From assembly GCF_023008545.1 (NCBI RefSeq), contig NZ_CP095397.1, positions 3,399,199 to 3,463,198 on the forward strand: DNA of 64,000 nt, given 5' to 3'. The stretch is from Natribaculum luteum (lineage in GTDB: Archaea > Halobacteriota > Halobacteria > Halobacteriales > Natrialbaceae). The first letter of the stretch is position 1, and each line of letters opens with the position of its first letter. Made by a program: the position numbers and the translations under genes. Of the stretch, positions 1 to 64,000 are shown in pieces. The notes below the pieces were generated by a model that searched no databases, was not told where the DNA came from, and saw nothing but the letters and a program-made list of their open reading frames with translations.

Positions 1-735
1 GCGCGGGTCGGTCGCCCGCAGAAGGTCGTCGAAGCGATGGGTGGTGTAGCCCTCGATCGCGTGACCGAGGGCGTCCATCGCCGTCTCCGCGGTCAGGTCC
101 GGCGGCAGCGTCGTCGTGAACGTCGGGTCGAGGACCGCCGCGTCCGCGCGGACGTAGTTGCTCGAGATGCCCTCCTTGGTCTCTTTCTCCTCGACTGCGA
201 AGATGGCCACCGGCGAGATCTCGGAGCCAGTGCCGGCCGTCGTCGGCATGAGGATCAGCGGCGGGCCGGCCTCGGTCAACGCCTCGCCCTCTCCGGTGGG
301 TTCGGCGATGTAATCGAGCACCTCGCCGCCGTTGGCGATGATCGCCCGGGTCCCCTTCGCGATGTCGAGACAGCTCCCGCCGCCGAAGCCGACGTAGAAG
401 TCGTAGCCCGCCTCGCCCTCGTTCTCGCGGACGAACGAGAGACACTCGTCGACGACCGCAGTCGAGGGCTCGCGCTCTGCGCCGTCCCAGACGGTGACGT
501 CGTAGTCGGCCTCCTCGAGGTGCGCTTCGATGCGGTCGACGTGGCCGAGTTCGACGAGGTCCTCGTCGGTGACGAGCAGGCCGTGGGAACCCTCCTCGAC
601 CCCGAGGTCCTCGAGCTGGTAGCCCAGCTCTTCGACGGCGTGAGGACCGAAGCGAATCTGTGGCATCTGGATGTTCCAGACGGTTTCGGGCGTCAACGCG
701 TGGGACTCAGCCGAGACGGATCGCTCGTAGCTCAC
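1..735 (-). CDS. Iron-containing alcohol dehydrogenase, hydroxyacid-oxoacid transhydrogenase type (3' part outside window)
   Basis: The N-terminal 245 residues of a group III iron-dependent alcohol dehydrogenase are present; the C-terminus runs off the left edge. The opening ETVWNIQMPQIRFGP followed by an NAD-binding GFGGGSCLD loop and the metal-ligand region DALGHAIEGYTTH resembles hydroxyacid-oxoacid transhydrogenases, which oxidise 4-hydroxybutyrate to succinate semialdehyde using an oxoacid acceptor. The start is taken as GTG at 735, which overlaps the stop of the upstream lactonase gene (GTGA), so the two are very likely co-transcribed. Specificity is inferred from sequence resemblance; a different hydroxyacid or alcohol substrate remains possible. 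Confidence 0.82.
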   Translation of the reverse strand, partial: MSYERSVSAESHALTPETVWNIQMPQIRFGPHAVEELGYQLEDLGVEEGSHGLLVTDEDLVELGHVDRIEAHLEEADYDVTVWDGAEREPSTAVVDECLSFVRENEGEAGYDFYVGFGGGSCLDIAKGTRAIIANGGEVLDYIAEPTGEGEALTEAGPPLILMPTTAGTGSEISPVAIFAVEEKETKEGISSNYVRADAAVLDPTFTTTLPPDLTAETAMDALGHAIEGYTTHRFDDLLRATDPR

Positions 736-1538
736 TGCCCCCACCCCTCGCGAATCTCCTCGAACTGGTCGGCGTCGTGGCCCAGCACGACCTCGGCGTC
801 GTGGCGCCGTTCGAGCGAGCGAATCAGCTCGAGGCTCTCGCGCCACTGAGTCTTGTCCCACACCAGCGGTCCACCGAGAGGGATCCCCTCCTCGTAGTTC
901 GGCATCTGATAGAGCTGGTCGCCGGCGAAGACGATCGTTCCCTCGTCGTCGAGATGGATCATCGTCCCCGTGAGCCCCGGTGTGTGACCCGGGAGGTGGA
1001 CGAACTCCACGTCCTCGAAGTGCCGTTCGCGGTCGCGATGGAGGACGTGCCAGTTGAGGTCGTGATCGAAGTCTTCGAGGACGTAGGCGGCGCTCCCCTC
1101 GTCGCTCTTGGCGCTGTAGTAGGCGAACTTGAGCTCCTCTTCATGGACGAACACCGGAACGTCGGTGCCGTCGAAGAACTCGAGGCCGCCGGCGTGGTCG
1201 AGGTGGAGGTGCGTCTGGAAGACGTAGTCGATGTCCTCGATTCCGTAGCCCGCTCGCTCGAGGTCGTCGTCGAGGCGGTGCTCGTGGGCGTCGTGCGGGT
1301 AAAAGGCCTGGTAGAGCCCCTCTGGCCAGTGTCCCTCGAGGGCGTCGTGGTGGGAGCCAGTGTCCCAGAGAATCGTCCCCTCCGGATGGTCGATGACGAG
1401 ACTCCAGACGGGAATCTCGCCGTAGTCGACGTCGGGATTCCGTTCGTCGTGCGTCCCCAGAACCTTCCCCTCGACCATGTAATTCTGGTCGCATTTCAGT
1501 CCACCGCGATACAGAACGTCGATAGTTGCGTCTACCAT
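732..1538 (-). CDS. Metallo-beta-lactamase-fold hydrolase, N-acyl-homoserine-lactonase-like
   Basis: A 268-residue protein with the zinc motif THLHLDHAGG (HxHxDH), a downstream HTPG histidine, the bridging aspartate in FAGDQLY and a final VLGHD histidine, so both zinc sites look complete. Length and order of motifs match the AiiA/AttM lactonase branch, which opens acyl-homoserine lactones or gamma-butyrolactone. No signal peptide is seen, so it is cytoplasmic. It is the first gene of a tightly overlapping pair with the transhydrogenase-type dehydrogenase, which favours a metabolic lactone substrate over quorum quenching (inference). Confidence 0.85.
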   Translation of the reverse strand: MVDATIDVLYRGGLKCDQNYMVEGKVLGTHDERNPDVDYGEIPVWSLVIDHPEGTILWDTGSHHDALEGHWPEGLYQAFYPHDAHEHRLDDDLERAGYGIEDIDYVFQTHLHLDHAGGLEFFDGTDVPVFVHEEELKFAYYSAKSDEGSAAYVLEDFDHDLNWHVLHRDRERHFEDVEFVHLPGHTPGLTGTMIHLDDEGTIVFAGDQLYQMPNYEEGIPLGGPLVWDKTQWRESLELIRSLERRHDAEVVLGHDADQFEEIREGWGQ

Positions 1539-1667
1539 CGGTCGAACCTCGAAGGAGTGCCTACACCATTCTCCGTGAAAAGTATTTGCGTGTTGTTAAC
1601 ATGCATATTCTCGGCCGGTGAGAGCTACGAACTCGAGGAGGGGACGGCACTAACTGATCGACCCGTG

Positions 1668-2102
1668 TTAATTACTGGCGTGTCGAATACGAGGACCGTT
1701 CGCGACGATCCACTCGGCGACGATCGCACCGGCCATCGCGACCAGGAGGGAGAGTCCAACACCGACGGCGGCAACGACAGGTGTGAGGGCGGTAACCACG
1801 ACGGTGATCTCCAGAGACAAAGTCCGCACGATGGACGTCAGATAAGACAGTTGCCACAGGACGACTCCGATAGACGCCACAGCGCCCGCTCGTCTGCCAG
1901 CGCGGCGACTCGCCGTCGGCCGTTTGCTGTAGACGTATCCGACGACCAGGCCGGCGAACAGGAGGGGTGCCCCCGCGATGGCGTGCGGTTCTGACTCACC
2001 GGAGAGGACGACAGTAAACGGGATCGAAGCGAGGCCGACGAGGGTTGCAACTCGCAACGACTCGTCAGTCAGGTCGTCCCAGCGTCGCTGGAGTGTGGGC
2101 AT
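1668..2102 (-). CDS. Small integral membrane protein, unknown function
   Basis: A 144-residue protein starting MPTLQRRWDD with about four hydrophobic segments (around residues 20-37, 47-65, 75-100 and 105-128) and a short basic tail. The reading frame extends further upstream, but those residues are arginine/cysteine-rich and unlike a real N-terminus, so ATG at 2102 is chosen. The overall look resembles haloarchaeal DUF5518-type four-helix membrane proteins, but I cannot confirm this. It stands alone between the lactonase operon and the copper ATPase, which are transcribed in the same direction. Confidence 0.6.
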   Translation of the reverse strand: MPTLQRRWDDLTDESLRVATLVGLASIPFTVVLSGESEPHAIAGAPLLFAGLVVGYVYSKRPTASRRAGRRAGAVASIGVVLWQLSYLTSIVRTLSLEITVVVTALTPVVAAVGVGLSLLVAMAGAIVAEWIVANGPRIRHASN

Positions 2103-2216
2103 CGTGATTATCGAACACTTGTTATAGCACTGTAACACTTTGCACCGACGGCGCATACGCCGGTGTTTCGCCACTCGGTCGACGACGATTCGCCGCCGGC
2201 TCACCGTGGTAGCCAG

Positions 2217-4385
2217 TCAGCTCCCCGTCGGCCGGGACTCTCGAGTCACGGCGACGCCGGGGAGGCTCGGCAACGAGAGGTCGACGCGACGGAGGAACTG
2301 CGCGTTGATCGCGACGATGACCGTGCTGAGCGACATCAACAGCGCCCCCACCGCCGGCGACAGCAGGATGCCCACGGGTGCCAGAACGCCCGCAGCAAGG
2401 GGGATCGCGAAGACGTTGTAGCCGGCGGCCCACACGAGGTTCTCCTGCATCTTCCGGTAACTGGCCCGGCTGAGTTTGACCAGCCGGACGACGTCGAGCG
2501 GGTCGTTCTGGACGAGAATGACGTCGGCCGACTGGACGGCGACGTCCGTCCCGCTCCCGATGGCGATACCGACGTCGGCTCGAGTGAGAGCCGGCGCGTC
2601 GTTGACGCCGTCGCCGACCATCGCGACGAGTTTGCCCTCCTCCTGGAGACGGGTGATCTTCGTGTCCTTGTCCTCGGGCAGCACCTCGGCGAAGTACGTG
2701 CCGACGTCGAGTTCGTCGGCGACCGCGCGAGCGACGTCCTCGCTGTCGCCGGTGAGCATCGCCACCTCGACGCCCAGTTCCTGGAGGGCGGCGACCGCCC
2801 GACGGCTCTCGTCGCGGATCACGTCCGCGAGGGCGAACGCCGCGAGTACCTCGTCCTCGCGAACGAGGTAGACGACCGTCTGTGCGTTCTCGCCCGCGTC
2901 GTCGGCGAACGCCTCGATCCTCTCGGGTGGCTCGATCTCGAGCTGGGAGAGGAGGTTCGGACCGCCGACGTGGACGAGTTCGCCGTCGACTCGAGCGCGG
3001 ACGCCCCGTCCTTTGATCGCCTCGAACGCGCGTGCGTCCGGCGTCGTCACGCCGCGGTCGCTGGCGGCGTCGCGGATCGCCTGCGCGATCATGTGTTCGG
3101 AGTCGCCCTCGACGGCCGCGGCCAGTGCCAGGGCCTCCTCCTCGTCGACGTCCTCGACGGTCGCGACGCCGACGACACCCTGCTCGCCTTTCGTGAGCGT
3201 CCCGGTCTTGTCGAAGACGATCGTGTCGAGTTCGCGGGCCTGCTCCATCGCGATGCGGTCCCTGACGAGCATTCCGTTTCGCGCCGCCAGCGAGGTGTTG
3301 ATGGCGACGACCAGCGGGATCGCGAGTCCGAGCGCGTGCGGGCAGGCGATCACGAGGACCGTCACCACCCGCTCGACGACTCGAGCGTCGAACGCGACCG
3401 CGACGGACCAGACGACGGCGGTGACGGCCGCGGCGGCGACCGCGACGTAGAACAGCCAGCCGGCGGCCCGATCGGCGAGCACCTGCGTCTGGGACTCGCT
3501 CTGCTGGGCCTCCTCGACCAGTCGCATGATGCCCGCGAGCGTCGTCTCCTCGCCGGTCGCCTCGATCCGCACCCGGAGGCTGCCATCGCCGTTTACGGTA
3601 CCACCGATGACCTCGTCACCGGGGTCTTTCGAGACCGGCTTCGACTCGCCGGTGATCATCGCCTCGTTCACGTCGGAGTCGCCCTCCTCGACGACGCCGT
3701 CGGCCGGCACGTTCGCACCCGGCCGGACGAGGACGAGGTCGCCCTCGGAGAGGTCGTCCACCGGCACCTCCTCGGTGTCCCCATCCTCGGTAATTCGCTC
3801 GGCCGTGTCGGGCAGAAGCTGGGCGAGTTCGTCGAGCGCGCTCGAGGCCCGGCGAACGCTTCGCATCTCGATCCAGTGGCCGAGCAGCATGACGTCGACG
3901 AGTGTCACGAGTTCCCAGAAGAACGTCGACGCCGTCGGCACCACGACGCTCGCCAGACTGTAGACGAAGGCGACGGTGATCGCCATCGAGATGAGCGTCA
4001 TCATTCCCGGTGATCGTTCCCGGAGTTCCGGGACGGCCATCTCGAGGAAGGGCACGCCACCGTACGCGAAGACGAGCACCGCGAAGACCGGGTTGATCCA
4101 CTCGCTGCCGGGAAACGTCGGGACCGAAAAGCCGAGCCACGCCTGGAGCGTCTCGCTGTAGAGGAGTACCGGGATCGAGAGCGCCGTCGAGACGAAGAAT
4201 CGTCGACGGAACAGCTCTTCGTGTCCGGCGTGCATCCCACCGTGGTCGTGTCCCCCGTCCTCGTGGTCTCCCTGTCCCTGGTGTTCGGCGTGTGCCGCGG
4301 CCTCATCGGCGTCGGCCTCGTCCTCGAGGAGCGACTCCGCTACCCGCGGTTCCTCCCGTTCGTCCGAACGGCGGTGCTCGTCCAT
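2217..4385 (-). CDS. copB: Copper-type P1B ATPase (CopB-like, CPH motif)
   Basis: A 722-residue heavy-metal P-type ATPase that exports copper across the membrane. The cytoplasmic N-terminus lacks CxxC metal-binding domains and instead has a histidine-rich stretch (eight His within residues 4-55). Visible motifs are TGES (245-248), the transmembrane metal site CPH (348-350), the phosphorylation site DKTGT (392-396) and GDGVNDAP near the end. CPH in place of CPC defines the CopB group, proposed to move Cu(II) or silver. The nucleotide-domain HP motif reads SEHMIA instead of SEHPxA. The DsbA-like lipoprotein gene lies 174 bp upstream on the same strand. Confidence 0.92.
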
Positions 4386-4559
4386 GGTGACGTCCCCTTA
4401 CAGCGAGGTACGGTAGCAGGGCTGATGGGTGTACCGTGTCGGCCGACGGGCGTCTACGTTGTGCCTTCGAATTCCTGGGTGGCGGTCGAATACCGAGATG
4501 CGAGAACAGAAGCCGGTGATCGAGCTATCGAGGGGACGACCGCCGACCACTCGCCGCGG

Positions 4560-5243
4560 TCACTCGCCGGCTCCGTCGACCGCCGCCCGGAGATCCTCGA
4601 CCGACGGATTGACCAGCATCTCGCCGTCGACGAACACGGTCGGGGTCCCTTCGACGCCGCGGTCGAGTCCTTCCTGGCGGTCGTCGCTGATGACCTCGCA
4701 GAACGGCTGGTCCTCGGCGGCCGAAACGACGTCCTCGCGCGGGGCGTCGACGTCGTCGGCGGCGTCGCCGAACAGATCCGTCCCGAGATTCTGCTGGTTC
4801 TGGTACAGCCTCGAGGTGTACTCGAAAAACGTCGCGTCGTCGACGTGGTACTGGACGGCTCGAGCGGCGTTCGCGGCCGGTCGCGCCCACTCCTCGCTGA
4901 CGGGGATCGGGAAGTCCCTGTGGACGTAGCGGACGCGCCCGTCGGCGATGTCGTCCTCGAGCGTCGGTGCCTTCTCGAGTGCGAACGTCGCACAGTGGGG
5001 ACACGAGAAGTCGCTGTAGACAGTCACGGTGACGGGGGCGTCCGAATCGCCTCTGGCGGGCGACTCGAGGTCGGTGATCTGCTCGCCGCTACAGTCGCCG
5101 TCGCCGCTGTTCCCCCCGCCCAGACAGCCGGCGACGGCACCGACCGCACCCGCCGACGCAGCCGCGAGCAGCGCCCGGCGCGACGTCACGGGGACGTTCG
5201 GCCGACGCGATCCGTCCACACTGCCAGTCGATGTTCGCTCCAT
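4560..5243 (-). CDS. DsbA-like thioredoxin-fold Tat lipoprotein
   Basis: A 227-residue protein with a twin-arginine signal (SRRALLAAAS) ending in lipobox VAGC, so it should be exported folded and lipid-anchored outside the cell. The mature part has a disulfide active site, FSCPHC, and a cis-proline loop, GTPTVFVDG, typical of the DsbA/DSBA-like thioredoxin group (PF13462 type). It probably oxidises or isomerises disulfides in secreted proteins. The start ATG at 5243 is chosen because it lies directly before the signal; the frame continues upstream only as an arginine-rich shadow of the UbiA gene. Confidence 0.88.
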   Translation of the reverse strand: MERTSTGSVDGSRRPNVPVTSRRALLAAASAGAVGAVAGCLGGGNSGDGDCSGEQITDLESPARGDSDAPVTVTVYSDFSCPHCATFALEKAPTLEDDIADGRVRYVHRDFPIPVSEEWARPAANAARAVQYHVDDATFFEYTSRLYQNQQNLGTDLFGDAADDVDAPREDVVSAAEDQPFCEVISDDRQEGLDRGVEGTPTVFVDGEMLVNPSVEDLRAAVDGAGE

Positions 5244-5290
5244 GCAGGTCGTTTCCGCGGGACGCTCAAGGCGTCTTCGATCACGGTCGT

Positions 5291-6142
5291 CTAGCTGAAC
5301 GGCCGGAACCACGCGGCGGCGATGAGTACGGCCAGAAAGAGGTACGAGCCGCGAACCAGCAGCATCGTCGCGAGTTTCGGTCCCGCCCGACGGGCCACGA
5401 GGGCGACGGCGGCGAAGGGAACCGACGCGAGGGCACTCGAGGGCGGGAAGACGCCCACGGCGGCGAAGCCGACGACCGCGAGGAGGGCGACGACCATCAA
5501 CCCGTACGCGACGGTGTGGGCGCGATCGGGGCCGACCGCGACGGCGACCGTCCGCTTTGCGATCGAGCGGTCGTACTCGTAGTCCTGGGCGTCGTCGATC
5601 ACCTTCACGCCCGAGAGCAAGACGAGAAAGACGAGCGCGAAGCCAAGCGGAACCGGCTCGATCGCGCCGGCCTGGACGTAGAAGCCGCCCAGCAGGGACA
5701 GTGCGATCCCCAGCGGGTAGCCCGTCGTCGCCGTCACGGGGTTCGTGTCCAGCTGTGGCGCGTGGTGGTAGGCGATCAGCCACGTCGGAACGACCAGCGC
5801 GACGGCGATCGGATCGACGAGGACGAACAGCAGACCACAGCAGACGGCGAACACCGCTGTCGAGAGCGCCAGTCCGAGGCGACAGCCCCGCTCGGTCAGC
5901 GGGTGGTCGTCGTCCTCGCCGCGGACGTAGAAGTCGACGTAGCCGTCCTTGACGTGGGCCGTGTACACCGCCGCGAACATCGCGACGACGTGGATCGCGG
6001 CGAGTACGGGATCGACTCCGCTCGCGAGGATCGCCCCGAACAGCGACGCCGCGAGCGGCGGCAACATGAACACTGGATGGACCTGCGAGAGATACGCTCG
6101 CAGCGTCGCATCGAGACCCGACCCTGCTCTCGCCAGTGCCAT
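5291..6142 (-). CDS. UbiA-family prenyltransferase
   Basis: A 283-residue polytopic membrane protein of the UbiA superfamily, which transfers isoprenoid chains to aromatic or glycerol-lipid acceptors. It has two aspartate-rich Mg-diphosphate motifs: DGYVDFYVRGEDDD near residues 67-80 and DDAQDYEYDRSIAKRT in the second half, with about eight hydrophobic helices between and after them. The substrate could be a menaquinone precursor, an archaeal lipid or another acceptor and cannot be told from sequence. It ends 47 bp before the DsbA-like lipoprotein start and may share its transcript. Confidence 0.85.
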   Translation of the reverse strand: MALARAGSGLDATLRAYLSQVHPVFMLPPLAASLFGAILASGVDPVLAAIHVVAMFAAVYTAHVKDGYVDFYVRGEDDDHPLTERGCRLGLALSTAVFAVCCGLLFVLVDPIAVALVVPTWLIAYHHAPQLDTNPVTATTGYPLGIALSLLGGFYVQAGAIEPVPLGFALVFLVLLSGVKVIDDAQDYEYDRSIAKRTVAVAVGPDRAHTVAYGLMVVALLAVVGFAAVGVFPPSSALASVPFAAVALVARRAGPKLATMLLVRGSYLFLAVLIAAAWFRPFS

Positions 6143-6262
6143 GGCCCTAGTGATGGCCTACTGAAACATAATACCGCGGGTGCGGGCGGGTTCGGTCCAG
6201 TCACCGCCGCTGCCGCCCGCTCGCCTCGTGGGCGTCGAGAACCGACGCGTCGGTCTCGGCGG

Positions 6263-6826
6263 CTAACAGAGCGGGCAGCGGCGCTCGAGCGAGGAACGGG
6301 TCCGCTCGAGTCGCGTTCGGAGGCTACGTCCGAACGACGACAGCGACGCCCGTACTGCGTCGTACGTGTTCCCAAGGAGGTTCCCGAAGTAGATCGCGCG
6401 AACGTACGCCAGCACGTCCTCGCCTGTCTGCCGGCCGTAGACGGCGTACAGTTCCTCGAGGGCGGCCTCGTCTGGGTCGGCGTTCGACTCGGCGTAGTGC
6501 TGGGCGAACTGGAGTGCGGGCAGTTCGTCGTCGTCGACCGCCGTCTCGACGTCGTTCTCGAGAATCTGCCTGACCGTCTCGCGGGAAACGTCGGCGTCGG
6601 CGGCGAGGTCCGTGTGATAGCGCGCACAGTAGGGACACTCGTTGACTGCCGTGACTGCGAGCATGATCTTCTCGGCGAACGCGTCGCTGACTCGACCTGC
6701 CTTCTTCGCCCGGCGAACGCGTGGGAGGTTCCGGAGGAACTGTACCAGGTGTGGTCCGATCGTCCGCCAGGTGAACGTCGCCCCTCGAGATCGTTCGAAC
6801 GCCATCGCTGGATCGTCTGCCGTCAT
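6263..6826 (-). CDS. Carboxymuconolactone decarboxylase / AhpD-like protein
   Basis: A 187-residue all-helical protein with the AhpD-type redox motif ECPYCARYH (C64, C67, H71). Members act as peroxidase-linked disulfide carriers or as gamma-carboxymuconolactone decarboxylases; the intact CxxC plus histidine favours a peroxidatic or alkylhydroperoxidase role. The C-terminus after residue 160 is basic, serine-rich and ends CPLC. It is on the same strand as the UbiA gene, 120 bp upstream of it, and is divergent from the TPP enzyme gene. Confidence 0.85.
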   Translation of the reverse strand: MTADDPAMAFERSRGATFTWRTIGPHLVQFLRNLPRVRRAKKAGRVSDAFAEKIMLAVTAVNECPYCARYHTDLAADADVSRETVRQILENDVETAVDDDELPALQFAQHYAESNADPDEAALEELYAVYGRQTGEDVLAYVRAIYFGNLLGNTYDAVRASLSSFGRSLRTRLERTRSSLERRCPLC

Positions 6827-6977
6827 TCGTCGTTCCTATCAGTGAATCGAATAAATATGTCTCGATCCCGACGCGGGACCCGACTCGAGTGTGACCAGAC
6901 CCGATCGATCCGACTACGGCCGGCGCGTGAGGGCGAAGACAGGTGGATTCATGTCCCGTCCCGTGCCAGGGCATCGC

Positions 6978-8687
6978 ATGACTGGCGAGTACACCGGCGC
7001 GGACCTGTTCGTCGACGCCCTCGAGTCCTACGGCGTCGAGTACGTCTTCGGCAACCCCGGCACGACCGAGCTTCCAGTGATGAACGCACTCGTCGAGAGC
7101 GACCTCGAGTACGTCCTCGGCCTCCACGAGGACGTCGCGGTCGGGATGGCGGCGGGCTACGCGAGCACGCGCCGGTACCACGCCGACGGCGCGACCGGGC
7201 CCGACGTAACCGAAACGAACCCCGTCGGCGTCGTCAACCTTCACCTCGCGCCGGGACTCGCGCACGGACTCGGCAACCTCTACGGGGCGATGGTCGCCGG
7301 CGCGCCGCTGGTCGTGACGGCGGGCAACCACAGCACCGACTTTCGCCACGAGGAGCCGATCCTCTCGGGCGACCTCGTCGACCTCGCGGAGCCGTTCACC
7401 AAGTGGAGCGACGAGGTGCTCGACGTCGACGCGCTCCCGACGATGCTCCGGCGGGCGTTCCGGGTCGCGCTGACGCCGCCGACCGGGCCGGTCTTCCTCG
7501 CGCTCCCGCTCGACGTCACGATGGCCGAGACCGACGCCGAACCCGAGCGGCTGGGATCGATTCCGACCGCCGGCAGCGGCGATCCGGCCGAACTCGAGCG
7601 CGCGGCCGACCGCCTCGCGGCGGCGGACAGTCCGGCCATGATCGTCGGCGACGGGGTCGCCAGGTCGGGCACCGGCGCGGTCGCGGCGGCGGTCGACCTC
7701 GCCGAGGCCGCGGGCCTGCGGGTCCACGGCGAGATCATGGCCAGCGAGGTGAACTTCCCGGCCGACCACGGCCTGTGGGTCTCGCACGTGCCGCCGGCGG
7801 AGGACCTGGCGTCGATGCTCGCGTCGACCGACACGCTCGTCTTCGTCGGGACCTCGACGCACACGACGCTCGTCCGCCACGAAGGCGACCTCGTCGATCC
7901 CGAGACGACGTGTATCCACCTCGGCGACGACGCGTGGGAACTCGGCAAGAACCAGCCCGCGGACGTGACCGTCCTCGGCGACCCGGGTGAGACCCTCGCC
8001 GACCTCGCCGATCGGGTTCGCGCCCGTCTCGACGACGAGACCCGCGAGCAGCGCCTCGAGTCGGTTCACGCGACCGCGGCGGCGCTCGAGGAGACGATCG
8101 AATCGATGGGCGAGAGCGACGCGCCGGCAGACGAGCGGCGGGCGTCGAAGGCGCGACTGGTCGACGAACTCCACGCGGTCGCGCCCGACGCCTACGTCGT
8201 CGACGAGGGCGTCACGGCGCGGTACGCGATGCTCACCCGGTGGCCCTTCGAAGCGGAGGGACTGATATCGAACAAGGGCGGCGGTCTGGGCTACGGGCTG
8301 CCGGCGGCCATCGGCGCGGCGATCGCCGAAGGCGACCGCGAGGACCCCCGGGACGTGATCGGCTTCGTCGGCGACGGCTCGTACCTCTACTACCCGAACG
8401 CGATCTACACGGCGGCCCGCTACGGCGTCGACCTCACCGTCGTGATTCCGGACAACCGCAACTACCGCATCCTCAAAGACAACACGGCGAAGCTGTTCGG
8501 CGGCGACGCCGAGGACTACGAGTACGTCGGGATGGACTTCGAGCCACCCGTCGACCTCGTCGCGAACGCGAAGAGCCACGGCGCGGACGCGGAACTCGTC
8601 GAGACGCCCGACGAGATCGGTCCCGCCGTCGAACGCGCACTCGAGAGCGACGGTCCGACGGTCCTCGACGTACTCGTCCACGACTGA
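6978..8687 (+). CDS. Thiamine-diphosphate enzyme, benzoylformate-decarboxylase/acetolactate-synthase-like
   Basis: A 569-residue cytoplasmic TPP enzyme. The N-terminal PYR domain shows FGNPGTTELP, the activating glutamate in GLHEDVAVG and NLH with the histidine typical of benzoylformate decarboxylases; the C-terminal PP domain has GDGSYLYYPN-x-IYTAARYG-x(9)-DNRNY, the Mg/TPP-binding GDG...N signature. The resemblance is closer to benzoylformate decarboxylase than to IlvB, and no regulatory subunit gene is adjacent. ATG at 6978 is chosen because the domain begins there; the upstream in-frame extension is not family-like. It probably decarboxylates a 2-oxoacid; the substrate is unknown. Confidence 0.85.
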   Translation: MTGEYTGADLFVDALESYGVEYVFGNPGTTELPVMNALVESDLEYVLGLHEDVAVGMAAGYASTRRYHADGATGPDVTETNPVGVVNLHLAPGLAHGLGNLYGAMVAGAPLVVTAGNHSTDFRHEEPILSGDLVDLAEPFTKWSDEVLDVDALPTMLRRAFRVALTPPTGPVFLALPLDVTMAETDAEPERLGSIPTAGSGDPAELERAADRLAAADSPAMIVGDGVARSGTGAVAAAVDLAEAAGLRVHGEIMASEVNFPADHGLWVSHVPPAEDLASMLASTDTLVFVGTSTHTTLVRHEGDLVDPETTCIHLGDDAWELGKNQPADVTVLGDPGETLADLADRVRARLDDETREQRLESVHATAAALEETIESMGESDAPADERRASKARLVDELHAVAPDAYVVDEGVTARYAMLTRWPFEAEGLISNKGGGLGYGLPAAIGAAIAEGDREDPRDVIGFVGDGSYLYYPNAIYTAARYGVDLTVVIPDNRNYRILKDNTAKLFGGDAEDYEYVGMDFEPPVDLVANAKSHGADAELVETPDEIGPAVERALESDGPTVLDVLVHD

Positions 8688-8711
8688 CTCGTCCCGGCGG
8701 ACTCGAGCGGA

Positions 8712-9686
8712 CTACGGCTGCTCCGATTCTAACGCCGTGAACGGAATGACCGCGGCGTTTCGTTCCGCGACCCACGCGAGTCGCAACACGAACGAGAAGA
8801 GCACTGCGAGCGGTGCGAATCCGGCGGCGACGGCGACTGGAACGAATAGCGCGAACGCTAATGGCGGAACGACCTCGGGGCCGACGTACATCGCGAGCGC
8901 GACGGCGACGACGAGTTCGGCGGGGACGCCGACGTAGAGGATCACGCGCGAGAGAAAAGAGAGTTCACGTTCGACGTAGACCGTTCGGAAGTAGTTTCGC
9001 GCGACGTCGACGTACAGCAGGTGCGTGGCGATCGAGTCGACGAGATCGCGCTCCGTCGCGGAGAGGTCGTCACGGAATTCGACCAGAAATCGGTCGAGTT
9101 TCTCGAGTTGCTCGGCGTGGTTCGTCCCGAGCGTGGCCACGATCGCGGTGAACTCCTCGCCGTCCGATCCGTCGAGTTCGGCCCCGACTTCGCGGACGTC
9201 CTGCCGAACGGACGTGGCGATGTTCTCGACTCGATCCGTCACTCGCTCGTTCCCGTGGTCGGCTACCGCCTCATCGAGCGCTTCAGCCTGGTCGCAGAGA
9301 CTCTCGTGAAGGTCGAGCAGGAACGCGCCGGGTCGAACCGGGCTCACGTACCACTCCGCAGTCGCCTCGGCATCGGTCCGAAACTCCATGGCGTCTTCCA
9401 TACGGTTTCGCAACTCCCCCGGCGAGCCCAGTTCTCGAGAGAGCACGAGTTGGTTGATCGAGATGACGACCGTGATGAGCGTCAGATTCCCGCCGAGAAG
9501 CGAGCTAAGCAGGAAATACATCGGATCTGCCGGTCGTCTCGGCAGGACGCCAGCGACGGTGAGTGTCCCCATCACCGCGAGGACGACGCCGACCACGACT
9601 CCAGCGATCCGGAGTCGCTTTCCGGAGATCACGAGCCAGAGGACCCCCCGATCCCACGGTCCCCGGTCGCTCCGCGTGGGTTCCAT
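8712..9686 (-). CDS. Conserved haloarchaeal membrane protein, unknown function
   Basis: A 324-residue protein with two hydrophobic helices near the N-terminus (about 24-47 and 57-84), a charged cytoplasmic-type central domain of about 150 residues rich in Glu/Asp/Arg with helical character, then two to three C-terminal helices (about 238-305). The layout, two helices, soluble helical insert, two helices, is seen in uncharacterised haloarchaeal proteins and loosely resembles bestrophin- or sensor-type membrane proteins, but no catalytic motif is visible. It converges with the TPP enzyme gene with 24 bp between stops. Confidence 0.6.
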   Translation of the reverse strand: MEPTRSDRGPWDRGVLWLVISGKRLRIAGVVVGVVLAVMGTLTVAGVLPRRPADPMYFLLSSLLGGNLTLITVVISINQLVLSRELGSPGELRNRMEDAMEFRTDAEATAEWYVSPVRPGAFLLDLHESLCDQAEALDEAVADHGNERVTDRVENIATSVRQDVREVGAELDGSDGEEFTAIVATLGTNHAEQLEKLDRFLVEFRDDLSATERDLVDSIATHLLYVDVARNYFRTVYVERELSFLSRVILYVGVPAELVVAVALAMYVGPEVVPPLAFALFVPVAVAAGFAPLAVLFSFVLRLAWVAERNAAVIPFTALESEQP

Positions 9687-9884
9687 ACGCCCGTCGTCAG
9701 CCTCCGGTGGAAATTATCTGCTGCTTGCCCACTGTGGTCTTTCTTGCAGCGCCGTCTTTTCACCGCCGCCTCGAGGCCTGTCCACGAGCGACGAGCGGCG
9801 AGATTCGACCGCCTGGCTTCCGAACGCGAAGGGAGAACCTGACGACGCCGACTACGGCGACTGGAGGAACGGGGAGGTCGCCGC

Positions 9885-11309
9885 CTACCGATCGGGCCGC
9901 TCGAGCCGTCCCCCGCCTTCCGTCTCCGGAAAGATCTTGCCCGGGTTCAGGGTGTCCGTCGGGTCGAGCGCCCGCTTGACCGCTCGCATCGCCTCGACGC
10001 TCCCCTCGCCGTGTTCGTCCTCGAGATAGCGCCGTTTGCCCTCGCCGACGCCGTGCTCGCCGGTGGCCGTCCCGCCGAGTTCGATCGCGCGACGAACGAT
10101 TTGCGCGTAGACGTCCTCGCAGCGCTGGCGTTCGTCAGGGTCGTCGCGGTCGACCAGGATCGTGTAGTGGAGGTTACCGTCGCCCGCGTGGCCGAAACAG
10201 GGAATCTCGAGGTCGTACTCGGTCTCGAGGTCTTTCGCGTAGCGGACGATCTCGGGGTAGGCGCTGATCGGCACCGTCACGTCGCCGGGGTGGACGGGTT
10301 CGCGATCGGGGTCGTACGCGGCGACGGCGGGAGCGAGTTCCCGCCTGACGTGCCACAGTTCGTCCATCTCTGCCTCGTCGGTGGCCATCTCGAAGCGCGC
10401 GACGTCGTGGGCCTCGAAGATCGTCCGACAGAGGTCGATCTCCTCCTCGATGCCGTGGTTCGCGTGGAACTCGAGGAAGACCATGGGCGCGTCGGGCAGG
10501 TCCGTCCCGAAGTAGTCGTTGGCCATCCGCGCGCTCGGTTCGTCGACGAGTTCGATCCTGGCGACCGCCACCTCCGTGCGGACGGTCTCGAGGACGGCCT
10601 CCGCCGCGTCGTCGAGGTCGTCGAAGATGGCCCGGCCGCCGCGGATCTGTGCCGGCCGGCCGGCGAGTTCGAGCGTCGCCTCCGTGATCACCGCGAGGGT
10701 CCCCTCGCTGCCCACGAGGAGGTCTTTCAGGTTGTACCCACTCGAGGTCTTGGCTGCCCGCGAACCGGCCTCGATCACCGTGCCGTCGGCGAGCACCGCC
10801 TCGACGCGGCGGACCCAGTCTGCGACCTCGCCGTATCGCACCGTCTGCATGCCGCTGGCGTCGGTGGCGATCATCCCGCCGACCGTCGAGATGTTCCCCG
10901 AAGACGGTAACGGCGGGAAGAAGAGGCCGTCGGCCGCAACGTACTCGTCGACGGCGGTGCCGATGATCCCCGGCCCGACGTCGATCAGGAAGTCCTCGGG
11001 CCGGTAGTCGCGAACGTCGTCCATCCGGGTCAGGTCGAGGCTGATCCCGCCGTGGGCGGGGACGGCGTTGCCCTCGAGTCCGGATCCGGCGGCGTACGGC
11101 GTCACGGGGACGCCGCGGTCGGTCGCGGCGGCGAGCACCGTCGAGACGTCGGCGGTCGATTCCGGCCAGACGACGGCGTCGGGCAGGACGGCCCGTCCGG
11201 AGTGCTGTGCGCCCCAGTCTGCCGCGTGTGTCTCTCGCCGTCCCTCGTCGAACGACACCTGATCGTCGTCGAGAGGAAGATCCTCGAGAAACGTACAGTC
11301 GACGGACAT
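9885..11309 (-). CDS. FAD-linked oxidase, glycolate oxidase/D-lactate dehydrogenase GlcD type
   Basis: A 474-residue PCMH-type FAD protein. The FAD-binding half contains PESTADVSTVL, PYAAGSGLEGNAVPAHGG, the NISTVGGMIATDASG turn and VGSEGTLAVITEA; the cap half has the iron/zinc-type GHAGDGNLHYTI and GTATGEHGVGEGKR histidine motifs. It oxidises D-2-hydroxyacids such as D-lactate or glycolate to 2-oxoacids, passing electrons to a quinone or flavoprotein. There is no fused iron-sulfur domain, so this is the single-subunit GlcD/DLD2-like form. ATG at 11309 is chosen; the longer frame continues into arginine-rich shadow sequence. Confidence 0.88.
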   Translation of the reverse strand: MSVDCTFLEDLPLDDDQVSFDEGRRETHAADWGAQHSGRAVLPDAVVWPESTADVSTVLAAATDRGVPVTPYAAGSGLEGNAVPAHGGISLDLTRMDDVRDYRPEDFLIDVGPGIIGTAVDEYVAADGLFFPPLPSSGNISTVGGMIATDASGMQTVRYGEVADWVRRVEAVLADGTVIEAGSRAAKTSSGYNLKDLLVGSEGTLAVITEATLELAGRPAQIRGGRAIFDDLDDAAEAVLETVRTEVAVARIELVDEPSARMANDYFGTDLPDAPMVFLEFHANHGIEEEIDLCRTIFEAHDVARFEMATDEAEMDELWHVRRELAPAVAAYDPDREPVHPGDVTVPISAYPEIVRYAKDLETEYDLEIPCFGHAGDGNLHYTILVDRDDPDERQRCEDVYAQIVRRAIELGGTATGEHGVGEGKRRYLEDEHGEGSVEAMRAVKRALDPTDTLNPGKIFPETEGGGRLERPDR

Positions 11310-11392
11310 ACCGGAACGTAGACCGGGATCCGTATCAAGGTTCACGTCTACCCACCGCAACGACCACCTCCTTCGCGCGCCTACGAACTGCC

Positions 11393-11683
11393 GTGACCGA
11401 CGACGACACCGACCGCTCGCTCGAGGAACGGACTGAAGCGCTCTGCCGTCATCTCGAGGCGACCGCCGAACTCCCGATCGATCCCCGGACGAACCGCTGG
11501 CTCGGCGAGGCCGAAGCCGTCGCGCGCGACGCCGCGACGAGCGACCTCGACGAGGCGACGACGAAAAAGCGCGTCGACCAGGTCGCACACCTGCTCGAGT
11601 CGGCCGACGAGACCGGCCACGACGAGGTGGACGAACACCTCGAGGCGGCGCGGGCGCTGTGTGCGCACATTCTGGAGGAGTGA
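11393..11683 (+). CDS. Small acidic helical protein, unknown function
   Basis: A 96-residue, highly acidic, all-helical protein beginning at GTG 11393 (TDDDTDRSLEERTEAL). It has one Trp (DPRTNRWLGEAEAVARD) and a C-terminal helix with a cysteine, and no membrane segment or known motif. Similar short proteins are common and uncharacterised in haloarchaea. It is divergent from the GlcD-type oxidase gene, with 83 bp between starts, and converges with the DUF5789-like gene. The alternative longer frame upstream would overlap the oxidase gene and is not believed. Confidence 0.6.
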   Translation: MTDDDTDRSLEERTEALCRHLEATAELPIDPRTNRWLGEAEAVARDAATSDLDEATTKKRVDQVAHLLESADETGHDEVDEHLEAARALCAHILEE

Positions 11684-11693
11684 TCGGCCGCCG

Positions 11694-12011
11694 TCAGAAC
11701 GACAACTGCGCGTCCTCGCGTCGTTCGCCGTTCGCCGGCGGCGTCCGGTCGGAGTAGTACCGACGCCCGATCGCCTTGCTGTCGACGGCGTTGAAGATCG
11801 CCTCCCGTGTCTCCTCGACGGACTCGTAGGTCTCTTCGGGCAGCAAGCCGAGCATCTCGCGTAACGTCTCGGAGCCGTTCTGGAGTTCGACGGTATCCTC
11901 GCCACACTGCTCGAGGAGGTCTTCGGTCTCGATCGGGTACGTCTGTTCGCGCAGTTTCGTCTCGAGGTCGCCGAACTCGATGCCCAGTTCGCGGCTATGT
12001 GTATCTATCAT
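11694..12011 (-). CDS. DUF5789-like haloarchaeal protein
   Basis: A 105-residue protein with an N-terminal TYPIETEDLLEQCGEDTVE segment, a middle LREMLGLLPEETYESVEETREAIFNAV helix pair and the ending GRRYYSDR seen in the DUF5789 family found across Halobacteria. The fold is related to the DUF2795-type small helical domains; function is unknown. It has its own short intergenic region of 118 bp separating it from the aminotransferase stop, and its gene ends 10 bp from the convergent small acidic protein gene. Confidence 0.72.
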   Translation of the reverse strand: MIDTHSRELGIEFGDLETKLREQTYPIETEDLLEQCGEDTVELQNGSETLREMLGLLPEETYESVEETREAIFNAVDSKAIGRRYYSDRTPPANGERREDAQLSF

Positions 12012-12129
12012 GATCGATCGTCAAAGATCCTACGTCGTCGAAGAATATACCTCTGGGGGTGACACGGCCGGGCACCGAGCGGCGCGGCCCACCTCGAGTC
12101 GGCGACTGTCTCGACGTCGTGGAGCGAGA

Positions 12130-13251
12130 CTACTGCACCGCCTGCGTCGCCTCGTCGATGATCTCGAGTGCTTCCTTCAGGTCTTCCATACCTGTCGCGT
12201 ACGAAAGGCGGGCGTACCCCTCGCCGTTCGCGCCGAACGCTTCGCCGGGGACGACGACGACGTCCCGCGCGAGCACCTCGTCACACCAGCCCTCAGGAAC
12301 CTTCGGCATCGCGTAGAACGCACCCTCCGGCGTCGGCACCTCGAGACCGGCGTCCTCGAGCCCGTCGAGGACGACGTCGCGACGCTTCTGGAAGGCGGCG
12401 ACCATCTCGTCGACGGGCTCCTGGGGGCCCGACAGCGCCGCCTCGGCGGCGTACTGCGCCGGCGCGCTGGCACAGGCCTGGGCGTACTGGTGGACCCGCA
12501 GCATCCGTTCGATGCGGCGGTTCGAACCGATCACCCAGCCGAGTCGCCACCCGGTCATCGAGTAGGTCTTCGAGCAGGCACTGATGACGACGACGTTGTC
12601 CGTCTGGGCGAACGCCATCGGCGAGTGGTGCTCGCCGTCGAAGACGATGTGTTCGTACACCTCGTCGGAGACACAGAGCACGTCGTGTTCGTCCGCGATC
12701 CGGGCGAACTCCCGCATGTCTTCTTCGCTCTGGACGGCACCCGTCGGGTTCGCCGGGCTGTTGACGACGAACGCCGCCGTCTCGTCGGTGATCGCCTCCT
12801 CGACCGTCGCGGGGTCCATCGTCAGGTCCTCGCGAAGCCCCACCGGTTTCGGCGTCCCGCCCGCGATCCGGGTCAGCGCGTCGTAGGAGACGAAGCCCGG
12901 ATCCGGGAAGATCACTTCCTCGCCGGGGTCGACGTGCGCCTCGAGTGCGATGTGCAAGGCTTCGCTACCGCCCGCAGTGGCGATGACGTCGCCGGGATCG
13001 ACCTCGAGTCCGTAGTCGCGGTCGTACTTCGCCGAGATGGCCTCGCGAAGGCCGCGAGTACCCTTGTTCGACGTGTACGCGTCGGTCCGCCCGGATTCGA
13101 TCGCCTCGATTGCGGCCCGACGGGCGTGTGCGGGCGTCGGAAAGTCCGGCTGGCCGATCCCGAGGTTGATCGCGTCTTCGCTCGCGGCTTCGAACACTTC
13201 GCGAATGCCGCTGATCGACACCTGCTCGATCCGATCTGAAAATTCCGCCAT
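12130..13251 (-). CDS. PLP-dependent class I aminotransferase (aspartate/aromatic type)
   Basis: A 373-residue fold-type I aminotransferase of the I-gamma branch. It shows the substrate-binding INLGIGQPDF start, AYTSNKGTRGLREAI, the NSPANPTGA motif binding the cofactor phosphate side, the CVSDEVYE aspartate, the Schiff-base lysine in SACSKTYSMTGWRLGW and the carboxylate-binding arginine in ARLSYATGME. It transfers amino groups between aspartate, alanine or aromatic amino acids and 2-oxoglutarate; the specificity cannot be resolved. It is a free-standing gene, 131 bp from the divergent lipoprotein. Confidence 0.92.
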   Translation of the reverse strand: MAEFSDRIEQVSISGIREVFEAASEDAINLGIGQPDFPTPAHARRAAIEAIESGRTDAYTSNKGTRGLREAISAKYDRDYGLEVDPGDVIATAGGSEALHIALEAHVDPGEEVIFPDPGFVSYDALTRIAGGTPKPVGLREDLTMDPATVEEAITDETAAFVVNSPANPTGAVQSEEDMREFARIADEHDVLCVSDEVYEHIVFDGEHHSPMAFAQTDNVVVISACSKTYSMTGWRLGWVIGSNRRIERMLRVHQYAQACASAPAQYAAEAALSGPQEPVDEMVAAFQKRRDVVLDGLEDAGLEVPTPEGAFYAMPKVPEGWCDEVLARDVVVVPGEAFGANGEGYARLSYATGMEDLKEALEIIDEATQAVQ

Positions 13252-13382
13252 ACCTGAACTCGTGGTGGCGACCCCGATAACTTTGCTGTGTTTCGATCGT
13301 GGATATCCGCGATCGTGACAGTGTTCTAATCATATTGTTAGGTTCGGAAAGAATATACCGCGGCCGGCTTATTACTCACGCA

Positions 13383-14039
13383 ATGAGATCACGACGATCG
13401 CTACTCGCCGCCGGCGCGACCGGGGCACTCGCGCTTTCGGCGGGCTGTCTCGGTGTCGTCCTCGGGAACGAACCGCTCGAGTTTCACGCGTCTCGAGTCG
13501 CCCCGACCGAGGAGGTACTCTCGGAGACGGGGTACGAAGAGCACGAGTCGACGAACGAAACGTACCGCGAGGAAGTCGACGTCGGCGTCACGCGGGAGAT
13601 TTCCGCCTCCTACTGGCGATCGATCTACACCAAAGCCGTCGAGATCCAGGGGACGGCTCAGGAGGCGGCCACCTTCGCCGCCGTCTCGGTACCCGGCATG
13701 GACGTCCTCGGGACGGACTACAACCCCCTCTCGGAACTGGACAACGAGGAACTGCTCGACCAGCTTCGCGAGCAGATCGACGGGACCTACGACGGGTTAC
13801 GCGACGTCCGTCACGACGAGACGATCGAACTCGAGATCCTCGGCGAGACGAGAGACGTCGACCGCTTCCTCGCGACGACCGACCTCGAGGGCCAGGAGAT
13901 CGAGGTCGCCGTCCTGCTCGCGGCGTTCGACCACGACGGCGACCTGCTCGTCCTCCTCGGCGGCCACCCGGAGATGCTCCCCGACGAGGGCGTCGACCTC
14001 GAGGTACTGATGGAGTCGATCGAGCACCCGCTCGAGTGA
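13383..14039 (+). CDS. DUF6517-like haloarchaeal lipoprotein
   Basis: A 218-residue protein starting MRSRRSLLAAGATGALALSAGCLG: a twin-arginine signal with lipobox SAGC, so it is likely exported and lipid-anchored. The mature part (residues 20-218) alternates beta and helix segments, including SVPGMDVLGTDYNPLSEL, and matches my knowledge of the DUF6517 lipoprotein family restricted to Halobacteria; no catalytic residues are evident and function is unknown. ATG 13383 is chosen because it directly precedes the signal. A strong inverted repeat starts 23 bp after the stop and may end the transcript. Confidence 0.75.
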   Translation: MRSRRSLLAAGATGALALSAGCLGVVLGNEPLEFHASRVAPTEEVLSETGYEEHESTNETYREEVDVGVTREISASYWRSIYTKAVEIQGTAQEAATFAAVSVPGMDVLGTDYNPLSELDNEELLDQLREQIDGTYDGLRDVRHDETIELEILGETRDVDRFLATTDLEGQEIEVAVLLAAFDHDGDLLVLLGGHPEMLPDEGVDLEVLMESIEHPLE

Positions 14040-14061
14040 GACGGTCTGCTGTACCGATGTA

Positions 14062-14096
14062 CCGGTGCAACCGCAGGGTGGTCGCGGTTGCACCGG
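14062..14096. repeat. Perfect 13-bp inverted repeat, hairpin
   Basis: CCGGTGCAACCGC (14062-14074) is followed by a 9-base loop and its exact reverse complement GCGGTTGCACCGG (14084-14096). It lies 23 bp after the DUF6517-like lipoprotein stop and 122 bp before the HTH regulator start. It could be a transcript-end hairpin for the lipoprotein gene or an operator for the regulator; no long T-run follows, so a classical intrinsic terminator is not shown. Confidence 0.7.
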
Positions 14097-14217
14097 AAAT
14101 AACGTACCGTAGTCCGTATGATCGGTCGGACCGCGAAACGCCAGTGGGAACCGATCTCGTGACGCCTGTCCTCGAGTGACACTCGTCCTTATGTGGCTGG
14201 CCGGACATACCTCGAGT

Positions 14218-14877
14218 ATGAGCGCCGAGTCGCGTCCGTCGACCGATTCTCGCCACGAGCCGACGCCGTTGCGCGCGATCCTCGAGGTCGAACTGCCCGA
14301 AAGCGTCCAGTGCCCGGTCGCCCGCGAGACCCCGAACGCGTCTGCGGTCTCGCAGACGATTACGGGCGGCGGCGACGGCGGCGGCCAGACGTGTCAGAAC
14401 GAGGTTACCGTCGCCGACGGGACGACGACGCAAACGGAGTACGTCTCGACGTCGGTCGACGAGTCGTGTGCCTGTGCGGCGATCAGGCAGTTCGAGTGCG
14501 TCTTCGACCTCGAAGGCGTCCGGGACGGCGCACTGCGCGTCTCGCTCGTCGTCCCCGAACGGGCCCTCCTCGGTGACGTCGTCTCGGCACTTCGCGAGAC
14601 GGGCGCGAGCGTCGACCTCAAGCGCATCTCCCGTCTCGGCGACGACGGCGGCAGCGTCGAACTCGACGCGACCGCGATCACCGAAAAGCAACGCGAGGCG
14701 GTCGAACTGGCGGTCGAACTTGGCTACTACGACCGGCCGCGCGAGACCGACCTCGAGGAACTCGCGGATCGACTCGGCGTCTCGCGGTCGGCGGTCTCAC
14801 AGCGGCTCAACGCCGTCGAGTCGACGCTCGTGCAGTCGCTCGTCGCCGACCGCGGCGGTCGCGACGTCCAGACGTAG
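14218..14877 (+). CDS. Bacterio-opsin-activator-type HTH transcriptional regulator
   Basis: A 219-residue regulator of the Bat/HTH_10 group. The C-terminal HTH (about residues 158-205) reads ITEKQREAVELAVELGYYD then DLEELADRLGVSRSAVSQRL, the usual haloarchaeal signature. The N-terminal part has an ordered cysteine set: CPVARE near residue 30, CQN near 60 and CAC near 85, with FECVFDLEG following. This suggests a metal- or redox-responsive input domain (inference). ATG 14218 is chosen, as sequence upstream is not protein-like. It converges on the KorAB operon across a 421-bp gap. Confidence 0.82.
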   Translation: MSAESRPSTDSRHEPTPLRAILEVELPESVQCPVARETPNASAVSQTITGGGDGGGQTCQNEVTVADGTTTQTEYVSTSVDESCACAAIRQFECVFDLEGVRDGALRVSLVVPERALLGDVVSALRETGASVDLKRISRLGDDGGSVELDATAITEKQREAVELAVELGYYDRPRETDLEELADRLGVSRSAVSQRLNAVESTLVQSLVADRGGRDVQT

Positions 14878-15298
14878 GCGGACGGGTCTGGCATCTGCTT
14901 GCGGCCAGTCACGTGCACTCGAGGAGAACGATCGTAGCCACTGAAAGTCATTGCATACCTGCCCACAGCGTGTAAATCGTTTCAGTTGTTAAGCAGCGTT
15001 CGAACGCACTGCTCGAGATTCACAGTGCCTCGAAAGAGGGGAGGGGAGAAACCACCACAGTGCCCGTCCGGCTGCCCACGCCGGACGGAATTCCGACCCT
15101 GATGCAGGTACGTTCCGTATCCGGTTGCCCGTGAGACCTGCAAGTAGTAGTAGCGACCGTTGCCGAGTGAGCGTTACGCTGTATATTGAACTGTTTTATA
15201 TGGGGCCCACGAGCGGATGCTGGTGCAGCGTCGCTCGTCGGCGCAAAACTGCGAGAGATGACGGGTGAGAAAGAGAGGGTGAGAGAGACGACGGTTGC
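14878..15298. other. 421-bp gap between convergent genes with several inverted and direct repeats
   Basis: No convincing protein gene is present. The stretch carries a perfect 9-bp stem (15064-15088), a second stem in which TGCAGGT near 15104 pairs with ACCTGCA near 15140, a direct repeat CACAGTGC at 15021 and 15056, and an AT-rich TATA-like element near 15190-15203. Transcripts of the regulator and of korB both end into this region, so it may simply hold their 3' ends; a structured small RNA is also possible on either strand. Confidence 0.5.
15064..15088. repeat. Perfect 9-bp inverted repeat
   Basis: CCGTCCGGC at 15064-15072 and GCCGGACGG at 15080-15088 enclose a 7-base loop. It lies in the non-coding gap between the HTH regulator and korB, which face each other. 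It may be a bidirectional transcript-end hairpin or part of a structured RNA. Confidence 0.6.
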
Positions 15299-16162
15299 TC
15301 AGTAGAACTCGCGGACGAGATCCATCGCGTTCTCGGGTGCGCCGTCGGGAATCTCGGACATGTTGGCGTCGACACCGTGCTGTTCGCTGTAGGGCACGGA
15401 GTTTTCGTCTTTGTAGATGACGCCCTGATACTCCTTGTCGGCGTCGAGGATGACCTCCTTTGCGGCGTCGTAGTCGGTCGGGTCGTGGCCCTCTTCCTCG
15501 AGGTCGACCAGCGTGTCGCGGAAGTAGTCGTAGGTGTCGACGTCGTTGAACGTGACACACGGCGAGTAGACGTTCACGAAGCCAAAGCCATCGTGCTCGA
15601 TTGCCTCCTGGATGATCTCCTGGTGGCGCAGCGCGTCGGAGCTAAAGGACTGGGCGATGAACGTCGCCCCGGCCGCGAGTGCGAGCGCGTGGGGGTTGAC
15701 CGGGGGCTGTTTCGGACCTTCCGGGGTAGTCGAGGTTTCGAAGTCAGAACGCGAGGTCGGCGAGGCCTGCCCCTTCGTGAGGCCGTAGATGCGGTTGTCC
15801 ATGACGACGTAGGTCATGTCGACGTTGCGTCGAACGGCGTGGATGAAGTGCCCCGAGCCGATCGAGTAGCCGTCGCCGTCGCCACCGGCGACCATGACCT
15901 CGAGGTCGGGTCGGGCAAGCTTGACGCCCGTGCCAACTGGCAGAGCGCGACCGTGGACCCCGTGCAGCGCGTAGCTGTGCATGTAGGTCCCGATCTTCCC
16001 CGAGCAGCCGATCCCGGCGACGACGAACGTGTTGTCGGGATCGTTGCCGGTTTCGGCGAGGGCTTTCATCATGCCGTTCATCGTGCCGAAGTCCCCACAT
16101 CCGGGGCACCACGTCGGCTGCTTGTCGGACTTGAAGTCGGTGAATCGTACTTCCGAACTCAT
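15299..16162 (-). CDS. korB: 2-oxoacid:ferredoxin oxidoreductase beta subunit
   Basis: A 287-residue subunit that binds TPP and part of the iron-sulfur centre. The N-terminus has WCPGCGDFG, followed by GIGCSGKIGTYMHSYALHGVHGRALPVGTG and the TPP/Mg motif GGDGDGYSIGSGHF...DNRIYG; two further cysteines that may ligand the cluster lie in this stretch and near YSPCVTF. With the alpha subunit it oxidatively decarboxylates a 2-oxoacid to the acyl-CoA with ferredoxin as acceptor. It overlaps the alpha gene by 4 bp. In haloarchaea the two paralogous systems use pyruvate and 2-oxoglutarate; I lean to the 2-oxoglutarate form from subunit sizes and resemblance. Confidence 0.88.
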   Translation of the reverse strand: MSSEVRFTDFKSDKQPTWCPGCGDFGTMNGMMKALAETGNDPDNTFVVAGIGCSGKIGTYMHSYALHGVHGRALPVGTGVKLARPDLEVMVAGGDGDGYSIGSGHFIHAVRRNVDMTYVVMDNRIYGLTKGQASPTSRSDFETSTTPEGPKQPPVNPHALALAAGATFIAQSFSSDALRHQEIIQEAIEHDGFGFVNVYSPCVTFNDVDTYDYFRDTLVDLEEEGHDPTDYDAAKEVILDADKEYQGVIYKDENSVPYSEQHGVDANMSEIPDGAPENAMDLVREFY

Positions 16163-17913
16163 GCTGGAACCTCCTCCGTGAGTTTCTGCTTGATTTTCTC
16201 CGCGAGTTCGTCCGCCTTGAAGCGGACGCCGGTGTACTTGTTGATGCGCTTGACGCGGGTAAGCGTGTCGTGCTCGATCAGGTCGGCGAACTGGCCGGTG
16301 GCGTTACACTCGACGACGATCACGTCGTCTGCGGCTTCGATCTCCTCGCTCAGGTCGGGCCGCGGGAAGATGTAGGGTACGGAGAGGACGCGAACGTCGA
16401 CGCCGTCTTCCTCGAGGTAGTCGAGGGCTTCGACCAGTGCGCCCTCGTTCGAGCCCCACGAGACGACGAGCGTGTCGGCGTCGGCGTCACCGAACTCGCG
16501 GTAGTCCCAGTCTTCGCGTTCTTTGGCGGTTTCGACCTTGCGGTTGCGCTTGTCGACCTGCTCGACGCGAACCTCCGTGTCCTCGGTTCGGCGGCCGAGC
16601 TCGTCGTGCTCGAGACCGGTGCTCATGTGTGCGCCGTCGGTCGTTCCCGGAATCGCACGCGGGCTGACGCCGTCGTCGGTCGCGGCGTGGGCGCGGAAAC
16701 GACCCTGGTCGTCGAGCCACTCCTCGACTTCGTCTTCGTCGACGAGGTTGCCGCGGTCGATCTCGACGTCGTCCATGTCGAACGTCTCCGGCGGGAACGT
16801 CTGCTCGGTGACCGACATCGCCAGGTCGGAGACGAGGAACACCGGCGTCTGGTACTTCTCGGCGTAGTTGAACGCCTCGACGGTCTTCCAGAAACACTCG
16901 TCGATCGAGGTGGGGGTGACGACGAACCGTGGGACTTCGCCGTGGCCGCCGTACAGCGCCATGTTGAGGTCGCCCTGTTCCTGCTTCGTCGGCATCCCAG
17001 TCGAGGGGCCGGACCGCTGGACGTCACAGATGACAAGCGGCGTCTCGCTGGTCGCGACCAGGCCGAACGTCTCGGTCATGAGGTCGATCCCGGCACCCGA
17101 GGTCGCGGTCATCGAGCGAGCGCCGGCGCGTGCGGCACCGAGCGACATGTTGATCGCCGACAACTCGTCTTCGGCCTGGACGACGTGACCGCCGTACTCT
17201 TCGATACGCCCCGTCAGGTACTCCATGATTGACGTCGCGGGCGTGATCGGGTAACCGGCGTAGAACCGGCAGCCAGCGGCGAGTGCGCCCATCCCAATCG
17301 CCTCGTTGCCGTTGAGCAGGACGTAGTCGTTGTCCGTGGTCTCGAGGTTGTAGCCGAGGTGATCGAGGTCGTAGTTCTCCTGGACGTACTCCTGTCCGAG
17401 GCGTGCGGCCTTCTTGTTGTTCTCGACGATCTTCGATCCCTTGCCGCCAAAGCGCTTCTCGAGTGCTTCGTCCAGGTACTCGACGTCGAAGCCGGTGATC
17501 TCGCAGGCGGCACCGAGTGCGACGATGTTGCGCATGATCGCGCCACCCGCGTCTTCGGCCAGCGACTTCAGCGGAACGTCGACTGCAGTCATCTCGTCGG
17601 GAATCTCGGCCTCCCAGGAGCGTTCGCCGTCGTAGATGATGGCACTCCCGTCGTGAAGCTCGTCTAGATTCTCGTCGATAGTTCGCTGGGTCAACGCGAC
17701 CAGAATGTCGAGTCGGTCGACGACGCTCTGGACCCTGTCGACGGACGTCCGAATCTTGTAGGCGGTGTAGCCGCCGCGAATTCGAGACGCGAAGTCTTTC
17801 GACGTGAATACGTGTCGTCCAGCCCTGCTAAGTGCCTGGGCGAAGATTTTCCCCGTGGAGTCGATGCCGTCGCCAGCCTCGCCTCCGACTGCCCAGTTAA
17901 GGTCCTCAGCCAT
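16159..17913 (-). CDS. korA: 2-oxoacid:ferredoxin oxidoreductase alpha subunit (gamma-alpha fusion)
   Basis: A 584-residue subunit with an N-terminal gamma domain (about residues 1-190, GGEAGDGIDSTGKIFAQAL and SRIRGGYTAYKIR) fused to the alpha pyrimidine-binding domain (about 205-430, GNEAIGMGALAAGCRFYAGYPITPATSIMEYL) and a C-terminal domain II. The fusion order is normal for the halobacterial two-subunit enzymes, which replace the NAD-dependent dehydrogenase complex. Cytoplasmic; forms an alpha2beta2 enzyme with korB. The promoter lies in the 162-bp region shared with the divergent flavin reductase gene. Confidence 0.88.
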   Translation of the reverse strand: MAEDLNWAVGGEAGDGIDSTGKIFAQALSRAGRHVFTSKDFASRIRGGYTAYKIRTSVDRVQSVVDRLDILVALTQRTIDENLDELHDGSAIIYDGERSWEAEIPDEMTAVDVPLKSLAEDAGGAIMRNIVALGAACEITGFDVEYLDEALEKRFGGKGSKIVENNKKAARLGQEYVQENYDLDHLGYNLETTDNDYVLLNGNEAIGMGALAAGCRFYAGYPITPATSIMEYLTGRIEEYGGHVVQAEDELSAINMSLGAARAGARSMTATSGAGIDLMTETFGLVATSETPLVICDVQRSGPSTGMPTKQEQGDLNMALYGGHGEVPRFVVTPTSIDECFWKTVEAFNYAEKYQTPVFLVSDLAMSVTEQTFPPETFDMDDVEIDRGNLVDEDEVEEWLDDQGRFRAHAATDDGVSPRAIPGTTDGAHMSTGLEHDELGRRTEDTEVRVEQVDKRNRKVETAKEREDWDYREFGDADADTLVVSWGSNEGALVEALDYLEEDGVDVRVLSVPYIFPRPDLSEEIEAADDVIVVECNATGQFADLIEHDTLTRVKRINKYTGVRFKADELAEKIKQKLTEEVPA

Positions 17914-18075
17914 ATCGTGGCGAACTTGCCCGTGATAAATGAAAAGGCTTCTGAAAGCCCTTCTTACGGCCAGTATTTCTGACCGTATTTACAATAACTA
18001 TAGTTAATAAAGGAGTTTGAAAGAGCACAGCTCCGAAAGGAACGCCTTTCAGGGCACCGGACGAACCCCCGCGAC

Positions 18076-18714
18076 ATGGACGGAACCGAAGTCACCGTCG
18101 AGACGGTTCGCGAGGTCGGTACGGATACGGTCGCACTCGAGTTGACCACACCCGAGGAGTTCGATGCGCTCCCCGGTCAGTTCGTCTTGCTCGGTGCCGA
18201 AGTCGACGGCGAGGAGGTGACGCGCCACTACACGCTCTCGTCGCCGTCGGTCGGGGAGGCGTTCGAGATCACGGTTGGCGTCGATCCGGAGGGCGACCTG
18301 TCGCCGTGGCTCGCCAGCCTCGAGGGCGGCGAGACGGTCGGGATCGAGGGGCCGTTCGGACGGATCACCTACGAGCGAGACGCCGACGTCGTCGCGGTCG
18401 CGGGCGGTCCCGGTGTCGGCCCCGCAGTGGCGATCGCGGAGGCTGCCCGCGAGGCCGGTTACGACGCCGCCGTCGTCTACCAGGACGACGAACCTGCCCA
18501 TCGGACTCGACTCGAGGCCCTCGAGGACGCAGGCGCGGACGTCACCGTCGTCGACGAGGGCGACGACGAACGGCTCGCCGCCGCCGTCGGCGAGCGCCTC
18601 GAGGACGGCCAGTTCTACGTCTTCGGATTCAGCGACTTCGTCGAGGCCGTCGCCGACGCGATCGAGGAGGCAGGCGGCGACCCCGACGACGCGCTGATCG
18701 AGAACTTCGGGTGA
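18076..18714 (+). CDS. FAD-dependent ferredoxin/NAD(P)H reductase-like protein
   Basis: A 212-residue flavoprotein of the ferredoxin-NADP reductase superfamily. The FAD site RHYTLSSPS, the GPFGR turn and the nucleotide-binding GGPGVGPAVAIAEAA are visible; there is no iron-sulfur cluster domain. It probably transfers electrons between NAD(P)H and a small carrier. It is divergent from korA, whose product reduces ferredoxin, so a role in reoxidising ferredoxin is possible (inference from position only). The next gene begins one base after its stop, indicating one transcript. Confidence 0.82.
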   Translation: MDGTEVTVETVREVGTDTVALELTTPEEFDALPGQFVLLGAEVDGEEVTRHYTLSSPSVGEAFEITVGVDPEGDLSPWLASLEGGETVGIEGPFGRITYERDADVVAVAGGPGVGPAVAIAEAAREAGYDAAVVYQDDEPAHRTRLEALEDAGADVTVVDEGDDERLAAAVGERLEDGQFYVFGFSDFVEAVADAIEEAGGDPDDALIENFG

Positions 18715-18715
18715 C

Positions 18716-19540
18716 GTGCCGTCCGTCGACACAGCAGTCGCCGCCGTTTTCCGCCGTCGACGAGCCGTCGCGCTCGCGATCGCCGTCCTCGTCGTCCTCG
18801 CCGTCGTCGGTGGCGTCGTCTACCTCGAGACGCCGTACCGCGGCGATCCCGACCGCCTCGAAGCGATCGACGCCCGCGAGGACGTCCGACTCGAGCGGGC
18901 GGGCGGGGACGTGATCCTCTCTGGCGGTCCAGTTACCGACGAGACGGTCGGGATCGTCGTCTACCCGGGGGCCAGGGTCGACCCCGAGAGCTACGCGTGG
19001 ACGCTCGCCCCGGTCGTCGCCGAGCGCGACGTCGTGCTCGTCGTGCCCGAGATGCCGCTGAACCTCGCCGTCCTCGACGTCGACGCCGCCGACGAGACGA
19101 TGGCCGACTATCCGAGCGTCGACCGCTGGATCGTCGGCGGGCACTCGCTGGGCGGTTCGATGGCCTGTCGATACGCCTCCGAGAACCCCGATCGGGCCGA
19201 CGGTCTGCTCTTGCTCGCGGCGTACTGCGACGACGGCGACGACCTCCGGGGCAGCGGCATTCCCGTCCTCTCGGTGCAGGGGACCGCCGACGGCGTAATC
19301 GACCGCGAAACGGAGCGCGCGAACCGCGAACTGCTCGGTCAGAACACCTGGATCGTCGAAATCGCTGGCATGAACCACGCCCAGTTCGGCGCCTACGGCG
19401 ACCAGGGCGGCGACGATCCCGCGACGATCGACGACCGAACGGCTCGAGACCGACTGACCGAGGCCGTCCTCGAGTGGCTCGACCGCTCGCCGCGAGCGGA
19501 TGCGAACGTATCGGCGACCGAGACCGTCGTCACCGACTGA
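18716..19540 (+). CDS. Alpha/beta hydrolase with N-terminal membrane anchor
   Basis: A 274-residue alpha/beta hydrolase. An N-terminal hydrophobic helix (about residues 15-37) with a basic start acts as signal anchor, so the enzyme probably faces the outside. The nucleophile elbow GGHSLGGSMA holds the catalytic serine; PVLSVQGTADGV supplies the aspartate and AGMNHAQFG the histidine. Pattern and length resemble dienelactone-hydrolase-like and carboxylesterase families. The GTG start at 18716 lies one base after the flavin reductase stop. Confidence 0.82.
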   Translation: MPSVDTAVAAVFRRRRAVALAIAVLVVLAVVGGVVYLETPYRGDPDRLEAIDAREDVRLERAGGDVILSGGPVTDETVGIVVYPGARVDPESYAWTLAPVVAERDVVLVVPEMPLNLAVLDVDAADETMADYPSVDRWIVGGHSLGGSMACRYASENPDRADGLLLLAAYCDDGDDLRGSGIPVLSVQGTADGVIDRETERANRELLGQNTWIVEIAGMNHAQFGAYGDQGGDDPATIDDRTARDRLTEAVLEWLDRSPRADANVSATETVVTD

Positions 19541-19577
19541 AAAATAACATTTACGTCTCGGTACTGTCGGCGTGAAT

Positions 19578-20126
19578 ATGAAACGCCGCAACCTGATCGC
19601 TCGCGTCGGCGGCGTCGTCGCACTCGGTGGACTCGCCGGCTGTCTCGGGGCGGTCGTCGACGCCGGATCGTCCGGGGACGACGCTGGACCGTCCGGGGAC
19701 GACGCCGGATCGTCCGGGGACGACGCTGGACCGTCCGGGGATGGTGAGCGCGAGACGCCGCCCGAAGTCGACTCGAGCGACGACGACCCGATCGAACGCT
19801 ACGAGGTCGGCGACGCCGGGGACGACCCACACGTCGCCACCATCTGGAACGCCGGCGACGGGGACCGCTCGCTCTCGCTGACGGTTCGTCGGGACGACGA
19901 GACCGCCCTCGAGAAGTCACTGGGCGTGCCGGCCGACGCCTACCTCGAGGTCGCCGTGGCCGCCGGGGGACGCCACGAGTTGGTCGTCGAGTCCGGCGGC
20001 TCGACCACGATGACGCAACTCGAGCGATCGCCGGCCGACTGCGGTCACGCGGAGACGGTGATCGTCCTCCGTGAGGACGGCCTCGAGTCGCACTCGCGGT
20101 CGAGAACGGGGACCGACTGTAACTGA
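19578..20126 (+). CDS. Haloarchaeal Tat lipoprotein with repeat linker, unknown function
   Basis: A 182-residue lipoprotein: MKRRNLIARVGGVVALGGLAGC is a twin-arginine signal with lipobox LAGC. A low-complexity acidic Gly/Ser/Asp linker of four 7-residue repeats (DAGSSGD/DAGPSGD) follows, then a beta-rich domain (about residues 80-182) with HVATIWNAGD and SLSLTVRRDDE that looks like an immunoglobulin-type fold, ending with cysteines in ADCGHAE and TDCN that could form a disulfide. ATG 19578 is chosen over GTG 19572 because it directly starts the signal. Confidence 0.7.
   Translation: MKRRNLIARVGGVVALGGLAGCLGAVVDAGSSGDDAGPSGDDAGSSGDDAGPSGDGERETPPEVDSSDDDPIERYEVGDAGDDPHVATIWNAGDGDRSLSLTVRRDDETALEKSLGVPADAYLEVAVAAGGRHELVVESGGSTTMTQLERSPADCGHAETVIVLREDGLESHSRSRTGTDCN
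19659..19742 (+). repeat. Four tandem 21-bp repeats inside the lipoprotein gene
   Basis: Four copies of a 21-bp unit encode DAG(S/P)SGD. Copies alternate between a Ser and a Pro version, so units 1 and 3 and units 2 and 4 are nearly identical, indicating duplication of a 42-bp pair. Copy number may vary between strains because identical tandem units slip during replication. Confidence 0.85.
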
Positions 20127-20181
20127 TACTGCCGGACGAACGGCAGTGAAAACGGGTGACGACTCGCGCCGCCACCGGTCG

Positions 20182-20565
20182 TCAGTGCTCGACGAACTCC
20201 ACCAGGATGCCGCCCGTCGACTTCGGGTGCAAGAACGCGACGGTGTGGCCCCACGCGCCGGGACGGGGCTCCTCGTCGACCAGCTCGACGCCCAGCTCCC
20301 GTGCCCGCTCGAGTGCACCCTCGATGTCGTCGGTCGCCAGCGCGAGGTGGTGGATGCCGGGGCCGTTGTTCTCGAGGTACCGGGCGATGGTGCCGTCCTC
20401 GAGGGGCTCGAGCAGTTCGACGTAGCCGTTGCCGGTGTCGAGGAAGACGACGCGCATCCCATCGAACTCCTCCTCGTGGGCGATCTCGAGTTCGAAGAGG
20501 TCGGCGAACCGTTCGGCGAGTGTCGCCGCGTCGTCGGTCGCGACGCCTGCGTGATCGAAGTGCAT
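20182..20565 (-). CDS. mce: Methylmalonyl-CoA epimerase
   Basis: A 127-residue VOC/glyoxalase-fold protein. It starts MHFDHAGVATDD, has the paired metal ligands in FDHAG, GPGIHHLALATDD and a C-terminal glutamate in ILVEFVEH, and is the usual epimerase length. It interconverts (R)- and (S)-methylmalonyl-CoA in propionyl-CoA and succinyl-CoA metabolism. The methylmalonyl-CoA mutase large subunit lies 0.7 kb upstream on the same strand, separated by one small gene, which supports the assignment. Confidence 0.92.
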   Translation of the reverse strand: MHFDHAGVATDDAATLAERFADLFELEIAHEEEFDGMRVVFLDTGNGYVELLEPLEDGTIARYLENNGPGIHHLALATDDIEGALERARELGVELVDEEPRPGAWGHTVAFLHPKSTGGILVEFVEH

Positions 20566-20648
20566 CGGTTCGACGTGTGCGGCGCTGGGGCGTTATTCTT
20601 GTGCTCTTGGCTAGCGCCGTGCCCTGTACGGCTGCGTCGCTCCGTCGA

Positions 20649-21047
20649 CTACCGGCGGTAATCGGGATCGACGCCTTCGATCAACCACTCCTCGGCGTGT
20701 TCCCGCCAGTTCGGCTCGTCACTCGCGTTGATGTACCGTTCCCAGTCGTAGATGCCGGATTCCTTGGCGAGACGCCGGAACTGCAGGGTTAACACCGCCG
20801 ACTCGAGGACGACGGCAGACCGGATCATCCCCGTTTCCCTGTAGAGCTGCTGGCCCTCCCGCATCAGCTCCTGTTCGTCGTCGTCGAGCAACTGGAGCTC
20901 TCGCATGTCGACGAGTATGCCGAACTTCTCCGGCGACGACTCGAGTACCGAACGGGAATCCGTGATCCACTCCTGGAGTTCGGCCTCGTCCATATTCCCC
21001 GCGAACGTGATCTGATAGCCAAAGCGGGTTTGTTCGATGTTGTACAT
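20649..21047 (-). CDS. Small cytoplasmic protein, possibly STAS/SpoIIAA-like
   Basis: A 132-residue protein beginning MYNIEQTRFGYQITFAGNMD. An alternating beta-helix pattern with FGILVDMRELQLLDDDEQELMREGQQLY resembles STAS/SpoIIAA-like domains, which often mediate anti-sigma-type or lipid-binding interactions; this is a fold-level guess. The C-terminal third is rich in Trp and Glu. It sits between mce and the mutase gene on the same strand but has its own AT-rich upstream region and 248 bp separating it from the mutase stop, so it may not belong functionally to them. Confidence 0.6.
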   Translation of the reverse strand: MYNIEQTRFGYQITFAGNMDEAELQEWITDSRSVLESSPEKFGILVDMRELQLLDDDEQELMREGQQLYRETGMIRSAVVLESAVLTLQFRRLAKESGIYDWERYINASDEPNWREHAEEWLIEGVDPDYRR

Positions 21048-21295
21048 TGTTGTCGTAGTCTGGGAACGTTCGTGTAATTATGCTTGTGGCCACGGGCCAC
21101 TCGCCGTCGCCCGCTTGCGTCGCTCGGAGTGACGTTCGCCGTCGCTCGGAGAGAAAATCGACGACTACTCGAGTCGACGCCGGAGACGGGCCGTCGCCGA
21201 TCGGTCGACCCTCATACGGGCCGCTGTAGGTCAAGTACCGGGGCAACCGCGGACCGTCCTGTGGCTGTCCCAAGACACAGTTACAGCAGACCGTA

Positions 21296-22978
21296 TCAGA
21301 TCGCGCTGCCCGGCTGGTACTCGCCGAACTCCTCGCGCAGGACGTTACAGATCTCGCCGACGGTCGCGTACGCCTTCACCGCGTCGACGATGTGCGGCAT
21401 GAGGTTGTCGTCGCCGCGGGCCGCCTCGCGCAGCGCCTCGAGTTTCGCCTCGGCTTCTTCGCTGTCGCGGTCCGCCCGGACGGACTCGAGGCGGTCGATC
21501 TGGCGCTGTTCGTCCTCCTCGGTGACTTCCTCGATGTCCATCTCCGGTTCCTCGTCGACCTCGAACTCGTTGACGCCGACGATGATCCGCTCTCGCTCTT
21601 CGATCTCGCGCTGGCGGTCGAAGGCGGTGTCCTGGATCTGTCGCTGGACCCACTGCTGTTCGACGGCCTCGAGCATGCCGCCTTTCTCGTCGACCTGTTC
21701 CAGGAGGTCGTAGGCCTCCTGTTCGACCTCGTCGGTGAGGCTCTCGACGTAGTAGCTTCCGGCAAGCGGGTCGATGGTGTCGGCCGCGCCGGACTCGTGG
21801 GCGAGGATCTGCTGGGTACGCAGGGCGGTGCGGACGGACTCCTCGGTCGGCAAGGCGAGCGCTTCGTCTTTCCCGTTGGTGTGCAGGCTCTGGGTGCCGC
21901 CAAGAACCGCGGCGAGCGCCTGGTAGGCGACGCGGACGACGTTGTTCTCGATCTGCTGGGCGGTCAGCGTCGAGCCCGCAGTCTGGGTGTGGAACTTGAG
22001 TTGCTTCGACTTCGGGTCGTCGGCGTCGAAGCGTTCGTCCATGATGTCGTGCCACATCCGACGGGCGGCGCGGAACTTCGCGACCTCCTCGAAGATGTTG
22101 TTGTGGCCGTTGAAGAAGAAAGACAGTTGCGGAGCGAAGTCGTCGACGTCGAGTCCGGCGTCGATGGCAGCCTCGACGTACTCGATGCCGTTACCGAGCG
22201 TGAATGCGAGTTCCTGGGCTGCGGTCGAACCGGCCTCGCGGATGTGATACCCCGAGATCGAGATCGTGTTGAACTTCGGCGTCTCCTCGGCGCAGAACTC
22301 GAAGATGTCCGTGATGATCCGCATCGACGGCTCCGGCGGGTAGATGTAGGTGTTACGGGCGATGTACTCCTTGAGCAGGTCGTTCTGGATCGTCCCGCGC
22401 AGTTCCTCGCGGTCGACGCCCTGGCGGTCGCCGACAGCGATGTACATCGCGAGTAAGACGGACGCGGGCGCGTTGATCGTCATCGACGTCGACACCTCGT
22501 CGAGCGGGATGCCGTCGAAGACGGTCTCCATGTCTTCGAGCGAGTCGATCGCGACGCCAGCGCGGCCGACCTCACCCGCAGACATGTCGGCGTCGGAGTC
22601 GTAGCCCATCTGGGTCGGCAGGTCGAAGGCCATCGAGAGGCCGGTCTGGCCCTGGTCGAGCAGGTAGTGGTAGCGCTCGTTGGTGTCTTCGGGCGTCGAG
22701 AAGCCGGCGTACTGGCGCATCGTCCACAGCCGGCCGCGATAGCCCGTCGAGTACACCCCGCGGGTGTACGGCTCCTCGCCGGGGAACCCGAGGTCCTCCT
22801 GGTACTCGACGTCTTCCACGTCCGCCGGCGTGTAGAGCCGATCGACCTCCTGGCCACCCGTGTCCGTCGTGAACGTCTCCTTGCGCTCGCCGAAGCGTTC
22901 GACGACCGGCTCGACTTGCTCGCGTTCCCACTCCTCTTTCCCCTCGCGGATTTCCTCGAGCTCGTCGGAATCGAACAT
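21296..22978 (-). CDS. mcmA: Methylmalonyl-CoA mutase large (catalytic) subunit
   Basis: A 560-residue catalytic subunit of coenzyme-B12-dependent methylmalonyl-CoA mutase (MCM N-terminal type). It contains [55 protein letters not shown] and [20 protein letters not shown], but ends without a B12-binding DxHxxG domain, so it needs a separate small subunit, which is not seen in this window. It isomerises (R)-methylmalonyl-CoA to succinyl-CoA. The same organisation of separate large and small subunits is known in archaea. Confidence 0.93.
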
Positions 22979-23091
22979 TATCGAAAGCGAAGGTCCGGGC
23001 CATTTTAAACGTTGTCGAGCACCCGCTATCCTGCGATTCGAGGAGAATACAACTACGTATCGAAGAAATGTTCTCCCCCTCGAGGAGGCGA

Positions 23092-23415
23092 TCAGATCGC
23101 GTCGTCGGGGTCGTGTTTCGCCGCCACCCTCGAGGCTTCGGCTGCGTACTGCGCTCGCGTCTCGGGATCGTCGACGGTACCGAGCGAGTTACGTGGGACG
23201 AGCAGACTCGCTTTCGTCTCCCGCGTCGCGCCAGTGAAACTCGTAAGCGCGCGCTCGCGACGGTGATAGCGCTCGCCGTCCTCGGTCGCGTAGACGAGGA
23301 TGACGATGTTGAGTTCGTCGTCGGAGTACGTGCGCTCGACGAGCCAGACGCGCACGCGGTCGTCGCTCGAGTCGGCCGCCTTCGAATCGTCAGCCGTGGA
23401 GGTATCGTCGGTCAC
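23092..23415 (-). CDS. Small conserved haloarchaeal protein, paralogue of 36664-36984
   Basis: A 107-residue acidic protein with core [16 protein letters not shown] then [21 protein letters not shown] and ending HDPDDAI. The same core and the ending recur in the protein at 36664-36984, so both belong to one uncharacterised family. GTG 23415 is chosen; it reads [10 protein letters not shown] and the paralogue starts MTDAS at the equivalent point. There is no membrane segment and no known motif. It is divergent from a small membrane protein gene with 56 bp between starts. Confidence 0.72.
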
Positions 23416-23471
23416 GACAGTCACCAGTACGTGCCCGGACGTTTTTGCGTTTGTCCGTCGAGGGAGTGGAC

Positions 23472-23708
23472 GTGACCACGCCGCTGCCAACGGAGAGCGA
23501 GGCGACGAACCGTCGACGAGCCGCACTTTTCGTCTCGCCGTTTCTCGCCGTCGGCCTCGTGAATCTCGCGGCGCTGCTCGGGTGGGGGATGGACCCGCTG
23601 TGGGCGTTCGCGATTCTGCCGCCGATCCTCTTTTTCACCGTCCTCGGCTGGATCGCGTTTCGAACTGGAGTCGGCGACCGTCCGGCGACGGGTGACGGCG
23701 GGCAGTAA
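23472..23708 (+). CDS. Two-helix small membrane protein
   Basis: A 78-residue protein (GTG start at 23472; GTG at 23466 is an alternative) with two hydrophobic helices, LFVSPFLAVGLVNLAALLGW and LWAFAILPPILFFTVLGWIA, separated by a short GMDP turn, and polar ends. It is the size of haloarchaeal small DUF membrane proteins; function unknown. It converges on the GNAT gene with 14 bp between stops and is divergent from the small paralogous protein. Confidence 0.62.
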   Translation: MTTPLPTESEATNRRRAALFVSPFLAVGLVNLAALLGWGMDPLWAFAILPPILFFTVLGWIAFRTGVGDRPATGDGGQ

Positions 23709-23722
23709 CGGCGTCGGGACGG

Positions 23723-24307
23723 CTACCTGCCAGTGTCGTACTTGTAGGTCGCCGTCTCCGGGTCGATTCCGAAGTCCTCGGGCGTCTCGTCGTCGTCTTC
23801 TCCGTCGTCGTGCTCGCTCGCCCGTTTGAACGCCTCGCGGAGCTGCTCGGGCATCCGGAACCGCCCCACCTCGATGCGAGCGGGAACCGCCTCTGGATCC
23901 GTCCGTTCGCGTTTCTCCTCGAGGCGTTCGGCGAGTGGCTCCGGCAACTGTGACTCGTCGATGCGCCGGAAGCCAAACTGCGCGAGGTACCGCGTCTCGC
24001 TCGTGAGCGCGTAGACGTGCTCGAATCTCTCGTCGCCGGCGTACTCGAGCAAGCGTTCGATGACGTGTGCGCCGACGCCCTGGCCGCGCCAGTTCTCGAG
24101 GACGCCGATGCTCGTCAACTCGCAGACGTCGTCGCCGTCGTCGACTTTGTGGATGCGGATGCGGCCAAAGCCCGCTTTCGCACCGGAGTCTTCGTCGATC
24201 GCGACGACGTAGTCGCGCGAGCGGAACGCCGTGTCGTCGAGCCCCATCGCCTCGATCTGCTCGAGAAGCCAGACCTCCTCTCTGTTTTTCGCGTCCCGCA
24301 CGTACAT
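23723..24307 (-). CDS. GNAT-family N-acetyltransferase
   Basis: A 194-residue GNAT protein. The acetyl-CoA binding motif A is seen as LTSIGVLENWRGQGVGAHVIERLLEYA, preceded by the AFGRIRI-like beta strand (KAGFGRIRIH) and followed by ALTSETRYLAQFGFRRI. The arrangement resembles ArgA/ArgJ-like acetyltransferases, followed by a charged tail of about 70 residues ending TYKYDTGR. The ATG at 24307 is used. A much longer open frame upstream is the antisense of the acyl-CoA synthetase gene and is not coding. Confidence 0.85.
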   Translation of the reverse strand: MYVRDAKNREEVWLLEQIEAMGLDDTAFRSRDYVVAIDEDSGAKAGFGRIRIHKVDDGDDVCELTSIGVLENWRGQGVGAHVIERLLEYAGDERFEHVYALTSETRYLAQFGFRRIDESQLPEPLAERLEEKRERTDPEAVPARIEVGRFRMPEQLREAFKRASEHDDGEDDDETPEDFGIDPETATYKYDTGR

Positions 24308-24508
24308 GATTCGAGGTAGGCGATCCGCGGCCAAAAGCGTTTGTGGGAGGAAACAGCGCGGGGACCAAGCGCGGGGACCACAGCACGACGGAACGGCGTC
24401 GACGGCGACGCTCTCGGAGCGAACTCGTGCTCGAGCGGTGGCGTCCGATCGCGTGTGATCGCTGGACGGAACGTTCTTTGTATGTGAGGATAAAACGTGA
24501 CAGTGACC

Positions 24509-26512
24509 ATGGAACACGAGCTGATCGACGAGGTGGTCCACGAGCCGTCCCGGGAGTTCGTCGAGTCGACGAACGTCTACGCGTTCATGGAGGAGCACGG
24601 CATCGACGACTACGACGAACTGATCGAACGGACCACGACGGACCTCGGCGACGGGGAGAGCGGCGTCGACTGGTTCTGGGACGAACTGGTCGACTACCTC
24701 GACGTCGAGTTCTACGAGGAGTACGACGCCGTTCGCGACGATAGCGAGGGCCCGAAGTTCACCGACTGGTACCCCGGCGGTGAGATCAACGTCGCGCACA
24801 ACGTCCTCGACCGACACGCCGACCTCGAGTCGGAGACGCGCAACAGGGTCGCCACGATCTGGGAGGGCGAAGACGGGGAGATCCGGGAGGTGACCTACCA
24901 CGAACTCCACCGTCAGGCCAACAGAGTCGCGAACGCACTCGAGAAGCGCGGCATCGAGACGGGCGACACCGTCGGACTCTACATGCCGATGGTGCCCGAG
25001 GTCGTCTCGATCCTCTATGGCTGTTTCAAGGTCGGTGCGATCGCGGTGCCGATCTTCTCGGGGTTCGGCGTCGAGGCCACCGCGACCCGGATCGAGGACA
25101 GCGAGTGTTCGGTGCTCTTTACCGGCGACGGCTTCTACCGCCGGGGCGACCCCGTCGTCCTCAAGGACGCGGCCGACGAGGCGATCGAGGAGGCAGGTCA
25201 CGTCGAGCACACGATCGTCTTCGACCGGCTGGGTGCCAGTGACGACGACTCTGACGTCGAGGTGCCCTGGACCGACGAGCGCGACGAGTGGTGGGACGAC
25301 GCGGTCGAGTCTCGAGACGACGACTACGAGACGAAGTCCCTGCCGTCGGACCAGGAGTCGATGCTGCTGTACTCCTCGGGGACGACGGGCAAGCCGAAGG
25401 GAATCGTCCACACGCACGCGGGCGCGCTGATGCAGTGTGCCAAGGAACTGCATTTCGGCTTCGACGTCAAGCCAGCCGACCGTTTTTTCTGGGTGTCGGA
25501 CATCGGCTGGATGATGGGTCCCTGGACGCTCATCGGGAACCACACCTTCGGCGGCACCGTCTTCATGTACGAGGGCGCGCCCGACTACCCACAGCCCGAC
25601 CGGTTCTGGGAGATGATCGACCGCCACGCGATTACCCAGTTTGGCATCTCGCCCACCGCCATCCGCGCGCTGCGAAAACACGGAAACGAGTGGCTCGAGG
25701 GCCACGACCTCTCGAGTCTGCGGATCCTCGGCTCGACCGGCGAGCCGTGGGACCCCGAGTCCTGGCTGTGGTTCTACGAGAACGTCGGCGGGAGCGAGGC
25801 ACCGATCGTCAACATCTCCGGCGGGACGGAGATCTGTGGCTGTTTCCTGATGCCGATGCCGACCGAGCCGCTCAAGCCCTGCACGCTCGGCGGCCCCGGA
25901 CTGGGCATGGACATCGACATCGTCGACTCCTCGGGCGAGTCGATCGTCGACACGCACGAACGTGGCTTCCTCGTCGCGCGTGACTCCTGTCCCTCGATGA
26001 CCAAGTCGCTGTGGAGCGGCGACGAACGCTACCTCGAGGAGTACTGGTCTTCCTGGGAGAATCTCTGGGACCACGGCGACTGGGCCCAGAAGGACGAGGA
26101 CGGCTTCTGGTTCCTCCACGGCCGGGCTGACGACGCCCTGAACGTCGCGGGACGGAAGGTCGGCCCCGCCGAGATCGAGGGCGTGCTGATCGACCACGAG
26201 TCGGTCAACCAGGCCGCCGCCGTCGGCGTTCCCGACGACACGACGGGGACCGCGGTCGTCGCCTACGTCATCCTGGAGGAGGGCGCGGAGGAATCCGACG
26301 AACTCCGCGAGGAACTGCGCGAGCAGATCGGTGAGGAACACGGCAAACCGTTCCGCCCCCGCGAGATCCTCTTCGTCGACGAGTTCCCCAAGACCCAGTC
26401 GGGCAAGATCATCCGTCGGGCCATCGAGGCCGCCTACACCGGTGAGGACCTGGGTGATCTCTCGAGTCTCGAGAATCCGGCAGCGTTAGAGGCACTCGAG
26501 GAGGCGACGTAG
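24509..26512 (+). CDS. AMP-forming acyl-CoA synthetase (acetyl/propionyl-CoA synthetase type)
   Basis: A 667-residue adenylate-forming ligase. Motifs: YSSGTTGKPKGIVH (phosphate loop), FFWVSDIGWMMGPW, ISGGTEICGCF and the catalytic lysine in KTQSGKIIRR. The order, length and DIGWMMGPW segment fit the acetyl/propionyl-CoA synthetase branch rather than long-chain ligases. It activates a short carboxylate to its CoA ester with ATP. Nearby methylmalonyl-CoA genes and a short-chain fatty acid transporter suggest propionate as a substrate (inference). Start ATG 24509; a GTG lies four codons upstream. Confidence 0.9.
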   Translation: MEHELIDEVVHEPSREFVESTNVYAFMEEHGIDDYDELIERTTTDLGDGESGVDWFWDELVDYLDVEFYEEYDAVRDDSEGPKFTDWYPGGEINVAHNVLDRHADLESETRNRVATIWEGEDGEIREVTYHELHRQANRVANALEKRGIETGDTVGLYMPMVPEVVSILYGCFKVGAIAVPIFSGFGVEATATRIEDSECSVLFTGDGFYRRGDPVVLKDAADEAIEEAGHVEHTIVFDRLGASDDDSDVEVPWTDERDEWWDDAVESRDDDYETKSLPSDQESMLLYSSGTTGKPKGIVHTHAGALMQCAKELHFGFDVKPADRFFWVSDIGWMMGPWTLIGNHTFGGTVFMYEGAPDYPQPDRFWEMIDRHAITQFGISPTAIRALRKHGNEWLEGHDLSSLRILGSTGEPWDPESWLWFYENVGGSEAPIVNISGGTEICGCFLMPMPTEPLKPCTLGGPGLGMDIDIVDSSGESIVDTHERGFLVARDSCPSMTKSLWSGDERYLEEYWSSWENLWDHGDWAQKDEDGFWFLHGRADDALNVAGRKVGPAEIEGVLIDHESVNQAAAVGVPDDTTGTAVVAYVILEEGAEESDELREELREQIGEEHGKPFRPREILFVDEFPKTQSGKIIRRAIEAAYTGEDLGDLSSLENPAALEALEEAT

Positions 26513-26517
26513 ACGGC

Positions 26518-27756
26518 TCACTCGTCCCGTGCGAGTCGGCCGGCGGCAGCGACACAGCCTGCACCAAGCAGTCCCAGGACGCCTGCGACGGTGAACGCCG
26601 GCGTGTACGTCCCCAGGTAATCGTAGCTAAGTCCCGCAAGCGGCGGCGCGACGAGTCCCGAGACGGCGAACGACAGCGAGACGAGTCCGAAGACGGCGTT
26701 CGCGTTCTCCGTGCCGAACAGATCGGCCGAAAGCGGCGAGAGCAACGCACCGTTTCCGCCGTAAGCTGTGCCGAAGACGACCGCGAACGCGAACAGGCCG
26801 GGCGGACTCGAGAGGGCTGGCAACGCGAGCGTCGCCACGCTCATGCCGACCGAACACGTCACGAACGTCCGCACACGCCCGACGCGGTCGGACGCGAACC
26901 CGATCGCCAGCCGTGCCACGGTCGTCGCCGCGCCGATCGCGGCGAGTGCGAGCGCGCCGGTCCGTTCGCTCATCCCGAGGTCGGTCGCGTGGGCGACCAG
27001 ATGGACGAACGTCACGTAGAGCGTCCCGAAGATCAGGATCCAGCCCGCGAACACGAGCAGGAACGCGGGGCTAGTCGCGACGTCTATCACCTCTCGAAGT
27101 TGCTCGCGCCAGCTTCTCGTGGCCCGTCGCGACGACGAGTCGGCGTGAGGAAACTCGAGCGTCGGATCGACGCCGCGACTGCGCGGGCTGTCCGCGACGA
27201 CGACGGTCGCCAGCGCGAGCGCGGCCACCATCACGCCGACGAGCGCGAGGTAGGCCTCGCGCCAGCCGTGCCGGGTGATCAGGGTCGTCGCGACCGGCGC
27301 GATCACGACCATGCCGATCCCCAGTCCGGAGGTGGCGACGCCGCTTGCGAACCCTCGACGGCGGCCGAACCACCGCGGAATCGTCGCGTAGGAGACGACG
27401 TAGACGAGCCCCAGGCCGAGCGCGGCGACGACGCCGTAGGCGGCGACGAGCGCCGTCGGCGAGGTCGCACGGCTCGTCCACAGCAACCCGACGCCGAAGA
27501 GAGCGACGCCGACCGCCATCAGCCGTCGTACCCCGTACCGATCCGCGAGTCCGCCGAGCAGTGCCGCCCCGACGTAGAGCACGAGCGTCTGCACCGAGAA
27601 CACGAGCGACGTGACGCCGCGAGAGAGGCCGAACTCGGCGATCAGCGGCTCGAGGAACACGCCGAACGAGTAGGAGACGCCGAAGACGACGAACGAGCCG
27701 ACGAAACAGGCACCGACGACGACCCAGCCGTAGTAGACGTCGTGCTCGAGTCCCAT
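26518..27756 (-). CDS. Major facilitator superfamily transporter, oxalate/formate-antiporter-like
   Basis: A 412-residue MFS protein with about twelve transmembrane helices. It opens YYGWVVVGACFVGSFVVFGVSYSFGVFLEPL and has the signature GGLADRYGVRRL between helices 2 and 3 plus the mirrored GFASDRVGRVRTFV in the second half. This is the pattern of the OFA (oxalate-formate antiporter) and monocarboxylate-like MFS group. It is likely to move small organic anions. It shares a compact AT-rich promoter with the divergent AtoE-like transporter gene. Confidence 0.85.
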   Translation of the reverse strand: MGLEHDVYYGWVVVGACFVGSFVVFGVSYSFGVFLEPLIAEFGLSRGVTSLVFSVQTLVLYVGAALLGGLADRYGVRRLMAVGVALFGVGLLWTSRATSPTALVAAYGVVAALGLGLVYVVSYATIPRWFGRRRGFASGVATSGLGIGMVVIAPVATTLITRHGWREAYLALVGVMVAALALATVVVADSPRSRGVDPTLEFPHADSSSRRATRSWREQLREVIDVATSPAFLLVFAGWILIFGTLYVTFVHLVAHATDLGMSERTGALALAAIGAATTVARLAIGFASDRVGRVRTFVTCSVGMSVATLALPALSSPPGLFAFAVVFGTAYGGNGALLSPLSADLFGTENANAVFGLVSLSFAVSGLVAPPLAGLSYDYLGTYTPAFTVAGVLGLLGAGCVAAAGRLARDE

Positions 27757-27782
27757 GGTTTCGCACTTCGGTACGGTCCAGA

Positions 27783-27802
27783 TAACATAAATATTTAATA
27801 TA
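27783..27802. promoter_or_regulatory. Shared AT-rich divergent core promoter
   Basis: A 20-base run of almost only A and T lies between the MFS gene (ATG at 27756, leftward) and the AtoE-like gene (ATG at 27824, rightward). TTTAATA at 27794-27800 is 24-30 bp before the rightward start, and TATTTATG read leftward is 30-37 bp before the other, so both genes can have near-leaderless transcripts from overlapping TATA boxes. Confidence 0.7.
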
Positions 27803-27823
27803 GGTCAGCGAGTCGCATGGGCT

Positions 27824-29287
27824 ATGGCAGCACGCAACGATGAATCTGGATCGGACGGCGGTCGGCCGGACGGTCCGCTGTCGGAAGCGGGGATATTCGA
27901 GCGAATGGGGAAGCGACTCGCGGACGTCGTCGAGCGGTGGATGCCGAGTCCGTTCCTGTTCGCGATCATCCTCTCGTACGTGGTCTTCGTCGCGGGGGTC
28001 GTTCTCGAGGGGGCTGGACCTGGCGAGATGGTGCTGTTCTGGTACGACGGCTTCTGGGCGTTCCTCGCGTTCGCAATGCAGATGACCCTCATCCTGATGA
28101 CGGGATTTGTCATCGCCTACCACCCGCGCGTGAACGACCTCCTCGTGCGACTGACCCGGATACCGAGCGACGGCCGGCAGGCGGTCGTCCTCGTCGGCGT
28201 GTTCTCGATGGCGATCGCGTGGATCCACTGGGGCTTTAGCCTCATCCTCGGGGCGATCTTCGCCCGCGAGATGGGCAAGACTGCGCGCCAAAACGGCATC
28301 GACGTCCACTATCCGCTGCTGTGTGTCGCCGGCTACATGGGCCTCGGCCTGACCTGGCACTGGGGGCTGTCGGCGTCGGCACCGCTGGTTCTCAACACGC
28401 CCGGAAACGACTTCGTCGAGGCGGGAGTCGTCGACGGGATCGTCCCCGCGAGCGCGACGATCTTTAGCCCGTACGCGCTCGCACTGACGGTCCTGTCGAT
28501 CGCGTTCGCGGCGGTGATGCTCGCCCTTCTCGCCCCCGGTTCCGGGCGTGCCCGCGGGATCGGGGAGTTCGTCCCGGACGAGCAGTTGGCCGACGCCGGC
28601 ACCGTCGGCCAGACCGGCGTCGCGGCCGACGGCGGTGCCGGCGAGCGGACGACCCGGATGCCCGCCGAGACGATCGACAACAGCAAACTGCTCGGCTTCC
28701 TGATCGCTGCCGGCGGCGTGGCCGTCGTCGGCTACACGCTCGCGACGCAGGGTCTCGACGGCTGGAATCTCGACCTGGTGAACTTTGCGTTCCTGTTTGC
28801 CGGCCTGTTGATCTACCTCCGACCGGCGGTCTACCGCGAGCGGTTCGGCGAAGCCGCCGAGGCCGCGGCGGGAATCATCCTGCTGTTCCCGTTCTTCGCT
28901 GGCATCCAGGGGATGATGAACGCCTCCGGGCTCTCCGAGTCGATCGCCGAGGGGCTGTTCGCGATCTCGACGCCCGAGACGTTCCCGATCGTCGCCTGGC
29001 TCGCGGGCGCGATCGTCAACCTGTTCGTCCCCTCCGGCGGCGGCGAGTGGATCGTCGTCGGCCCCTCGGTCCTCGGCGCCGCCGAGGAACTCGGCGTCCC
29101 GTTCGGCCAGGCCACGATCGCCTACGCCGTCGGCGACGCACACACCAACCTGTTCAACCCGTTCTGGGCGCTCCCGCTGCTCGCGATCACCGGCATCAAA
29201 GCGCGCGAGATGTTCGGCTACGCGATCGCGATGATGCTCCTGCTGACGCCGTTTCTCGCGGTGGCGCTGGTCCTCGTCCCGTACTGA
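27824..29287 (+). CDS. Short-chain fatty acid transporter, AtoE family
   Basis: A 487-residue membrane protein with around twelve hydrophobic helices of the AtoE/TIGR00366 family. Signatures are WMPSPFLFAIILSYVVF, the IAWIHWGFSLILGAIFARE segment, the NTPGNDF loop and LFVPSGGGEWIVVGP near the end. It is expected to take up acetate to butyrate-sized or acetoacetate-type acids. With the nearby acyl-CoA synthetase and the methylmalonyl-CoA genes it could feed propionate assimilation (inference). A central acidic loop (about 245-285) separates the halves. Confidence 0.88.
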   Translation: MAARNDESGSDGGRPDGPLSEAGIFERMGKRLADVVERWMPSPFLFAIILSYVVFVAGVVLEGAGPGEMVLFWYDGFWAFLAFAMQMTLILMTGFVIAYHPRVNDLLVRLTRIPSDGRQAVVLVGVFSMAIAWIHWGFSLILGAIFAREMGKTARQNGIDVHYPLLCVAGYMGLGLTWHWGLSASAPLVLNTPGNDFVEAGVVDGIVPASATIFSPYALALTVLSIAFAAVMLALLAPGSGRARGIGEFVPDEQLADAGTVGQTGVAADGGAGERTTRMPAETIDNSKLLGFLIAAGGVAVVGYTLATQGLDGWNLDLVNFAFLFAGLLIYLRPAVYRERFGEAAEAAAGIILLFPFFAGIQGMMNASGLSESIAEGLFAISTPETFPIVAWLAGAIVNLFVPSGGGEWIVVGPSVLGAAEELGVPFGQATIAYAVGDAHTNLFNPFWALPLLAITGIKAREMFGYAIAMMLLLTPFLAVALVLVPY

Positions 29288-29540
29288 GGGCGGGCCAGCG
29301 CCGACTCGAGGCACCCGAGGCCGCCGAAATCGCTGCCGCCGATCTCGTCACCTCGCACTGGCCGGACGACCTCCGCGTCGGTCGATCGTCGCGATCGATC
29401 GTACCGTCCGCGGTCGACGGCTCTCCAGTTCGTTTTCGCTCGTCTACGACCGGTTGCGAGTACCGAGTCCAGTTTCCTCGGGGCACCATCGACGAGCCTC
29501 CCGACGACAGAGGTATGCCATCTCGTCACGAGGGTTGTCC

Positions 29541-30515
29541 ATGAGCGTCGAACCCACCAATCCGACGCCGAACTATCGGCAGTTGTCCGACGACACCTTC
29601 GACCGGCGGATCGACGACCTCCGGGAGCGGTACGCCGACTGCGACCTCTGTGCCTACGAGTGTCACGTCGATCGGACCGCCGGACGGGAAGGGACGTGCC
29701 AGGTCGACGACACTGCCTACGTCTCCTCGTACTTCCCGCACTTCGGCGAGGAAGACTGCCTGCGGGGTCACAACGGGAGCGGTACGATCTTTCTCGCGAA
29801 CTGCAACATGAAGTGCGTGTTCTGCCAGAACTTCGAGACCAGCCACGAGGCCGACGGCGACCCCGCCACGGCCGCAGAGATCGCCGAGATGGCCCTCGAA
29901 CTCGAGACACGGGGCTGTCACAACGTCAACTTCGTCTCGCCGACCCATCACTCACCACACCTCGTGGAGGCGGTCAAGATCGCGAGGGATCGTGGCCTCG
30001 ACCTCCCGATCGTGTGGAACTGCGGCGGCTACGAGCGGCGGGAGATTATCGAGCAACTCGAGGGGATCGTCGACGTCTACATGCCGGACGTGAAGTGGGC
30101 CGACGACGAGTCGGCGGCGACGTACTCGAAAGCCCCGAATTACTGGTCGAACGTCACTGACTCGCTCGAGGAGATGCACCGGCAGGTGGGTGACCTTCGG
30201 ATAGACGACACCGGGCTGGCGACCGGCGGCCTCCTCGTGCGCCACCTCGTGATGCCGAATCACGTCGCAGACGCGAAACGGATCGTCGAGTTCGTCGCCG
30301 AGGAGATCTCCGAGCGGACGTTCGTGGATCTCATGGCCCAGTACCAGCCGTATTACAGGGCCAGAACCGAGGACGTCTACGAGGAGATCAACCGCCGGAT
30401 CACCCGGGAAGAGTACGAGGACGTGGTGGCCGCGGCTCGAGACGCGGGACTCGAACGACTCTCCCTCGACCAGTCGATGCTCTCGGACCGATCGGAGCTC
30501 ACCGACCTGTTTTGA
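29541..30515 (+). CDS. Radical SAM protein, pyruvate-formate-lyase-activase-like
   Basis: A 324-residue radical SAM enzyme with the canonical cluster motif CNMKCVFC (C88, C92, C95). An additional N-terminal cysteine set (CDLCAYEC at 34-41 and GTC at 53) may hold a second iron-sulfur cluster. It resembles the PflA-related proteins (COG1313 type) widespread in archaea, whose substrate is unknown. Here no pyruvate-formate-lyase-type glycyl radical enzyme or AMMECR1 gene is adjacent. ATG 29541 is chosen; the upstream frame is not protein-like. Confidence 0.87.
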   Translation: MSVEPTNPTPNYRQLSDDTFDRRIDDLRERYADCDLCAYECHVDRTAGREGTCQVDDTAYVSSYFPHFGEEDCLRGHNGSGTIFLANCNMKCVFCQNFETSHEADGDPATAAEIAEMALELETRGCHNVNFVSPTHHSPHLVEAVKIARDRGLDLPIVWNCGGYERREIIEQLEGIVDVYMPDVKWADDESAATYSKAPNYWSNVTDSLEEMHRQVGDLRIDDTGLATGGLLVRHLVMPNHVADAKRIVEFVAEEISERTFVDLMAQYQPYYRARTEDVYEEINRRITREEYEDVVAAARDAGLERLSLDQSMLSDRSELTDLF

Positions 30516-30879
30516 ATCCCGACTGGATGACCGAATTCGTGTCCGTCTCGGGATTGGTCCGGATGTCGTGTGTGCGTCCGAACGGGCAGACGAGATCTGG
30601 CACAGACGGGTAACTCTCGAACTCGACAGCGACGAGCGCGGGTTCGGCGCGGCGGTCACAGTCGAGGGCGTCACCGCACTCGTGGGCGCTTCCGACAGCG
30701 GCCCGATCCGGACGGTACACGCGTACGAGTCGGCTTTTGCTCGTTCGCTCCTCGAAGACGGGACTCAGCGCCCTGCTTGGTTCTCAAACTGGTCTCACTG
30801 GACGGTGTGGATATCCACGAATCGAACGCATTTGTGAGCGCGTACCAACCTTTAGTAACTCACGAGTGGGTCGTTCGGT
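30516..30879. other. 364-bp gap without a convincing gene
   Basis: An open frame of 89 codons on the + strand (30568-30837) reads like degenerate protein (RRVTLELDSDERGFGAAVTV), with a Trp-rich end, but matches nothing I know and has no good start; it may be a decayed gene. The right part before 30880 is AT-richer and holds the promoter of the hydrolase gene, with TTTAGTAA near 30851-30858 about 22-29 bp upstream of its ATG. Confidence 0.4.
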
Positions 30880-31749
30880 ATGTTTGAGGGCTTCGAGGAG
30901 ACGCGTATCGACGTCGGTCAGGCAGAAATTCATCTCCGCCAGGGCGGTGACGGCCCCCCGTTGCTGTTGCTTCACGGATACCCGCAGACGCACGTGAACT
31001 GGCACAAGATCGCACCGGAGTTGGCCGAGAACTACACGGTCGTGACGCCCGACCTCCGCGGATACGGCGACAGTAGAGGGCCGTCCGATCCCGAGACGAG
31101 ACAGTACACCAATCGGGAGATGGCCGAGGATATGGTCGCAGTCATGACATCGATGGGATTTGATGAGTATCGTATCGTCGGCCACGACCGCGGCGCTCGC
31201 GTCGGCTACCGATTCGCACTCGACCATCCGGATCGGGTGGAGAAGCTGGCGGTGCTCGACATCATCCCGACGCTCGAAACGGTCGAACGAATGGACTACG
31301 AATACGCCTACGCGATGTATCACTGGCTGTTCCTGGCCCAGCCACATCCGATCCCGGAGACGTTGCTCGCCAACGAGCCGGCTTTCTACGTCGACCACTT
31401 GATAGACAACTGGGCAGCGTATCCCGACCACCTCGATCCAGAGGCGATAGCCGAGTACCAACGCTGTTTCGAGGACGAACGCGTCATCCGGGCGAGTTGC
31501 GAAGACTACCGGGCCGGGCTGAGCGTCGACCTCGAACACGATCTGTCCTCGCGCGCGGCTGGCGACCGAATCGAGTGTCCGGTGCTGGCGCTGTGGGGCG
31601 ACGCCTCGGGGACCGTCGATTTCGATCCGCTGGAAGTCTGGGAAGAGTGGGCGACGTCGGTCCGCGGACGGGGATTGCCATGTGGCCACTTCGTGATGGA
31701 GGAAGCGCCCGACGCGACACTCGCGGAACTCGAGCCGTTCCTGGCGTAA
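30880..31749 (+). CDS. Alpha/beta hydrolase, haloacetate dehalogenase/epoxide hydrolase-like
   Basis: A 289-residue alpha/beta hydrolase with an aspartate nucleophile. HGYPQTHVNW (oxyanion region), DLRGYGDS, and the elbow GHDRGARVGYR (D103 nucleophile, flanked by Arg 104 and 107) match fluoroacetate/haloacetate dehalogenases, which use those arginines to bind the carboxylate. The base histidine is likely in LPCGHFVMEEAPD. It probably hydrolyses carbon-halogen bonds of small acids or epoxides; the substrate in a saline habitat is not known. Confidence 0.85.
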   Translation: MFEGFEETRIDVGQAEIHLRQGGDGPPLLLLHGYPQTHVNWHKIAPELAENYTVVTPDLRGYGDSRGPSDPETRQYTNREMAEDMVAVMTSMGFDEYRIVGHDRGARVGYRFALDHPDRVEKLAVLDIIPTLETVERMDYEYAYAMYHWLFLAQPHPIPETLLANEPAFYVDHLIDNWAAYPDHLDPEAIAEYQRCFEDERVIRASCEDYRAGLSVDLEHDLSSRAAGDRIECPVLALWGDASGTVDFDPLEVWEEWATSVRGRGLPCGHFVMEEAPDATLAELEPFLA

Positions 31750-31869
31750 CACCGACACGGGAGACTGGGAGAGGCTGTCCAGCGGTCGCAGGTTTGGTAC
31801 TTGACTGGCAAGCAGCTGGGTGGCGCGACCGACATCCATCGGGAACGGGTACGACCGCCGTTGTGACGG

Positions 31870-32550
31870 TCAATACTCCCAGAGTCGGTCGATCCTCGAG
31901 TCGATCGCGGGGTGTTCGTCTCGGAGCGTCTCGACGTCGGTTTCGCCGCCGACGTTGATCACGTGGACTTCGCCGCGACGGTCTCCGTACACGTCCTGGA
32001 AATCGTACACGACGCCGACGACGTCGACGTGCTGTGGGACGTCGTCGCTCTCCTCGAGGAACTCGACCTGTCTGTCGACGTTGTACTCGACGAGCCTGTT
32101 TATCGCCTCTGTTCGACTCACGTCCGACGGGAGTGCGTCGACGCCGTCCTCGAGGTATGGCTTCAGCAACTCGAGGCAGTGTTCGATGCCGGCGGGTTCG
32201 GAGATGCCGCCGGTCAGGTCGTCGTAGGTCGCCGTAACGGCCCCACAGCCGGTGTGTCCGACGACGACGATCGTGTCTGTTTCCGTGTGCTCGACCGGGT
32301 AAAGGACGTCTCCGGAGACGACGTCTCCGGCGTCGGTCCGCTGGACGACGCGGTTTCCGATGTTGCCGCAGGTGAAGATCCGTCCCGGCTGGTCGTTTTC
32401 CCACATCCGGTCCTGGAGAACACGGGAGTCGGAGCAACAGACGGTGACCACGTCCGGTCGCTGAGAGTCCTGGACGTCATCGAATCGGGACTGAAACTGG
32501 CTCGCGTGTTCTGCGTTGTCCTGCAGTAACTCGACGAAAACCTGGTTCAT
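31870..32550 (-). CDS. Beta-class carbonic anhydrase
   Basis: A 226-residue zinc enzyme that interconverts CO2 and bicarbonate. Zinc ligands are seen as C39 in CCSDSR, H99 and C102 in GHTGCGAV; the Asp-Arg dyad is in the same CSDSR motif. The C-terminus has YDFQDVYGDRRGEVHVINVGG, usual in the family. No signal peptide, so cytoplasmic. The leaderless start ATG at 32550 is supported by a TATA-like element 22-32 bp upstream; the longer frame has no further suitable start. Confidence 0.92.
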   Translation of the reverse strand: MNQVFVELLQDNAEHASQFQSRFDDVQDSQRPDVVTVCCSDSRVLQDRMWENDQPGRIFTCGNIGNRVVQRTDAGDVVSGDVLYPVEHTETDTIVVVGHTGCGAVTATYDDLTGGISEPAGIEHCLELLKPYLEDGVDALPSDVSRTEAINRLVEYNVDRQVEFLEESDDVPQHVDVVGVVYDFQDVYGDRRGEVHVINVGGETDVETLRDEHPAIDSRIDRLWEY

Positions 32551-32571
32551 ATGCACACAGAGCGAACCTGG

Positions 32572-32582
32572 AAATATATTTC
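32572..32582 (-). promoter_or_regulatory. TATA element of the carbonic anhydrase gene
   Basis: An AT-only run (AAATATATTTC on the + strand) sits 22-32 bp before the carbonic anhydrase ATG, the distance expected for a leaderless haloarchaeal transcript. Confidence 0.65.
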
Positions 32583-32817
32583 TTGATACACGCTGTCGTG
32601 TTACGAGTCGCTGAACCGCCATGGCGATTTCACCCGGTGAAACGTTTCACCGGATGAGTACACGTTCGCGGGGGGCGTTCGATACGGTACTGGTCGGCAG
32701 GGATCGACGTCGGCCAACGCGTCGAGTGGCGCCGCCACCGAGACGCCCCTCGATCGTGCGGCGTCGTGAGTCACTCGCGTAGTGGGTCGATCTCCCGATC
32801 AGAACCGGGTGACACCG

Positions 32818-33210
32818 ATGCATCAAGCAAAAGATACGATACCAGCGAAAATCGACACCCCGGCTGCCGTCGCTCGTCAACAGACCGGGTTCGGAACCAC
32901 ACGAGAGTACGGTGAACTCAGCGGAGAATATTTTACGCTGACCGCCGGGACGGACATCACACAACTCCTCGAAGGTCTCGAAGACGACGCGTGCCAGTGT
33001 CCACACTGGGGATACGTCCTGGAAGGAGAGCTCACCGTCGGCTATACGGACGGCACCGAGGAAACCGACGTGGCCGGCGATCTCTTCTACTGGCCGCCCG
33101 GACACACCGTTCGAGCTGACGAGGATACCGAGATCGTCCTCTTTAGCCCACAGGACGAACACACGACCGTCCTCGAGCATATGCAGACCAAAATGACCGA
33201 CGATGCGTAA
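32818..33210 (+). CDS. Cupin-domain protein
   Basis: A 130-residue single-domain cupin. The core CQCPHWGYVLEGELTVGYTDG has the conserved PHxG-type histidine and glycine pattern, and the second motif DLFYWPPGHTV has another histidine, so a metal may bind. An N-terminal stretch of about 50 residues with FGTTREYGELSGEYFTLTAG precedes the barrel. It is probably a small regulatory or binding protein. The small cysteine-rich gene starts 8 bp before its stop, and the HTH regulator follows, suggesting an operon. Confidence 0.82.
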   Translation: MHQAKDTIPAKIDTPAAVARQQTGFGTTREYGELSGEYFTLTAGTDITQLLEGLEDDACQCPHWGYVLEGELTVGYTDGTEETDVAGDLFYWPPGHTVRADEDTEIVLFSPQDEHTTVLEHMQTKMTDDA

Positions 33211-33406
33211 CGAGACGGAGCGCCCGTCGTCGAGCGAGCAGCCTCGAGACGTCGACGTTGCTTGCCCGACGTGTGGCCAACAGACGACCGTGTCCGTGTC
33301 GGACCATCAGGCCGAGTTACGCGTGCGACCGTACGTCGCGGCCTTCGGCGAGTACACCACCGCCCACTGTTCCGACGGACACAGGTTCTGGATCTACTAC
33401 TGCTAG
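33203..33406 (+). CDS. Small zinc-ribbon-like protein, CPTCG
   Basis: A 67-residue protein overlapping the cupin gene by 8 bp. It has a CPTCG knuckle near residues 21-25, a cysteine-histidine pair in HCSDGH and ends in WIYYC. Two ligand pairs could bind one zinc. Short CPxCG-type proteins are abundant and mostly uncharacterised in haloarchaea. The start ATG 33203 gives the overlap; the conservation of such small genes next to regulators suggests an accessory role (inference). Confidence 0.65.
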   Translation: MRNETERPSSSEQPRDVDVACPTCGQQTTVSVSDHQAELRVRPYVAAFGEYTTAHCSDGHRFWIYYC

Positions 33407-33472
33407 TCTCTCTCGCTGTTCTTGACACGGACGTCTCCTCCGAGGTGGAGGACCTATTAGCCGTCCGAGCGT

Positions 33473-33484
33473 ATTGGCACCAAT
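33473..33484 (+). promoter_or_regulatory. Inverted repeat overlapping the regulator start codon
   Basis: ATTGG-CA-CCAAT, a 5-bp perfect inverted repeat with 2-base spacer, spans 33473-33484 and includes the first bases of the ATG at 33483. A TATA-like CTATTAG lies near 33454. A site at the transcription start would suit autorepression, but 5 bp is short and this is a weak call. Confidence 0.35.
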
Positions 33485-34322
33485 GACCAATGAAATTCGC
33501 GACGTCGAATTTTTGGCGCGGTCGGGCCACCGAGTCGCGGTACTCGAGACGCTACGCGAGGCGCCTCGAGATCGTCGCGAGCTGTGCGCTGCGACCGGTG
33601 CCTCGAATCCGACGGTCGGGCGGATCATTCGCGACCTCGAGGAACGCGAGTGGATCGTTCGCGACGGTCGACGCTACGAACTGACGCTGCTCGGTGAGTT
33701 CGTCACCGACCGATTCGTCGAACTGCGACGGGGGATGGGGACGGCGCGAACGTTGCGAGACGTCTGGCAGTGGCTCCCACACGAGATGGAAGGATTCTCG
33801 GTCGGCCTGTTCGCCGATGCCGTCGTCGCCCATCCGGGGCCGCAGTATCCGTACCAGCCCGTCGAACGCGTCACGAAGTTGCTCGAGTCGACCGATACGA
33901 TTCGTGGCTTTGGAACCACGCTCTACAAGTCCGGCAACCTCGAGGTGTTCTGTCGGCGTATCGTCGACGGGATGGAGGCGGAGTACCTCTACGCGCCACA
34001 GATCCTCAGCGCGATCGTGGCGTGGAACGCGGAGCTGACCGCCGAGGCCTTCGCCTGCGAGAACTGCACGATACTGCTCCACGACGAGTTACCCGACGAC
34101 GATCGGTGCGGACTCAACATCATGGACGAGCGGATCGGCATCTGTGGCCACGATCGCGACTCTGCGCAACTCGAGGCCGTGATCGATACGGCATCACCCG
34201 AGGCACGTACGTGGGCGAACGAGGTCTACGAGGCACATCGGCGGACGGCGCGGCCTTTCGACCCGGACGAATTCCGCCACGAGAGCGGTCACGACCGTCT
34301 GTTAGGTGTGGAACCCCGATAG
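33483..34322 (+). CDS. HTH transcriptional regulator, haloarchaeal TrmB/MarR-like two-domain type
   Basis: A 279-residue regulator. The N-terminal winged helix (about 6-75) reads FLARSGHRVAVLETLREAP then ELCAATGASNPTVGRIIRDLEEREWI; the C-terminal half (about 100-260) is an uncharacterised sensor region with cysteines in ACENCTIL and IGICGHD, as seen in many haloarchaeal HTH proteins of this length. It is the last gene of the run cupin, small zinc protein, regulator. An ATTGG-N2-CCAAT inverted repeat overlaps its start codon and may be an autoregulatory site. Confidence 0.82.
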   Translation: MTNEIRDVEFLARSGHRVAVLETLREAPRDRRELCAATGASNPTVGRIIRDLEEREWIVRDGRRYELTLLGEFVTDRFVELRRGMGTARTLRDVWQWLPHEMEGFSVGLFADAVVAHPGPQYPYQPVERVTKLLESTDTIRGFGTTLYKSGNLEVFCRRIVDGMEAEYLYAPQILSAIVAWNAELTAEAFACENCTILLHDELPDDDRCGLNIMDERIGICGHDRDSAQLEAVIDTASPEARTWANEVYEAHRRTARPFDPDEFRHESGHDRLLGVEPR

Positions 34323-34368
34323 AGTCCGGCGCGTACGAAACGCCACGTCGGACCTCGTCTTCGGCGAG

Positions 34369-34956
34369 TCACATCCCGCCGAGGCTGTCGATCAGTTCGC
34401 GCGTGACCTGATCGTGGGTGACGAGTTCGCCGCCGTGCTCGTTGGCGAACGACTCGGCGTCGTCGCGGTCCGAGAACCCGATCAACTCCTCGCCCATCGC
34501 GCCGTGGACGTCGCTTCCGACGACCATCGTGATGTCGGTGACGTCGACCTGATTTTCGGCCTCGAGGTGTGCGGAGATGAACGTCACGCCGTCTTCCCCG
34601 GACAGTTCCCAGTCGACGATCGAGTAGTCCGTCGCGTAGATGATCGTCGGTTCGTGACCGCGGTCTTCCTGGCCGAACACCCAGGTGTACGTGCAGGTTC
34701 CGCTGCAGAACCACGCCGGGCCGTCTCGTCCCTCGGGCAGGTCCTCGTCGTAGAACGCCTGCCCTACGGGACCGGGATGGTGCTCGATGACCATCCCACA
34801 CTCGTCACAGACCTGCTCGTCGTCGAGCGACACCGGCTCAGGGGCGTCGTCGCCGCCGAGACAGCCGGCGAGGGCGGCCACTCCAGCCACTCCCGTCGCG
34901 ACGAGAACGTCCCGTCTCGTCGGTCCGGTACCCGCACGAGCTCTCTCTCGAGTCAT
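34369..34956 (-). CDS. NosL-like copper-binding Tat lipoprotein
   Basis: A 195-residue lipoprotein with twin-arginine signal (TRRDVLVATG) and lipobox LAGC (C32). The mature domain has the NosL copper motif CDECGMVI (C50, C53, Met55), a second cysteine motif WFCSGTC and the typical TIIYATDYSIVDW segment. NosL-type proteins deliver copper to nitrous oxide reductase or other copper enzymes outside the cell; no nos genes are in the window. It is divergent from the SCO gene, 114 bp apart. Confidence 0.88.
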   Translation of the reverse strand: MTRERARAGTGPTRRDVLVATGVAGVAALAGCLGGDDAPEPVSLDDEQVCDECGMVIEHHPGPVGQAFYDEDLPEGRDGPAWFCSGTCTYTWVFGQEDRGHEPTIIYATDYSIVDWELSGEDGVTFISAHLEAENQVDVTDITMVVGSDVHGAMGEELIGFSDRDDAESFANEHGGELVTHDQVTRELIDSLGGM

Positions 34957-35070
34957 ACCCGTCTTTGGCGCTGCAGTCGTAAAGCGCGTCTGGTGTGAAC
35001 GCCGAACGGTCCGCCCGTTCGAGAGATGTACCAGACGCCTCTTGAGTCGCCCGTCCCTAGCCGGCAACAA

Positions 35071-35751
35071 ATGCAGCGACGTACGTTCCTTCGCCTGGGA
35101 GCTGCCGGCGGAGCCGTGGCCGCGAGCGGCTGTCTCACCTCGCTCGTCGGCGACGACGGCACCGAGAACGTGGTCCTCGGGCCACAAGAGGACCAGCTGG
35201 CCGACAGCGAAGACCTCGCCTACCCCGCTTACGGCCAGGCGTTTCCCGACTTCTCGCTTCCCGATCCGCTCGCCGAGACGACGATCGACACTACCGAACT
35301 CGAGGACCAGTGTCTGATCACGACGGCATTTTACACGTTCTGTCCAGCCGAGTGCGTCTCGTTGATCAGTACCCTCGCCGGCCTCCAGGCCGAGACGATC
35401 GATCGCGACCTCGTCGACGACGTCACCTTCCTCGCGATCTCGTTCGATCCGGAACGCGACACGCCAGCGAAACTCCGGGAGAACGCGGAGATAATGCGCG
35501 TCGACCTCGAGGCGGGCAACTGGCACTACCTGCTACCCGAGGAAGTCGAGGAGGCGAGAGCCGTCGTCGACGAGAAACTCGGCATCGCGTTCCAGAAAGA
35601 CAGCGAGGTCGAAGGCTACGAGTTCTCCCACAACACGCTTACGTTCCTGTCTAACCCCGACGACTACGTCGAACGCGCCTACACGAGCGAACGGCCGGAC
35701 ATCGACAGGATGATCGACGACATCGAAACGGTCCTGTCGAACTGGGAATGA
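35071..35751 (+). CDS. SCO1/SenC/PrrC-family copper chaperone, Tat lipoprotein
   Basis: A 226-residue thioredoxin-fold protein. MQRRTFLRLGAAGGAVAASGC is a twin-arginine lipoprotein signal. The copper site CPAEC (C91, C95; CxxxC) and the distal histidine in EFSHNTLTFL are the three SCO ligands, so it should deliver copper to the CuA site of a terminal oxidase or act as a thiol oxidoreductase. ATG 35071 is chosen. The stop overlaps the next gene's ATG by 4 bp, so the two are co-translated. Confidence 0.9.
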   Translation: MQRRTFLRLGAAGGAVAASGCLTSLVGDDGTENVVLGPQEDQLADSEDLAYPAYGQAFPDFSLPDPLAETTIDTTELEDQCLITTAFYTFCPAECVSLISTLAGLQAETIDRDLVDDVTFLAISFDPERDTPAKLRENAEIMRVDLEAGNWHYLLPEEVEEARAVVDEKLGIAFQKDSEVEGYEFSHNTLTFLSNPDDYVERAYTSERPDIDRMIDDIETVLSNWE

Positions 35752-36569
35752 TCGTTCCACTCGAGACGTGCGTCACGCCCGACGTCGACCCCTCGATCGG
35801 CGCGCAGACGTTCGGCCCTGCCGTGTTCTTCCTGATCGGGCTGTTCGGCGGGGCACACTGTCTGGGCATGTGTGGTCCGCTGGTGACGACGTACGCCGAC
35901 CGACTGCGCGAGGGCAACGACTCGAGACGCGACGTCGTGACGGTTCGAGCGGTTCGCCAGCACGCCCTGTTCAACCTCGGCCGGACGGCGAGTTACGCGA
36001 TCCTCGGCGGCCTCTTCGGGCTGGCGGGCTCGCTCGTGTTCGTGACGCCTCGCGACGTCGTCACGGTCGTCGCCGAGGTCCACGCGCTCGCCGGACTGCT
36101 CGTCGGGGCGGTGATAATCGCGATGGGCGTCCACTACCTCCTCGGTCGCGGCGTCCTCGGCGGTTCGGTGAGCATCCCGCTGGTCGGATCGGCGCTCGGC
36201 CGGGTACAGGCGTGGCTGCTCGCCCGCGTCGACGCCTGGGTCGGCGACGGTCGGATCGCAGGACTCGGGGCGGTACACGGCCTGCTCCCGTGTCCGCTCC
36301 TCTATCCGGCGTTCCTCTACGCGTTCGTCCAGGGATCGCCGACCGGCGGCGTCGTCTCGCTCGCCGCACTCGGGGCCGGGACGATCCCGTCGCTGTTCCT
36401 GTACGGCACGTTCTTCCAGTCGGTCAGCGTCGAAACCCGGATGCGACTCCACCGCGTGCTCGGCGTGGTGTTCATCGTCCTCGGGTATATCCCGCTCCAG
36501 CACGGTCTGGCGGTGCTGGGAATTCCGCTTCCACACCCGTCGATCCCGTACTATCAGCCGATCATGTGA
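35748..36569 (+). CDS. UreH_2/SafE-family membrane protein
   Basis: A 273-residue protein with six to seven hydrophobic helices and the signature GGAHCLGMCGP near residues 34-44, mirrored by the proline/cysteine motif HGLLPCPLLYPAFLYA. This is the UreH_2/sulfite-exporter-like family, often next to heavy-metal ATPases and cytochrome oxidase assembly genes and implicated in copper or redox transfer. Its ATG overlaps the SCO stop (ATGA), indicating joint function in copper delivery. The last residues are a Pro/His-rich tail. Confidence 0.85.
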   Translation: MIVPLETCVTPDVDPSIGAQTFGPAVFFLIGLFGGAHCLGMCGPLVTTYADRLREGNDSRRDVVTVRAVRQHALFNLGRTASYAILGGLFGLAGSLVFVTPRDVVTVVAEVHALAGLLVGAVIIAMGVHYLLGRGVLGGSVSIPLVGSALGRVQAWLLARVDAWVGDGRIAGLGAVHGLLPCPLLYPAFLYAFVQGSPTGGVVSLAALGAGTIPSLFLYGTFFQSVSVETRMRLHRVLGVVFIVLGYIPLQHGLAVLGIPLPHPSIPYYQPIM

Positions 36570-36663
36570 TTCGTGTCCCGTCCGACGGCGACGCCGAGAC
36601 GGCGTTCCCAGCCGACGAGAATCGACGGGCGCGCATTTATTCGACTGCGATCGATCCACGACT

Positions 36664-36984
36664 ATGACCGACGCGTCCGCACGGACGATCGATGCTCCTG
36701 AAGCAGACGACGGAGACGTTCGCGTCTGGATGGTCGAGCGGACGTTCTCCGAGGACTCGCCGAACATCCTCGTGATGGTGTACGCGACGCCCGACGGCCG
36801 ATACTACCTGCAGAAAGAACGCGCGTACAATCGCTTCGGTTCGCGTGGCGCGCCGACGGTCACGGCCGCGATGACCGTCGATGCCGAGCGGTTGGCTGCA
36901 GTCGACGACGAGAAGACGGTCGAGCGGTACGCCAGCGAGGCACGCCGTATGCGAGAACGCCACGATCCCGACGACAGCGTCTGA
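36664..36984 (+). CDS. Small conserved haloarchaeal protein, paralogue of 23092-23415
   Basis: A 106-residue acidic protein with core VRVWMVERTFSEDSPN and ILVMVYATPDGRYYLQKERA, ending RHDPDDSV. It is clearly homologous, end to end, to the protein at 23092-23415. No motif points to a function. The start ATG 36664 lies about 27 bp after a TTTATTC element. It converges with the DUF7521-like gene with 41 bp between stops. Confidence 0.75.
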   Translation: MTDASARTIDAPEADDGDVRVWMVERTFSEDSPNILVMVYATPDGRYYLQKERAYNRFGSRGAPTVTAAMTVDAERLAAVDDEKTVERYASEARRMRERHDPDDSV

Positions 36985-37025
36985 AACCCCTCCGCCGCTC
37001 TACTCGCCACCCTCGACGCGCCGCG

Positions 37026-37292
37026 TCACTTTCGCAGCGACGCGAGAACGAGCAGCATTCCACTCGAGACGAGCAGTGCCTGGATGAGCCCTGCCGACTC
37101 GATCGACGTGTCGAAGACGAGGTAGATGAGCCCCTCGCAGATCGCGCCGGCACCGATGAAGACGAAGCCGACGGAGACGTACAGCATCGGCTCGCTGCCG
37201 TTTCGTCGGTAGCCGTGGTAGGCCAGGTACGCCACCGCGAGGCTCAACGCCAGCGTGATCAGTTTGGCGATGGCGAGCGGTGGCTGGATCAT
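37026..37292 (-). CDS. DUF7521-like small membrane protein
   Basis: An 88-residue protein with three hydrophobic helices: LITLALSLAVAYLAYHGYRR, PMLYVSVGFVFIGAGAICEG and AGLIQALLVSSGMLLVLASL. This is the shape of the DUF7521 family, which in haloarchaea is typically encoded directly after a winged-HTH gene, as here; the ATG overlaps the regulator stop by 4 bp. It may act as a membrane sensor or partner for that regulator (inference). Confidence 0.75.
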   Translation of the reverse strand: MIQPPLAIAKLITLALSLAVAYLAYHGYRRNGSEPMLYVSVGFVFIGAGAICEGLIYLVFDTSIESAGLIQALLVSSGMLLVLASLRK

Positions 37293-37648
37293 TCGTCACC
37301 ACGGAGGTCGTCCCAGAGTGCCGTGAAGTTGTCCGCGAGTTCGTCTCGCGTGTCGAGGGTCAGCGACAGGTCGCCGTCGGTCAACTCGAGCGACAGGCCC
37401 TCGAGCGTCGTCACGAACTCGCTTCTGTGTGCGCCGTCGGGATCGACGGCCGTTCGTTCCTCGAGCAAGCCGTACTCCTGGAGCGTCGAGACGCGACGGT
37501 AGACCGTCGCGAGCGACGAGTCACACGCCTCGCTCAGGGCTTTCGCGGTCATCGGCTGGCGATCCGCGGCGACGAGAATACGTCGCGCGTAGTCGTCTGC
37601 CAGGACGGCAAAGACGTCGCCGGGATCCGGATTCCCCTCCGATTGCAC
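37289..37648 (-). CDS. Winged-HTH regulator (ArsR-like) paired with DUF7521 membrane protein
   Basis: A 119-residue regulator. The HTH is DYARRILVAADRQPMTAKALSEACDSSLATVYRRVSTLQEYGLLEE (quoted in part: motif residues 18-63), followed by a beta-wing and a C-terminal helix DELADNFTALWDDLRGD. GTG 37648 (VQSEGNPDPGDVF) is the best start; the frame upstream is arginine-rich. It overlaps the DUF7521-like gene by 4 bp. Its position between copper/redox genes suggests it could regulate them, but no operator is evident. Confidence 0.8.
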   Translation of the reverse strand: MQSEGNPDPGDVFAVLADDYARRILVAADRQPMTAKALSEACDSSLATVYRRVSTLQEYGLLEERTAVDPDGAHRSEFVTTLEGLSLELTDGDLSLTLDTRDELADNFTALWDDLRGDE

Positions 37649-37742
37649 AGCGGGCGTTCGGCGTCGGCGAGCAAATAGGCGACGGTTTCTCGACTCGAGC
37701 GATCGACTCGGGGCACTCGCGGCGGGCGTCGTCCGTCGGACG

Positions 37743-38288
37743 TCAGCGGGACACATCGGTCTCGATCCGGCACTGTTCTGGATTTCCAGTTCGACCCAGG
37801 AAGAACACCAGGAGAGCGAGGCCGGCGACGCGAACGAGGTGGCCCTCGAACGGCAACGCCGCCAGTCCGCCGGCGAAGCCCAGAAATCCCAGCAGTCCGG
37901 CACCACAGCTCGCACAGCCGGACGCGAGAAGTCCGGGGAGGACGCCGGTGAGGTCGGTGAGACTCGAGAGGCCGACGACGCGCAGTTGCGCGGCGGCGTT
38001 GACGACCGCGACGCCGGTGAGGACGGCGTAGAGGACGATCACGCCGAGGGTGGTGAAGCCGTCCGTCTGGTAGGCCGTCTCCGTCAGCGAGATCAGGACG
38101 TAGTCGAACCAGTGCAGCCCCGCACCGAGCATCTGGATTGTGAACTCGGGCATCGTACTGAAGATCAGGACGACGTACGTGACGGCCGCGACGAACGCCA
38201 GCCCGGCGATCCGTCGCCACGTCTCGAACGGGTACGCGAGCGCCGCGCGCAGTTCGTCGAGGAAGTCGGCGAACGCGCTGCTACGCAT
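37743..38288 (-). CDS. Polytopic membrane protein with intramembrane CxxC
   Basis: A 181-residue protein with four to five hydrophobic helices and a loop/helix motif GCASCGAG (C125, C128) plus a cysteine near the end (C173). The gene overlaps the 3' end of the DsbA-like gene by 8 bp, so they are co-expressed. A CxxC membrane protein next to a secreted disulfide oxidant suggests a DsbB- or VKOR-like reoxidation partner, but the sequence does not show a second membrane cysteine pair and does not match those families obviously. The function is therefore a hypothesis. Confidence 0.7.
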   Translation of the reverse strand: MRSSAFADFLDELRAALAYPFETWRRIAGLAFVAAVTYVVLIFSTMPEFTIQMLGAGLHWFDYVLISLTETAYQTDGFTTLGVIVLYAVLTGVAVVNAAAQLRVVGLSSLTDLTGVLPGLLASGCASCGAGLLGFLGFAGGLAALPFEGHLVRVAGLALLVFFLGRTGNPEQCRIETDVSR

Positions 38289-39135
38289 GCTGCACCTCCT
38301 CGATCGCGTCGCGGTACATCTCGTAGGGCTGTGCACCTTTCAACTGCGTCGTCGTGTCCGAGTCGGCGTGAAAGACGAGAAAGCTGGGCGTCGCCGACAC
38401 GCCGTTGGCCGTCGCGCTCTCGGCGTCGGCGTCGAGTCGCGACCGGATCTTCTCGCGGTTCGTCTCGAGGTCGGCCTCGAGGGCGTCGGCGTCGATGCCG
38501 TCGACGTCCTCGGTAAGCGAGAGCAAGGCTGCTCGCGACGCCCATCCCGAGTTCTTCTCGCCCTGGGCGTCGAAGACGGCCTCGTGCCAGCGGAGGTACG
38601 CGTCGGGTCGGTCCTCCTGCACCTGCCGCCAGACGCATTTCGACAGCGCGGCCGCGACCTTCGAGTCGTCACCGACCTTTGGAAGCTGGAGGAGCGCGAT
38701 CCGGACGGTGCCGTCCGCGACGTCGTTTGCGAGTAGCTCCGGAAAGGCGCCCCGTTCGAAGTGTGTACAGAACGGACACTGGTAGTCGCCCCAGTAGTAG
38801 AGGTCGACCGGCGCGTCGCGTGCGCCCGCAATGGGAACTCCGGCCAACGGAACGCCGAGCGCCGTCGTCTCGGTCGTCGCGTGAAAGAGCGAGTCCGTTC
38901 CCAGGGCAGTCGTCGCGGCCGCGACCAGCTCCGCGGTGGATTCGTCGTTCGACGCCGCCTCCGACGCCGGTCGTTTTCCCGCCGAGAGGCACCCGGCGAC
39001 GCTGCCGACAGATGCTGCGAGTCCGCCAAGAACGGCTCGACGACGCGGAGACCGTACCGTCCGGTCGTCTGACTCGTCCACCTCGAGCGGTCGTCGGCCG
39101 CGGCGGCGGTGTCCGTCGGTGTCGATGGAAACCAC
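38281..39135 (-). CDS. DsbA-like thioredoxin-fold Tat lipoprotein (copy 2)
   Basis: A 284-residue protein with a twin-arginine signal (SPRRRAVLGGLAASVGSVAGC; lipobox VAGC) after an unusually long basic N-terminus of about 30 residues. The active site is YQCPFCTHF, with the cis-proline loop VSATPSFLVF, and the helical insert contains GEKNSGWAS shared with the divergent neighbour. It is an extracytoplasmic thiol-disulfide oxidoreductase. It overlaps the CxxC membrane protein gene and is a paralogue of the protein at 39250-40023. Confidence 0.88.
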   Translation of the reverse strand: MVSIDTDGHRRRGRRPLEVDESDDRTVRSPRRRAVLGGLAASVGSVAGCLSAGKRPASEAASNDESTAELVAAATTALGTDSLFHATTETTALGVPLAGVPIAGARDAPVDLYYWGDYQCPFCTHFERGAFPELLANDVADGTVRIALLQLPKVGDDSKVAAALSKCVWRQVQEDRPDAYLRWHEAVFDAQGEKNSGWASRAALLSLTEDVDGIDADALEADLETNREKIRSRLDADAESATANGVSATPSFLVFHADSDTTTQLKGAQPYEMYRDAIEEVQHA

Positions 39136-39249
39136 GTTCGATCGAAACGAGAGCGGCGACGACTAAATTCGTCACCATCGTTTGCTGGGTCAGCAAAACG
39201 TCCCTGCGTTTAGGACCGCGCAACGCTAACGGAAGCGTGATCACAACGT

Positions 39250-40023
39250 ATGGATTCGTATCGGCCGTCCCGCCGCGCGTTCCTCGGCGGTTCGCTGGCA
39301 GTTCTCGGTGGCGGTGCCTATCTCTTCGGCCGCTCCGATGGCTCTACCGACGGACCAACGAGCGTCGGTTCGTCCGGCGGCAACTCGTCCGACGGCATCT
39401 CGCCGACGTTTCACTCGAGCGAACAGACATCCGGACTCGGCGTCGATCTGCAGGGAAAGCCGCTTATGGGGTCGCCCGACGCACCGATCGACCTCTACTA
39501 CTGGACGGACTTCCAGTGTCCGTTCTGTGCGCGATTCGAACGCGAGACGCTCCCCGAAATCGTCCGCAAGCAGGTCGAACCGGGGAACGTTCGCGTCGTG
39601 TTCATCTGGCTGCCGTACTTCGGCGAAGACTCGATGACCGCCGCCGTCGCGGCCGCCTGCGTCTGGCGACGGGTCCGGGACGACTCGCCGGGCACCTACT
39701 GGGACTGGCAGACTGCGGTCTTCGAGGAGCAAGGCGAGAAGAACTCCGGGTGGGCCTCGGAGGAGAGCCTCCTCGAGATTGCCCGGTCGGTATCGGGCGT
39801 CGACGCCGACGCACTCGAGACCTGCCTCCAGAATCGACGCGACGAACTCGAGGCCGAGATCGACGCAGACGTCGAGCAGGCCAGTTCGTACGACGTCACC
39901 GCCACGCCGACGTTCGGAATCTTCGACCGGGAGTCGAAGACGTGGGGCAAACTCGTCGGCGCACAGCCATACGCCAGGTTCGAGGAGGCGATCAGACGCG
40001 TCGACGACGCAGAGGGCGAGTAA
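39250..40023 (+). CDS. DsbA-like thioredoxin-fold protein with Tat signal (copy 3)
   Basis: A 257-residue paralogue of the adjacent divergent protein. The twin-arginine signal SRRAFLGGSLAVLGGGAYLFG has no lipobox cysteine, so it is either a cleaved secreted or an N-terminally anchored form, unlike the other two DsbA-like proteins. The active site is FQCPFCARF and the cis-proline loop TATPTFGIFD; the insert has the shared QGEKNSGWASEES segment. The stop codon directly abuts the stop of the convergent aminotransferase gene with no intervening base. Confidence 0.88.
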   Translation: MDSYRPSRRAFLGGSLAVLGGGAYLFGRSDGSTDGPTSVGSSGGNSSDGISPTFHSSEQTSGLGVDLQGKPLMGSPDAPIDLYYWTDFQCPFCARFERETLPEIVRKQVEPGNVRVVFIWLPYFGEDSMTAAVAAACVWRRVRDDSPGTYWDWQTAVFEEQGEKNSGWASEESLLEIARSVSGVDADALETCLQNRRDELEAEIDADVEQASSYDVTATPTFGIFDRESKTWGKLVGAQPYARFEEAIRRVDDAEGE

Positions 40024-41130
40024 CTACAGCGCCTCGAGCAAGGCGTCGACGTCCTCGCGGGTGTTGAACGCGTGGACGGACGCGCGGATCGCCTCGGGAT
40101 ACGGGAGCGAGCGGACGACGATCCCGCGTTCGGCCAGCCGTTCGACGGTCGCCTCGGGGTCGTCGACGGCGATCGTTACGAGACCGGACTCGTACTCTCG
40201 AGGACTGAGAAGCCGATCTTCTGGAACTCCGTCTTTGAGTCGGTCGGTGAGGCTCGCGATCCGATCTTCGACCGTCTCGATGCCGACCTCCTCGAGGAGG
40301 TCGATCGCCGTCTCGAGTCCGGCGTACGGCGCGGGGCTCGTCGTGCCGACCTCGAACCGGCCCGCACCGGGTTCGTACTCGTAATCCGCGGCGTTTGCCT
40401 CCACGACGCTCCGGTAGCCGATCGCGCTCGGCACGAGGTCGCGTTCGACGCCGTCGCGGACGTACAGGAAGCCGGCCCCGAACGGCCCGAGCAGCCACTT
40501 GTGTCCTGCAGCGGCGACGAAGTCGGCACCCCACTCGTCGACGTCGACGACCGTCTGCCCGGGTGCCTGTACGGCGTCGACCAGCACGGACGCGCCGGCG
40601 TCGTGGGCGATGTCGACGATCTTGCCGATCGGCAGGCGCGTCCCGTGCGTCCAGGTGAGCGAACTCACACAGAACAGGGTCGCGTCGTCGGCAGCAGCTT
40701 TCACGTCCTCTACGTCGACGTATCCTCGCTCGGTCTCGAGGACGCGGACGTCGATCCCGCGTGTGCGCTCGAGTCGTCGCCACGGGAGCACGCCCGCCGA
40801 GTGCTCGAGGTCGGTCCGAACGACGACGTCGTCGTCGCTCCAGTCCATCGCGCCCGCGACGCGGTTGATGCCGTCTGTCGTGCTCTGGGTCAGTGCGATC
40901 TCGTCGGGGGAAGCGCCGAGCAAGTCTGCGACGGCTGCGCTCGCGGACTCGTAGACGTCCGCCGCGGCGGTGTACATCCCTTCGTTTGCGGGAGCTTCGT
41001 ACTCGTGGTACTCGAGGGTCGATTCGATCGCCTCGACGACGCGGCGCGGACTCGGGCCGCTCGCGCCCGTGTTGAAGTAGACGTCGTCCTCGAGGGCGGG
41101 AATGTCGTCACGGAGGTCTGTGGGTTGCAT
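40024..41130 (-). CDS. PLP-dependent class V aminotransferase (cysteine-desulfurase-like)
   Basis: A 368-residue fold-type I class V enzyme. It begins DDIPALEDDVYFNTGASGPSP, has LTQSTTDGINRVAGA, the LVDAVQAPGQTVVDVDEWGADF aspartate and the PLP lysine in AAAGHKWLLGPFGAGFLYV. The pattern resembles SufS/isopenicillin-N-epimerase-like and kynureninase-related enzymes. No catalytic loop cysteine typical of true cysteine desulfurases is obvious, so an alternative role in amino-acid racemisation or beta-elimination is possible. Confidence 0.85.
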   Translation of the reverse strand: MQPTDLRDDIPALEDDVYFNTGASGPSPRRVVEAIESTLEYHEYEAPANEGMYTAAADVYESASAAVADLLGASPDEIALTQSTTDGINRVAGAMDWSDDDVVVRTDLEHSAGVLPWRRLERTRGIDVRVLETERGYVDVEDVKAAADDATLFCVSSLTWTHGTRLPIGKIVDIAHDAGASVLVDAVQAPGQTVVDVDEWGADFVAAAGHKWLLGPFGAGFLYVRDGVERDLVPSAIGYRSVVEANAADYEYEPGAGRFEVGTTSPAPYAGLETAIDLLEEVGIETVEDRIASLTDRLKDGVPEDRLLSPREYESGLVTIAVDDPEATVERLAERGIVVRSLPYPEAIRASVHAFNTREDVDALLEAL

Positions 41131-41196
41131 TGGTCTCGCGCTAGGTATCTCGGGAAATTGTCTTGAAAACGCCGGTGTCGTCGTCCTGGAGCGGGT

Positions 41197-42207
41197 TCAG
41201 GCGGGGGTAGCCGCCTCGGTGCGCTCTGCGTCCTGCTCGTCGAGCCACGCTTCCGCGTCGAGAGCGGCCATACTCCCGGTGCCGGCGGCGGTGATCGCCT
41301 GCCGGTAGTTCGGATCCATCACGTCGCCAGCGCCGAAGACGCCGTCGACGTTCGTCTCGGTCGTCATCCCCTCGAGGGTCAGCAGGTGGCCGTCGTCGTC
41401 GAGGGAAACGGGCGTCTCCTCGAGGAAGTCCGTGTTCGGGACGTGGCCGACGCCGTAGAAGATTCCGCCGACGTCGACGTCATCGCGGTCGACCTCATCG
41501 CCGTTCTCGAACTTCTCCTTGGGGTAGCCGTCGGGGTGGCTCACCAGCGTCGCGCCGGTGACGCCTTCCTCCTGGCTGCCGTGGATCTCGAGCAGTTCGG
41601 TGTTCCAGCGGAACTCGATCTTCTCGTGGTCGAGCGCGCGGCGGGCCATGACCTCGGAGGCGCGCAGTTCGTCGCGACGGTGGACGATCGTCACGCTCTC
41701 GGCGAACTTCGCGAGGAAGAGCGCCTCCTCCATCGCGCTGTCGCCGCCGCCGATCACGAGGACGTCGTCCCCGCGGTGGAACGCGCCGTCACAGGTGGCA
41801 CACGTCGAGACGCCGTAGCCCATCAGCTCGTCTTCGTTCTCGGCACCGACCCAGCGAGCGCTCGCACCGGTCGCGACGATCAACGCACGCGTTCGCAGCG
41901 TCTCGCCGTTCGACAGGGAGAGTTCGAACGGTCGATCCTCGAGGTCAGCGGACTCGACGGTCGCGCGGACGAACTCCGCACCGAACCGCTCGGCCTGCTC
42001 TTTCCCGCGCTGGATCAGCTCCATCCCACCGACGCCCTCGGGGAATCCGAGGAAGTTCTCCACGTCGGTCGTCAGCGTGAGCTGTCCGCCCGGTTCCGGC
42101 CCCTCGAGGACGACCGGCTCGAGGTCGGCCCGTGCGGCGTAGACTGCAGCCGAGAGGCCGGAGACGCCGGAGCCGACGACGACCACGTCGCGTGTCGTCT
42201 CGGTCAT
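41197..42207 (-). CDS. trxB: Thioredoxin reductase
   Basis: A 336-residue FAD/NAD(P)H enzyme. It has the Rossmann GSGVSGLSAAVYAARADLEPVVLEG start, the redox pair CATC (C136, C139), the second dinucleotide fold VIGGGDSAMEEALFL and the terminal GAGDVMDPNYRQAITAAGTG. It reduces thioredoxin with NAD(P)H. The ATG abuts the thioredoxin stop codon with no gap, so the pair forms an operon transcribed from the operator-bearing promoter upstream of trxA. Confidence 0.95.
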   Translation of the reverse strand: MTETTRDVVVVGSGVSGLSAAVYAARADLEPVVLEGPEPGGQLTLTTDVENFLGFPEGVGGMELIQRGKEQAERFGAEFVRATVESADLEDRPFELSLSNGETLRTRALIVATGASARWVGAENEDELMGYGVSTCATCDGAFHRGDDVLVIGGGDSAMEEALFLAKFAESVTIVHRRDELRASEVMARRALDHEKIEFRWNTELLEIHGSQEEGVTGATLVSHPDGYPKEKFENGDEVDRDDVDVGGIFYGVGHVPNTDFLEETPVSLDDDGHLLTLEGMTTETNVDGVFGAGDVMDPNYRQAITAAGTGSMAALDAEAWLDEQDAERTEAATPA

Positions 42208-42540
42208 TTACGCTGCGTAGTTGTCGATCAGCTGCCGGAGCTGTTCGGCCGGCTGGACGCCGACGGTACGTTCGACCTGCTGGCCGTCCGAGTAGAGCAA
42301 GAGCGTGGGGACGCCCTGCACGCCGTTTGCACCGGCGAGTCGCTGGTGTTGATCGATGTCCACCTTCGCGATGACAGCGTCTGTGTCGCTTGCGAGGTCT
42401 TCCAGGACGGGTTCGATCATCTTACACGGGCCACACCAGTCGGCGTAGAAGTCGACGAGGACGACGCCGTACTCGGAGACGACTTCCTCGAGGTGTGACT
42501 GACCGTCGATGTAAACTGGTTCGGTTGGGGTCTGCGACAT
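42208..42540 (-). CDS. trxA: Thioredoxin
   Basis: A 110-residue thioredoxin with active site ADWCGPCKM (C36, C39) and the cis-proline in GVPTLLLYSDG. It has a 15-residue N-terminal extension before the fold. It supplies reducing power to cytoplasmic thiol enzymes together with the directly adjoining reductase. A Shine-Dalgarno GGAGGT sits three bases before the ATG. Its promoter carries a perfect 14-bp palindrome shared with three other redox/sulfur genes in this region. Confidence 0.95.
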   Translation of the reverse strand: MSQTPTEPVYIDGQSHLEEVVSEYGVVLVDFYADWCGPCKMIEPVLEDLASDTDAVIAKVDIDQHQRLAGANGVQGVPTLLLYSDGQQVERTVGVQPAEQLRQLIDNYAA

Positions 42541-42543
42541 CGT

Positions 42544-42549
42544 ACCTCC
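42544..42549 (-). promoter_or_regulatory. Shine-Dalgarno site of trxA
   Basis: GGAGGT on the coding strand lies three bases before the trxA ATG and supports that start. A leadered mRNA is therefore likely, unlike many of its neighbours. Confidence 0.6.
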
Positions 42550-42583
42550 ACGTACTTGCTCCAGTGCTTTAACGGTTTTGGAT

Positions 42584-42597
42584 GTATTGTGCAATAC
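42584..42597 (-). promoter_or_regulatory. Operator site 1, upstream of trxA-trxB (perfect palindrome)
   Basis: GTATTG-TG-CAATAC on the + strand is a perfect 6-bp inverted repeat with a 2-base spacer. It lies 44-57 bp before the trxA ATG and 10 bp upstream of a TATA-like GTTAAAG (42567-42573). Close variants at a matching distance occur upstream of the cysteine-bearing regulator and the rhodanese fusion, so this is likely the binding site of a shared regulator. Confidence 0.7.
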
Positions 42598-42767
42598 CAA
42601 AACACACATACAGCGCCGTACAGTACGGATCGCTCGTGATTCAGTCATTTCGGCGGTACATCAGAACGACCGATCGATTCCACTCGTCGCGGGAGCTACG
42701 AGCGAACCGTATCGGTGAATAGCAAAAACGGAGAGTGACAAGATAGAACGTGGTGTGACGTCGTGAA

Positions 42768-43169
42768 TTACGACTCGGCGGCCATCTCCTCGAGGCGCTG
42801 GTCGTACTTGTCCTCGAACTCCTGGATGAGCTGGCCCATCTTGGCGTACCAGTCGTTGAGCATCCGCTGCATGTCGTCGGCGACCTGCTTGGGGTCCGCC
42901 GGGTGGTAAACGTGGTAGTAGCCGCCCTGGTCGTAGTTGATCTGTTCTTTCTGGATGAAGCCCGTCTGGAGCAGTCGCTGGATCGAGCGGTAGGCCGTCG
43001 ATCGCTCGCGATCGACCCGGTTGGCCACCTCGTCGATCGTCAACGGCTCCTCGCTCTCGACGAGTACCTGGAAACACTCCTTGTCGAGCTGTTTGAGTCC
43101 GTGGAGACACTCCAGCAAGCCCTCACACTCCATGTCTTGCTGGAGGTACTCTGACATCGAGTCTGCCAT
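42768..43169 (-). CDS. TrmB/MarR-like winged-HTH regulator with N-terminal cysteines
   Basis: A 133-residue regulator. The winged helix (about 33-90) includes LTIDEVANRVDRERSTAYRS and LLQTGFIQKEQINYDQGGYY, followed by a C-terminal helix (about 100-128) that could form the dimer interface. Three cysteines lie in the N-terminal helix (C15, C21, C32), a good place for thiol or persulfide sensing. I recall a cysteine-dependent TrmB-family redox regulator (OxsR) in Haloferax; whether this is its orthologue needs comparison. Its own promoter holds a variant of the shared palindrome, so it is probably autoregulated. Confidence 0.8.
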   Translation of the reverse strand: MADSMSEYLQQDMECEGLLECLHGLKQLDKECFQVLVESEEPLTIDEVANRVDRERSTAYRSIQRLLQTGFIQKEQINYDQGGYYHVYHPADPKQVADDMQRMLNDWYAKMGQLIQEFEDKYDQRLEEMAAES

Positions 43170-43866
43170 GATATTGGCCGATTGTAAGGCCTACGGTGTT
43201 AAAAGGGTTTTGTGTGTCATGCACAATGCCGCTGGATGGCGCGTTCTCGTCACGGTCGACCGACGGCGACCGCCGCCGGCTGCGTGCCGTCGTGACTCGT
43301 CGCCGAGACGAGTGCGACGCACGCGCCCAACCGACCACGATGCGTTCTCGTCGTGAGGTCGGTTCTGATACTGCCGGACAACGGTCACTGAACACTCGAT
43401 CGCGTCTCCCGGCCCGTCGCCGCTGACGACGGCCGTTCGAGTGCGATCGAGGTGTGAATCGTTTTGTCCAGAGTATGACTTCTCCCACGACTGCAGTCCC
43501 ACGACATACGGGCGACCGCCGCGAAGACTGACGGGGGACGGATCGTTCTCGAGTCGACCGTCGTGGCGACGATTCGCCGACGCCGTCGGCTACCTGGCCC
43601 CTATCTCTGGCACCCGGGCAGTAATGTACAACTAGCACTTTTTCGCGTGTGTGTTTCCGCATTGCCACTGCCGTACAGGCAGTTTTGACGGCTGTGCACA
43701 ATTCTGTCGGATTTTTCGGAAACTGCGAGTCGAAGGCGGCAGACACGCAGGTACTGGATCGACCAGTACGGCAGGAGAGTCGTCGGCAGGTCGAGTCAGT
43801 GTCGACCGCCGTAGGGCCGACGGAGTCGCTTACAGTGAGGACCGTCGTCAGAGGACGTAACGGGGA
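43170..43866. other. 697-bp non-coding stretch between the regulator and the rhodanese fusion
   Basis: The left end holds the regulator's promoter and operator. The rest shows only short, arginine-rich frames without credible starts, so no gene is called. A partial match to the shared palindrome (GCTGTGCACAATTC, 43691-43704, 10 of 14) lies in the middle. A gap this long is unusual here and could hide a small RNA or a decayed gene. Confidence 0.5.
43216..43229 (-). promoter_or_regulatory. Operator site 2, upstream of the cysteine-bearing regulator
   Basis: GTCATGCACAATGC (+ strand) matches the perfect trxA palindrome (read GTATTGCACAATAC) at 11 of 14 positions. It lies 47-60 bp before the regulator ATG and 11 bp upstream of the TATA-like TTAAAA (43199-43204), the same spacing as at the rhodanese-fusion promoter. 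Confidence 0.6.
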
Positions 43867-45063
43867 TTAGTCGCCCGTGAGCGCTTCCTGGCTGGCGGCG
43901 CAGTTGTTCGGGCCGAGCTCGAGAGAGAAGGCTTCGTCGTCGTCGTCGACGACGTTCTGGCCGAGGTTGGTGGGGATGATCGTCTCGTAGTTGGCCGGGC
44001 GGGGCGGCATGTCCGAGAGGATCAGCTCGACGAACTCCTCTTCGTCCATCGAGAGCGCCTCCATCTCGTCCTCGAGCTGGCCGATCGGGGCGGTGTAGGT
44101 GCCGTCGTCGGCGGGCTCGGCCGCGTCACTGAAGTGTGCGCCACCGATCAGCGTGTCGTCTGGCAGCGGCAGGACGCGCTCCTGGAGCGATTCGTAGAGC
44201 ATGCGTGCGGCGTCAGGTGCACCGTCGTCGCCCTCCTCGAGGTCGGGGCGGGCGACGCTCTCGGTGAACAGACCGTCGCCGGTCGCCAGCAGGCTGTCAC
44301 CGATCAGGTAGGACGTCATGTCGGTGGTGTGGCCGGGCGTGTAGAGGGCCTCGATCGTGACGTCGCCGACCTGGAACTCGTCGCCGTCCTCCGCCAGGGT
44401 GACGATGTCGGTGTAGGTCGCCCCGCGGTCGGCGGACTTCTGTGGGATGACGCCCTCGACGCCCTCCTCGACGAGTGCGCGGACGCCGGAGAGGTGGTCG
44501 GCGTGCATGTGCGTGTCGATGGCGTACGTGAGGTCGACGCCGAGTTCGTCGGCGTCCTCGAGGTAGCGATCGGTGAAGGCCCGGAGGGGATCGATCACGG
44601 CAGCCTCGTCGTCGTCGTAGACCATGTAGGCCAGGCAGCCACTCGAGGGGCGCTGGTACTGGACGAGCGTGCCGGGGCCGTCGTAGTCGGCGACCTCGAC
44701 GGCCTCGTAGATCGCGGCCCAGCCGTTCATCCCGTCTTCGAGGTGGACGGCGTCGTAACCGCGCTCTTTCAGCGTCGCCGCGACGTACTCGCTCGAGCCG
44801 CCTTTCGCACAGAGGACGACGATCTCGCGGTCGTCGGGGATCTGTGCGAGGACGTCGTCGTCGATCTCGTCCTCGAGGAACTCGAAGTAGGGGACGTTGA
44901 TCGACTCGACGGTTTCGCCCTCGATGTGCCACTCCTCGTAGTCGTTCGCCGCGCGAACGTCGAGGACCGTCACGTCTTCACCCGCGTCGATTCGGCTCTT
45001 GAGCGTCTCTGGATCGATCGTGTCGACCGGGACGTCTGGCGTTGGCAAGTCCATGTCGCTCAT
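43867..45063 (-). CDS. Rhodanese-metallo-beta-lactamase fusion, persulfide-dioxygenase-like
   Basis: A 398-residue fusion. An N-terminal rhodanese domain (about 10-125) has the active-site loop VLCAKGGSSEY with C85, which would carry a persulfide. A metallo-beta-lactamase domain follows with THMHADHLSG (H185, H187, D189, H190), the YTPGHTTDM histidine and ATGDGLFTE, as in ETHE1-type persulfide dioxygenases or glyoxalase II. The C-terminal 80 residues are acidic with one cysteine. It probably handles sulfane sulfur. It is divergent from tusA-dsrE. Confidence 0.88.
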   Translation of the reverse strand: MSDMDLPTPDVPVDTIDPETLKSRIDAGEDVTVLDVRAANDYEEWHIEGETVESINVPYFEFLEDEIDDDVLAQIPDDREIVVLCAKGGSSEYVAATLKERGYDAVHLEDGMNGWAAIYEAVEVADYDGPGTLVQYQRPSSGCLAYMVYDDDEAAVIDPLRAFTDRYLEDADELGVDLTYAIDTHMHADHLSGVRALVEEGVEGVIPQKSADRGATYTDIVTLAEDGDEFQVGDVTIEALYTPGHTTDMTSYLIGDSLLATGDGLFTESVARPDLEEGDDGAPDAARMLYESLQERVLPLPDDTLIGGAHFSDAAEPADDGTYTAPIGQLEDEMEALSMDEEEFVELILSDMPPRPANYETIIPTNLGQNVVDDDDEAFSLELGPNNCAASQEALTGD

Positions 45064-45110
45064 GTTGTACAGGTACTCCTACCGGGTGAACCCACATAAG
45101 AGTTTCCATA

Positions 45111-45124
45111 GTATTTTGCAATAT
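45111..45124 (-). promoter_or_regulatory. Operator site 3, upstream of the rhodanese fusion
   Basis: GTATTTTGCAATAT matches the trxA palindrome GTATTGTGCAATAC at 12 of 14 positions. It lies 48-61 bp before the ATG and 11 bp upstream of a TATA-like CTTATG (45094-45099). A second GCAATAT half-site follows at 45127-45133, so two overlapping sites may exist. Confidence 0.65.
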
Positions 45125-45265
45125 GCGCAATATAGACTACGGCCACCCTCTGTATATTGTTGTTTAGTGCGCGTAACGCGCTATTGGGAGGGAATAAGGA
45201 ATAAACTCGAATTACAGTTGTTCGAGTTTTCCACAAGGAGCGATAACCTTTTAACCGTGGGTGTA

Positions 45266-45279
45266 ATATTGTGCGCTAA
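45266..45279 (+). promoter_or_regulatory. Operator site 4, upstream of tusA
   Basis: ATATTGTGCGCTAA matches the trxA palindrome at 10 of 14 positions, including the core ATTGTGC. It lies 23-36 bp before the tusA ATG and 11 bp downstream of a TATA-like TTTTAA (45249-45254), so, unlike at the other promoters, it would cover the transcription start and could work as a repressor site. Confidence 0.5.
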
Positions 45280-45301
45280 CCACAACACAGAACATCAAAC
45301 C

Positions 45302-45547
45302 ATGAGCACTGAATTCGACGTTACGGAAACACTCGACGTACAGGGTGCGAGCTGTCCGATGCCGGTCGTCAAGACCAAGCAGGCGATCGACGACCTCGAG
45401 GAAGGCGAAGTCCTCGAGGTGGTCGCGACCGACTCCGGGAGCATGAGCGACATCGAGGGCTGGGCCGCCGGCACCGACGGTGTCGAACTCCTGGCCCAGG
45501 AGGAAGGCGACGGCGTCTACAAACACTACGTCGAGAAGACCGCGTGA
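45302..45547 (+). CDS. tusA: TusA-family sulfurtransferase
   Basis: An 81-residue SirA/TusA protein with the family motif GASCPMPVVKTKQAI, in which C18 carries a persulfide, followed by EGEVLEVVATDSGSMSDI. It relays sulfane sulfur between cytoplasmic carriers such as DsrE-like proteins and rhodaneses, or in tRNA thiolation. ATG 45302 is chosen; the frame upstream overlaps the promoter region. The DsrE-like gene starts one base after its stop, so the two are co-transcribed. Confidence 0.9.
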   Translation: MSTEFDVTETLDVQGASCPMPVVKTKQAIDDLEEGEVLEVVATDSGSMSDIEGWAAGTDGVELLAQEEGDGVYKHYVEKTA

Positions 45548-45548
45548 G

Positions 45549-46127
45549 ATGAGCTCGGATACACAGCCATCGGGGGACGCGGCAGATCCAACCGAGGCCG
45601 AACTCAGACAGCGTGTCGAGGAACTCGAGGCGCAGTTGGCCGACCTCGAGGCGGCCGTCGGCGACGACCAGAAGCAGATGACGATCGTCGCGACGAAGGG
45701 GACACTCGACATGGCGTACCCGCCGCTGATCCTGGCGAGTACGGCCGCCGCTTTCGGCTGGGACGTCGTCGTCTTCCACACGTTCTGGGGACTCGACATC
45801 CTCCACGAGGAAAAGTCCAAGAACCTCAAACTCTCGGCGGTCGGCAACCCAAGTATGCCGATGCCCAACGCGCTGGCTGCGTTGCCCGGGATGGACGCGA
45901 TGGCCACGCGCATGATGGAAAAAAAGATCGACGAGAACAACACCGCCACCATCGAGGAACTCATCGAACTCTCGCTGGACAGCGGCGTCGACCTCCAGGC
46001 CTGTCAGATGACCATCGAACTGATGGACTACGACGAAGACGACTTCTACGATGGCGTCACCACCGGTGTCGGGGCCGCCACCGCCCTCCAGCACATGGCT
46101 GACTCCGACGTCCAGCTGCTCGTCTGA
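45549..46127 (+). CDS. DsrE/DsrF/DsrH-like sulfur carrier protein
   Basis: A 192-residue protein with an N-terminal coiled coil (residues 17-36, ELRQRVEELEAQLADLEAA) followed by a DsrE-type domain: MTIVATKGTLDMAYPPLILASTAAAFGWDV (start only shown as positions 44-73), FHTFWGLDIL, and the candidate sulfur-carrying cysteine in GVDLQACQMTIELM (C152). The family moves sulfur with TusA and rhodaneses. Its gene order, one base after tusA, is the usual partnership. Methionine-rich PSMPMP and GMDAMATRMM segments are typical of this branch. Confidence 0.88.
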   Translation: MSSDTQPSGDAADPTEAELRQRVEELEAQLADLEAAVGDDQKQMTIVATKGTLDMAYPPLILASTAAAFGWDVVVFHTFWGLDILHEEKSKNLKLSAVGNPSMPMPNALAALPGMDAMATRMMEKKIDENNTATIEELIELSLDSGVDLQACQMTIELMDYDEDDFYDGVTTGVGAATALQHMADSDVQLLV

Positions 46128-46164
46128 GTTCCCGCGTCCGCGCCGGTCGTGACGAGTCGACCCG

Positions 46165-46764
46165 CTACTCCTGGGTCTGACTGTACTTTTCGACCCACTC
46201 TTTCAGCGTGATCCCCATCGCAGACTGGGTGATCGCGTTCGACGACGCGGAGTTGGCCGACTTGACGAGTTCCGCCTCGAGCGTGCGCGTCGGCACCTCC
46301 CCGATGAAGTGGGGGATCGCACGCTGGACCTCGAGTGGACAGCCCACCTCGTGGGCGAGGGCGTACCCCGAGATGGAGTGGGGAATCCCCTCGGTCGCGT
46401 ACGTCTCGCGGTCGGGGTCGACGAGCGTCTCGGCGTCGACGAAGTCGACGTACTCGTAGCACTTGCCGACGTCGTGGAGCAAGCAGGCGGCGACGATCAC
46501 GTCGACGTCGGGGTCGGCACCGTGGAACTCCCGCTGGATCTCGGCGGACTCGAGTGCGATCTTCGTGACCCCGCGGACGTGTTCGACGTTCGTTACCTCG
46601 TGGATGTTCCACGCGTAGGGGATGTCTTCGACGTGTTTCCAGCCGCCGCGCTCGAGTCCCAGCCGCCAGGCCTCGACGACCTTCTCGCGGAGGTCGTCGT
46701 CCTCGATGTGTTCGAGTTCGGGGTAGGCCTCGCGGATCTGGCGCTCGTAGTCGGGATCGGTCAT
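46165..46764 (-). CDS. HD-domain phosphohydrolase-like protein
   Basis: A 199-residue HD-superfamily protein. The metal-binding set is visible: H63 in NVEHVRGVT, HD in ACLLHDVGKCYEY, and further histidines in GIPHSISGYA and AIPHFIGE. It probably hydrolyses a phosphate ester or a nucleotide; the substrate is unknown. The ATG overlaps the EthD-like gene's stop by 4 bp, so the two form an operon. Its C-terminus is helical and polar. Confidence 0.82.
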   Translation of the reverse strand: MTDPDYERQIREAYPELEHIEDDDLREKVVEAWRLGLERGGWKHVEDIPYAWNIHEVTNVEHVRGVTKIALESAEIQREFHGADPDVDVIVAACLLHDVGKCYEYVDFVDAETLVDPDRETYATEGIPHSISGYALAHEVGCPLEVQRAIPHFIGEVPTRTLEAELVKSANSASSNAITQSAMGITLKEWVEKYSQTQE

Positions 46765-47486
46765 CGCTCCAGGTCGTCGGCCTTGACGAGCCGTTCCTGT
46801 CCGACGAACCGGGGACGGTCCTCGAGTGCGAGGAAGTTGTCGACGTCTTCGCGGGGAGCCTTGGCCTTGGGGTGGTCGGGATCGTAGTCCCGGGAGGACT
46901 CGTGGCCGAGGCCAGCACGCAGCGCGTCCAGATCCTCGAAGTAGAGTTCGGCGATGCCGTCGAACTCGGCGTGTTCGGGTTCGGTCGGGACGACACGGGC
47001 GTACCGGACGACGCCGGGAATCTCGCGTGCGAGCGGAACGTGTTCGTTCGCCCAGTGATCGAGGAACTCCTCGTGGGTCATTCCCTCTTTGCGGACGAGA
47101 AACGCCGAGTGCTTGTACAGGCCGTCGGTGTCGCCGTCGACCTCGTCTTTCTCGACGATTTCCTCGCCAATCAGTCGCGGGCGCTCCTCGAGTGCGAGGA
47201 AGTTGTCGACGTCCTCGCGGGCCTCCTTTGCCTTCCCGCGGTCGGGATCGTAGTCGCGCGATCCCTCGCTACCGAGCGCGTCGTACAGTTCCTCGAGGTC
47301 CTCGAAGAACAGTTCGGCGATGCCGTCGAACTCCGCGGCGTCGGAGTCGGCAGGGAGAACCTGCTGGTAGCGGACGACGCCCTCGATCTCCTTGGCAATC
47401 GGGGTGTGCGTGTTCTGCCAGTGGTCGAGGAACTCCTCGTGGCTCAGGCCGTCCTTGCGGACGAGCAAGGCTACGTGCTTGTACAT
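46761..47486 (-). CDS. Tandem EthD-domain protein
   Basis: A 241-residue protein made of two EthD-type ferredoxin-like dimeric alpha-beta-barrel domains. The first repeat, KHVALLVRKDGLSHEEFLDHW, and second, KHSAFLVRKEGMTHEEFLDHW, are nearly alike, as are the HTPIAKEIEGVVRY and HVPLAREIPGVVRY segments. The fused pair likely forms the dimer-like barrel within one chain. EthD proteins act in ether or aromatic degradation and as small oxygenases; the substrate here is unknown. ATG 47486 (MYKHVALL) is preferred to the ATG at 47498. Confidence 0.85.
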   Translation of the reverse strand: MYKHVALLVRKDGLSHEEFLDHWQNTHTPIAKEIEGVVRYQQVLPADSDAAEFDGIAELFFEDLEELYDALGSEGSRDYDPDRGKAKEAREDVDNFLALEERPRLIGEEIVEKDEVDGDTDGLYKHSAFLVRKEGMTHEEFLDHWANEHVPLAREIPGVVRYARVVPTEPEHAEFDGIAELYFEDLDALRAGLGHESSRDYDPDHPKAKAPREDVDNFLALEDRPRFVGQERLVKADDLER

Positions 47487-47568
47487 GCGAGCGAACAATG
47501 ACAGACCATCCTAATAAAATATGACACCGACGGTCGGTCACGTCCAGGAGGGCGTCGCGCCGACGCGG

Positions 47569-48168
47569 TTACGGTCTCGACGGCCGTTCTGCCGGCGGTC
47601 GTTGCACCGCGTCGACGATCGGTTCGTCGAACGACAGGCGCATGCGAAGGTCGGTACCGCGGCGTTCGACCGTCTCGAATCCCATCCGCCGGTAGACGTG
47701 GATCGCCCGCTCGTTCGCGACGTCGACGTCGAGCACGATCGCCTCGTGGTCGCCGTCCGCTGCCGCGTAGGCGATCGTCTGTCGGCAGAGCTCGCTGCCG
47801 ATCCCCCGGTCGTGATAGTCGGGATCGACGAAGACGATGAACTCGGGTTCTGCACTCGAGTCCGGGGCGTACGCTGCATGGCCGACGACCCGATCGTCGT
47901 CGCGGGCGACGAAGTTCGTGCCGGTGTCCGCCAGCGCCTCGAGCCACTCCTCGATGCGCTCGCGTCGCACTGGCGGCAGCCCCATCGACCGGTAGGCGTC
48001 GGGGTAGCCCTCGTACATCTCGAGGAGGCCGTCCTGGTGGCGCGAGTCGAACGGTTCGACGAGGATCGGTTCGCCGTGCTTGTCGACGAACCGCGGGCAG
48101 CGCGGCGGACAGTAGGGCGTCCCCTCACACGCGTCCGGGTTCCAGGCGGGGCAGGTGTCGGTCGTCAT
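47569..48168 (-). CDS. GNAT acetyltransferase with N-terminal cysteine cluster
   Basis: A 199-residue protein. Residues 1-26 hold four cysteines (C6, C14, C20, C24; spacing CX7CX5CX3C) that may bind zinc or an iron-sulfur cluster. A GNAT domain follows (about 37-180), with acetyl-CoA motif HDRGIGSELCRQTIAYA and NERAIHVYRRMGFETVE. A GNAT fold with such a cysteine lead is uncommon in general but may recur in haloarchaea. It is monocistronic between EthD/HD and UspA genes. Confidence 0.82.
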   Translation of the reverse strand: MTTDTCPAWNPDACEGTPYCPPRCPRFVDKHGEPILVEPFDSRHQDGLLEMYEGYPDAYRSMGLPPVRRERIEEWLEALADTGTNFVARDDDRVVGHAAYAPDSSAEPEFIVFVDPDYHDRGIGSELCRQTIAYAAADGDHEAIVLDVDVANERAIHVYRRMGFETVERRGTDLRMRLSFDEPIVDAVQRPPAERPSRP

Positions 48169-48278
48169 CGGCGTTCACGTCTATACGATGGCGGCGCACG
48201 GGGATCACTCTCCTCCACCACATAGACGGGGTTCAAATAGGAGCAGGGGGACGAGCCAAGCGACCACGGCGGTCCGAC

Positions 48279-48674
48279 TTACTGCTCCGGACTGACCGTG
48301 ACGACCGGAGTATCGGTTCCGAGGATGACCGCCTGCGTGACGCTCCCGAAGATGACTTTCCCCGTCGGGGTCTGCTGGCGGCCCGACAGACAGATCATGT
48401 CGAAGTCCTGCTCTTCTGCCATCCTGATCAGTTCGCTGGCCGGTTCCCCGCTCGTCTCGTAGTACTCGTAGTCGATACCGCGTTCGTCGAGCGACTCTGC
48501 GGCCTGCCGAACCGACTCGAGTTGCTGTACCGACGCACCCTCCGGGTTGTCCTGGAACACGTGACACAGGACCGCCGTGATCTCCTCGTCGGCTGCTGGT
48601 AGCGACGCGATCGTCGACGCCTGTGCACTCGCTCGCCGTTCGTCGGTGTCGATACCGACCAGTATGCGGAACAT
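48279..48674 (-). CDS. Universal stress protein (UspA family)
   Basis: A 131-residue single-domain UspA protein. It starts MFRILVGIDTDERRASA, and ends with the ATP-binding type motif CLSGRQQTPTGKVIFGSVTQAVILGTDTPVVTV (partial residues 95-125; the G-2X-G-9X-G(S) pattern is present as GRQQTPTG...GSV). A cysteine lies at the end of beta 2 (LCHVFQD). It is likely an ATP-binding stress-response protein. Divergent from the MaoC-like gene with 129 bp between starts. Confidence 0.88.
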   Translation of the reverse strand: MFRILVGIDTDERRASAQASTIASLPAADEEITAVLCHVFQDNPEGASVQQLESVRQAAESLDERGIDYEYYETSGEPASELIRMAEEQDFDMICLSGRQQTPTGKVIFGSVTQAVILGTDTPVVTVSPEQ

Positions 48675-48803
48675 ACCTCGACCGTTGCAGGCCCTCGACA
48701 TAATTCTGCTGACTAGTGTGTCTTTCTGTGACACACGAACAGTAAACTCCCTCGAGCGCAGCGAACGGAAACGTATTTACCGACATTGTTTGAACAGTTT
48801 CTC

Positions 48804-49265
48804 ATGGCGTACAGCTACGAGCCTCACTACTTCGAAGACTTCGAAGTGGGTCAGATGTTCGAGAGCGTCGGTCGCACCGTCACCGAGTCCGACTTCGTCA
48901 TGCACTCGATGTTCACTGGCGACTGGACGGAACTTCACACCAACAAACACTTCGCCGAGGACGGCCACTTCGACGGTCGCGTCGCACACGGTCCCATGAC
49001 GTTCAGCCTGGCAACCGGATTCGTCTACCGGTGTGGCATCGTCGAGCGGACCGTCTACGCGTTCCTGGGGATGAACTACATGGACATCCCGAACCCGGTC
49101 TTCATGGACGACACGATCAGCCTCGATATGGAGGTCACCGAAAAACGCGAACTCTCGAGCAAGGACGACGCCGGACTGGTCACGATCGACACGACGATGA
49201 CGAACCAGGACGACGACGTCGTCTTCGAGGGCGACATGAAGTTCCTGATCAAGCGCGCGGAGTGA
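48804..49265 (+). CDS. MaoC-family (R)-hydratase, hotdog fold
   Basis: A 153-residue hotdog-fold protein with MaoC features: YFEDFEVGQMFESVGRTVTESD, the active-site Asp and His in FTGDWTELHTN, and the AHGPMTFSLATGFVY segment. The family hydrates enoyl-CoA to (R)-3-hydroxyacyl-CoA, useful in polyester synthesis or aromatic/branched acyl degradation. ATG 48804 is chosen over a TTG six codons earlier. It is followed by the branched-chain amino-acid ABC transporter, which makes an acyl-CoA degradation role plausible. Confidence 0.85.
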   Translation: MAYSYEPHYFEDFEVGQMFESVGRTVTESDFVMHSMFTGDWTELHTNKHFAEDGHFDGRVAHGPMTFSLATGFVYRCGIVERTVYAFLGMNYMDIPNPVFMDDTISLDMEVTEKRELSSKDDAGLVTIDTTMTNQDDDVVFEGDMKFLIKRAE

Positions 49266-49458
49266 TCGCGGCCCGGTCGCGGCCGTCTCGAGTTGTGCTG
49301 GCCGCGATCTATTTTCGACAATCGTAATTTATTCTTTTCGACAACTGATTCGTATTTCCCCTCTAGTCGTTTCTTCCTCGATGGTTGGTGACTTGTCACG
49401 TATAGTTCGTCTACTTTCGTTATAGAACCGTATAAAGCCGCTACAAATACGGGTGAAA

Positions 49459-49465
49459 TTTTATA
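49459..49465 (+). promoter_or_regulatory. TATA box of the Liv-type operon
   Basis: TTTTATA lies 24-30 bp upstream of the GTG start of the solute-binding protein gene, suiting a leaderless transcript. The region before it is markedly AT-rich for this genome. Confidence 0.65.
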
Positions 49466-49488
49466 GAGTGTTCTAAATTATTCAGCCT

Positions 49489-50751
49489 GTGATTTCAGAC
49501 AGCGAGTCACACGGTAGTAGGCGACAGTTTATCAAAGCGATTTCCGCTGGGGGGGCGGTCAGTCTGACCGGGCTGGCCGGTTGTATCGGTGACGCCGACG
49601 ACGTCGACAACGGGGGCGGAGACTCCGATACGGTCCAGTACGGTGTCATCGAGCCGCTCAGCGGGTCGTTCACCGATCTCGGCAAGGAGCGACTCCAGGG
49701 CACGGAGCTCGCAATCCAGCAGATCAACGACAGCGACGAGTACGACTTCGAGATCGAGTACGAGACGTACGACAGTCAGTCGAACGCGTCGACTGCGACC
49801 CAGAAAGCCACGGAAGCGGTGCAGTCCGAGGGGGCTCAGTACCTCACCGGCTGTATCTCGAGTTCGGTCGCGATTGCAGTCAACGACTTCGCGAGGGACA
49901 ACCAGGTCGTGTACACGCCAGGAGCAGCGGCCGTCTCGATTACTGGGGAAAACTGCAACGACTACGTGTTCCGCTTCGAGACGAGCACCGCCCAGATTGC
50001 CGAGGGGATGGCACAGTGGACCGTCGACAATCTCGGTGATCAGATCTTCTACCACATCGCCGATTACGCGTACGGCGATTCCGTCAAAGCGGAGGTCGAG
50101 TCGCGGATGTCGTCGATCAGCGACTCCTACAGCGAGGTCGGGATGACCAAGTCGGAGTTCGGCTCGACGGACTTCGAGGCGTTTATCAGTCAGATCTCGA
50201 GCGCCAGCGACGAGGCGGACGCCGTCGTCGTCGGCATGACCGGTGCCGACCTCGCGATCTTCCTCTCGCAGGCCGCCCGCCGCGGACTGGGCGAGGAGAT
50301 TCCCATCGTGACGACGACGGCCTCGTTCCAGCCCGTGTTGCAAGGTGCCGCCGAGGGCGCGTACGGCGTCTACAGCGGGGTCCGGTACGTGCCGAGCCTC
50401 GAGACGGGTGACAACCAGACGTTCGTCGAGGCGTACCAGGACGAGTACGACGCCCTGCCCGACAACTTCTCGCGGGTCGGCTACGAGTCGGTCCGGATGG
50501 TCGCACGCGGGATCAAGGAGGCCGGCACGACCGATCCGACGGCGGTCAAAGACACCCTCGCAGGCCTCGAGCAAGAGACGATCTTCGGTTCGAACAGGTT
50601 CCGCGAGTGCGACCAGCAGGCGATGAACCCGGTCTGGATGGGCCAGTGTGTCGAACCGGATAGCGGCGACGTCGCCGACGTCGAACTCCTCACCGAACTC
50701 TCCGGTGAGGAGGCCGCTCCAGACTGTGAAACCACGGGCTGCGAACTGTAA
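49489..50751 (+). CDS. livK: Branched-chain amino-acid-type ABC transporter, solute-binding lipoprotein
   Basis: A 420-residue binding protein with twin-arginine lipoprotein signal (SRRQFIKAISAGGAV...LAGC). The mature part is a periplasmic-binding fold of the LivK family: YGVIEPLSGSFTDLGKERLQGTELAIQQIN, NASTATQKATEAVQSEGAQYLTGCISSS (partial) and the second lobe with AVVVGMTGADLAIFLSQA. It has two C-terminal cysteine clusters (DCETTGCEL). GTG 49489 follows the TATA box by 24 bp. The substrate could be branched-chain amino acids, or urea, short-chain amides or aromatic acids, as in other Liv-type systems. Confidence 0.9.
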   Translation: MISDSESHGSRRQFIKAISAGGAVSLTGLAGCIGDADDVDNGGGDSDTVQYGVIEPLSGSFTDLGKERLQGTELAIQQINDSDEYDFEIEYETYDSQSNASTATQKATEAVQSEGAQYLTGCISSSVAIAVNDFARDNQVVYTPGAAAVSITGENCNDYVFRFETSTAQIAEGMAQWTVDNLGDQIFYHIADYAYGDSVKAEVESRMSSISDSYSEVGMTKSEFGSTDFEAFISQISSASDEADAVVVGMTGADLAIFLSQAARRGLGEEIPIVTTTASFQPVLQGAAEGAYGVYSGVRYVPSLETGDNQTFVEAYQDEYDALPDNFSRVGYESVRMVARGIKEAGTTDPTAVKDTLAGLEQETIFGSNRFRECDQQAMNPVWMGQCVEPDSGDVADVELLTELSGEEAAPDCETTGCEL

Positions 50752-50775
50752 GCAGACACGGTTCTTCTTAGACCA

Positions 50776-52743
50776 ATGCTTGGAGGACTCATACAACAAC
50801 TGTTGGACGGCCTGACGATCGGCGTGGTGTACGTCCTGCTTGCCGCCGGACTTTCGGTCATCTTCGGTGTCATGCACGTCATCAACTTCGCCCACGGCGA
50901 ACTGTTCGCGCTCGGGGCGTACTTTGCGCTGGCACTGATCGGGCCACTCGGTGGGGGTACCGGCTTCTTCGTTGCACTACTCGTCGCACCGCTGCTCGTG
51001 GGCGTCATCGGCGTGTTGATCGAACGGTTCACCGTCCGGCCGCTGTACGGACGGAACCCGCTCTATCACATCCTGCTGACCTTCGGGTTAGTGCTCGTGA
51101 TCAACGACCTGATATACGTCGGCTGGGAACCGGGTTCGGTCAGCATGCCGATACCCGAGTTCCTGCGGGCCACGGTCGGCGTTCTCGGAGCGAACTACGC
51201 GCTGTACAACCTCTTTATCATCGCATTCGGTGGCGCGATGGCGTTCGGCGTGTGGGCGCTGCTCGAGTACACGAAGTTCGGACTCATCGTCCGTGCCGGC
51301 TCACAGGACCGGCAGATGGTCCGCAACCTCGGGATCGACATCGACCGCTACTACTCGCTCGTCTTCGGGATGGGCGCGGCACTCGCCGCAGTCGCCGGGA
51401 TCGTCCTCGGTGGCTACCAGACGGTCAGTCCAGAGATGGGGACGTCGATCATCATTCCGGCGTTCGTCATCGTCGTCCTCGGCGGCCTGGGAAGCTTCAA
51501 GGGTGCCGTCGTCGCCGGACTCCTCGTCGGGGTCATCCAGACGGTCCTGCGAACCCACGTGCCGGTCCTCGAGGGACTGGTCATCTTCCTGTTGATGATC
51601 GGCATTCTGTTGATCCGACCCCAGGGACTGTTCGGCTCCGAAGCGCACGACGACGACGGCGGCGAACTGCTCACTGGCACCGGCGGCATCCTCGACTCAC
51701 AGACGCGGACCAGGCTGGCGATCGTCATGGTCGGGTTACTCACACTCGTCCCGCTCGGGGTGGGAACGCTCTATTCGATGTACGTCGTCTCGCTCGTGAT
51801 CGAGATCCTCATCTGGGGACTGTTCGCGCTCAGCCTGGACTTCGTGATGGGCTACACTGGGCTCGTATCGCTCGGTCACGCCCTGTTCTACGGCACCGGT
51901 GCGTACGCGGTCGCGATCGTCTTGCTCAACGTGAGCCAGTCCGCGTTCGTCGCGATCGCCCTGGCGGTGCTCGTCTCCGCCGGAATCGCGTGGTTCGTCG
52001 GCTTCCTCTCGATCCGGGTTTCGGGCGTCTACTTCGCGATGATCACGCTCGGCTTCGCCGAACTGTTCTACAACCTCGTCTCCCGACTCGAGATCACCAA
52101 CGGTTCCGATGGGCTGTTCGGCGCGTCGGCGTACTACGGCGTCGCTGGCGTCGGGATCGACCTCGATTCGATCGCCATCTTCCTCGGCACGGTCACGCTG
52201 ACCGGCCAGACGCTGTTCTACTACGTCGCACTCGCCGCGCTGCTCGGTGCGTTCTTGCTGACGCGCCGGATGCTGCGGTCGCCCTTTGGCTCGGTGCTGA
52301 AGTCTATCCGCGAGAACGAACAGCGGGCGACGTTCCTCGGCTACGAGACGACCATCTACAAGCGCCGTGCGTTCGTCGTCAGCGGCGCGCTCGCGGGGCT
52401 GGCCGGTGGGCTGTTCACCCTCAATACGGGCTACGCCACGCCGTCGTTCGCCCACTGGCTTCACTCTGGCGAGGTGATCGTGATGGTCATCCTCGGCGGC
52501 ATGGGGACGCTGTACGGCCCCATCCTCGGCTCGTTCGTCTTCTTCGGACTCGAGGACGTGCTTACGGACTTTACCGCCCGGTGGCGGCTGGTGCTCGGGA
52601 CGGTGTTTATCCTCTTCGTGATCTTCCTCCCGCAGGGGCTCGTCTCGTTGCCGTCTCAGCTCGCCCCGTACCTCTCGCGCGGGTCGGGTCCCGGTCCCGA
52701 GCCGACGCCGGAAGACACCGGCTTCGGCGGAGGTGACGACTGA
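50776..52743 (+). CDS. Fused LivH-LivM-type ABC permease
   Basis: A 655-residue double permease. The first part (about 1-290) is LivH-like: LLDGLTIGVVYVLLAAGLSVIFGVMHVINFAHGE and the LVLINDL region; the second part (about 310-640) is LivM-like, with ALSLDFVMGYTGLVSLGHALFYGTGAY and GMGTLYGPILGSFVFFGLE, linked by an acidic loop (EAHDDDGGELLTGTGG). Usually these are separate genes. The stop overlaps the livG start by 1 bp. It forms the membrane channel of the transporter. Confidence 0.92.
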   Translation: MLGGLIQQLLDGLTIGVVYVLLAAGLSVIFGVMHVINFAHGELFALGAYFALALIGPLGGGTGFFVALLVAPLLVGVIGVLIERFTVRPLYGRNPLYHILLTFGLVLVINDLIYVGWEPGSVSMPIPEFLRATVGVLGANYALYNLFIIAFGGAMAFGVWALLEYTKFGLIVRAGSQDRQMVRNLGIDIDRYYSLVFGMGAALAAVAGIVLGGYQTVSPEMGTSIIIPAFVIVVLGGLGSFKGAVVAGLLVGVIQTVLRTHVPVLEGLVIFLLMIGILLIRPQGLFGSEAHDDDGGELLTGTGGILDSQTRTRLAIVMVGLLTLVPLGVGTLYSMYVVSLVIEILIWGLFALSLDFVMGYTGLVSLGHALFYGTGAYAVAIVLLNVSQSAFVAIALAVLVSAGIAWFVGFLSIRVSGVYFAMITLGFAELFYNLVSRLEITNGSDGLFGASAYYGVAGVGIDLDSIAIFLGTVTLTGQTLFYYVALAALLGAFLLTRRMLRSPFGSVLKSIRENEQRATFLGYETTIYKRRAFVVSGALAGLAGGLFTLNTGYATPSFAHWLHSGEVIVMVILGGMGTLYGPILGSFVFFGLEDVLTDFTARWRLVLGTVFILFVIFLPQGLVSLPSQLAPYLSRGSGPGPEPTPEDTGFGGGDD

Positions 52744-53543
52744 TGGCCGTCGAGACGCCCCGACAGGAACGGGACGCCGACGGCGACGCGATCCTCCGAA
52801 CCGACGGACTCGTCAAACAGTTCGGCCAGTTCACGGCGACCGACCGGGTCGACCTCGAGGTCGAGCGCGGGGAGTTCCGGAGCATCATCGGCCCGAACGG
52901 CGCGGGGAAGACCACGCTGTTCAACCTCATCTCCGGTGCCCTCCCGGTCACCGACGGCTCGATCTACTTCGCCGGCGAAGAGATCACGGACCTCTCGCCG
53001 CCCGAGCGCGTCCGTCGCGGGATCGGCCGCTCGTTCCAGATCTCGAACGTCTTCGGCGGCCTCTCGGTCCGCGAAAACGTCCGGCTGGCGTCCCAGGCCG
53101 TCCACGACGACGAGTACACCTTCCTCGAGTCGCTGTTCAAACCGACCGAGCGCTACGAGACGATGAACGCCGACGCCGATCGAATCCTCGAACAGATCGG
53201 CCTGGCGGACGTCGCCGACGAGCAGGCGGAAGCGCTGGCGTACGGCGATCGCCGCCGCCTCGAGATCGGCGTCGTGCTCGCGACCGACCCCGACCTGGTG
53301 TTGTTCGACGAACCGACCGCGGGCATGAGCGTCGAGGAGACCCAGGCGACGATCGACCTGATCGAGGAGGTGCTCGTCGACCAGACGCTGTTGCTCATCG
53401 AACACGACATCGAACTCGTGATGAACCTCTCAGACCGCATTACCGTGTTGAACCGTGGCGAGATCCTCGCGGAAGGAACGCCCGAGGAAATCGCCGAGAA
53501 CCAGGACGTCCAGGACGCCTACCTCGGAGGGATGATCGAATGA
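52743..53543 (+). CDS. livG: Liv-type ABC transporter ATP-binding protein
   Basis: A 266-residue ATPase of the LivG family. Walker A GPNGAGKTT, signature-region YGDRRRLEIGVVLATDP and Walker B LVLFDEPTAGM are visible, followed by LLLIEHDIELVMNLSDRITVLNRG. The signature is degenerate (LAYGDRRRLEIG in place of LSGGQ), as is normal for LivG. Its stop overlaps the livF ATG by 3 bp. With LivF it powers the fused permease. Confidence 0.93.
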   Translation: MAVETPRQERDADGDAILRTDGLVKQFGQFTATDRVDLEVERGEFRSIIGPNGAGKTTLFNLISGALPVTDGSIYFAGEEITDLSPPERVRRGIGRSFQISNVFGGLSVRENVRLASQAVHDDEYTFLESLFKPTERYETMNADADRILEQIGLADVADEQAEALAYGDRRRLEIGVVLATDPDLVLFDEPTAGMSVEETQATIDLIEEVLVDQTLLLIEHDIELVMNLSDRITVLNRGEILAEGTPEEIAENQDVQDAYLGGMIE

Positions 53544-54259
53544 GCGATCCGCTGCTCTCGGTCGACGGCATCGACTCGGGATACGGCGAGACGAAGGTGC
53601 TTCGCGACCTGTCGCTGTCGGTCGATCGCGGCGACGTCGTCTCGCTGGTCGGTCGCAACGGGGCCGGGAAGACGACCACCCTGCGCAGCATCATGGGTAT
53701 CGTCACCCCGACGGCCGGCTCGGTCACCTACCGCGGCGAAGACGTCACGACGCTCCCAGCGACCGAGACGGTCAAACGCGGTATCTCGCTGGTACCCGAA
53801 GAGCGGCGGATCTTCCCCGAACTGACCGTCATGGAGAACCTCGAGATCGCCGACCACGGCGGCGGCACCGAGGCGGACTCGCTGTCGATCGCGGAGGCAC
53901 TCGAGATGTTCGAGAACCTCCGGGAACGGACCGACAACGCCGGTTCGTCGCTCTCGGGTGGCGAACAGCAGATGCTCGCGATCGCCCGCGCGCTCGTCGG
54001 CGGTGCCGACCTCGTCTTGCTCGACGAACCGACCGAGGGGCTCGCGCCCTATATCGTTCAGGATCTGATGGACATCGTCCGCGAACTCAACGAGCAGGGC
54101 ATCACCGTCTTGCTCGTCGAGCAGAACGTCCACGTCTGCCTCGAACTCGCGGATCGAAACTACGTGATCGACCAGGGAGAGATCGTCTACGAGGGCACGT
54201 CGGACGACCTCGCAGACAACGACGAGGTGCTCGACAGGTACCTCGGCGTCACCGTTTAG
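53540..54259 (+). CDS. livF: Liv-type ABC transporter ATP-binding protein
   Basis: A 239-residue ATPase with Walker A GRNGAGKTT, the signature LSGGEQQMLAIARALVGGADL and Walker B LVLLDEPTEGL; PEERRIFPELTVMENL and VLLVEQNVHVCLELAD are the LivF hallmarks. The stop at 54259 ends the operon; the next gene, 100 bp on, is convergent. Together the four genes make a complete high-affinity importer for branched-chain amino acids or related compounds. Confidence 0.93.
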   Translation: MSDPLLSVDGIDSGYGETKVLRDLSLSVDRGDVVSLVGRNGAGKTTTLRSIMGIVTPTAGSVTYRGEDVTTLPATETVKRGISLVPEERRIFPELTVMENLEIADHGGGTEADSLSIAEALEMFENLRERTDNAGSSLSGGEQQMLAIARALVGGADLVLLDEPTEGLAPYIVQDLMDIVRELNEQGITVLLVEQNVHVCLELADRNYVIDQGEIVYEGTSDDLADNDEVLDRYLGVTV

Positions 54260-54359
54260 TTTCGCCCGTCGGAACCGCCTCTTTTCACCACGTCGTCGAC
54301 TCGGATCGAACGTCCGTTCCGAAAATCGATCGTCTGTGAGTCGACCGCTTGCGGCGCGG

Positions 54360-55205
54360 TTACCGGCCTTTCCACTCCGGCTCGCGATCCTCGAAGAAGG
54401 CGTCGATCCCCTCGTCTTTGTCCTCGGTCGCAAACAGCTGTGCGAACAGTTCGGCCTCGTACTCGATGCCCTGCGCCAGGTCCATCCGCGAACTCGCCTT
54501 CACGGCCTCCTTGGCGAACTCGAGGGCGACCGGACTCTTCGCGGCCATCGACTCGGCGAGGCCGTAGACCTCGTCGTCGAGTTCCTCGTCGTCCTCGCAG
54601 ACGACGTCGACGAGGCCGATCTCGGACGCCTCGTGGGCGTCGATCAGTTCGCCCGAGAGGATCAGGCGCATGGCCTGTCCCTCGCCGACCAGCCGGGGGA
54701 GACGCTGGGTGCCGCCGCCGCCGGGCATGATCCCGAGGTTGATCTCGGGCTGGCCGATCTTCGCGCGCTCGTGGGCGATGCGTACGTCACAGGCCTGGGC
54801 GAGTTCGCAGCCGCCGCCGAGGGCGTGGCCGTTGAGTCGGCCGATGACGGGCTGGGGCAGGTCGTCGACGACCTCGTAGACGCGCGGCCGCTTCGAGATT
54901 TCGCGCTGCTCGAGTGCGCCGCGGTCGCGGAACTCGCCGACGTCCGCCCCGGCGACGAACGCCTTCGCCTCGTCCGCGCCCGTGAGGACGACGACGCGGA
55001 CGCCACTCTCCTCGATCGCCGCCGCGACGTCTTTCAGTTCGGCGCGGACCTGGGCGTTCAGGGCGTTTCGCGCGTCGGGTCGGTCGATCGTGACCGTCGC
55101 GACGCCCGAAACCTGGTCGCCGACGCTCGCGTGGACCGTCTCGCAGTCGTCGGCGACGGCCTCGATCTCGTCTGTGCCGTCGACGGGACCGTCGGACAGA
55201 CTCAT
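54360..55205 (-). CDS. Enoyl-CoA hydratase/isomerase
   Basis: A 281-residue crotonase-family protein. It has the oxyanion hole segments VAGADVGEF and NGHALGGGCELAQACDV, the catalytic glutamate in GQPEINLGIMPGGGGTQRLPR and the AHEASEIGLVDVV loop. A charged N-terminal extension of about 35 residues precedes the fold. It hydrates trans-2-enoyl-CoA in fatty or branched acyl breakdown. Its ATG overlaps the stop of the upstream 3-hydroxyacyl-CoA dehydrogenase gene, so the two act in series. Confidence 0.92.
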   Translation of the reverse strand: MSLSDGPVDGTDEIEAVADDCETVHASVGDQVSGVATVTIDRPDARNALNAQVRAELKDVAAAIEESGVRVVVLTGADEAKAFVAGADVGEFRDRGALEQREISKRPRVYEVVDDLPQPVIGRLNGHALGGGCELAQACDVRIAHERAKIGQPEINLGIMPGGGGTQRLPRLVGEGQAMRLILSGELIDAHEASEIGLVDVVCEDDEELDDEVYGLAESMAAKSPVALEFAKEAVKASSRMDLAQGIEYEAELFAQLFATEDKDEGIDAFFEDREPEWKGR

Positions 55206-56083
55206 TCGTCGACCTCCCCGCTGACGCCGACGATCTCGCCGTCTTCCCAGACGTAGAAGCCCTCGCCGGTCTTCTTGCCGAGTTTGCCCGCGCGGACCTT
55301 CCGCTTCAGGACCTGTGGCGGTTTGAACCGCTCGCCAAGTTCCTCACGCAGGTACTCGAGGATGTCGAGTCGGACGTCGAGTCCGACGACGTCGCCGAGT
55401 TCGATCGGCCCCATCGGGTGGTTGTAACCCAGTTCCATCGCGGCGTCGATGTCCCGCGGGTCGGCGACGCCTTCCTCGACCATCCGCATCGCCTCGACGC
55501 CGAGTGCGACGCCCAGCCGCGAGGAGGCAAAGCCGGGCGAGTCGGTCACTTCGACCGGCGTCTTGTCGATGCCCTCGACGTACTCGTGGGCGAACTCGAG
55601 GGTCTCCTCGTCGGTCTGCTCGGCGACGACGATCTCGACGAGCCCCATGATGTGAACGGGGTTGAAAAAGTGCAGGCCGATCACGCGACCGTCCTCGTCG
55701 GCGGCGCTCGCGATCTCCGTGATCGACAGCGAGGAGGTGTTGGTCGCGATGACCGCGTCGTCGTCGACGAGTTCCTCGACGTCTTCCATCGTCGACTTCT
55801 TGAGGTCGATGTCCTCGGGGACTGCCTCGACGACGAGGTCTGCCCCCTCGACCGCCTCCGCGAGGTCCGTCGTTCCCGAGAGGCGCTCGAGCGTCGCGTC
55901 GGCTTCCTCGCGAGTGACCTTGTCGCGCTCGACGCCGCCCTCGAGGTTCTGCTCGATCGACTCGAGTCCGTTCTCGACGTACTCCGTCTCGATGTCCCGT
56001 ACGATCACGTCGTGGCCGGCCATGGCGGTCACCTGTGCGATGCCGTGACCCATAGTACCGGCTCCGAGTACTGCAACGTGCAT
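55202..56083 (-). CDS. 3-hydroxyacyl-CoA dehydrogenase
   Basis: A 293-residue NAD-dependent dehydrogenase. The Rossmann motif VLGAGTMGHGIAQVTAMAGHDV is at the N-terminus; FFNPVHIMGLVEIV holds the catalytic histidine and ELGYNHPMGPIELGDVVGLDV the C-terminal dimer domain. It oxidises 3-hydroxyacyl-CoA to 3-oxoacyl-CoA, the step after the overlapping enoyl-CoA hydratase. It is the single-domain form, not the FadB fusion. Confidence 0.93.
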   Translation of the reverse strand: MHVAVLGAGTMGHGIAQVTAMAGHDVIVRDIETEYVENGLESIEQNLEGGVERDKVTREEADATLERLSGTTDLAEAVEGADLVVEAVPEDIDLKKSTMEDVEELVDDDAVIATNTSSLSITEIASAADEDGRVIGLHFFNPVHIMGLVEIVVAEQTDEETLEFAHEYVEGIDKTPVEVTDSPGFASSRLGVALGVEAMRMVEEGVADPRDIDAAMELGYNHPMGPIELGDVVGLDVRLDILEYLREELGERFKPPQVLKRKVRAGKLGKKTGEGFYVWEDGEIVGVSGEVDE

Positions 56084-56141
56084 ACACGACGAATCTCGTG
56101 GGGGAGTGAAAGCAGTTTCCGTTTTCGGGAAGCGGTACCGT

Positions 56142-56489
56142 TCAAAAGACGAGCGTGGGACCGAACTGGAGCGCCCAGAGGGCGACCATGCCGACGAGGA
56201 TCGTCACCAGGATGTCGCCGCGCCACCACGCCACCGCGGCGGCGACGATGCCGGCGGCCAGCCGCTCGTCTACGACCATCTCGGCGACGTCCGGGCTCGG
56301 CGTCACGAGCTGGGGTGCGACCAGCGCCGCCAGCACCGCCGCGGGCACGAACTTGAGAACGAGCGTGACGCGCGGTGGCACCTGGTTGATCCGGCCGAAC
56401 AGGTGGATAAACGAGAGCCGGATGAGGTAGGTCGCGACGGCGATGACGAGGATCACAGCCCAGATCTCGAGGACGGCGTACTCGCTCAT
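56142..56489 (-). CDS. azlD: AzlD-family branched-chain amino-acid exporter small subunit
   Basis: A 115-residue membrane protein with four hydrophobic helices; ATYLIRLSFIHLFGRINQVP and LKFVPAAVLAALVAPQLV are characteristic of AzlD. The ATG overlaps the azlC stop by 4 bp. It pairs with AzlC to export branched-chain amino acids. Placed next to beta-oxidation-type genes and downstream of a Liv importer, it may balance the pool of those amino acids (inference). Confidence 0.9.
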   Translation of the reverse strand: MSEYAVLEIWAVILVIAVATYLIRLSFIHLFGRINQVPPRVTLVLKFVPAAVLAALVAPQLVTPSPDVAEMVVDERLAAGIVAAAVAWWRGDILVTILVGMVALWALQFGPTLVF

Positions 56490-57184
56490 CGGGCCATCAC
56501 CTCCTCGGCGGTCACGCCGGCGACGATCCCGACGGCTGCCGCGATCAGCAGATCGAGACCCCGTGGCAGGCCGAACTCGGCGACGGCGTACGCTGCGGCG
56601 ATCGCGACGACGGCGCTCGCGAGCGCGGCGACGACCTGTGGGGCGTCCTCGATCGCCGGAACCAGGATCGCGAGGAAGACCAGCGGAATCGCGAACATGA
56701 GGTTCAGCGATTCCGGAATGCCGGCACCGAGGACGTAGCCGACGACCGTCGCGGCGACCCAGACGAGCCAGATGCTCACGCCGAGTCCGAGGTAGTACAG
56801 CCGCTTGTTCCGGCTCCGGGCTTCCTCGGCGTACTCGGCGATAGACATCGCGTAGACGTGGTCGGTGAGGAAGTACGCGAGAACGGCACGCGTGCGCTGT
56901 CCGTACTCGGTGAAGTGTGGCGCGATCGACGCCGAGTACATGAGCATCCGCAGGTTGACCACGATCCCGGTGACGATCACGATGGCGAGTCCCGCGTTCG
57001 CAGCGATCAACTCGACGGTGACCAGCTGTGCGGTGCCAGCGAAGATACCCGCGGACATCGCCACCGTCTGGATCGTCGACAGTCCTGCACCGTCCGCGGC
57101 GATCCCGAAGACGAGCGCGAACGGGACGAGCCCGAGCAAGATCCCGATGGAGTCGCGGGCACCCGCTTTGAAGTCTTCAGTCAT
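56486..57184 (-). CDS. azlC: AzlC-family branched-chain amino-acid exporter large subunit
   Basis: A 232-residue polytopic membrane protein (about seven helices) of the AzlC family: LGLVPFALVFGIAADGAGLS near the start, AGIFAGTAQLVTVELIA, and VVNLRMLMYSASIAPHF, then the TDHVYAMSIAEY segment. ATG 57184 is chosen; upstream is arginine-rich and not membrane-like. Co-transcribed with azlD. The gene is separated by a 359-bp region from a divergent thiolase. Confidence 0.9.
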   Translation of the reverse strand: MTEDFKAGARDSIGILLGLVPFALVFGIAADGAGLSTIQTVAMSAGIFAGTAQLVTVELIAANAGLAIVIVTGIVVNLRMLMYSASIAPHFTEYGQRTRAVLAYFLTDHVYAMSIAEYAEEARSRNKRLYYLGLGVSIWLVWVAATVVGYVLGAGIPESLNLMFAIPLVFLAILVPAIEDAPQVVAALASAVVAIAAAYAVAEFGLPRGLDLLIAAAVGIVAGVTAEEVMAR

Positions 57185-57543
57185 CGTTCGACGGAGAGTT
57201 TCCGGCAGTCGGCGGTACGGCACGCGTTCGAGAGCGGTACGACTGGTGGAATCGACGAGACCGACGGCCACGTCGATGCGGTATCTATCGCGGTCATGAT
57301 GGGGTCGAGACGAACTCCGACAGGCGGGCGTCGACATCCGCGCAGGGTTGCAGAGATCGTCGTTGGTGTGGCTCTCCCACTCGTGGGTGTTGCCTGCGTC
57401 AACCTCGCCACGTGCGATTCAAAACCATATCGAACTTTCATACGATAGTGAATCGGTACCGAGTACCGCGAGCGTGCCAGCAGCTCCAGCGTCACACGGT
57501 CAGAGCCGAAGGCTTAACCCCGAACCGTTCGACCTACTTCGTG
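57185..57543. other. 359-bp divergent intergenic region between azlC and the thiolase gene
   Basis: No protein gene is supported. The right end carries a TATA-like GGCTTAACC near 57509-57517, about 27-35 bp before the thiolase ATG. An AT-richer block lies at 57418-57450 (AAAACCATATCGAACTTTC), which may serve either direction. Nothing else stands out. Confidence 0.5.
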
Positions 57544-58680
57544 ATGACGCAAGCCGAGGCTGTAATCGTCGACGCAGTGCGAACCCCACAGGCGAAAAAG
57601 GACGGTGGACTCGCCGACACCTACCCCGAGGACCTCGTGATCACGGTACTCGAGGCGCTCGAGGAACGGACGGGCGTGCCGGCCGAGGAGTGGGACGACT
57701 TCCGACTTGGCTGTGCGAACCAGGAAGACGAACAGGGTCGGAACCTCGCCCGCCAGTCGCTGCTCGCGGGCGGGTTCCCCGAGACGGTACCCGGCGCGAC
57801 GACCACCCGACTCTGCGGGTCCTCGCTCACGACGCTGGTCGACGCCGCCCGCGCGATCGAGACGGGCGACGGCGACGTCTTCCCCGTCGCGGGCGTCGAA
57901 CACATGAGCCGGATTCCCTTCTCCGACTGGCTCCACCCCGGCATCGAGGAACGCTACGACCCCGACGCCCTCCCGATGGGTGTGACGGCCGAGCGCGTCG
58001 CCCGGAAGTACGACGTCGGCCGCGAGGAACAGGACGAGTTCGCGCTGCGCTCGCACGAACGCGCGATCGACGCCTGGGAGTCGGGCCGGTTCGACGACGA
58101 GGTCGTCCCCGTCGAAACAGAGGACGGCGTCGTCGACCGCGACGAAGGACCCCGGGAGGACACCGACCTCGAGACCCTCGCCTCCCTCCCCACCGTCTTC
58201 GCCGACGACGACGCGGCGACCGTCACGCCCGGGAACGCCTCGCCGCTGACCGACGGCGCGGCCGGCCTGCTCGTGACCAGCGCCGAGTACGCCGAAGAAC
58301 ACGACCTGGACGTACTCGCCCGCGTTCACTCCCGTGGCGTCGCCGGCGTCGACCCGCGCGTGATGGGGATCGGCCCCGTCCCGGCCACGCGAAACGCACT
58401 CGAGGGGACCGACCTCACCGTCGACGACCTCGACCTCGTCGAACTCAACGAGGCCTTCGCCTCCCAGAGTCTCTACTGCAAGCGTGAACTCGGCTTCGAC
58501 GACGAGAAACTGAACGTCAACGGCGGCGCGATCGCGCTCGGCCACCCGCTCGGCTGTTCCGGTGCGCGCATCGCGACGACGCTGCTGCACGAACTCGAGC
58601 GCCGCGACGGCCAGCACGGCCTGGCGACGATGTGCGTCGGGTTCGGGCAGGGCGTCGCGACGGTGTTCGAGCGGCCCTGA
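57544..58680 (+). CDS. Acetyl-CoA acetyltransferase (thiolase)
   Basis: A 378-residue thiolase. Active residues: C91 in TRLCGSSL, the NEAFASQ histidine-loop equivalent, [20 protein letters not shown] with the histidine, and the second cysteine in TMCVGFGQG. It cleaves 3-oxoacyl-CoA, closing the set formed with the nearby dehydrogenase and hydratase, or condenses acetyl-CoA. The ATG 57544 (a GTG one codon earlier is possible) is chosen. It converges with the small HTH gene; the stops abut. Confidence 0.93.
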
Positions 58681-58977
58681 TCAGGGCGACTCGTTTTCTG
58701 CTGTTTCGATCCATTCATCGCACGATTCGACCCCCAGCACCTCGTCGAGAAACGTTGCTGTCGAACTGTGGACGAACGCGTGCCTGACGGCCTCGAGATC
58801 GTCGACCGTCCAGCCGGATTCTCCGTCCCGGACGAGGTCGAGATCGCAGAGCCGTTCGAGAACCGACCGAACCGAGTTCTCGGTCGCGTCGATCCGGCGG
58901 GCTATTTCGCTGGGTTCGAACGTCTCGTCCCGACGCTCGAGGAGGAACCGAAGCACGCGTTCGGCGTTCGTCGCCAT
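58681..58977 (-). CDS. Small winged-HTH DNA-binding protein
   Basis: A 98-residue MarR-like winged-helix protein: [20 protein letters not shown], the recognition stretch [28 protein letters not shown] and the wing GESGWTVDD, then a helix [17 protein letters not shown]. No ligand domain is present. It lies between the convergent thiolase and the degenerate HMG-CoA-synthase-like gene and could regulate these acyl-CoA genes (inference from position only). Confidence 0.78.
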
Positions 58978-59150
58978 CGTTCACACGACGATACGTCACG
59001 ATCCTGTATAGAGCCTCGGCCGCTCGCAGAGGAGAAGACGGAGGGCGCGAAGAACGGGACGCCTGTCCCGTGATGAGCGCCCGGACATACCCGATCTATT
59101 CGTCGATACTGGCGGGCGAAAATCCGCCTGGATTTTCGTTCGACAGTACG

Positions 59151-60569
59151 TTACTCCTCGAGGGGCCGCATCTTGAACCCGTAGCGGGTCACGCCCTCCT
59201 GGGTGTAGATCTGGCGGATCGTCGCCGCGACGCGGTCGCCGACCTCGACGGTCTCGTCGCCGACGGTCAGGACCTGTGCCGGCGTCGAGACGGTGTCGTC
59301 CGCACCGTCGGGGCCGTCGAGGGCGACCACGGCGCTGACGTACGCACCCTCGCGGGCCTGCTGTTCGACGAACTCCGGCGGGGCACCGCCCTGGCCGATG
59401 ACGGTCGCCGCCTCGACAGTTCCGGTCCCGGGCAGTTCGACCTCGTCGTGCTCCTCGAGCGCACCACAGTCCGTGCAGGCACCCTCGGGTGGGAACGCGA
59501 ACTTTCCACACTCCCGACAGCGACCGGCGACGAGCCGGTGGCGCTGGGGAAGGGTGCGTTTCCAGCTCGGGACGCTGACGTACGCGCCGCCACCGTCGGG
59601 TTCGCCGGGGGTGACGTCGCCGCGCATCCGGAGGTACTCGCCGTAGGTGAGCGTCTCCGCATCCTCGAGGCGGGTCTCGACGCCGACCCCGTCGCCGTCG
59701 ACGGCCAACGCCGTCGCGCCGCCGCCGGAGCCGTAGCCGATCAGGACGAGGTCGGTGTGGCCGTCCTCGAGCGCGTTCGCGAGGCCGAGGAGCGTGCTGG
59801 CCGCGCCGGTGTCGCCGAGGTCGTGGACGGTCGTCCCGCGCTGGAGCGTCTCGCCGTCGACGCCCAGCGCACCCGTCACGCGGTAGGGGAGTTTGCCGTT
59901 CGGCGACTGGAGGCAGACGGCGTCGGCGGTAGCGAGGTCGGTCTCGAGGTCGTCGACAGCAGCCGCGACGGTGTCGGTGAACGCCCGCCGATCGTAGCCG
60001 GTGACGCCGAGGCCGGTCGTCTCCTCGGAGCCACGCGGACGGAACCGGGTGCCGGGGAACGCCTCGACTCGTTCGGCGTGCTCCGTCACGGACCCGGAGC
60101 CGTCTGGCGTGAGCACGAGCGCGGCAGCGCCCGCGCCGCCAGCGTGTTCGATCTCGTCGTCCGGCGCGCCCCGCGGCGCGTCGGTCGCGACGACCAGGGA
60201 GGTGCCGTCGCGCTCGAGGCCGGCCGCCAGCGCGTCGACGCCGGCGCGGGTACTCCCCGTGAACTGGCGGGTCTCGAGGGCCTCGGGGAGGCCGAGCGTG
60301 CTGACCAGTCGCGGGGCCATCGCCTCCTCCTCGTTGGGCGGGGTCGTCGTCCCGACGAGCAGGGCAGTGACGTCCGCCGGATCGACCTCACCCGCCGATA
60401 GGGCGCGTGAGGCGGCTTCGTAGGCCATTGTCAGCGTGTCCTCGTCGCCCGCGGGCACGGCGGTTTCGGAGACGCCCGCGCCGTGGAACTGCCCCCAGGC
60501 CTCCTCGACGGCCTCGGCGGTGAGTCGGTAGCGGGGCGCGTACGCGCCGACGCTCTCGATGCCGGTCAT
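59151..60569 (-). CDS. HMG-CoA-synthase-like/DUF35 fusion lacking catalytic residues
   Basis: A 472-residue fusion. Residues 1-340 follow the archaeal 3-hydroxy-3-methylglutaryl-CoA synthase fold (GIESVGAYAPRYRL start, QFTGSTRAGVDALAAG, PDDEIEHAGGAGAAAL). The position of the catalytic cysteine is a threonine (T107 by alignment in my head) and the catalytic histidine of the FHQPN loop is replaced (CLQSPNGK). Residues 345-472 are a DUF35 rubredoxin-like zinc ribbon (Cys 351, 354, 365, 368) plus an OB-fold. It overlaps the thiolase gene by 4 bp and probably supports or channels thiolase products. Confidence 0.85.
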   Translation of the reverse strand: MTGIESVGAYAPRYRLTAEAVEEAWGQFHGAGVSETAVPAGDEDTLTMAYEAASRALSAGEVDPADVTALLVGTTTPPNEEEAMAPRLVSTLGLPEALETRQFTGSTRAGVDALAAGLERDGTSLVVATDAPRGAPDDEIEHAGGAGAAALVLTPDGSGSVTEHAERVEAFPGTRFRPRGSEETTGLGVTGYDRRAFTDTVAAAVDDLETDLATADAVCLQSPNGKLPYRVTGALGVDGETLQRGTTVHDLGDTGAASTLLGLANALEDGHTDLVLIGYGSGGGATALAVDGDGVGVETRLEDAETLTYGEYLRMRGDVTPGEPDGGGAYVSVPSWKRTLPQRHRLVAGRCRECGKFAFPPEGACTDCGALEEHDEVELPGTGTVEAATVIGQGGAPPEFVEQQAREGAYVSAVVALDGPDGADDTVSTPAQVLTVGDETVEVGDRVAATIRQIYTQEGVTRYGFKMRPLEE

Positions 60570-61741
60570 CGTGCCACCTCCTCGTTCTCGAAGACGTGGA
60601 CGACTGACGCACCGCCGCTCCCGCCCACGTTGTGGGTGAGACCGTACCTGGGATCGTCGAGCTGGCGCTCGCCTGCCCGGCCGGTGAGCTGGTCGAAGGC
60701 CTCGACGACCTGGCCCGTGCCGGTCGCACCGATCGGGTGGCCCTTCGACTTCAGCCCGCCGGAGGTGTTGACCGGCAGGTCGCCGTCGGGGTCGGTGACG
60801 CCCTCGCGCAACAGGCGGGGCGCTTCGCCGGGTTCACAGAAGCCCAGATCCTCGTAGGCGACCAGTTCTGCGATGGCGAAGCAGTCGTGGACTTCCGCGA
60901 AGTCGATGTCCTCGGGCGCCACGTCGGCCCGATCGTAGGCCGTCTCGGCCGCGACCTGGGAGGCCGAGATGCCGGTGTAGCTGTCCCGTTCGGCCAGCCC
61001 GACGCGCTCGCTGGCCGCGCCGACGCCCGCGACGCGGATGCGCTCGTCGGTGTACTCGTCGACGACGTCCTCGCTCGCCAGTAAGGCGACAGCCGCACCG
61101 TCGGAGGTCGGACAGCAGTGATAGAGGTTCAACGGATCGGCGACCGCGGGTGCGGAGGTCGCGTCCTCGAGCGAGCACTCGAAGCCGAGGTGGGCCTTCG
61201 GGTTTTTCGCGCCGTTCGCGTGGTTCTTGACGGCCACGCGCGAGAGATCTTCGTTCGTCGCGCCGTATTTCTCCATGTAGGCGCTGGCCATCTGGGCGTA
61301 GACGCCCGAGAACGTGGTTCCGGTCAGCCGTTCCCACTCCGTCTCGCCGGAGACGCCGAGCCAGTACTTCGTGACGTCGCCGCTCATGTCGGTCATCACC
61401 TCGTAGCCGCCGACGAGGACGACGTCGGCCAGCCCGCTCTTGATCGCCTGGACGCCCTGGCGGACGGCGAAGCCGCCGGCCGCACAGGCGTTCTCGACCC
61501 TCGAGCAGGGAGTGTTGTGCAGCCCGACGTGTTCGGTCACCGCCGGGCCGGAGAGGCCGAGCTGGCGTCCCCCGACGCCGAGGCTGCCGACTACTGCCTC
61601 GTCGATCTCGTCCGTGTCGATTCCGTCGTCGACGCTGTCACGGGCGGACTCGTACGCCTCGGCGAACAGATCCCGGTAGCTCCGGTCCGGGAACGCGCCG
61701 AAGGCGGTCTGTCCCGCTCCGATGACGTAGACATCCCGCAT
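60566..61741 (-). CDS. SCP2-type thiolase-domain protein (acetyl-CoA acetyltransferase-like)
   Basis: A 391-residue thiolase of the SCP-x/archaeal type. The nucleophilic cysteine is C86 in VENACAAGG; the second active-site set is EVHDCFAIAELVAYEDLG and GGLKSKGHPIGATGTGQ with the histidine, and the C-terminal GGSGGASVVHVFE. In archaea such thiolases form complexes with DUF35 and HMG-CoA-synthase-type partners, which matches the overlapping downstream gene. It probably handles a 3-oxoacyl-CoA. Confidence 0.92.
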   Translation of the reverse strand: MRDVYVIGAGQTAFGAFPDRSYRDLFAEAYESARDSVDDGIDTDEIDEAVVGSLGVGGRQLGLSGPAVTEHVGLHNTPCSRVENACAAGGFAVRQGVQAIKSGLADVVLVGGYEVMTDMSGDVTKYWLGVSGETEWERLTGTTFSGVYAQMASAYMEKYGATNEDLSRVAVKNHANGAKNPKAHLGFECSLEDATSAPAVADPLNLYHCCPTSDGAAVALLASEDVVDEYTDERIRVAGVGAASERVGLAERDSYTGISASQVAAETAYDRADVAPEDIDFAEVHDCFAIAELVAYEDLGFCEPGEAPRLLREGVTDPDGDLPVNTSGGLKSKGHPIGATGTGQVVEAFDQLTGRAGERQLDDPRYGLTHNVGGSGGASVVHVFENEEVAR

Positions 61742-61834
61742 ATCCGCCCGTTGTCCCGGGCAGAAATATAGCTTCGGGACGCGGATCGTTACCGTCGGTT
61801 ACCTGTCTGGAAAGCGTGGCTTTCCGTACCACAT

Positions 61835-61843
61835 AATTTTTAA
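61835..61843 (+). promoter_or_regulatory. TATA element of the phenylacetate-CoA-ligase-like gene
   Basis: AATTTTTAA lies about 28-36 bp before the ATG at 61871. A strong Shine-Dalgarno-like GGAGGTGA (61861-61868) immediately precedes the start, so leader and ribosome site overlap closely. Confidence 0.6.
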
Positions 61844-61870
61844 CAGGTGACTATAGAGTGGGAGGTGAGG

Positions 61871-63157
61871 ATGATTTACGAGGACATAGAGACTGCCTCA
61901 CGCGACGAGATCCGGGCAGTCCAGAACGAGCGCCTCCGCGAGACGGTACGGAACGCGTACGAGAACGTCGACTACTACCGCGAAGAACTCGACGAGGCCG
62001 GCGTCTCGCCCGAGGACATCGAGACGGTCGACGACATTCACAAACTCCCGTTCACGACGAAAGAAGACTTCCGCGCCGAGTACCCCGACGGCCTGTTCGC
62101 CGTCGACGACGAGGAGATCCGGCGGATCCACGCCTCCTCGGGGACGACGGGCAAGCCCAAGATCGTCTCCTACACCGAGAAGGACCTCGACGTCTGGAGC
62201 GACGCGGTCGCACGCTCGCTCGCCGCGGGTGGCGTCGAACCGGGCGACACCGTCCAGAACGCCTACGGCTACGGCCTGTTCACCGGGGGCCTCGGTCTCC
62301 ACTACGGGGTCGAAAAACTCGGCGCGACGGTGATCCCCATCGGCGGTGGCGGAACCCAGCGTCAGGTCGAGATGCTCCAGGACCTGGAGAGCGACGCGAT
62401 CTCCTGTACGCCATCGTACGCGCTCTACCTCGCCGAGACGGCCGAGGAGATGGGCGTCGACGTCAAGGACCTGCCCCTCTCGACGGTCATCTTCGGCGCA
62501 GAGCCCTGTACAGAACCGATGCGCGAGGAGATCGAAGAGCGCCTCGACGTCAACGGGATCGACATCTACGGCCTCTCGGAGATCGTCGGCCCCGGCGTCT
62601 CCAACGAGTGCCACGAAGCCCAGGACGGCCTGCACCTCTGGGAAGACCGCTTCTACCCGGAAGTCGTCGACCCCGAGACGGGCGAACCGCTCCCCGAGGG
62701 CGAAGAGGGCGAACTCGTCCTGACGACGCTCTCGAAAGAGGCACTGCCAGTGCTCCGGTACCGCACTGGCGACCTCACGACGCTGAACTACGAGGAGTGT
62801 GAGTGTGGCCGGACGATGGTCCGGATGGACAACGTCACCGGTCGCGCCGACGACCTGCTGATCGTCCGCGGGGTCAACCTCTACCCGAGCGAGATCGAGG
62901 ACGTCGTCCTCGAGTTCGACGAGGTGGCACCCTACTACCGCATCGACCTGGACCGCGAGAACAACCTCGACACCATCGAGGTCACGGTCGAACTCGTCGA
63001 CGACTTCGACGGCGACGTGGACGAACTCCACGACCGGATCCTCACCCGCCTCGAGAACGTGCTCTCCTTTACCCCCGACGTCCTGACGCTCGCCGAGTAC
63101 GGCACCATCGAGCGCACGGAAGTCGGCAAGGTCCAGCGCGTGTTCGACCACCGATAG
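61871..63157 (+). CDS. paaK: Phenylacetate-CoA ligase-like AMP-forming ligase
   Basis: A 428-residue adenylate-forming enzyme of the PaaK branch. It shows IHASSGTTGKPKIVSYT, YGYGLFTGGLGLHYG, PIGGGGTQRQVEMLQDL, FGAEPCTEPMREEIE, IYGLSEIVGPGVSNEC and the catalytic region with GRADDLLIVRGVNLYPSEIEDVV. It activates phenylacetate or another aromatic acid with CoA. GGAGGTGA lies just before ATG 61871, which decides the start. A PaaI-like thioesterase gene lies downstream, convergent, supporting an aryl-CoA role. Confidence 0.88.
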   Translation: MIYEDIETASRDEIRAVQNERLRETVRNAYENVDYYREELDEAGVSPEDIETVDDIHKLPFTTKEDFRAEYPDGLFAVDDEEIRRIHASSGTTGKPKIVSYTEKDLDVWSDAVARSLAAGGVEPGDTVQNAYGYGLFTGGLGLHYGVEKLGATVIPIGGGGTQRQVEMLQDLESDAISCTPSYALYLAETAEEMGVDVKDLPLSTVIFGAEPCTEPMREEIEERLDVNGIDIYGLSEIVGPGVSNECHEAQDGLHLWEDRFYPEVVDPETGEPLPEGEEGELVLTTLSKEALPVLRYRTGDLTTLNYEECECGRTMVRMDNVTGRADDLLIVRGVNLYPSEIEDVVLEFDEVAPYYRIDLDRENNLDTIEVTVELVDDFDGDVDELHDRILTRLENVLSFTPDVLTLAEYGTIERTEVGKVQRVFDHR

Positions 63158-63352
63158 TCCCTGCGGACTGTCGATCCGAGGGCCTTCGGTTCGTTTTTTC
63201 CGAGACCGACGAACGCGTCGGACTGCCGGAACGCTGGTCACACGCTGCTGTCCGCTGGTCGCAGCTGTCGCTGGCGCTGGTGGACTGTCCGTCGCCAACC
63301 GTCGGTCTCTCTGCCCGTATCTTCGCGAGAAGAACGTAACCGGCGTCCGATT

Positions 63353-63751
63353 CTAGCCCAGGATGTACACCCGGCCGCGGAACGTCGAGATCCGTTCGTC
63401 GTCCTGGTCGGTGACGACGACCTCGTACTCGGCGGTTCGGCCGGCGACGTGAGTCTCCTCTGCGGTCGCCGTGAGGACGTCACCGACGTCGACGGCGTCG
63501 AGGTAGGAGATGTTCGTCTCGAGGGCGACCGCGGTGTCGCCGTGGGAGTTCGAGGCGGCCGCAAACGCCGCGTCCGCGAGCGAGTAGACCGCGCCGCCGT
63601 GGGGAGTTCCGTGGAAGTTCAGCAGGTCTTCGGTCACCGTCAACTCGGTCGTCGCGGTGCCTTCGCCGATGTCGGTCAGTTCGATCCCGAGGGTTTCACA
63701 GTACGGATCGTCCTCTGCGAGCGAACGCGCAGTTGCAACTGAGTCCTCCAT
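63353..63751 (-). CDS. PaaI-like hotdog-fold acyl-CoA thioesterase
   Basis: A 132-residue hotdog-fold protein of the PaaI/YbgC-like group: LLNFHGTPHGGAVYSLADAAFAAASNSHG has the HGG turn and the conserved Asp of the active site, and ETNISYLDAVDVGDVL is the typical beta-strand run. PaaI hydrolyses ring-hydroxylated phenylacetyl-CoA that cannot proceed in the pathway. ATG 63751 is chosen, matching the usual length. It converges with the PaaK-like gene, 195 bp apart. Confidence 0.87.
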   Translation of the reverse strand: MEDSVATARSLAEDDPYCETLGIELTDIGEGTATTELTVTEDLLNFHGTPHGGAVYSLADAAFAAASNSHGDTAVALETNISYLDAVDVGDVLTATAEETHVAGRTAEYEVVVTDQDDERISTFRGRVYILG

Positions 63752-63802
63752 GGCCGGGCGGTGTGCGTGTGAGACCAAATAACTATCGGGCGGGTGCGGT
63801 CG

Positions 63803-64000
63803 CTACATGAAAATCTGCTCGAACAGCGACGCCTCCGCGCGGTGGAGTCGCTCGAGGAACGCCGACTTGCTGATGCCGAGTTCGTCGGCGACGTCGCTCG
63901 CGGTCGCCTCCCGCGGGATGGAGAAGTAGCCGAGTTCCAGCGCGACGCGAATGCACTCTTCCTGTCTCGGCGTGACGTTCCACTGCTGGCTCGGAACCTC
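63803..64000 (-). CDS. Bacterio-opsin-activator-type HTH regulator (C-terminal part only)
   Basis: The last 65 residues of a regulator run in from the right edge, ending at the TAG at 63803. They contain the complete C-terminal HTH_10 signature: NVTPRQEECIRVALELGYFS, then ASDVADELGISKSAFLERLHRAEASLFEQIF. The N-terminal sensor domain lies outside the window. It is on the same strand as the PaaI-like gene, 51 bp upstream, and could regulate it (inference). Confidence 0.82.
   Translation of the reverse strand, partial: EVPSQQWNVTPRQEECIRVALELGYFSIPREATASDVADELGISKSAFLERLHRAEASLFEQIFM

Follow-up and report, generated by a model that had tools for sequence, protein, structure and literature searches.

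A 181-residue polytopic membrane protein (hereafter MP), encoded beside genes for DsbA-like proteins in a 64,000-nucleotide stretch of Natribaculum luteum DNA (the window), is probably the dedicated membrane redox partner of DsbA2-type DsbA proteins. Sequence comparison argues for the partnership because close relatives of MP and this DsbA subfamily were found in the same 48 of 195 haloarchaeal genomes, have diverged in parallel, and recurrently overlap as genes. The fuller reading, to which a probability of about one half was assigned, is that MP serves a BdbD-like subfamily of haloarchaeal DsbA as its dedicated partner and most likely re-oxidizes it, the task of DsbB (BdbC) or VKOR elsewhere.

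Little has been charted of how exported proteins of haloarchaea acquire and retain disulfides. The main text of a review of archaeal thiols (PMC7278568) contains none of the terms DsbA, DsbB and VKOR. Open-licence PubMed Central titles and the openings of abstracts, among the matches listed, contained no description of MP or of its pairing with DsbA. If the reading is true, one more solution to DsbA re-oxidation would be known, with a partner related to neither DsbB nor VKOR, in organisms that may lack both, and a function would be given to a widespread protein annotated as hypothetical. The reading is clearly testable, with three cysteines, one partner and a pair that occurs together in 48 genomes.

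Locus organization

The features of the locus, in window coordinates, were as follows.

37026..37292, minus strand: DUF7521 membrane protein overlapping the winged-helix regulator gene, associated gene (PF24365, E 4e-19)
37289..37642, minus strand: associated gene downstream of MP, encoding a winged-helix regulator (HTH_20, above cut-off)
37743..38288, minus strand: MP, 181-residue polytopic membrane protein, candidate DsbA redox partner (open reading frame)
37770..37772, minus strand: codon for C173, third invariant cysteine, past the last predicted transmembrane helix (70/70)
37905..37907, minus strand: codon for C128, second cysteine of CASC (70/70)
37914..37916, minus strand: codon for C125, first cysteine of CASC (70/70)
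38281..38288, minus strand: 8 bp shared by the end of DsbA1 and the start of MP (read from the sequence)
38281..39135, minus strand: DsbA1, DsbA-like protein with Tat motif, lipobox and CPFC, position of the start uncertain (Thioredoxin_4, E 6e-17; DSBA, above cut-off)
39250..40023, plus strand: DsbA2, divergent Tat-signal DsbA-like protein with CPFC and no lipobox (Thioredoxin_4, E 7e-22)
40024..41130, minus strand: class V aminotransferase, cysteine-desulfurase-like, context gene (Aminotran_5, E 3e-57)
41197..42207, minus strand: thioredoxin-reductase-like flavoprotein, context gene (Pyr_redox_2, E 2e-43)
42208..42543, minus strand: thioredoxin, context gene (Thioredoxin, E 4e-28)

The MP ATG begins at 38288 and the DsbA1 stop ends at 38281. 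The first-pass annotation had described a lipid-anchored CPFC DsbA gene overlapping that of a polytopic membrane protein by 8 bp, with a second, divergent DsbA-like gene lacking a lipobox; all of this is present in the sequence. The name of the flavoprotein at 41197..42207 was taken from its position beside the thioredoxin gene. The aminotransferase scored 184 bits against the SufS model, below the cut-off of 475.

DsbA proteins

DsbA1 starts at a GTG, with an uncertain upstream limit, and carries RRRAVLGGLAASVGSVAGC, read by eye as a Tat motif plus lipobox, in addition to CPFC. The twin-arginine signal of DsbA2 was likewise read by eye. DsbA1 and DsbA2 are 44% identical and scored 62.7 and 78.9 bits against Thioredoxin_4 (cut-off 23.2) and 27 and 38.4 bits against DSBA (cut-off 25.6). 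By domain, CxxC motif and predicted export signal, both were classed as DsbA/BdbD-like. The best PDB match of DsbA2 was BdbD (E 4e-22). BdbD acts as a thiol oxidase, and its partner BdbC is homologous to DsbB. The best NCBIfam match of both proteins was NF041057, the Rcas_1661 family thioredoxin-like (seleno)lipoprotein (E 4e-21 and 6e-29); at 76 and 101 bits against a cut-off of 190 they are related to this family and not members of it. In the nearest relative (L001) the overlapping DsbA1 has decayed and the divergent DsbA2 is intact, a correction to the first-pass account as to which copy is retained there.

MP family and conserved cysteines

MP gave no Pfam or NCBIfam match above cut-off and no PDB sequence match. 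DUF5676 was rejected as a family name: MP scored 15.9 bits (cut-off 27.6) over residues 30-96 only, with the cysteines outside, and 13 of 56 members matched, with a best E of 0.0026. Of the 195 genomes, all from the order Halobacteriales, 93 encode relatives, which were divided by E-value at 1e-28 into close and far MPs, the latter 19-30% identical to the window MP.

The motif GCASCGAG contains C125 and C128. These two and C173 were invariant in all 70 aligned sequences, the window's copy included, the alignment comprising matches of E 1e-20 or better without the window's duplicate (L003) and a split copy (L067). Of its 218 cysteines, 210 lie at these three positions. Conservation of the membrane protein cysteines was one of two points on which the original idea could have failed, and on this one the idea survived; its account of the cysteines held for C125 and C128 and had overlooked C173, so that the conserved set is three and not two. 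R166, kept in 66/70, was the only other polar residue at least 90% conserved across both subfamilies.

Predicted fold and topology

The AlphaFold2 model of MP was all-helical with a mean pLDDT of 83.4, falling to ~60-74 over residues ~100-150, and is thus least certain where the CxxC sits. In a five-helix reading, CxxC and C173 are predicted outside, because of the helix pattern and the loop charges: in 53 close members loop 101-110 is positive (K+R 1.75, D+E 0.13) and loop 46-77 acidic (K+R 0.77, D+E 3.43). Against this topology, close members have a slight excess of positive charge (K+R 2.49, D+E 1.92) in the C-terminal segment, which it places outside, and far members show a neutral loop 101-110 (K+R 1.24, D+E 1.29). 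The predicted orientation thus depends on few charges. Neither Foldseek nor VIA gave a convincing match: the best Foldseek E was 2.7, and VIA, with a best Z of 5.8 (rmsd 9.4), aligned the model to helical bundles of unrelated kinds. The matches listed for the two programs did not include VKOR or DsbB, an absence that excludes neither fold.

Genetic linkage and parallel divergence

Of 50 close MP loci, counting the window and L001, its near twin, 49 had a DsbA homologue in the fetched stretch, against 0/20 arbitrary stretches from the same genomes. DsbA was encoded upstream on the same strand in 66 distinct loci; a possible MP start overlapped the DsbA stop in 56 of these, by 4 bp in 45. Over 75 pairs, the MP and DsbA distance matrices correlated at r 0.94. 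Within subfamilies the correlation was 0.84 (47 close pairs) and 0.85 (28 far pairs), and 0/2000 permutations were as high in each.

Co-occurrence and a mirror-tree signal are also expected of genes merely travelling as one unit. MP could have a function of its own and simply be carried alongside DsbA on accessory islands, as would suit the 28 plasmid records that encode an MP relative (27 cover at least 80% of MP) and surroundings that differ between islands. This is very unlikely. The fixed geometry of the recurring overlaps argues against it, as does the adjacency of DsbA to MP in both subfamilies despite the low identity of the far MPs; one genome (G063) moreover retains both genes though they are unlinked, with MP near C1:2.89 Mb and DsbA near C1:1.80 Mb.

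Distribution across haloarchaeal genomes

The 48 genomes with close MP and DsbA2-subfamily proteins span 9 families and 23 genera, and neither protein was found alone at the cut-offs used (E 1e-28 or better for close MP, E 1e-50 or better for DsbA), which were chosen after gaps had been seen. Two genomes fall outside the 48: in G150 all that is present of MP is an 85-residue fragment (E 2e-6), and a DsbA of the DsbA2 subfamily is lacking; G106 combines far MPs with an incomplete DsbA (3e-40).

Model searches found neither VKOR nor DsbB in the window's own genome. DsbB was rarer in genomes with close MP (5/48) than in those without (64/147; Fisher 2e-5, uncorrected for kinship), and genomes with far MP only tended to have DsbB (23/45 versus 46/150, p 0.02). 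Close MP and VKOR occurred together in 13 of the 48 genomes, showing no avoidance. A strict rule that every genome has MP, VKOR or DsbB fails, as 49/195 genomes (incomplete ones included) have none. A Thioredoxin_4 protein is still present in 42 of these 49, and haloarchaea are therefore not obviously in need of a known reoxidase.

Comparison with DsbB and VKOR

PF02600 (DsbB) gave no match in 56 MP members at E up to 10, within HMMER's filters; the same model detected DsbB in 69/195 haloarchaeal genomes. PF07884 (VKOR) gave no match in the 56 members and detected VKOR in 39/195 genomes. Comparison by hhalign of the MP profile with 10 haloarchaeal DsbB and 10 haloarchaeal VKOR proteins returned probabilities of 0.1% and 0.0%, respectively. 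Distant homology to either family was rejected on these searches, in agreement with the earlier remark that the membrane protein does not obviously match either.

MP and its DsbA resemble BdbC-BdbD and DsbB-DsbA in that a secreted DsbA-fold protein is encoded together with a small polytopic CxxC membrane protein; they differ in that MP has no DsbB match, five predicted helices and three invariant cysteines. The two extracytoplasmic cysteine pairs of the DsbB type were not found in MP, whose conserved cysteines number only three. MP is like VKOR, a reoxidase of DsbA-like proteins in bacteria and archaea, in its membrane CxxC, predicted near the outer face, and presumed quinone use, and unlike it in having no HMM or profile match and no loop cysteine pair, with three cysteines against VKOR's two pairs.

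Proposed mechanism

Electron flow from DsbA to MP, that is, re-oxidation, is plausible because the window's genome has neither VKOR nor DsbB, close MP avoids DsbB, the DsbA is BdbD-like, and the three cysteines are predicted outside. Secreted DsbA would oxidize exported proteins through CPFC and so become reduced. Reduced DsbA would then dock at the outer face of MP and hand electrons to C125-x-x-C128; C173, with R166 close by, would be the third cysteine, with a role in resolving or docking. MP may in turn pass the electrons to a membrane acceptor, presumably menaquinone. Of the original proposal that the membrane protein re-oxidizes DsbA, the partnership is well supported and re-oxidation is plausible, with some of the genome counts above speaking against simple replacement of DsbB or VKOR. 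MP also has three cysteines where those proteins have two pairs, and the CcdA-like and thioredoxin genes nearby, like the persulfide or sulfur-carrier genes of some islands, would fit a role in reduction or in sulfur handling.

A broader proposal can be offered tentatively, and we would sooner expect it to fail than to hold. Besides DsbB and VKOR, haloarchaea may possess a third class of membrane thiol oxidase acting on DsbA, of independent origin. It would comprise the five-helix MP with its CxxC plus one cysteine and a distant two-CxxC paralogue, the two forming a membrane relay that serves a single DsbA subfamily, on accessory islands whose role would be to shield exported thiols from sulfide, persulfide and copper.

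Neighbouring genes

DsbD and ScsB keep DsbC and ScsC reduced. MP could similarly be a reducing partner, passing electrons outward from thioredoxin or a CcdA-like neighbour so that the DsbA-like protein is kept reduced. Homologues of trxA were found in 20/50 close loci and CcdA-like genes in 12/50, each against 0/20 control stretches, and thioredoxin and thioredoxin-reductase-like genes adjoin the window locus. The CcdA query and an 'integral membrane transporter' query matched the same 12 loci; the transporter shares 59% identity with a protein annotated as CcdA and directly follows MP in several loci. DsbA-like and CcdA-like genes thus share an island in these 12, a likeness to CcdA/DsbD and Scs (suppressor of copper sensitivity) systems that extends in three named plasmids to TlpA and SCO, encoded with CcdA downstream. 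A reducing role is nevertheless unlikely. All invariant cysteines are predicted on the outer side, which differs from CcdA/DsbD and leaves no membrane-spanning cysteine relay; CcdA, where present, already provides a reducing route and would make MP redundant; TlpA was found in 0/50 close loci within the fetched flanks; and the DsbA is BdbD-like. The MP profile also lacks similarity to four CcdA-like proteins (hhalign probability 0.1%). Pfam gave no CcdA/DsbD match in the 56 MP members, but a haloarchaeal protein annotated as CcdA likewise escapes it.

Several MP loci are sulfur islands with rhodanese-MBL fusion, YeeE/YedE, DUF6691, TauE/SafE, TusA and DsrE2 genes, together with a CoA-disulfide-reductase-like flavoprotein and a cysteine-desulfurase-like gene, and other loci carry multicopper oxidase or copper-binding genes. 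These surroundings would suit MP and a second CxxC membrane protein as thiol-ligand carriers, which would accept a soft metal or sulfane sulfur from the DsbA-like protein and move it into the membrane or to its other side, and 3 of 27 members of the second family matched MerT (PF02411) weakly (best E 0.0057). We regard this, too, as improbable. In 195 genomes the MerT model gave 34 weak matches and none over cut-off; one of the 34 (G150) was a second-family gene and none was MP, so a MerT-type carrier was rejected. MP presumably bears some resemblance to MerC, which was covered through Pfam scans of the 56 MP members and of second-family members (for the latter, the first 25 of 39 families). 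Each sulfur or copper gene is confined to a minority of close loci (rhodanese-MBL in 9/50, against 1/20 control stretches; a homologue of the cysteine-desulfurase-like gene at 40024..41130 in 8/50; TusA in 4/50; YeeE/YedE and multicopper oxidase in 2/50 each), whereas DsbA is nearly constant; and nothing requires the partner of such a carrier to have a thioredoxin fold with CxxC.

Homologues of the winged-helix regulator and of the DUF7521 protein were each found in 27/50 close loci and in 0/20 control stretches.

Composition of the locus

The window is haloarchaeal; of the named relatives found for the locus, Natribaculum breve (L001; 94% identity in the membrane protein, MP) is the closest. 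The first-pass annotation had described a DsbA gene overlapping that of a CxxC membrane protein by 8 bp, with a DsbA paralogue encoded divergently; all of these elements are present in the sequence:

37026-37642, downstream of MP: winged-helix regulator and overlapping DUF7521 membrane protein
37743-38288, minus strand: MP, 181 aa, directly 3' of DsbA1 (8-bp overlap)
38281-39135, minus strand: DsbA1, DsbA-like, CPFC, twin-arginine signal, lipobox
39250-40023, strand opposite to DsbA1 and MP: DsbA2, DsbA-like, CPFC, twin-arginine signal, no lipobox

The twin-arginine signal and CPFC are thus common to both DsbA proteins and the lipobox is confined to DsbA1. Past DsbA2 lie genes for a cysteine-desulfurase-like aminotransferase, a thioredoxin-reductase-like protein and a thioredoxin.

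MP family and distribution

MP gave nothing above cut-off in Pfam or NCBIfam and no PDB match by sequence, and a Pfam scan of 56 members returned no family that names it. Relatives were found in 28 public plasmid records; among the matches listed (20 of the 28), all 18 annotated records label the relative 'hypothetical protein', and one record also names an adjoining thioredoxin gene. Within the order, MP was found in 61 of 195 genomes by single-sequence search and in 93 by profile search; phylum-wide, it was found in 21 of 294 genomes, all inside the order. Bacterial coverage comprised the plasmid collection and one genome-contig scan with a single MP sequence, which reaches close relatives only and returned two loci, both haloarchaeal. 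Two subfamilies were distinguished, close (E 1e-28 or better, 48 genomes) and far (19-30% identity to the window's MP). It is well supported that MP represents an unnamed family acting as a DsbA membrane partner, the DsbA itself being of an ordinary family.

Association of MP with DsbA

A search of the 195 genomes with DsbA2 gave a clear E-value gap: 48 genomes matched at E 1e-50 or better, followed by a partial match in G106 (3e-40) and, among the matches listed, none better than 1e-20 in the rest. These 48 are exactly the genomes with close MP (9 families, 23 genera). G150, which has a close-MP fragment only, has no DsbA of the DsbA2 subfamily. Linkage is not the whole reason for the co-occurrence, because in G063 MP and DsbA lie ~1.09 Mb apart (a broken second MP is also present). 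DsbA was inside the fetched stretch in 49 of 50 close MP loci vs 0 of 20 arbitrary stretches.

For the pair analysis, 82 loci were taken and three skipped as fragments (L064, L067, L119); 79 remained. Some loci share a genome and are not independent. DsbA was within 1 kb of MP in 75 (exceptions L101, L102, L073 and L077), with the nearest copy upstream on the same strand in 66, divergent in 7 and downstream in 2. A possible MP start overlaps the DsbA stop in 56 of 66 distinct same-strand loci, by 4 bp in 45. Paired MP and DsbA distances were correlated (r 0.94). We put the probability that MP is the partner of this DsbA at about 0.8.

In N. breve the DsbA1 counterpart (L001:5697-6012) is a relic, its centre with CPFC and the lipobox cysteine gone; MP is kept (dN/dS 0.36, from 22 changes only), as is DsbA2 (dN/dS 0.21). 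The nearest DsbA is divergent in seven further loci, five labelled as the window's own family (L021, L022, L103, L104, L105), one from Natronococcus (L002) and one from another family (L031). From the relic and these seven loci, DsbA2 is therefore probably the older partner of MP here and DsbA1 a lineage-specific extra.

Cysteines and topology of MP

Conservation of the MP cysteines had been set as a test. An alignment of 70 sequences was used, the window's included; its duplicate, a single split copy and any match above E 1e-20 were excluded. C125 and C128 of the CASC motif, with C173, are invariant in all 70 and account for 210 of the 218 cysteines. R166 is the sole other polar residue kept at ≥90% across both subfamilies.

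The AlphaFold2 model is all-helical (mean pLDDT 83.4, pTM 0.76), with low confidence (~60-74) over residues 100-150, the CxxC region. Five predicted membrane helices are read from it (24-45, 78-105, 110-123, 126-144, 150-167); helix 58-76 was judged too polar and was not counted. We infer that the CxxC and C173 are on the outer face, because loop 101-110 is positive and loop 46-77 acidic in 53 close members. Two features argue against it: a slight positive charge on the C-terminal segment of close members, and a loop 101-110 that is neutral in the 17 far members.

Possible reoxidation and alternative roles

Reoxidation of DsbA is the best single mechanism for MP, at roughly even odds. In its favour, the N. 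luteum genome was searched for VKOR and DsbB and neither was found; DsbB occurs in 5 of 48 close-MP genomes vs 64 of 147 others (raw counts, kinship ignored); and the nearest solved relative of DsbA2 is BdbD, the partner of the DsbB homologue BdbC. Simple replacement is opposed by other raw counts that likewise ignore kinship: close MP shows no avoidance of VKOR (together in 13 of 48 genomes), and where far MP is the only kind, DsbB tends to be present (23 of 45 genomes). Also against it, 49 of the 195 genomes have neither MP, VKOR nor DsbB, and 42 of these still have a Thioredoxin_4 protein; in those 42, either another reoxidase exists or Thioredoxin_4 proteins need none.

Ten haloarchaeal VKOR matches (L153-L162) were also read and seem to be of two sorts: eight come from 212-266 aa frames and have CPFC (CPLC in one), and L159 and L160 come from frames of ~500 aa and have CTLC.

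MP islands vary in gene content between loci. Some carry SCO, TlpA and CcdA; 12 of 50 close MP loci have a CcdA-like gene, in several directly after MP. Sulfur genes in some islands encode rhodanese-MBL, YeeE/YedE, TusA, DsrE2, TauE/SafE and a CoA-disulfide-reductase-like flavoprotein, each type in a minority of the close MP loci. Multicopper oxidase occurs in some islands, and a molybdopterin oxidoreductase with NrfD/PsrC in one. Thiol redox, reactive sulfur and copper recur as themes of the islands, so MP may instead act as a reductant or carry sulfur. One protein annotated 'integral membrane transporter' (L125:6523-7455) is CcdA-like, being 59% identical to a CcdA-annotated protein, with no Pfam match; in several genomes its gene comes immediately after MP.

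A second CxxC membrane protein

Near MP, 27 of 50 close loci encode another small membrane protein, and this second CxxC protein overlaps the end of MP by 4 bp in 8 of 12 annotated plasmid loci. It has GCPxCN at the same place as the MP motif and a further CxxC at its C-terminus. None of the four cysteines varies among 27 sequences (alignment A3), and all are present in 39 of 40 of a wider set, the exception being a fragment. It is another unnamed small membrane protein family; 51 of 195 genomes have it, and 39 of those 51 also have close MP (odds ratio 49, p 8e-22). Profile comparison aligned its CxxC motif with that of MP (118 columns, E 2e-4, probability 46%), a result that suggests common descent without proving it. 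Examples, including two copies away from the locus in the N. luteum genome, one directly following a partial MP match, are:

C2:14673-15125, N. luteum
C1:24816-25217, N. luteum
L121:6531-7025, example locus
L127:6540-6953, example locus

Other genes in the window

Of 50 close MP loci, 27 have homologues of both the winged-helix regulator and the DUF7521 protein; the two may act as a membrane-linked regulator for the island. Another DsbA-like protein (Thioredoxin_4, ~4560-5240, minus strand; lipobox by eye) adjoins a P-type ATPase (2217-4385, minus strand), with no MP beside it. Just beyond the locus, a second redox/copper cluster (34369-36569) contains SCO1/SenC (35071-35751) and a DsbD_2-type membrane protein (35748-36569), preceded by what reads, by eye only, as a NosL-like lipoprotein.
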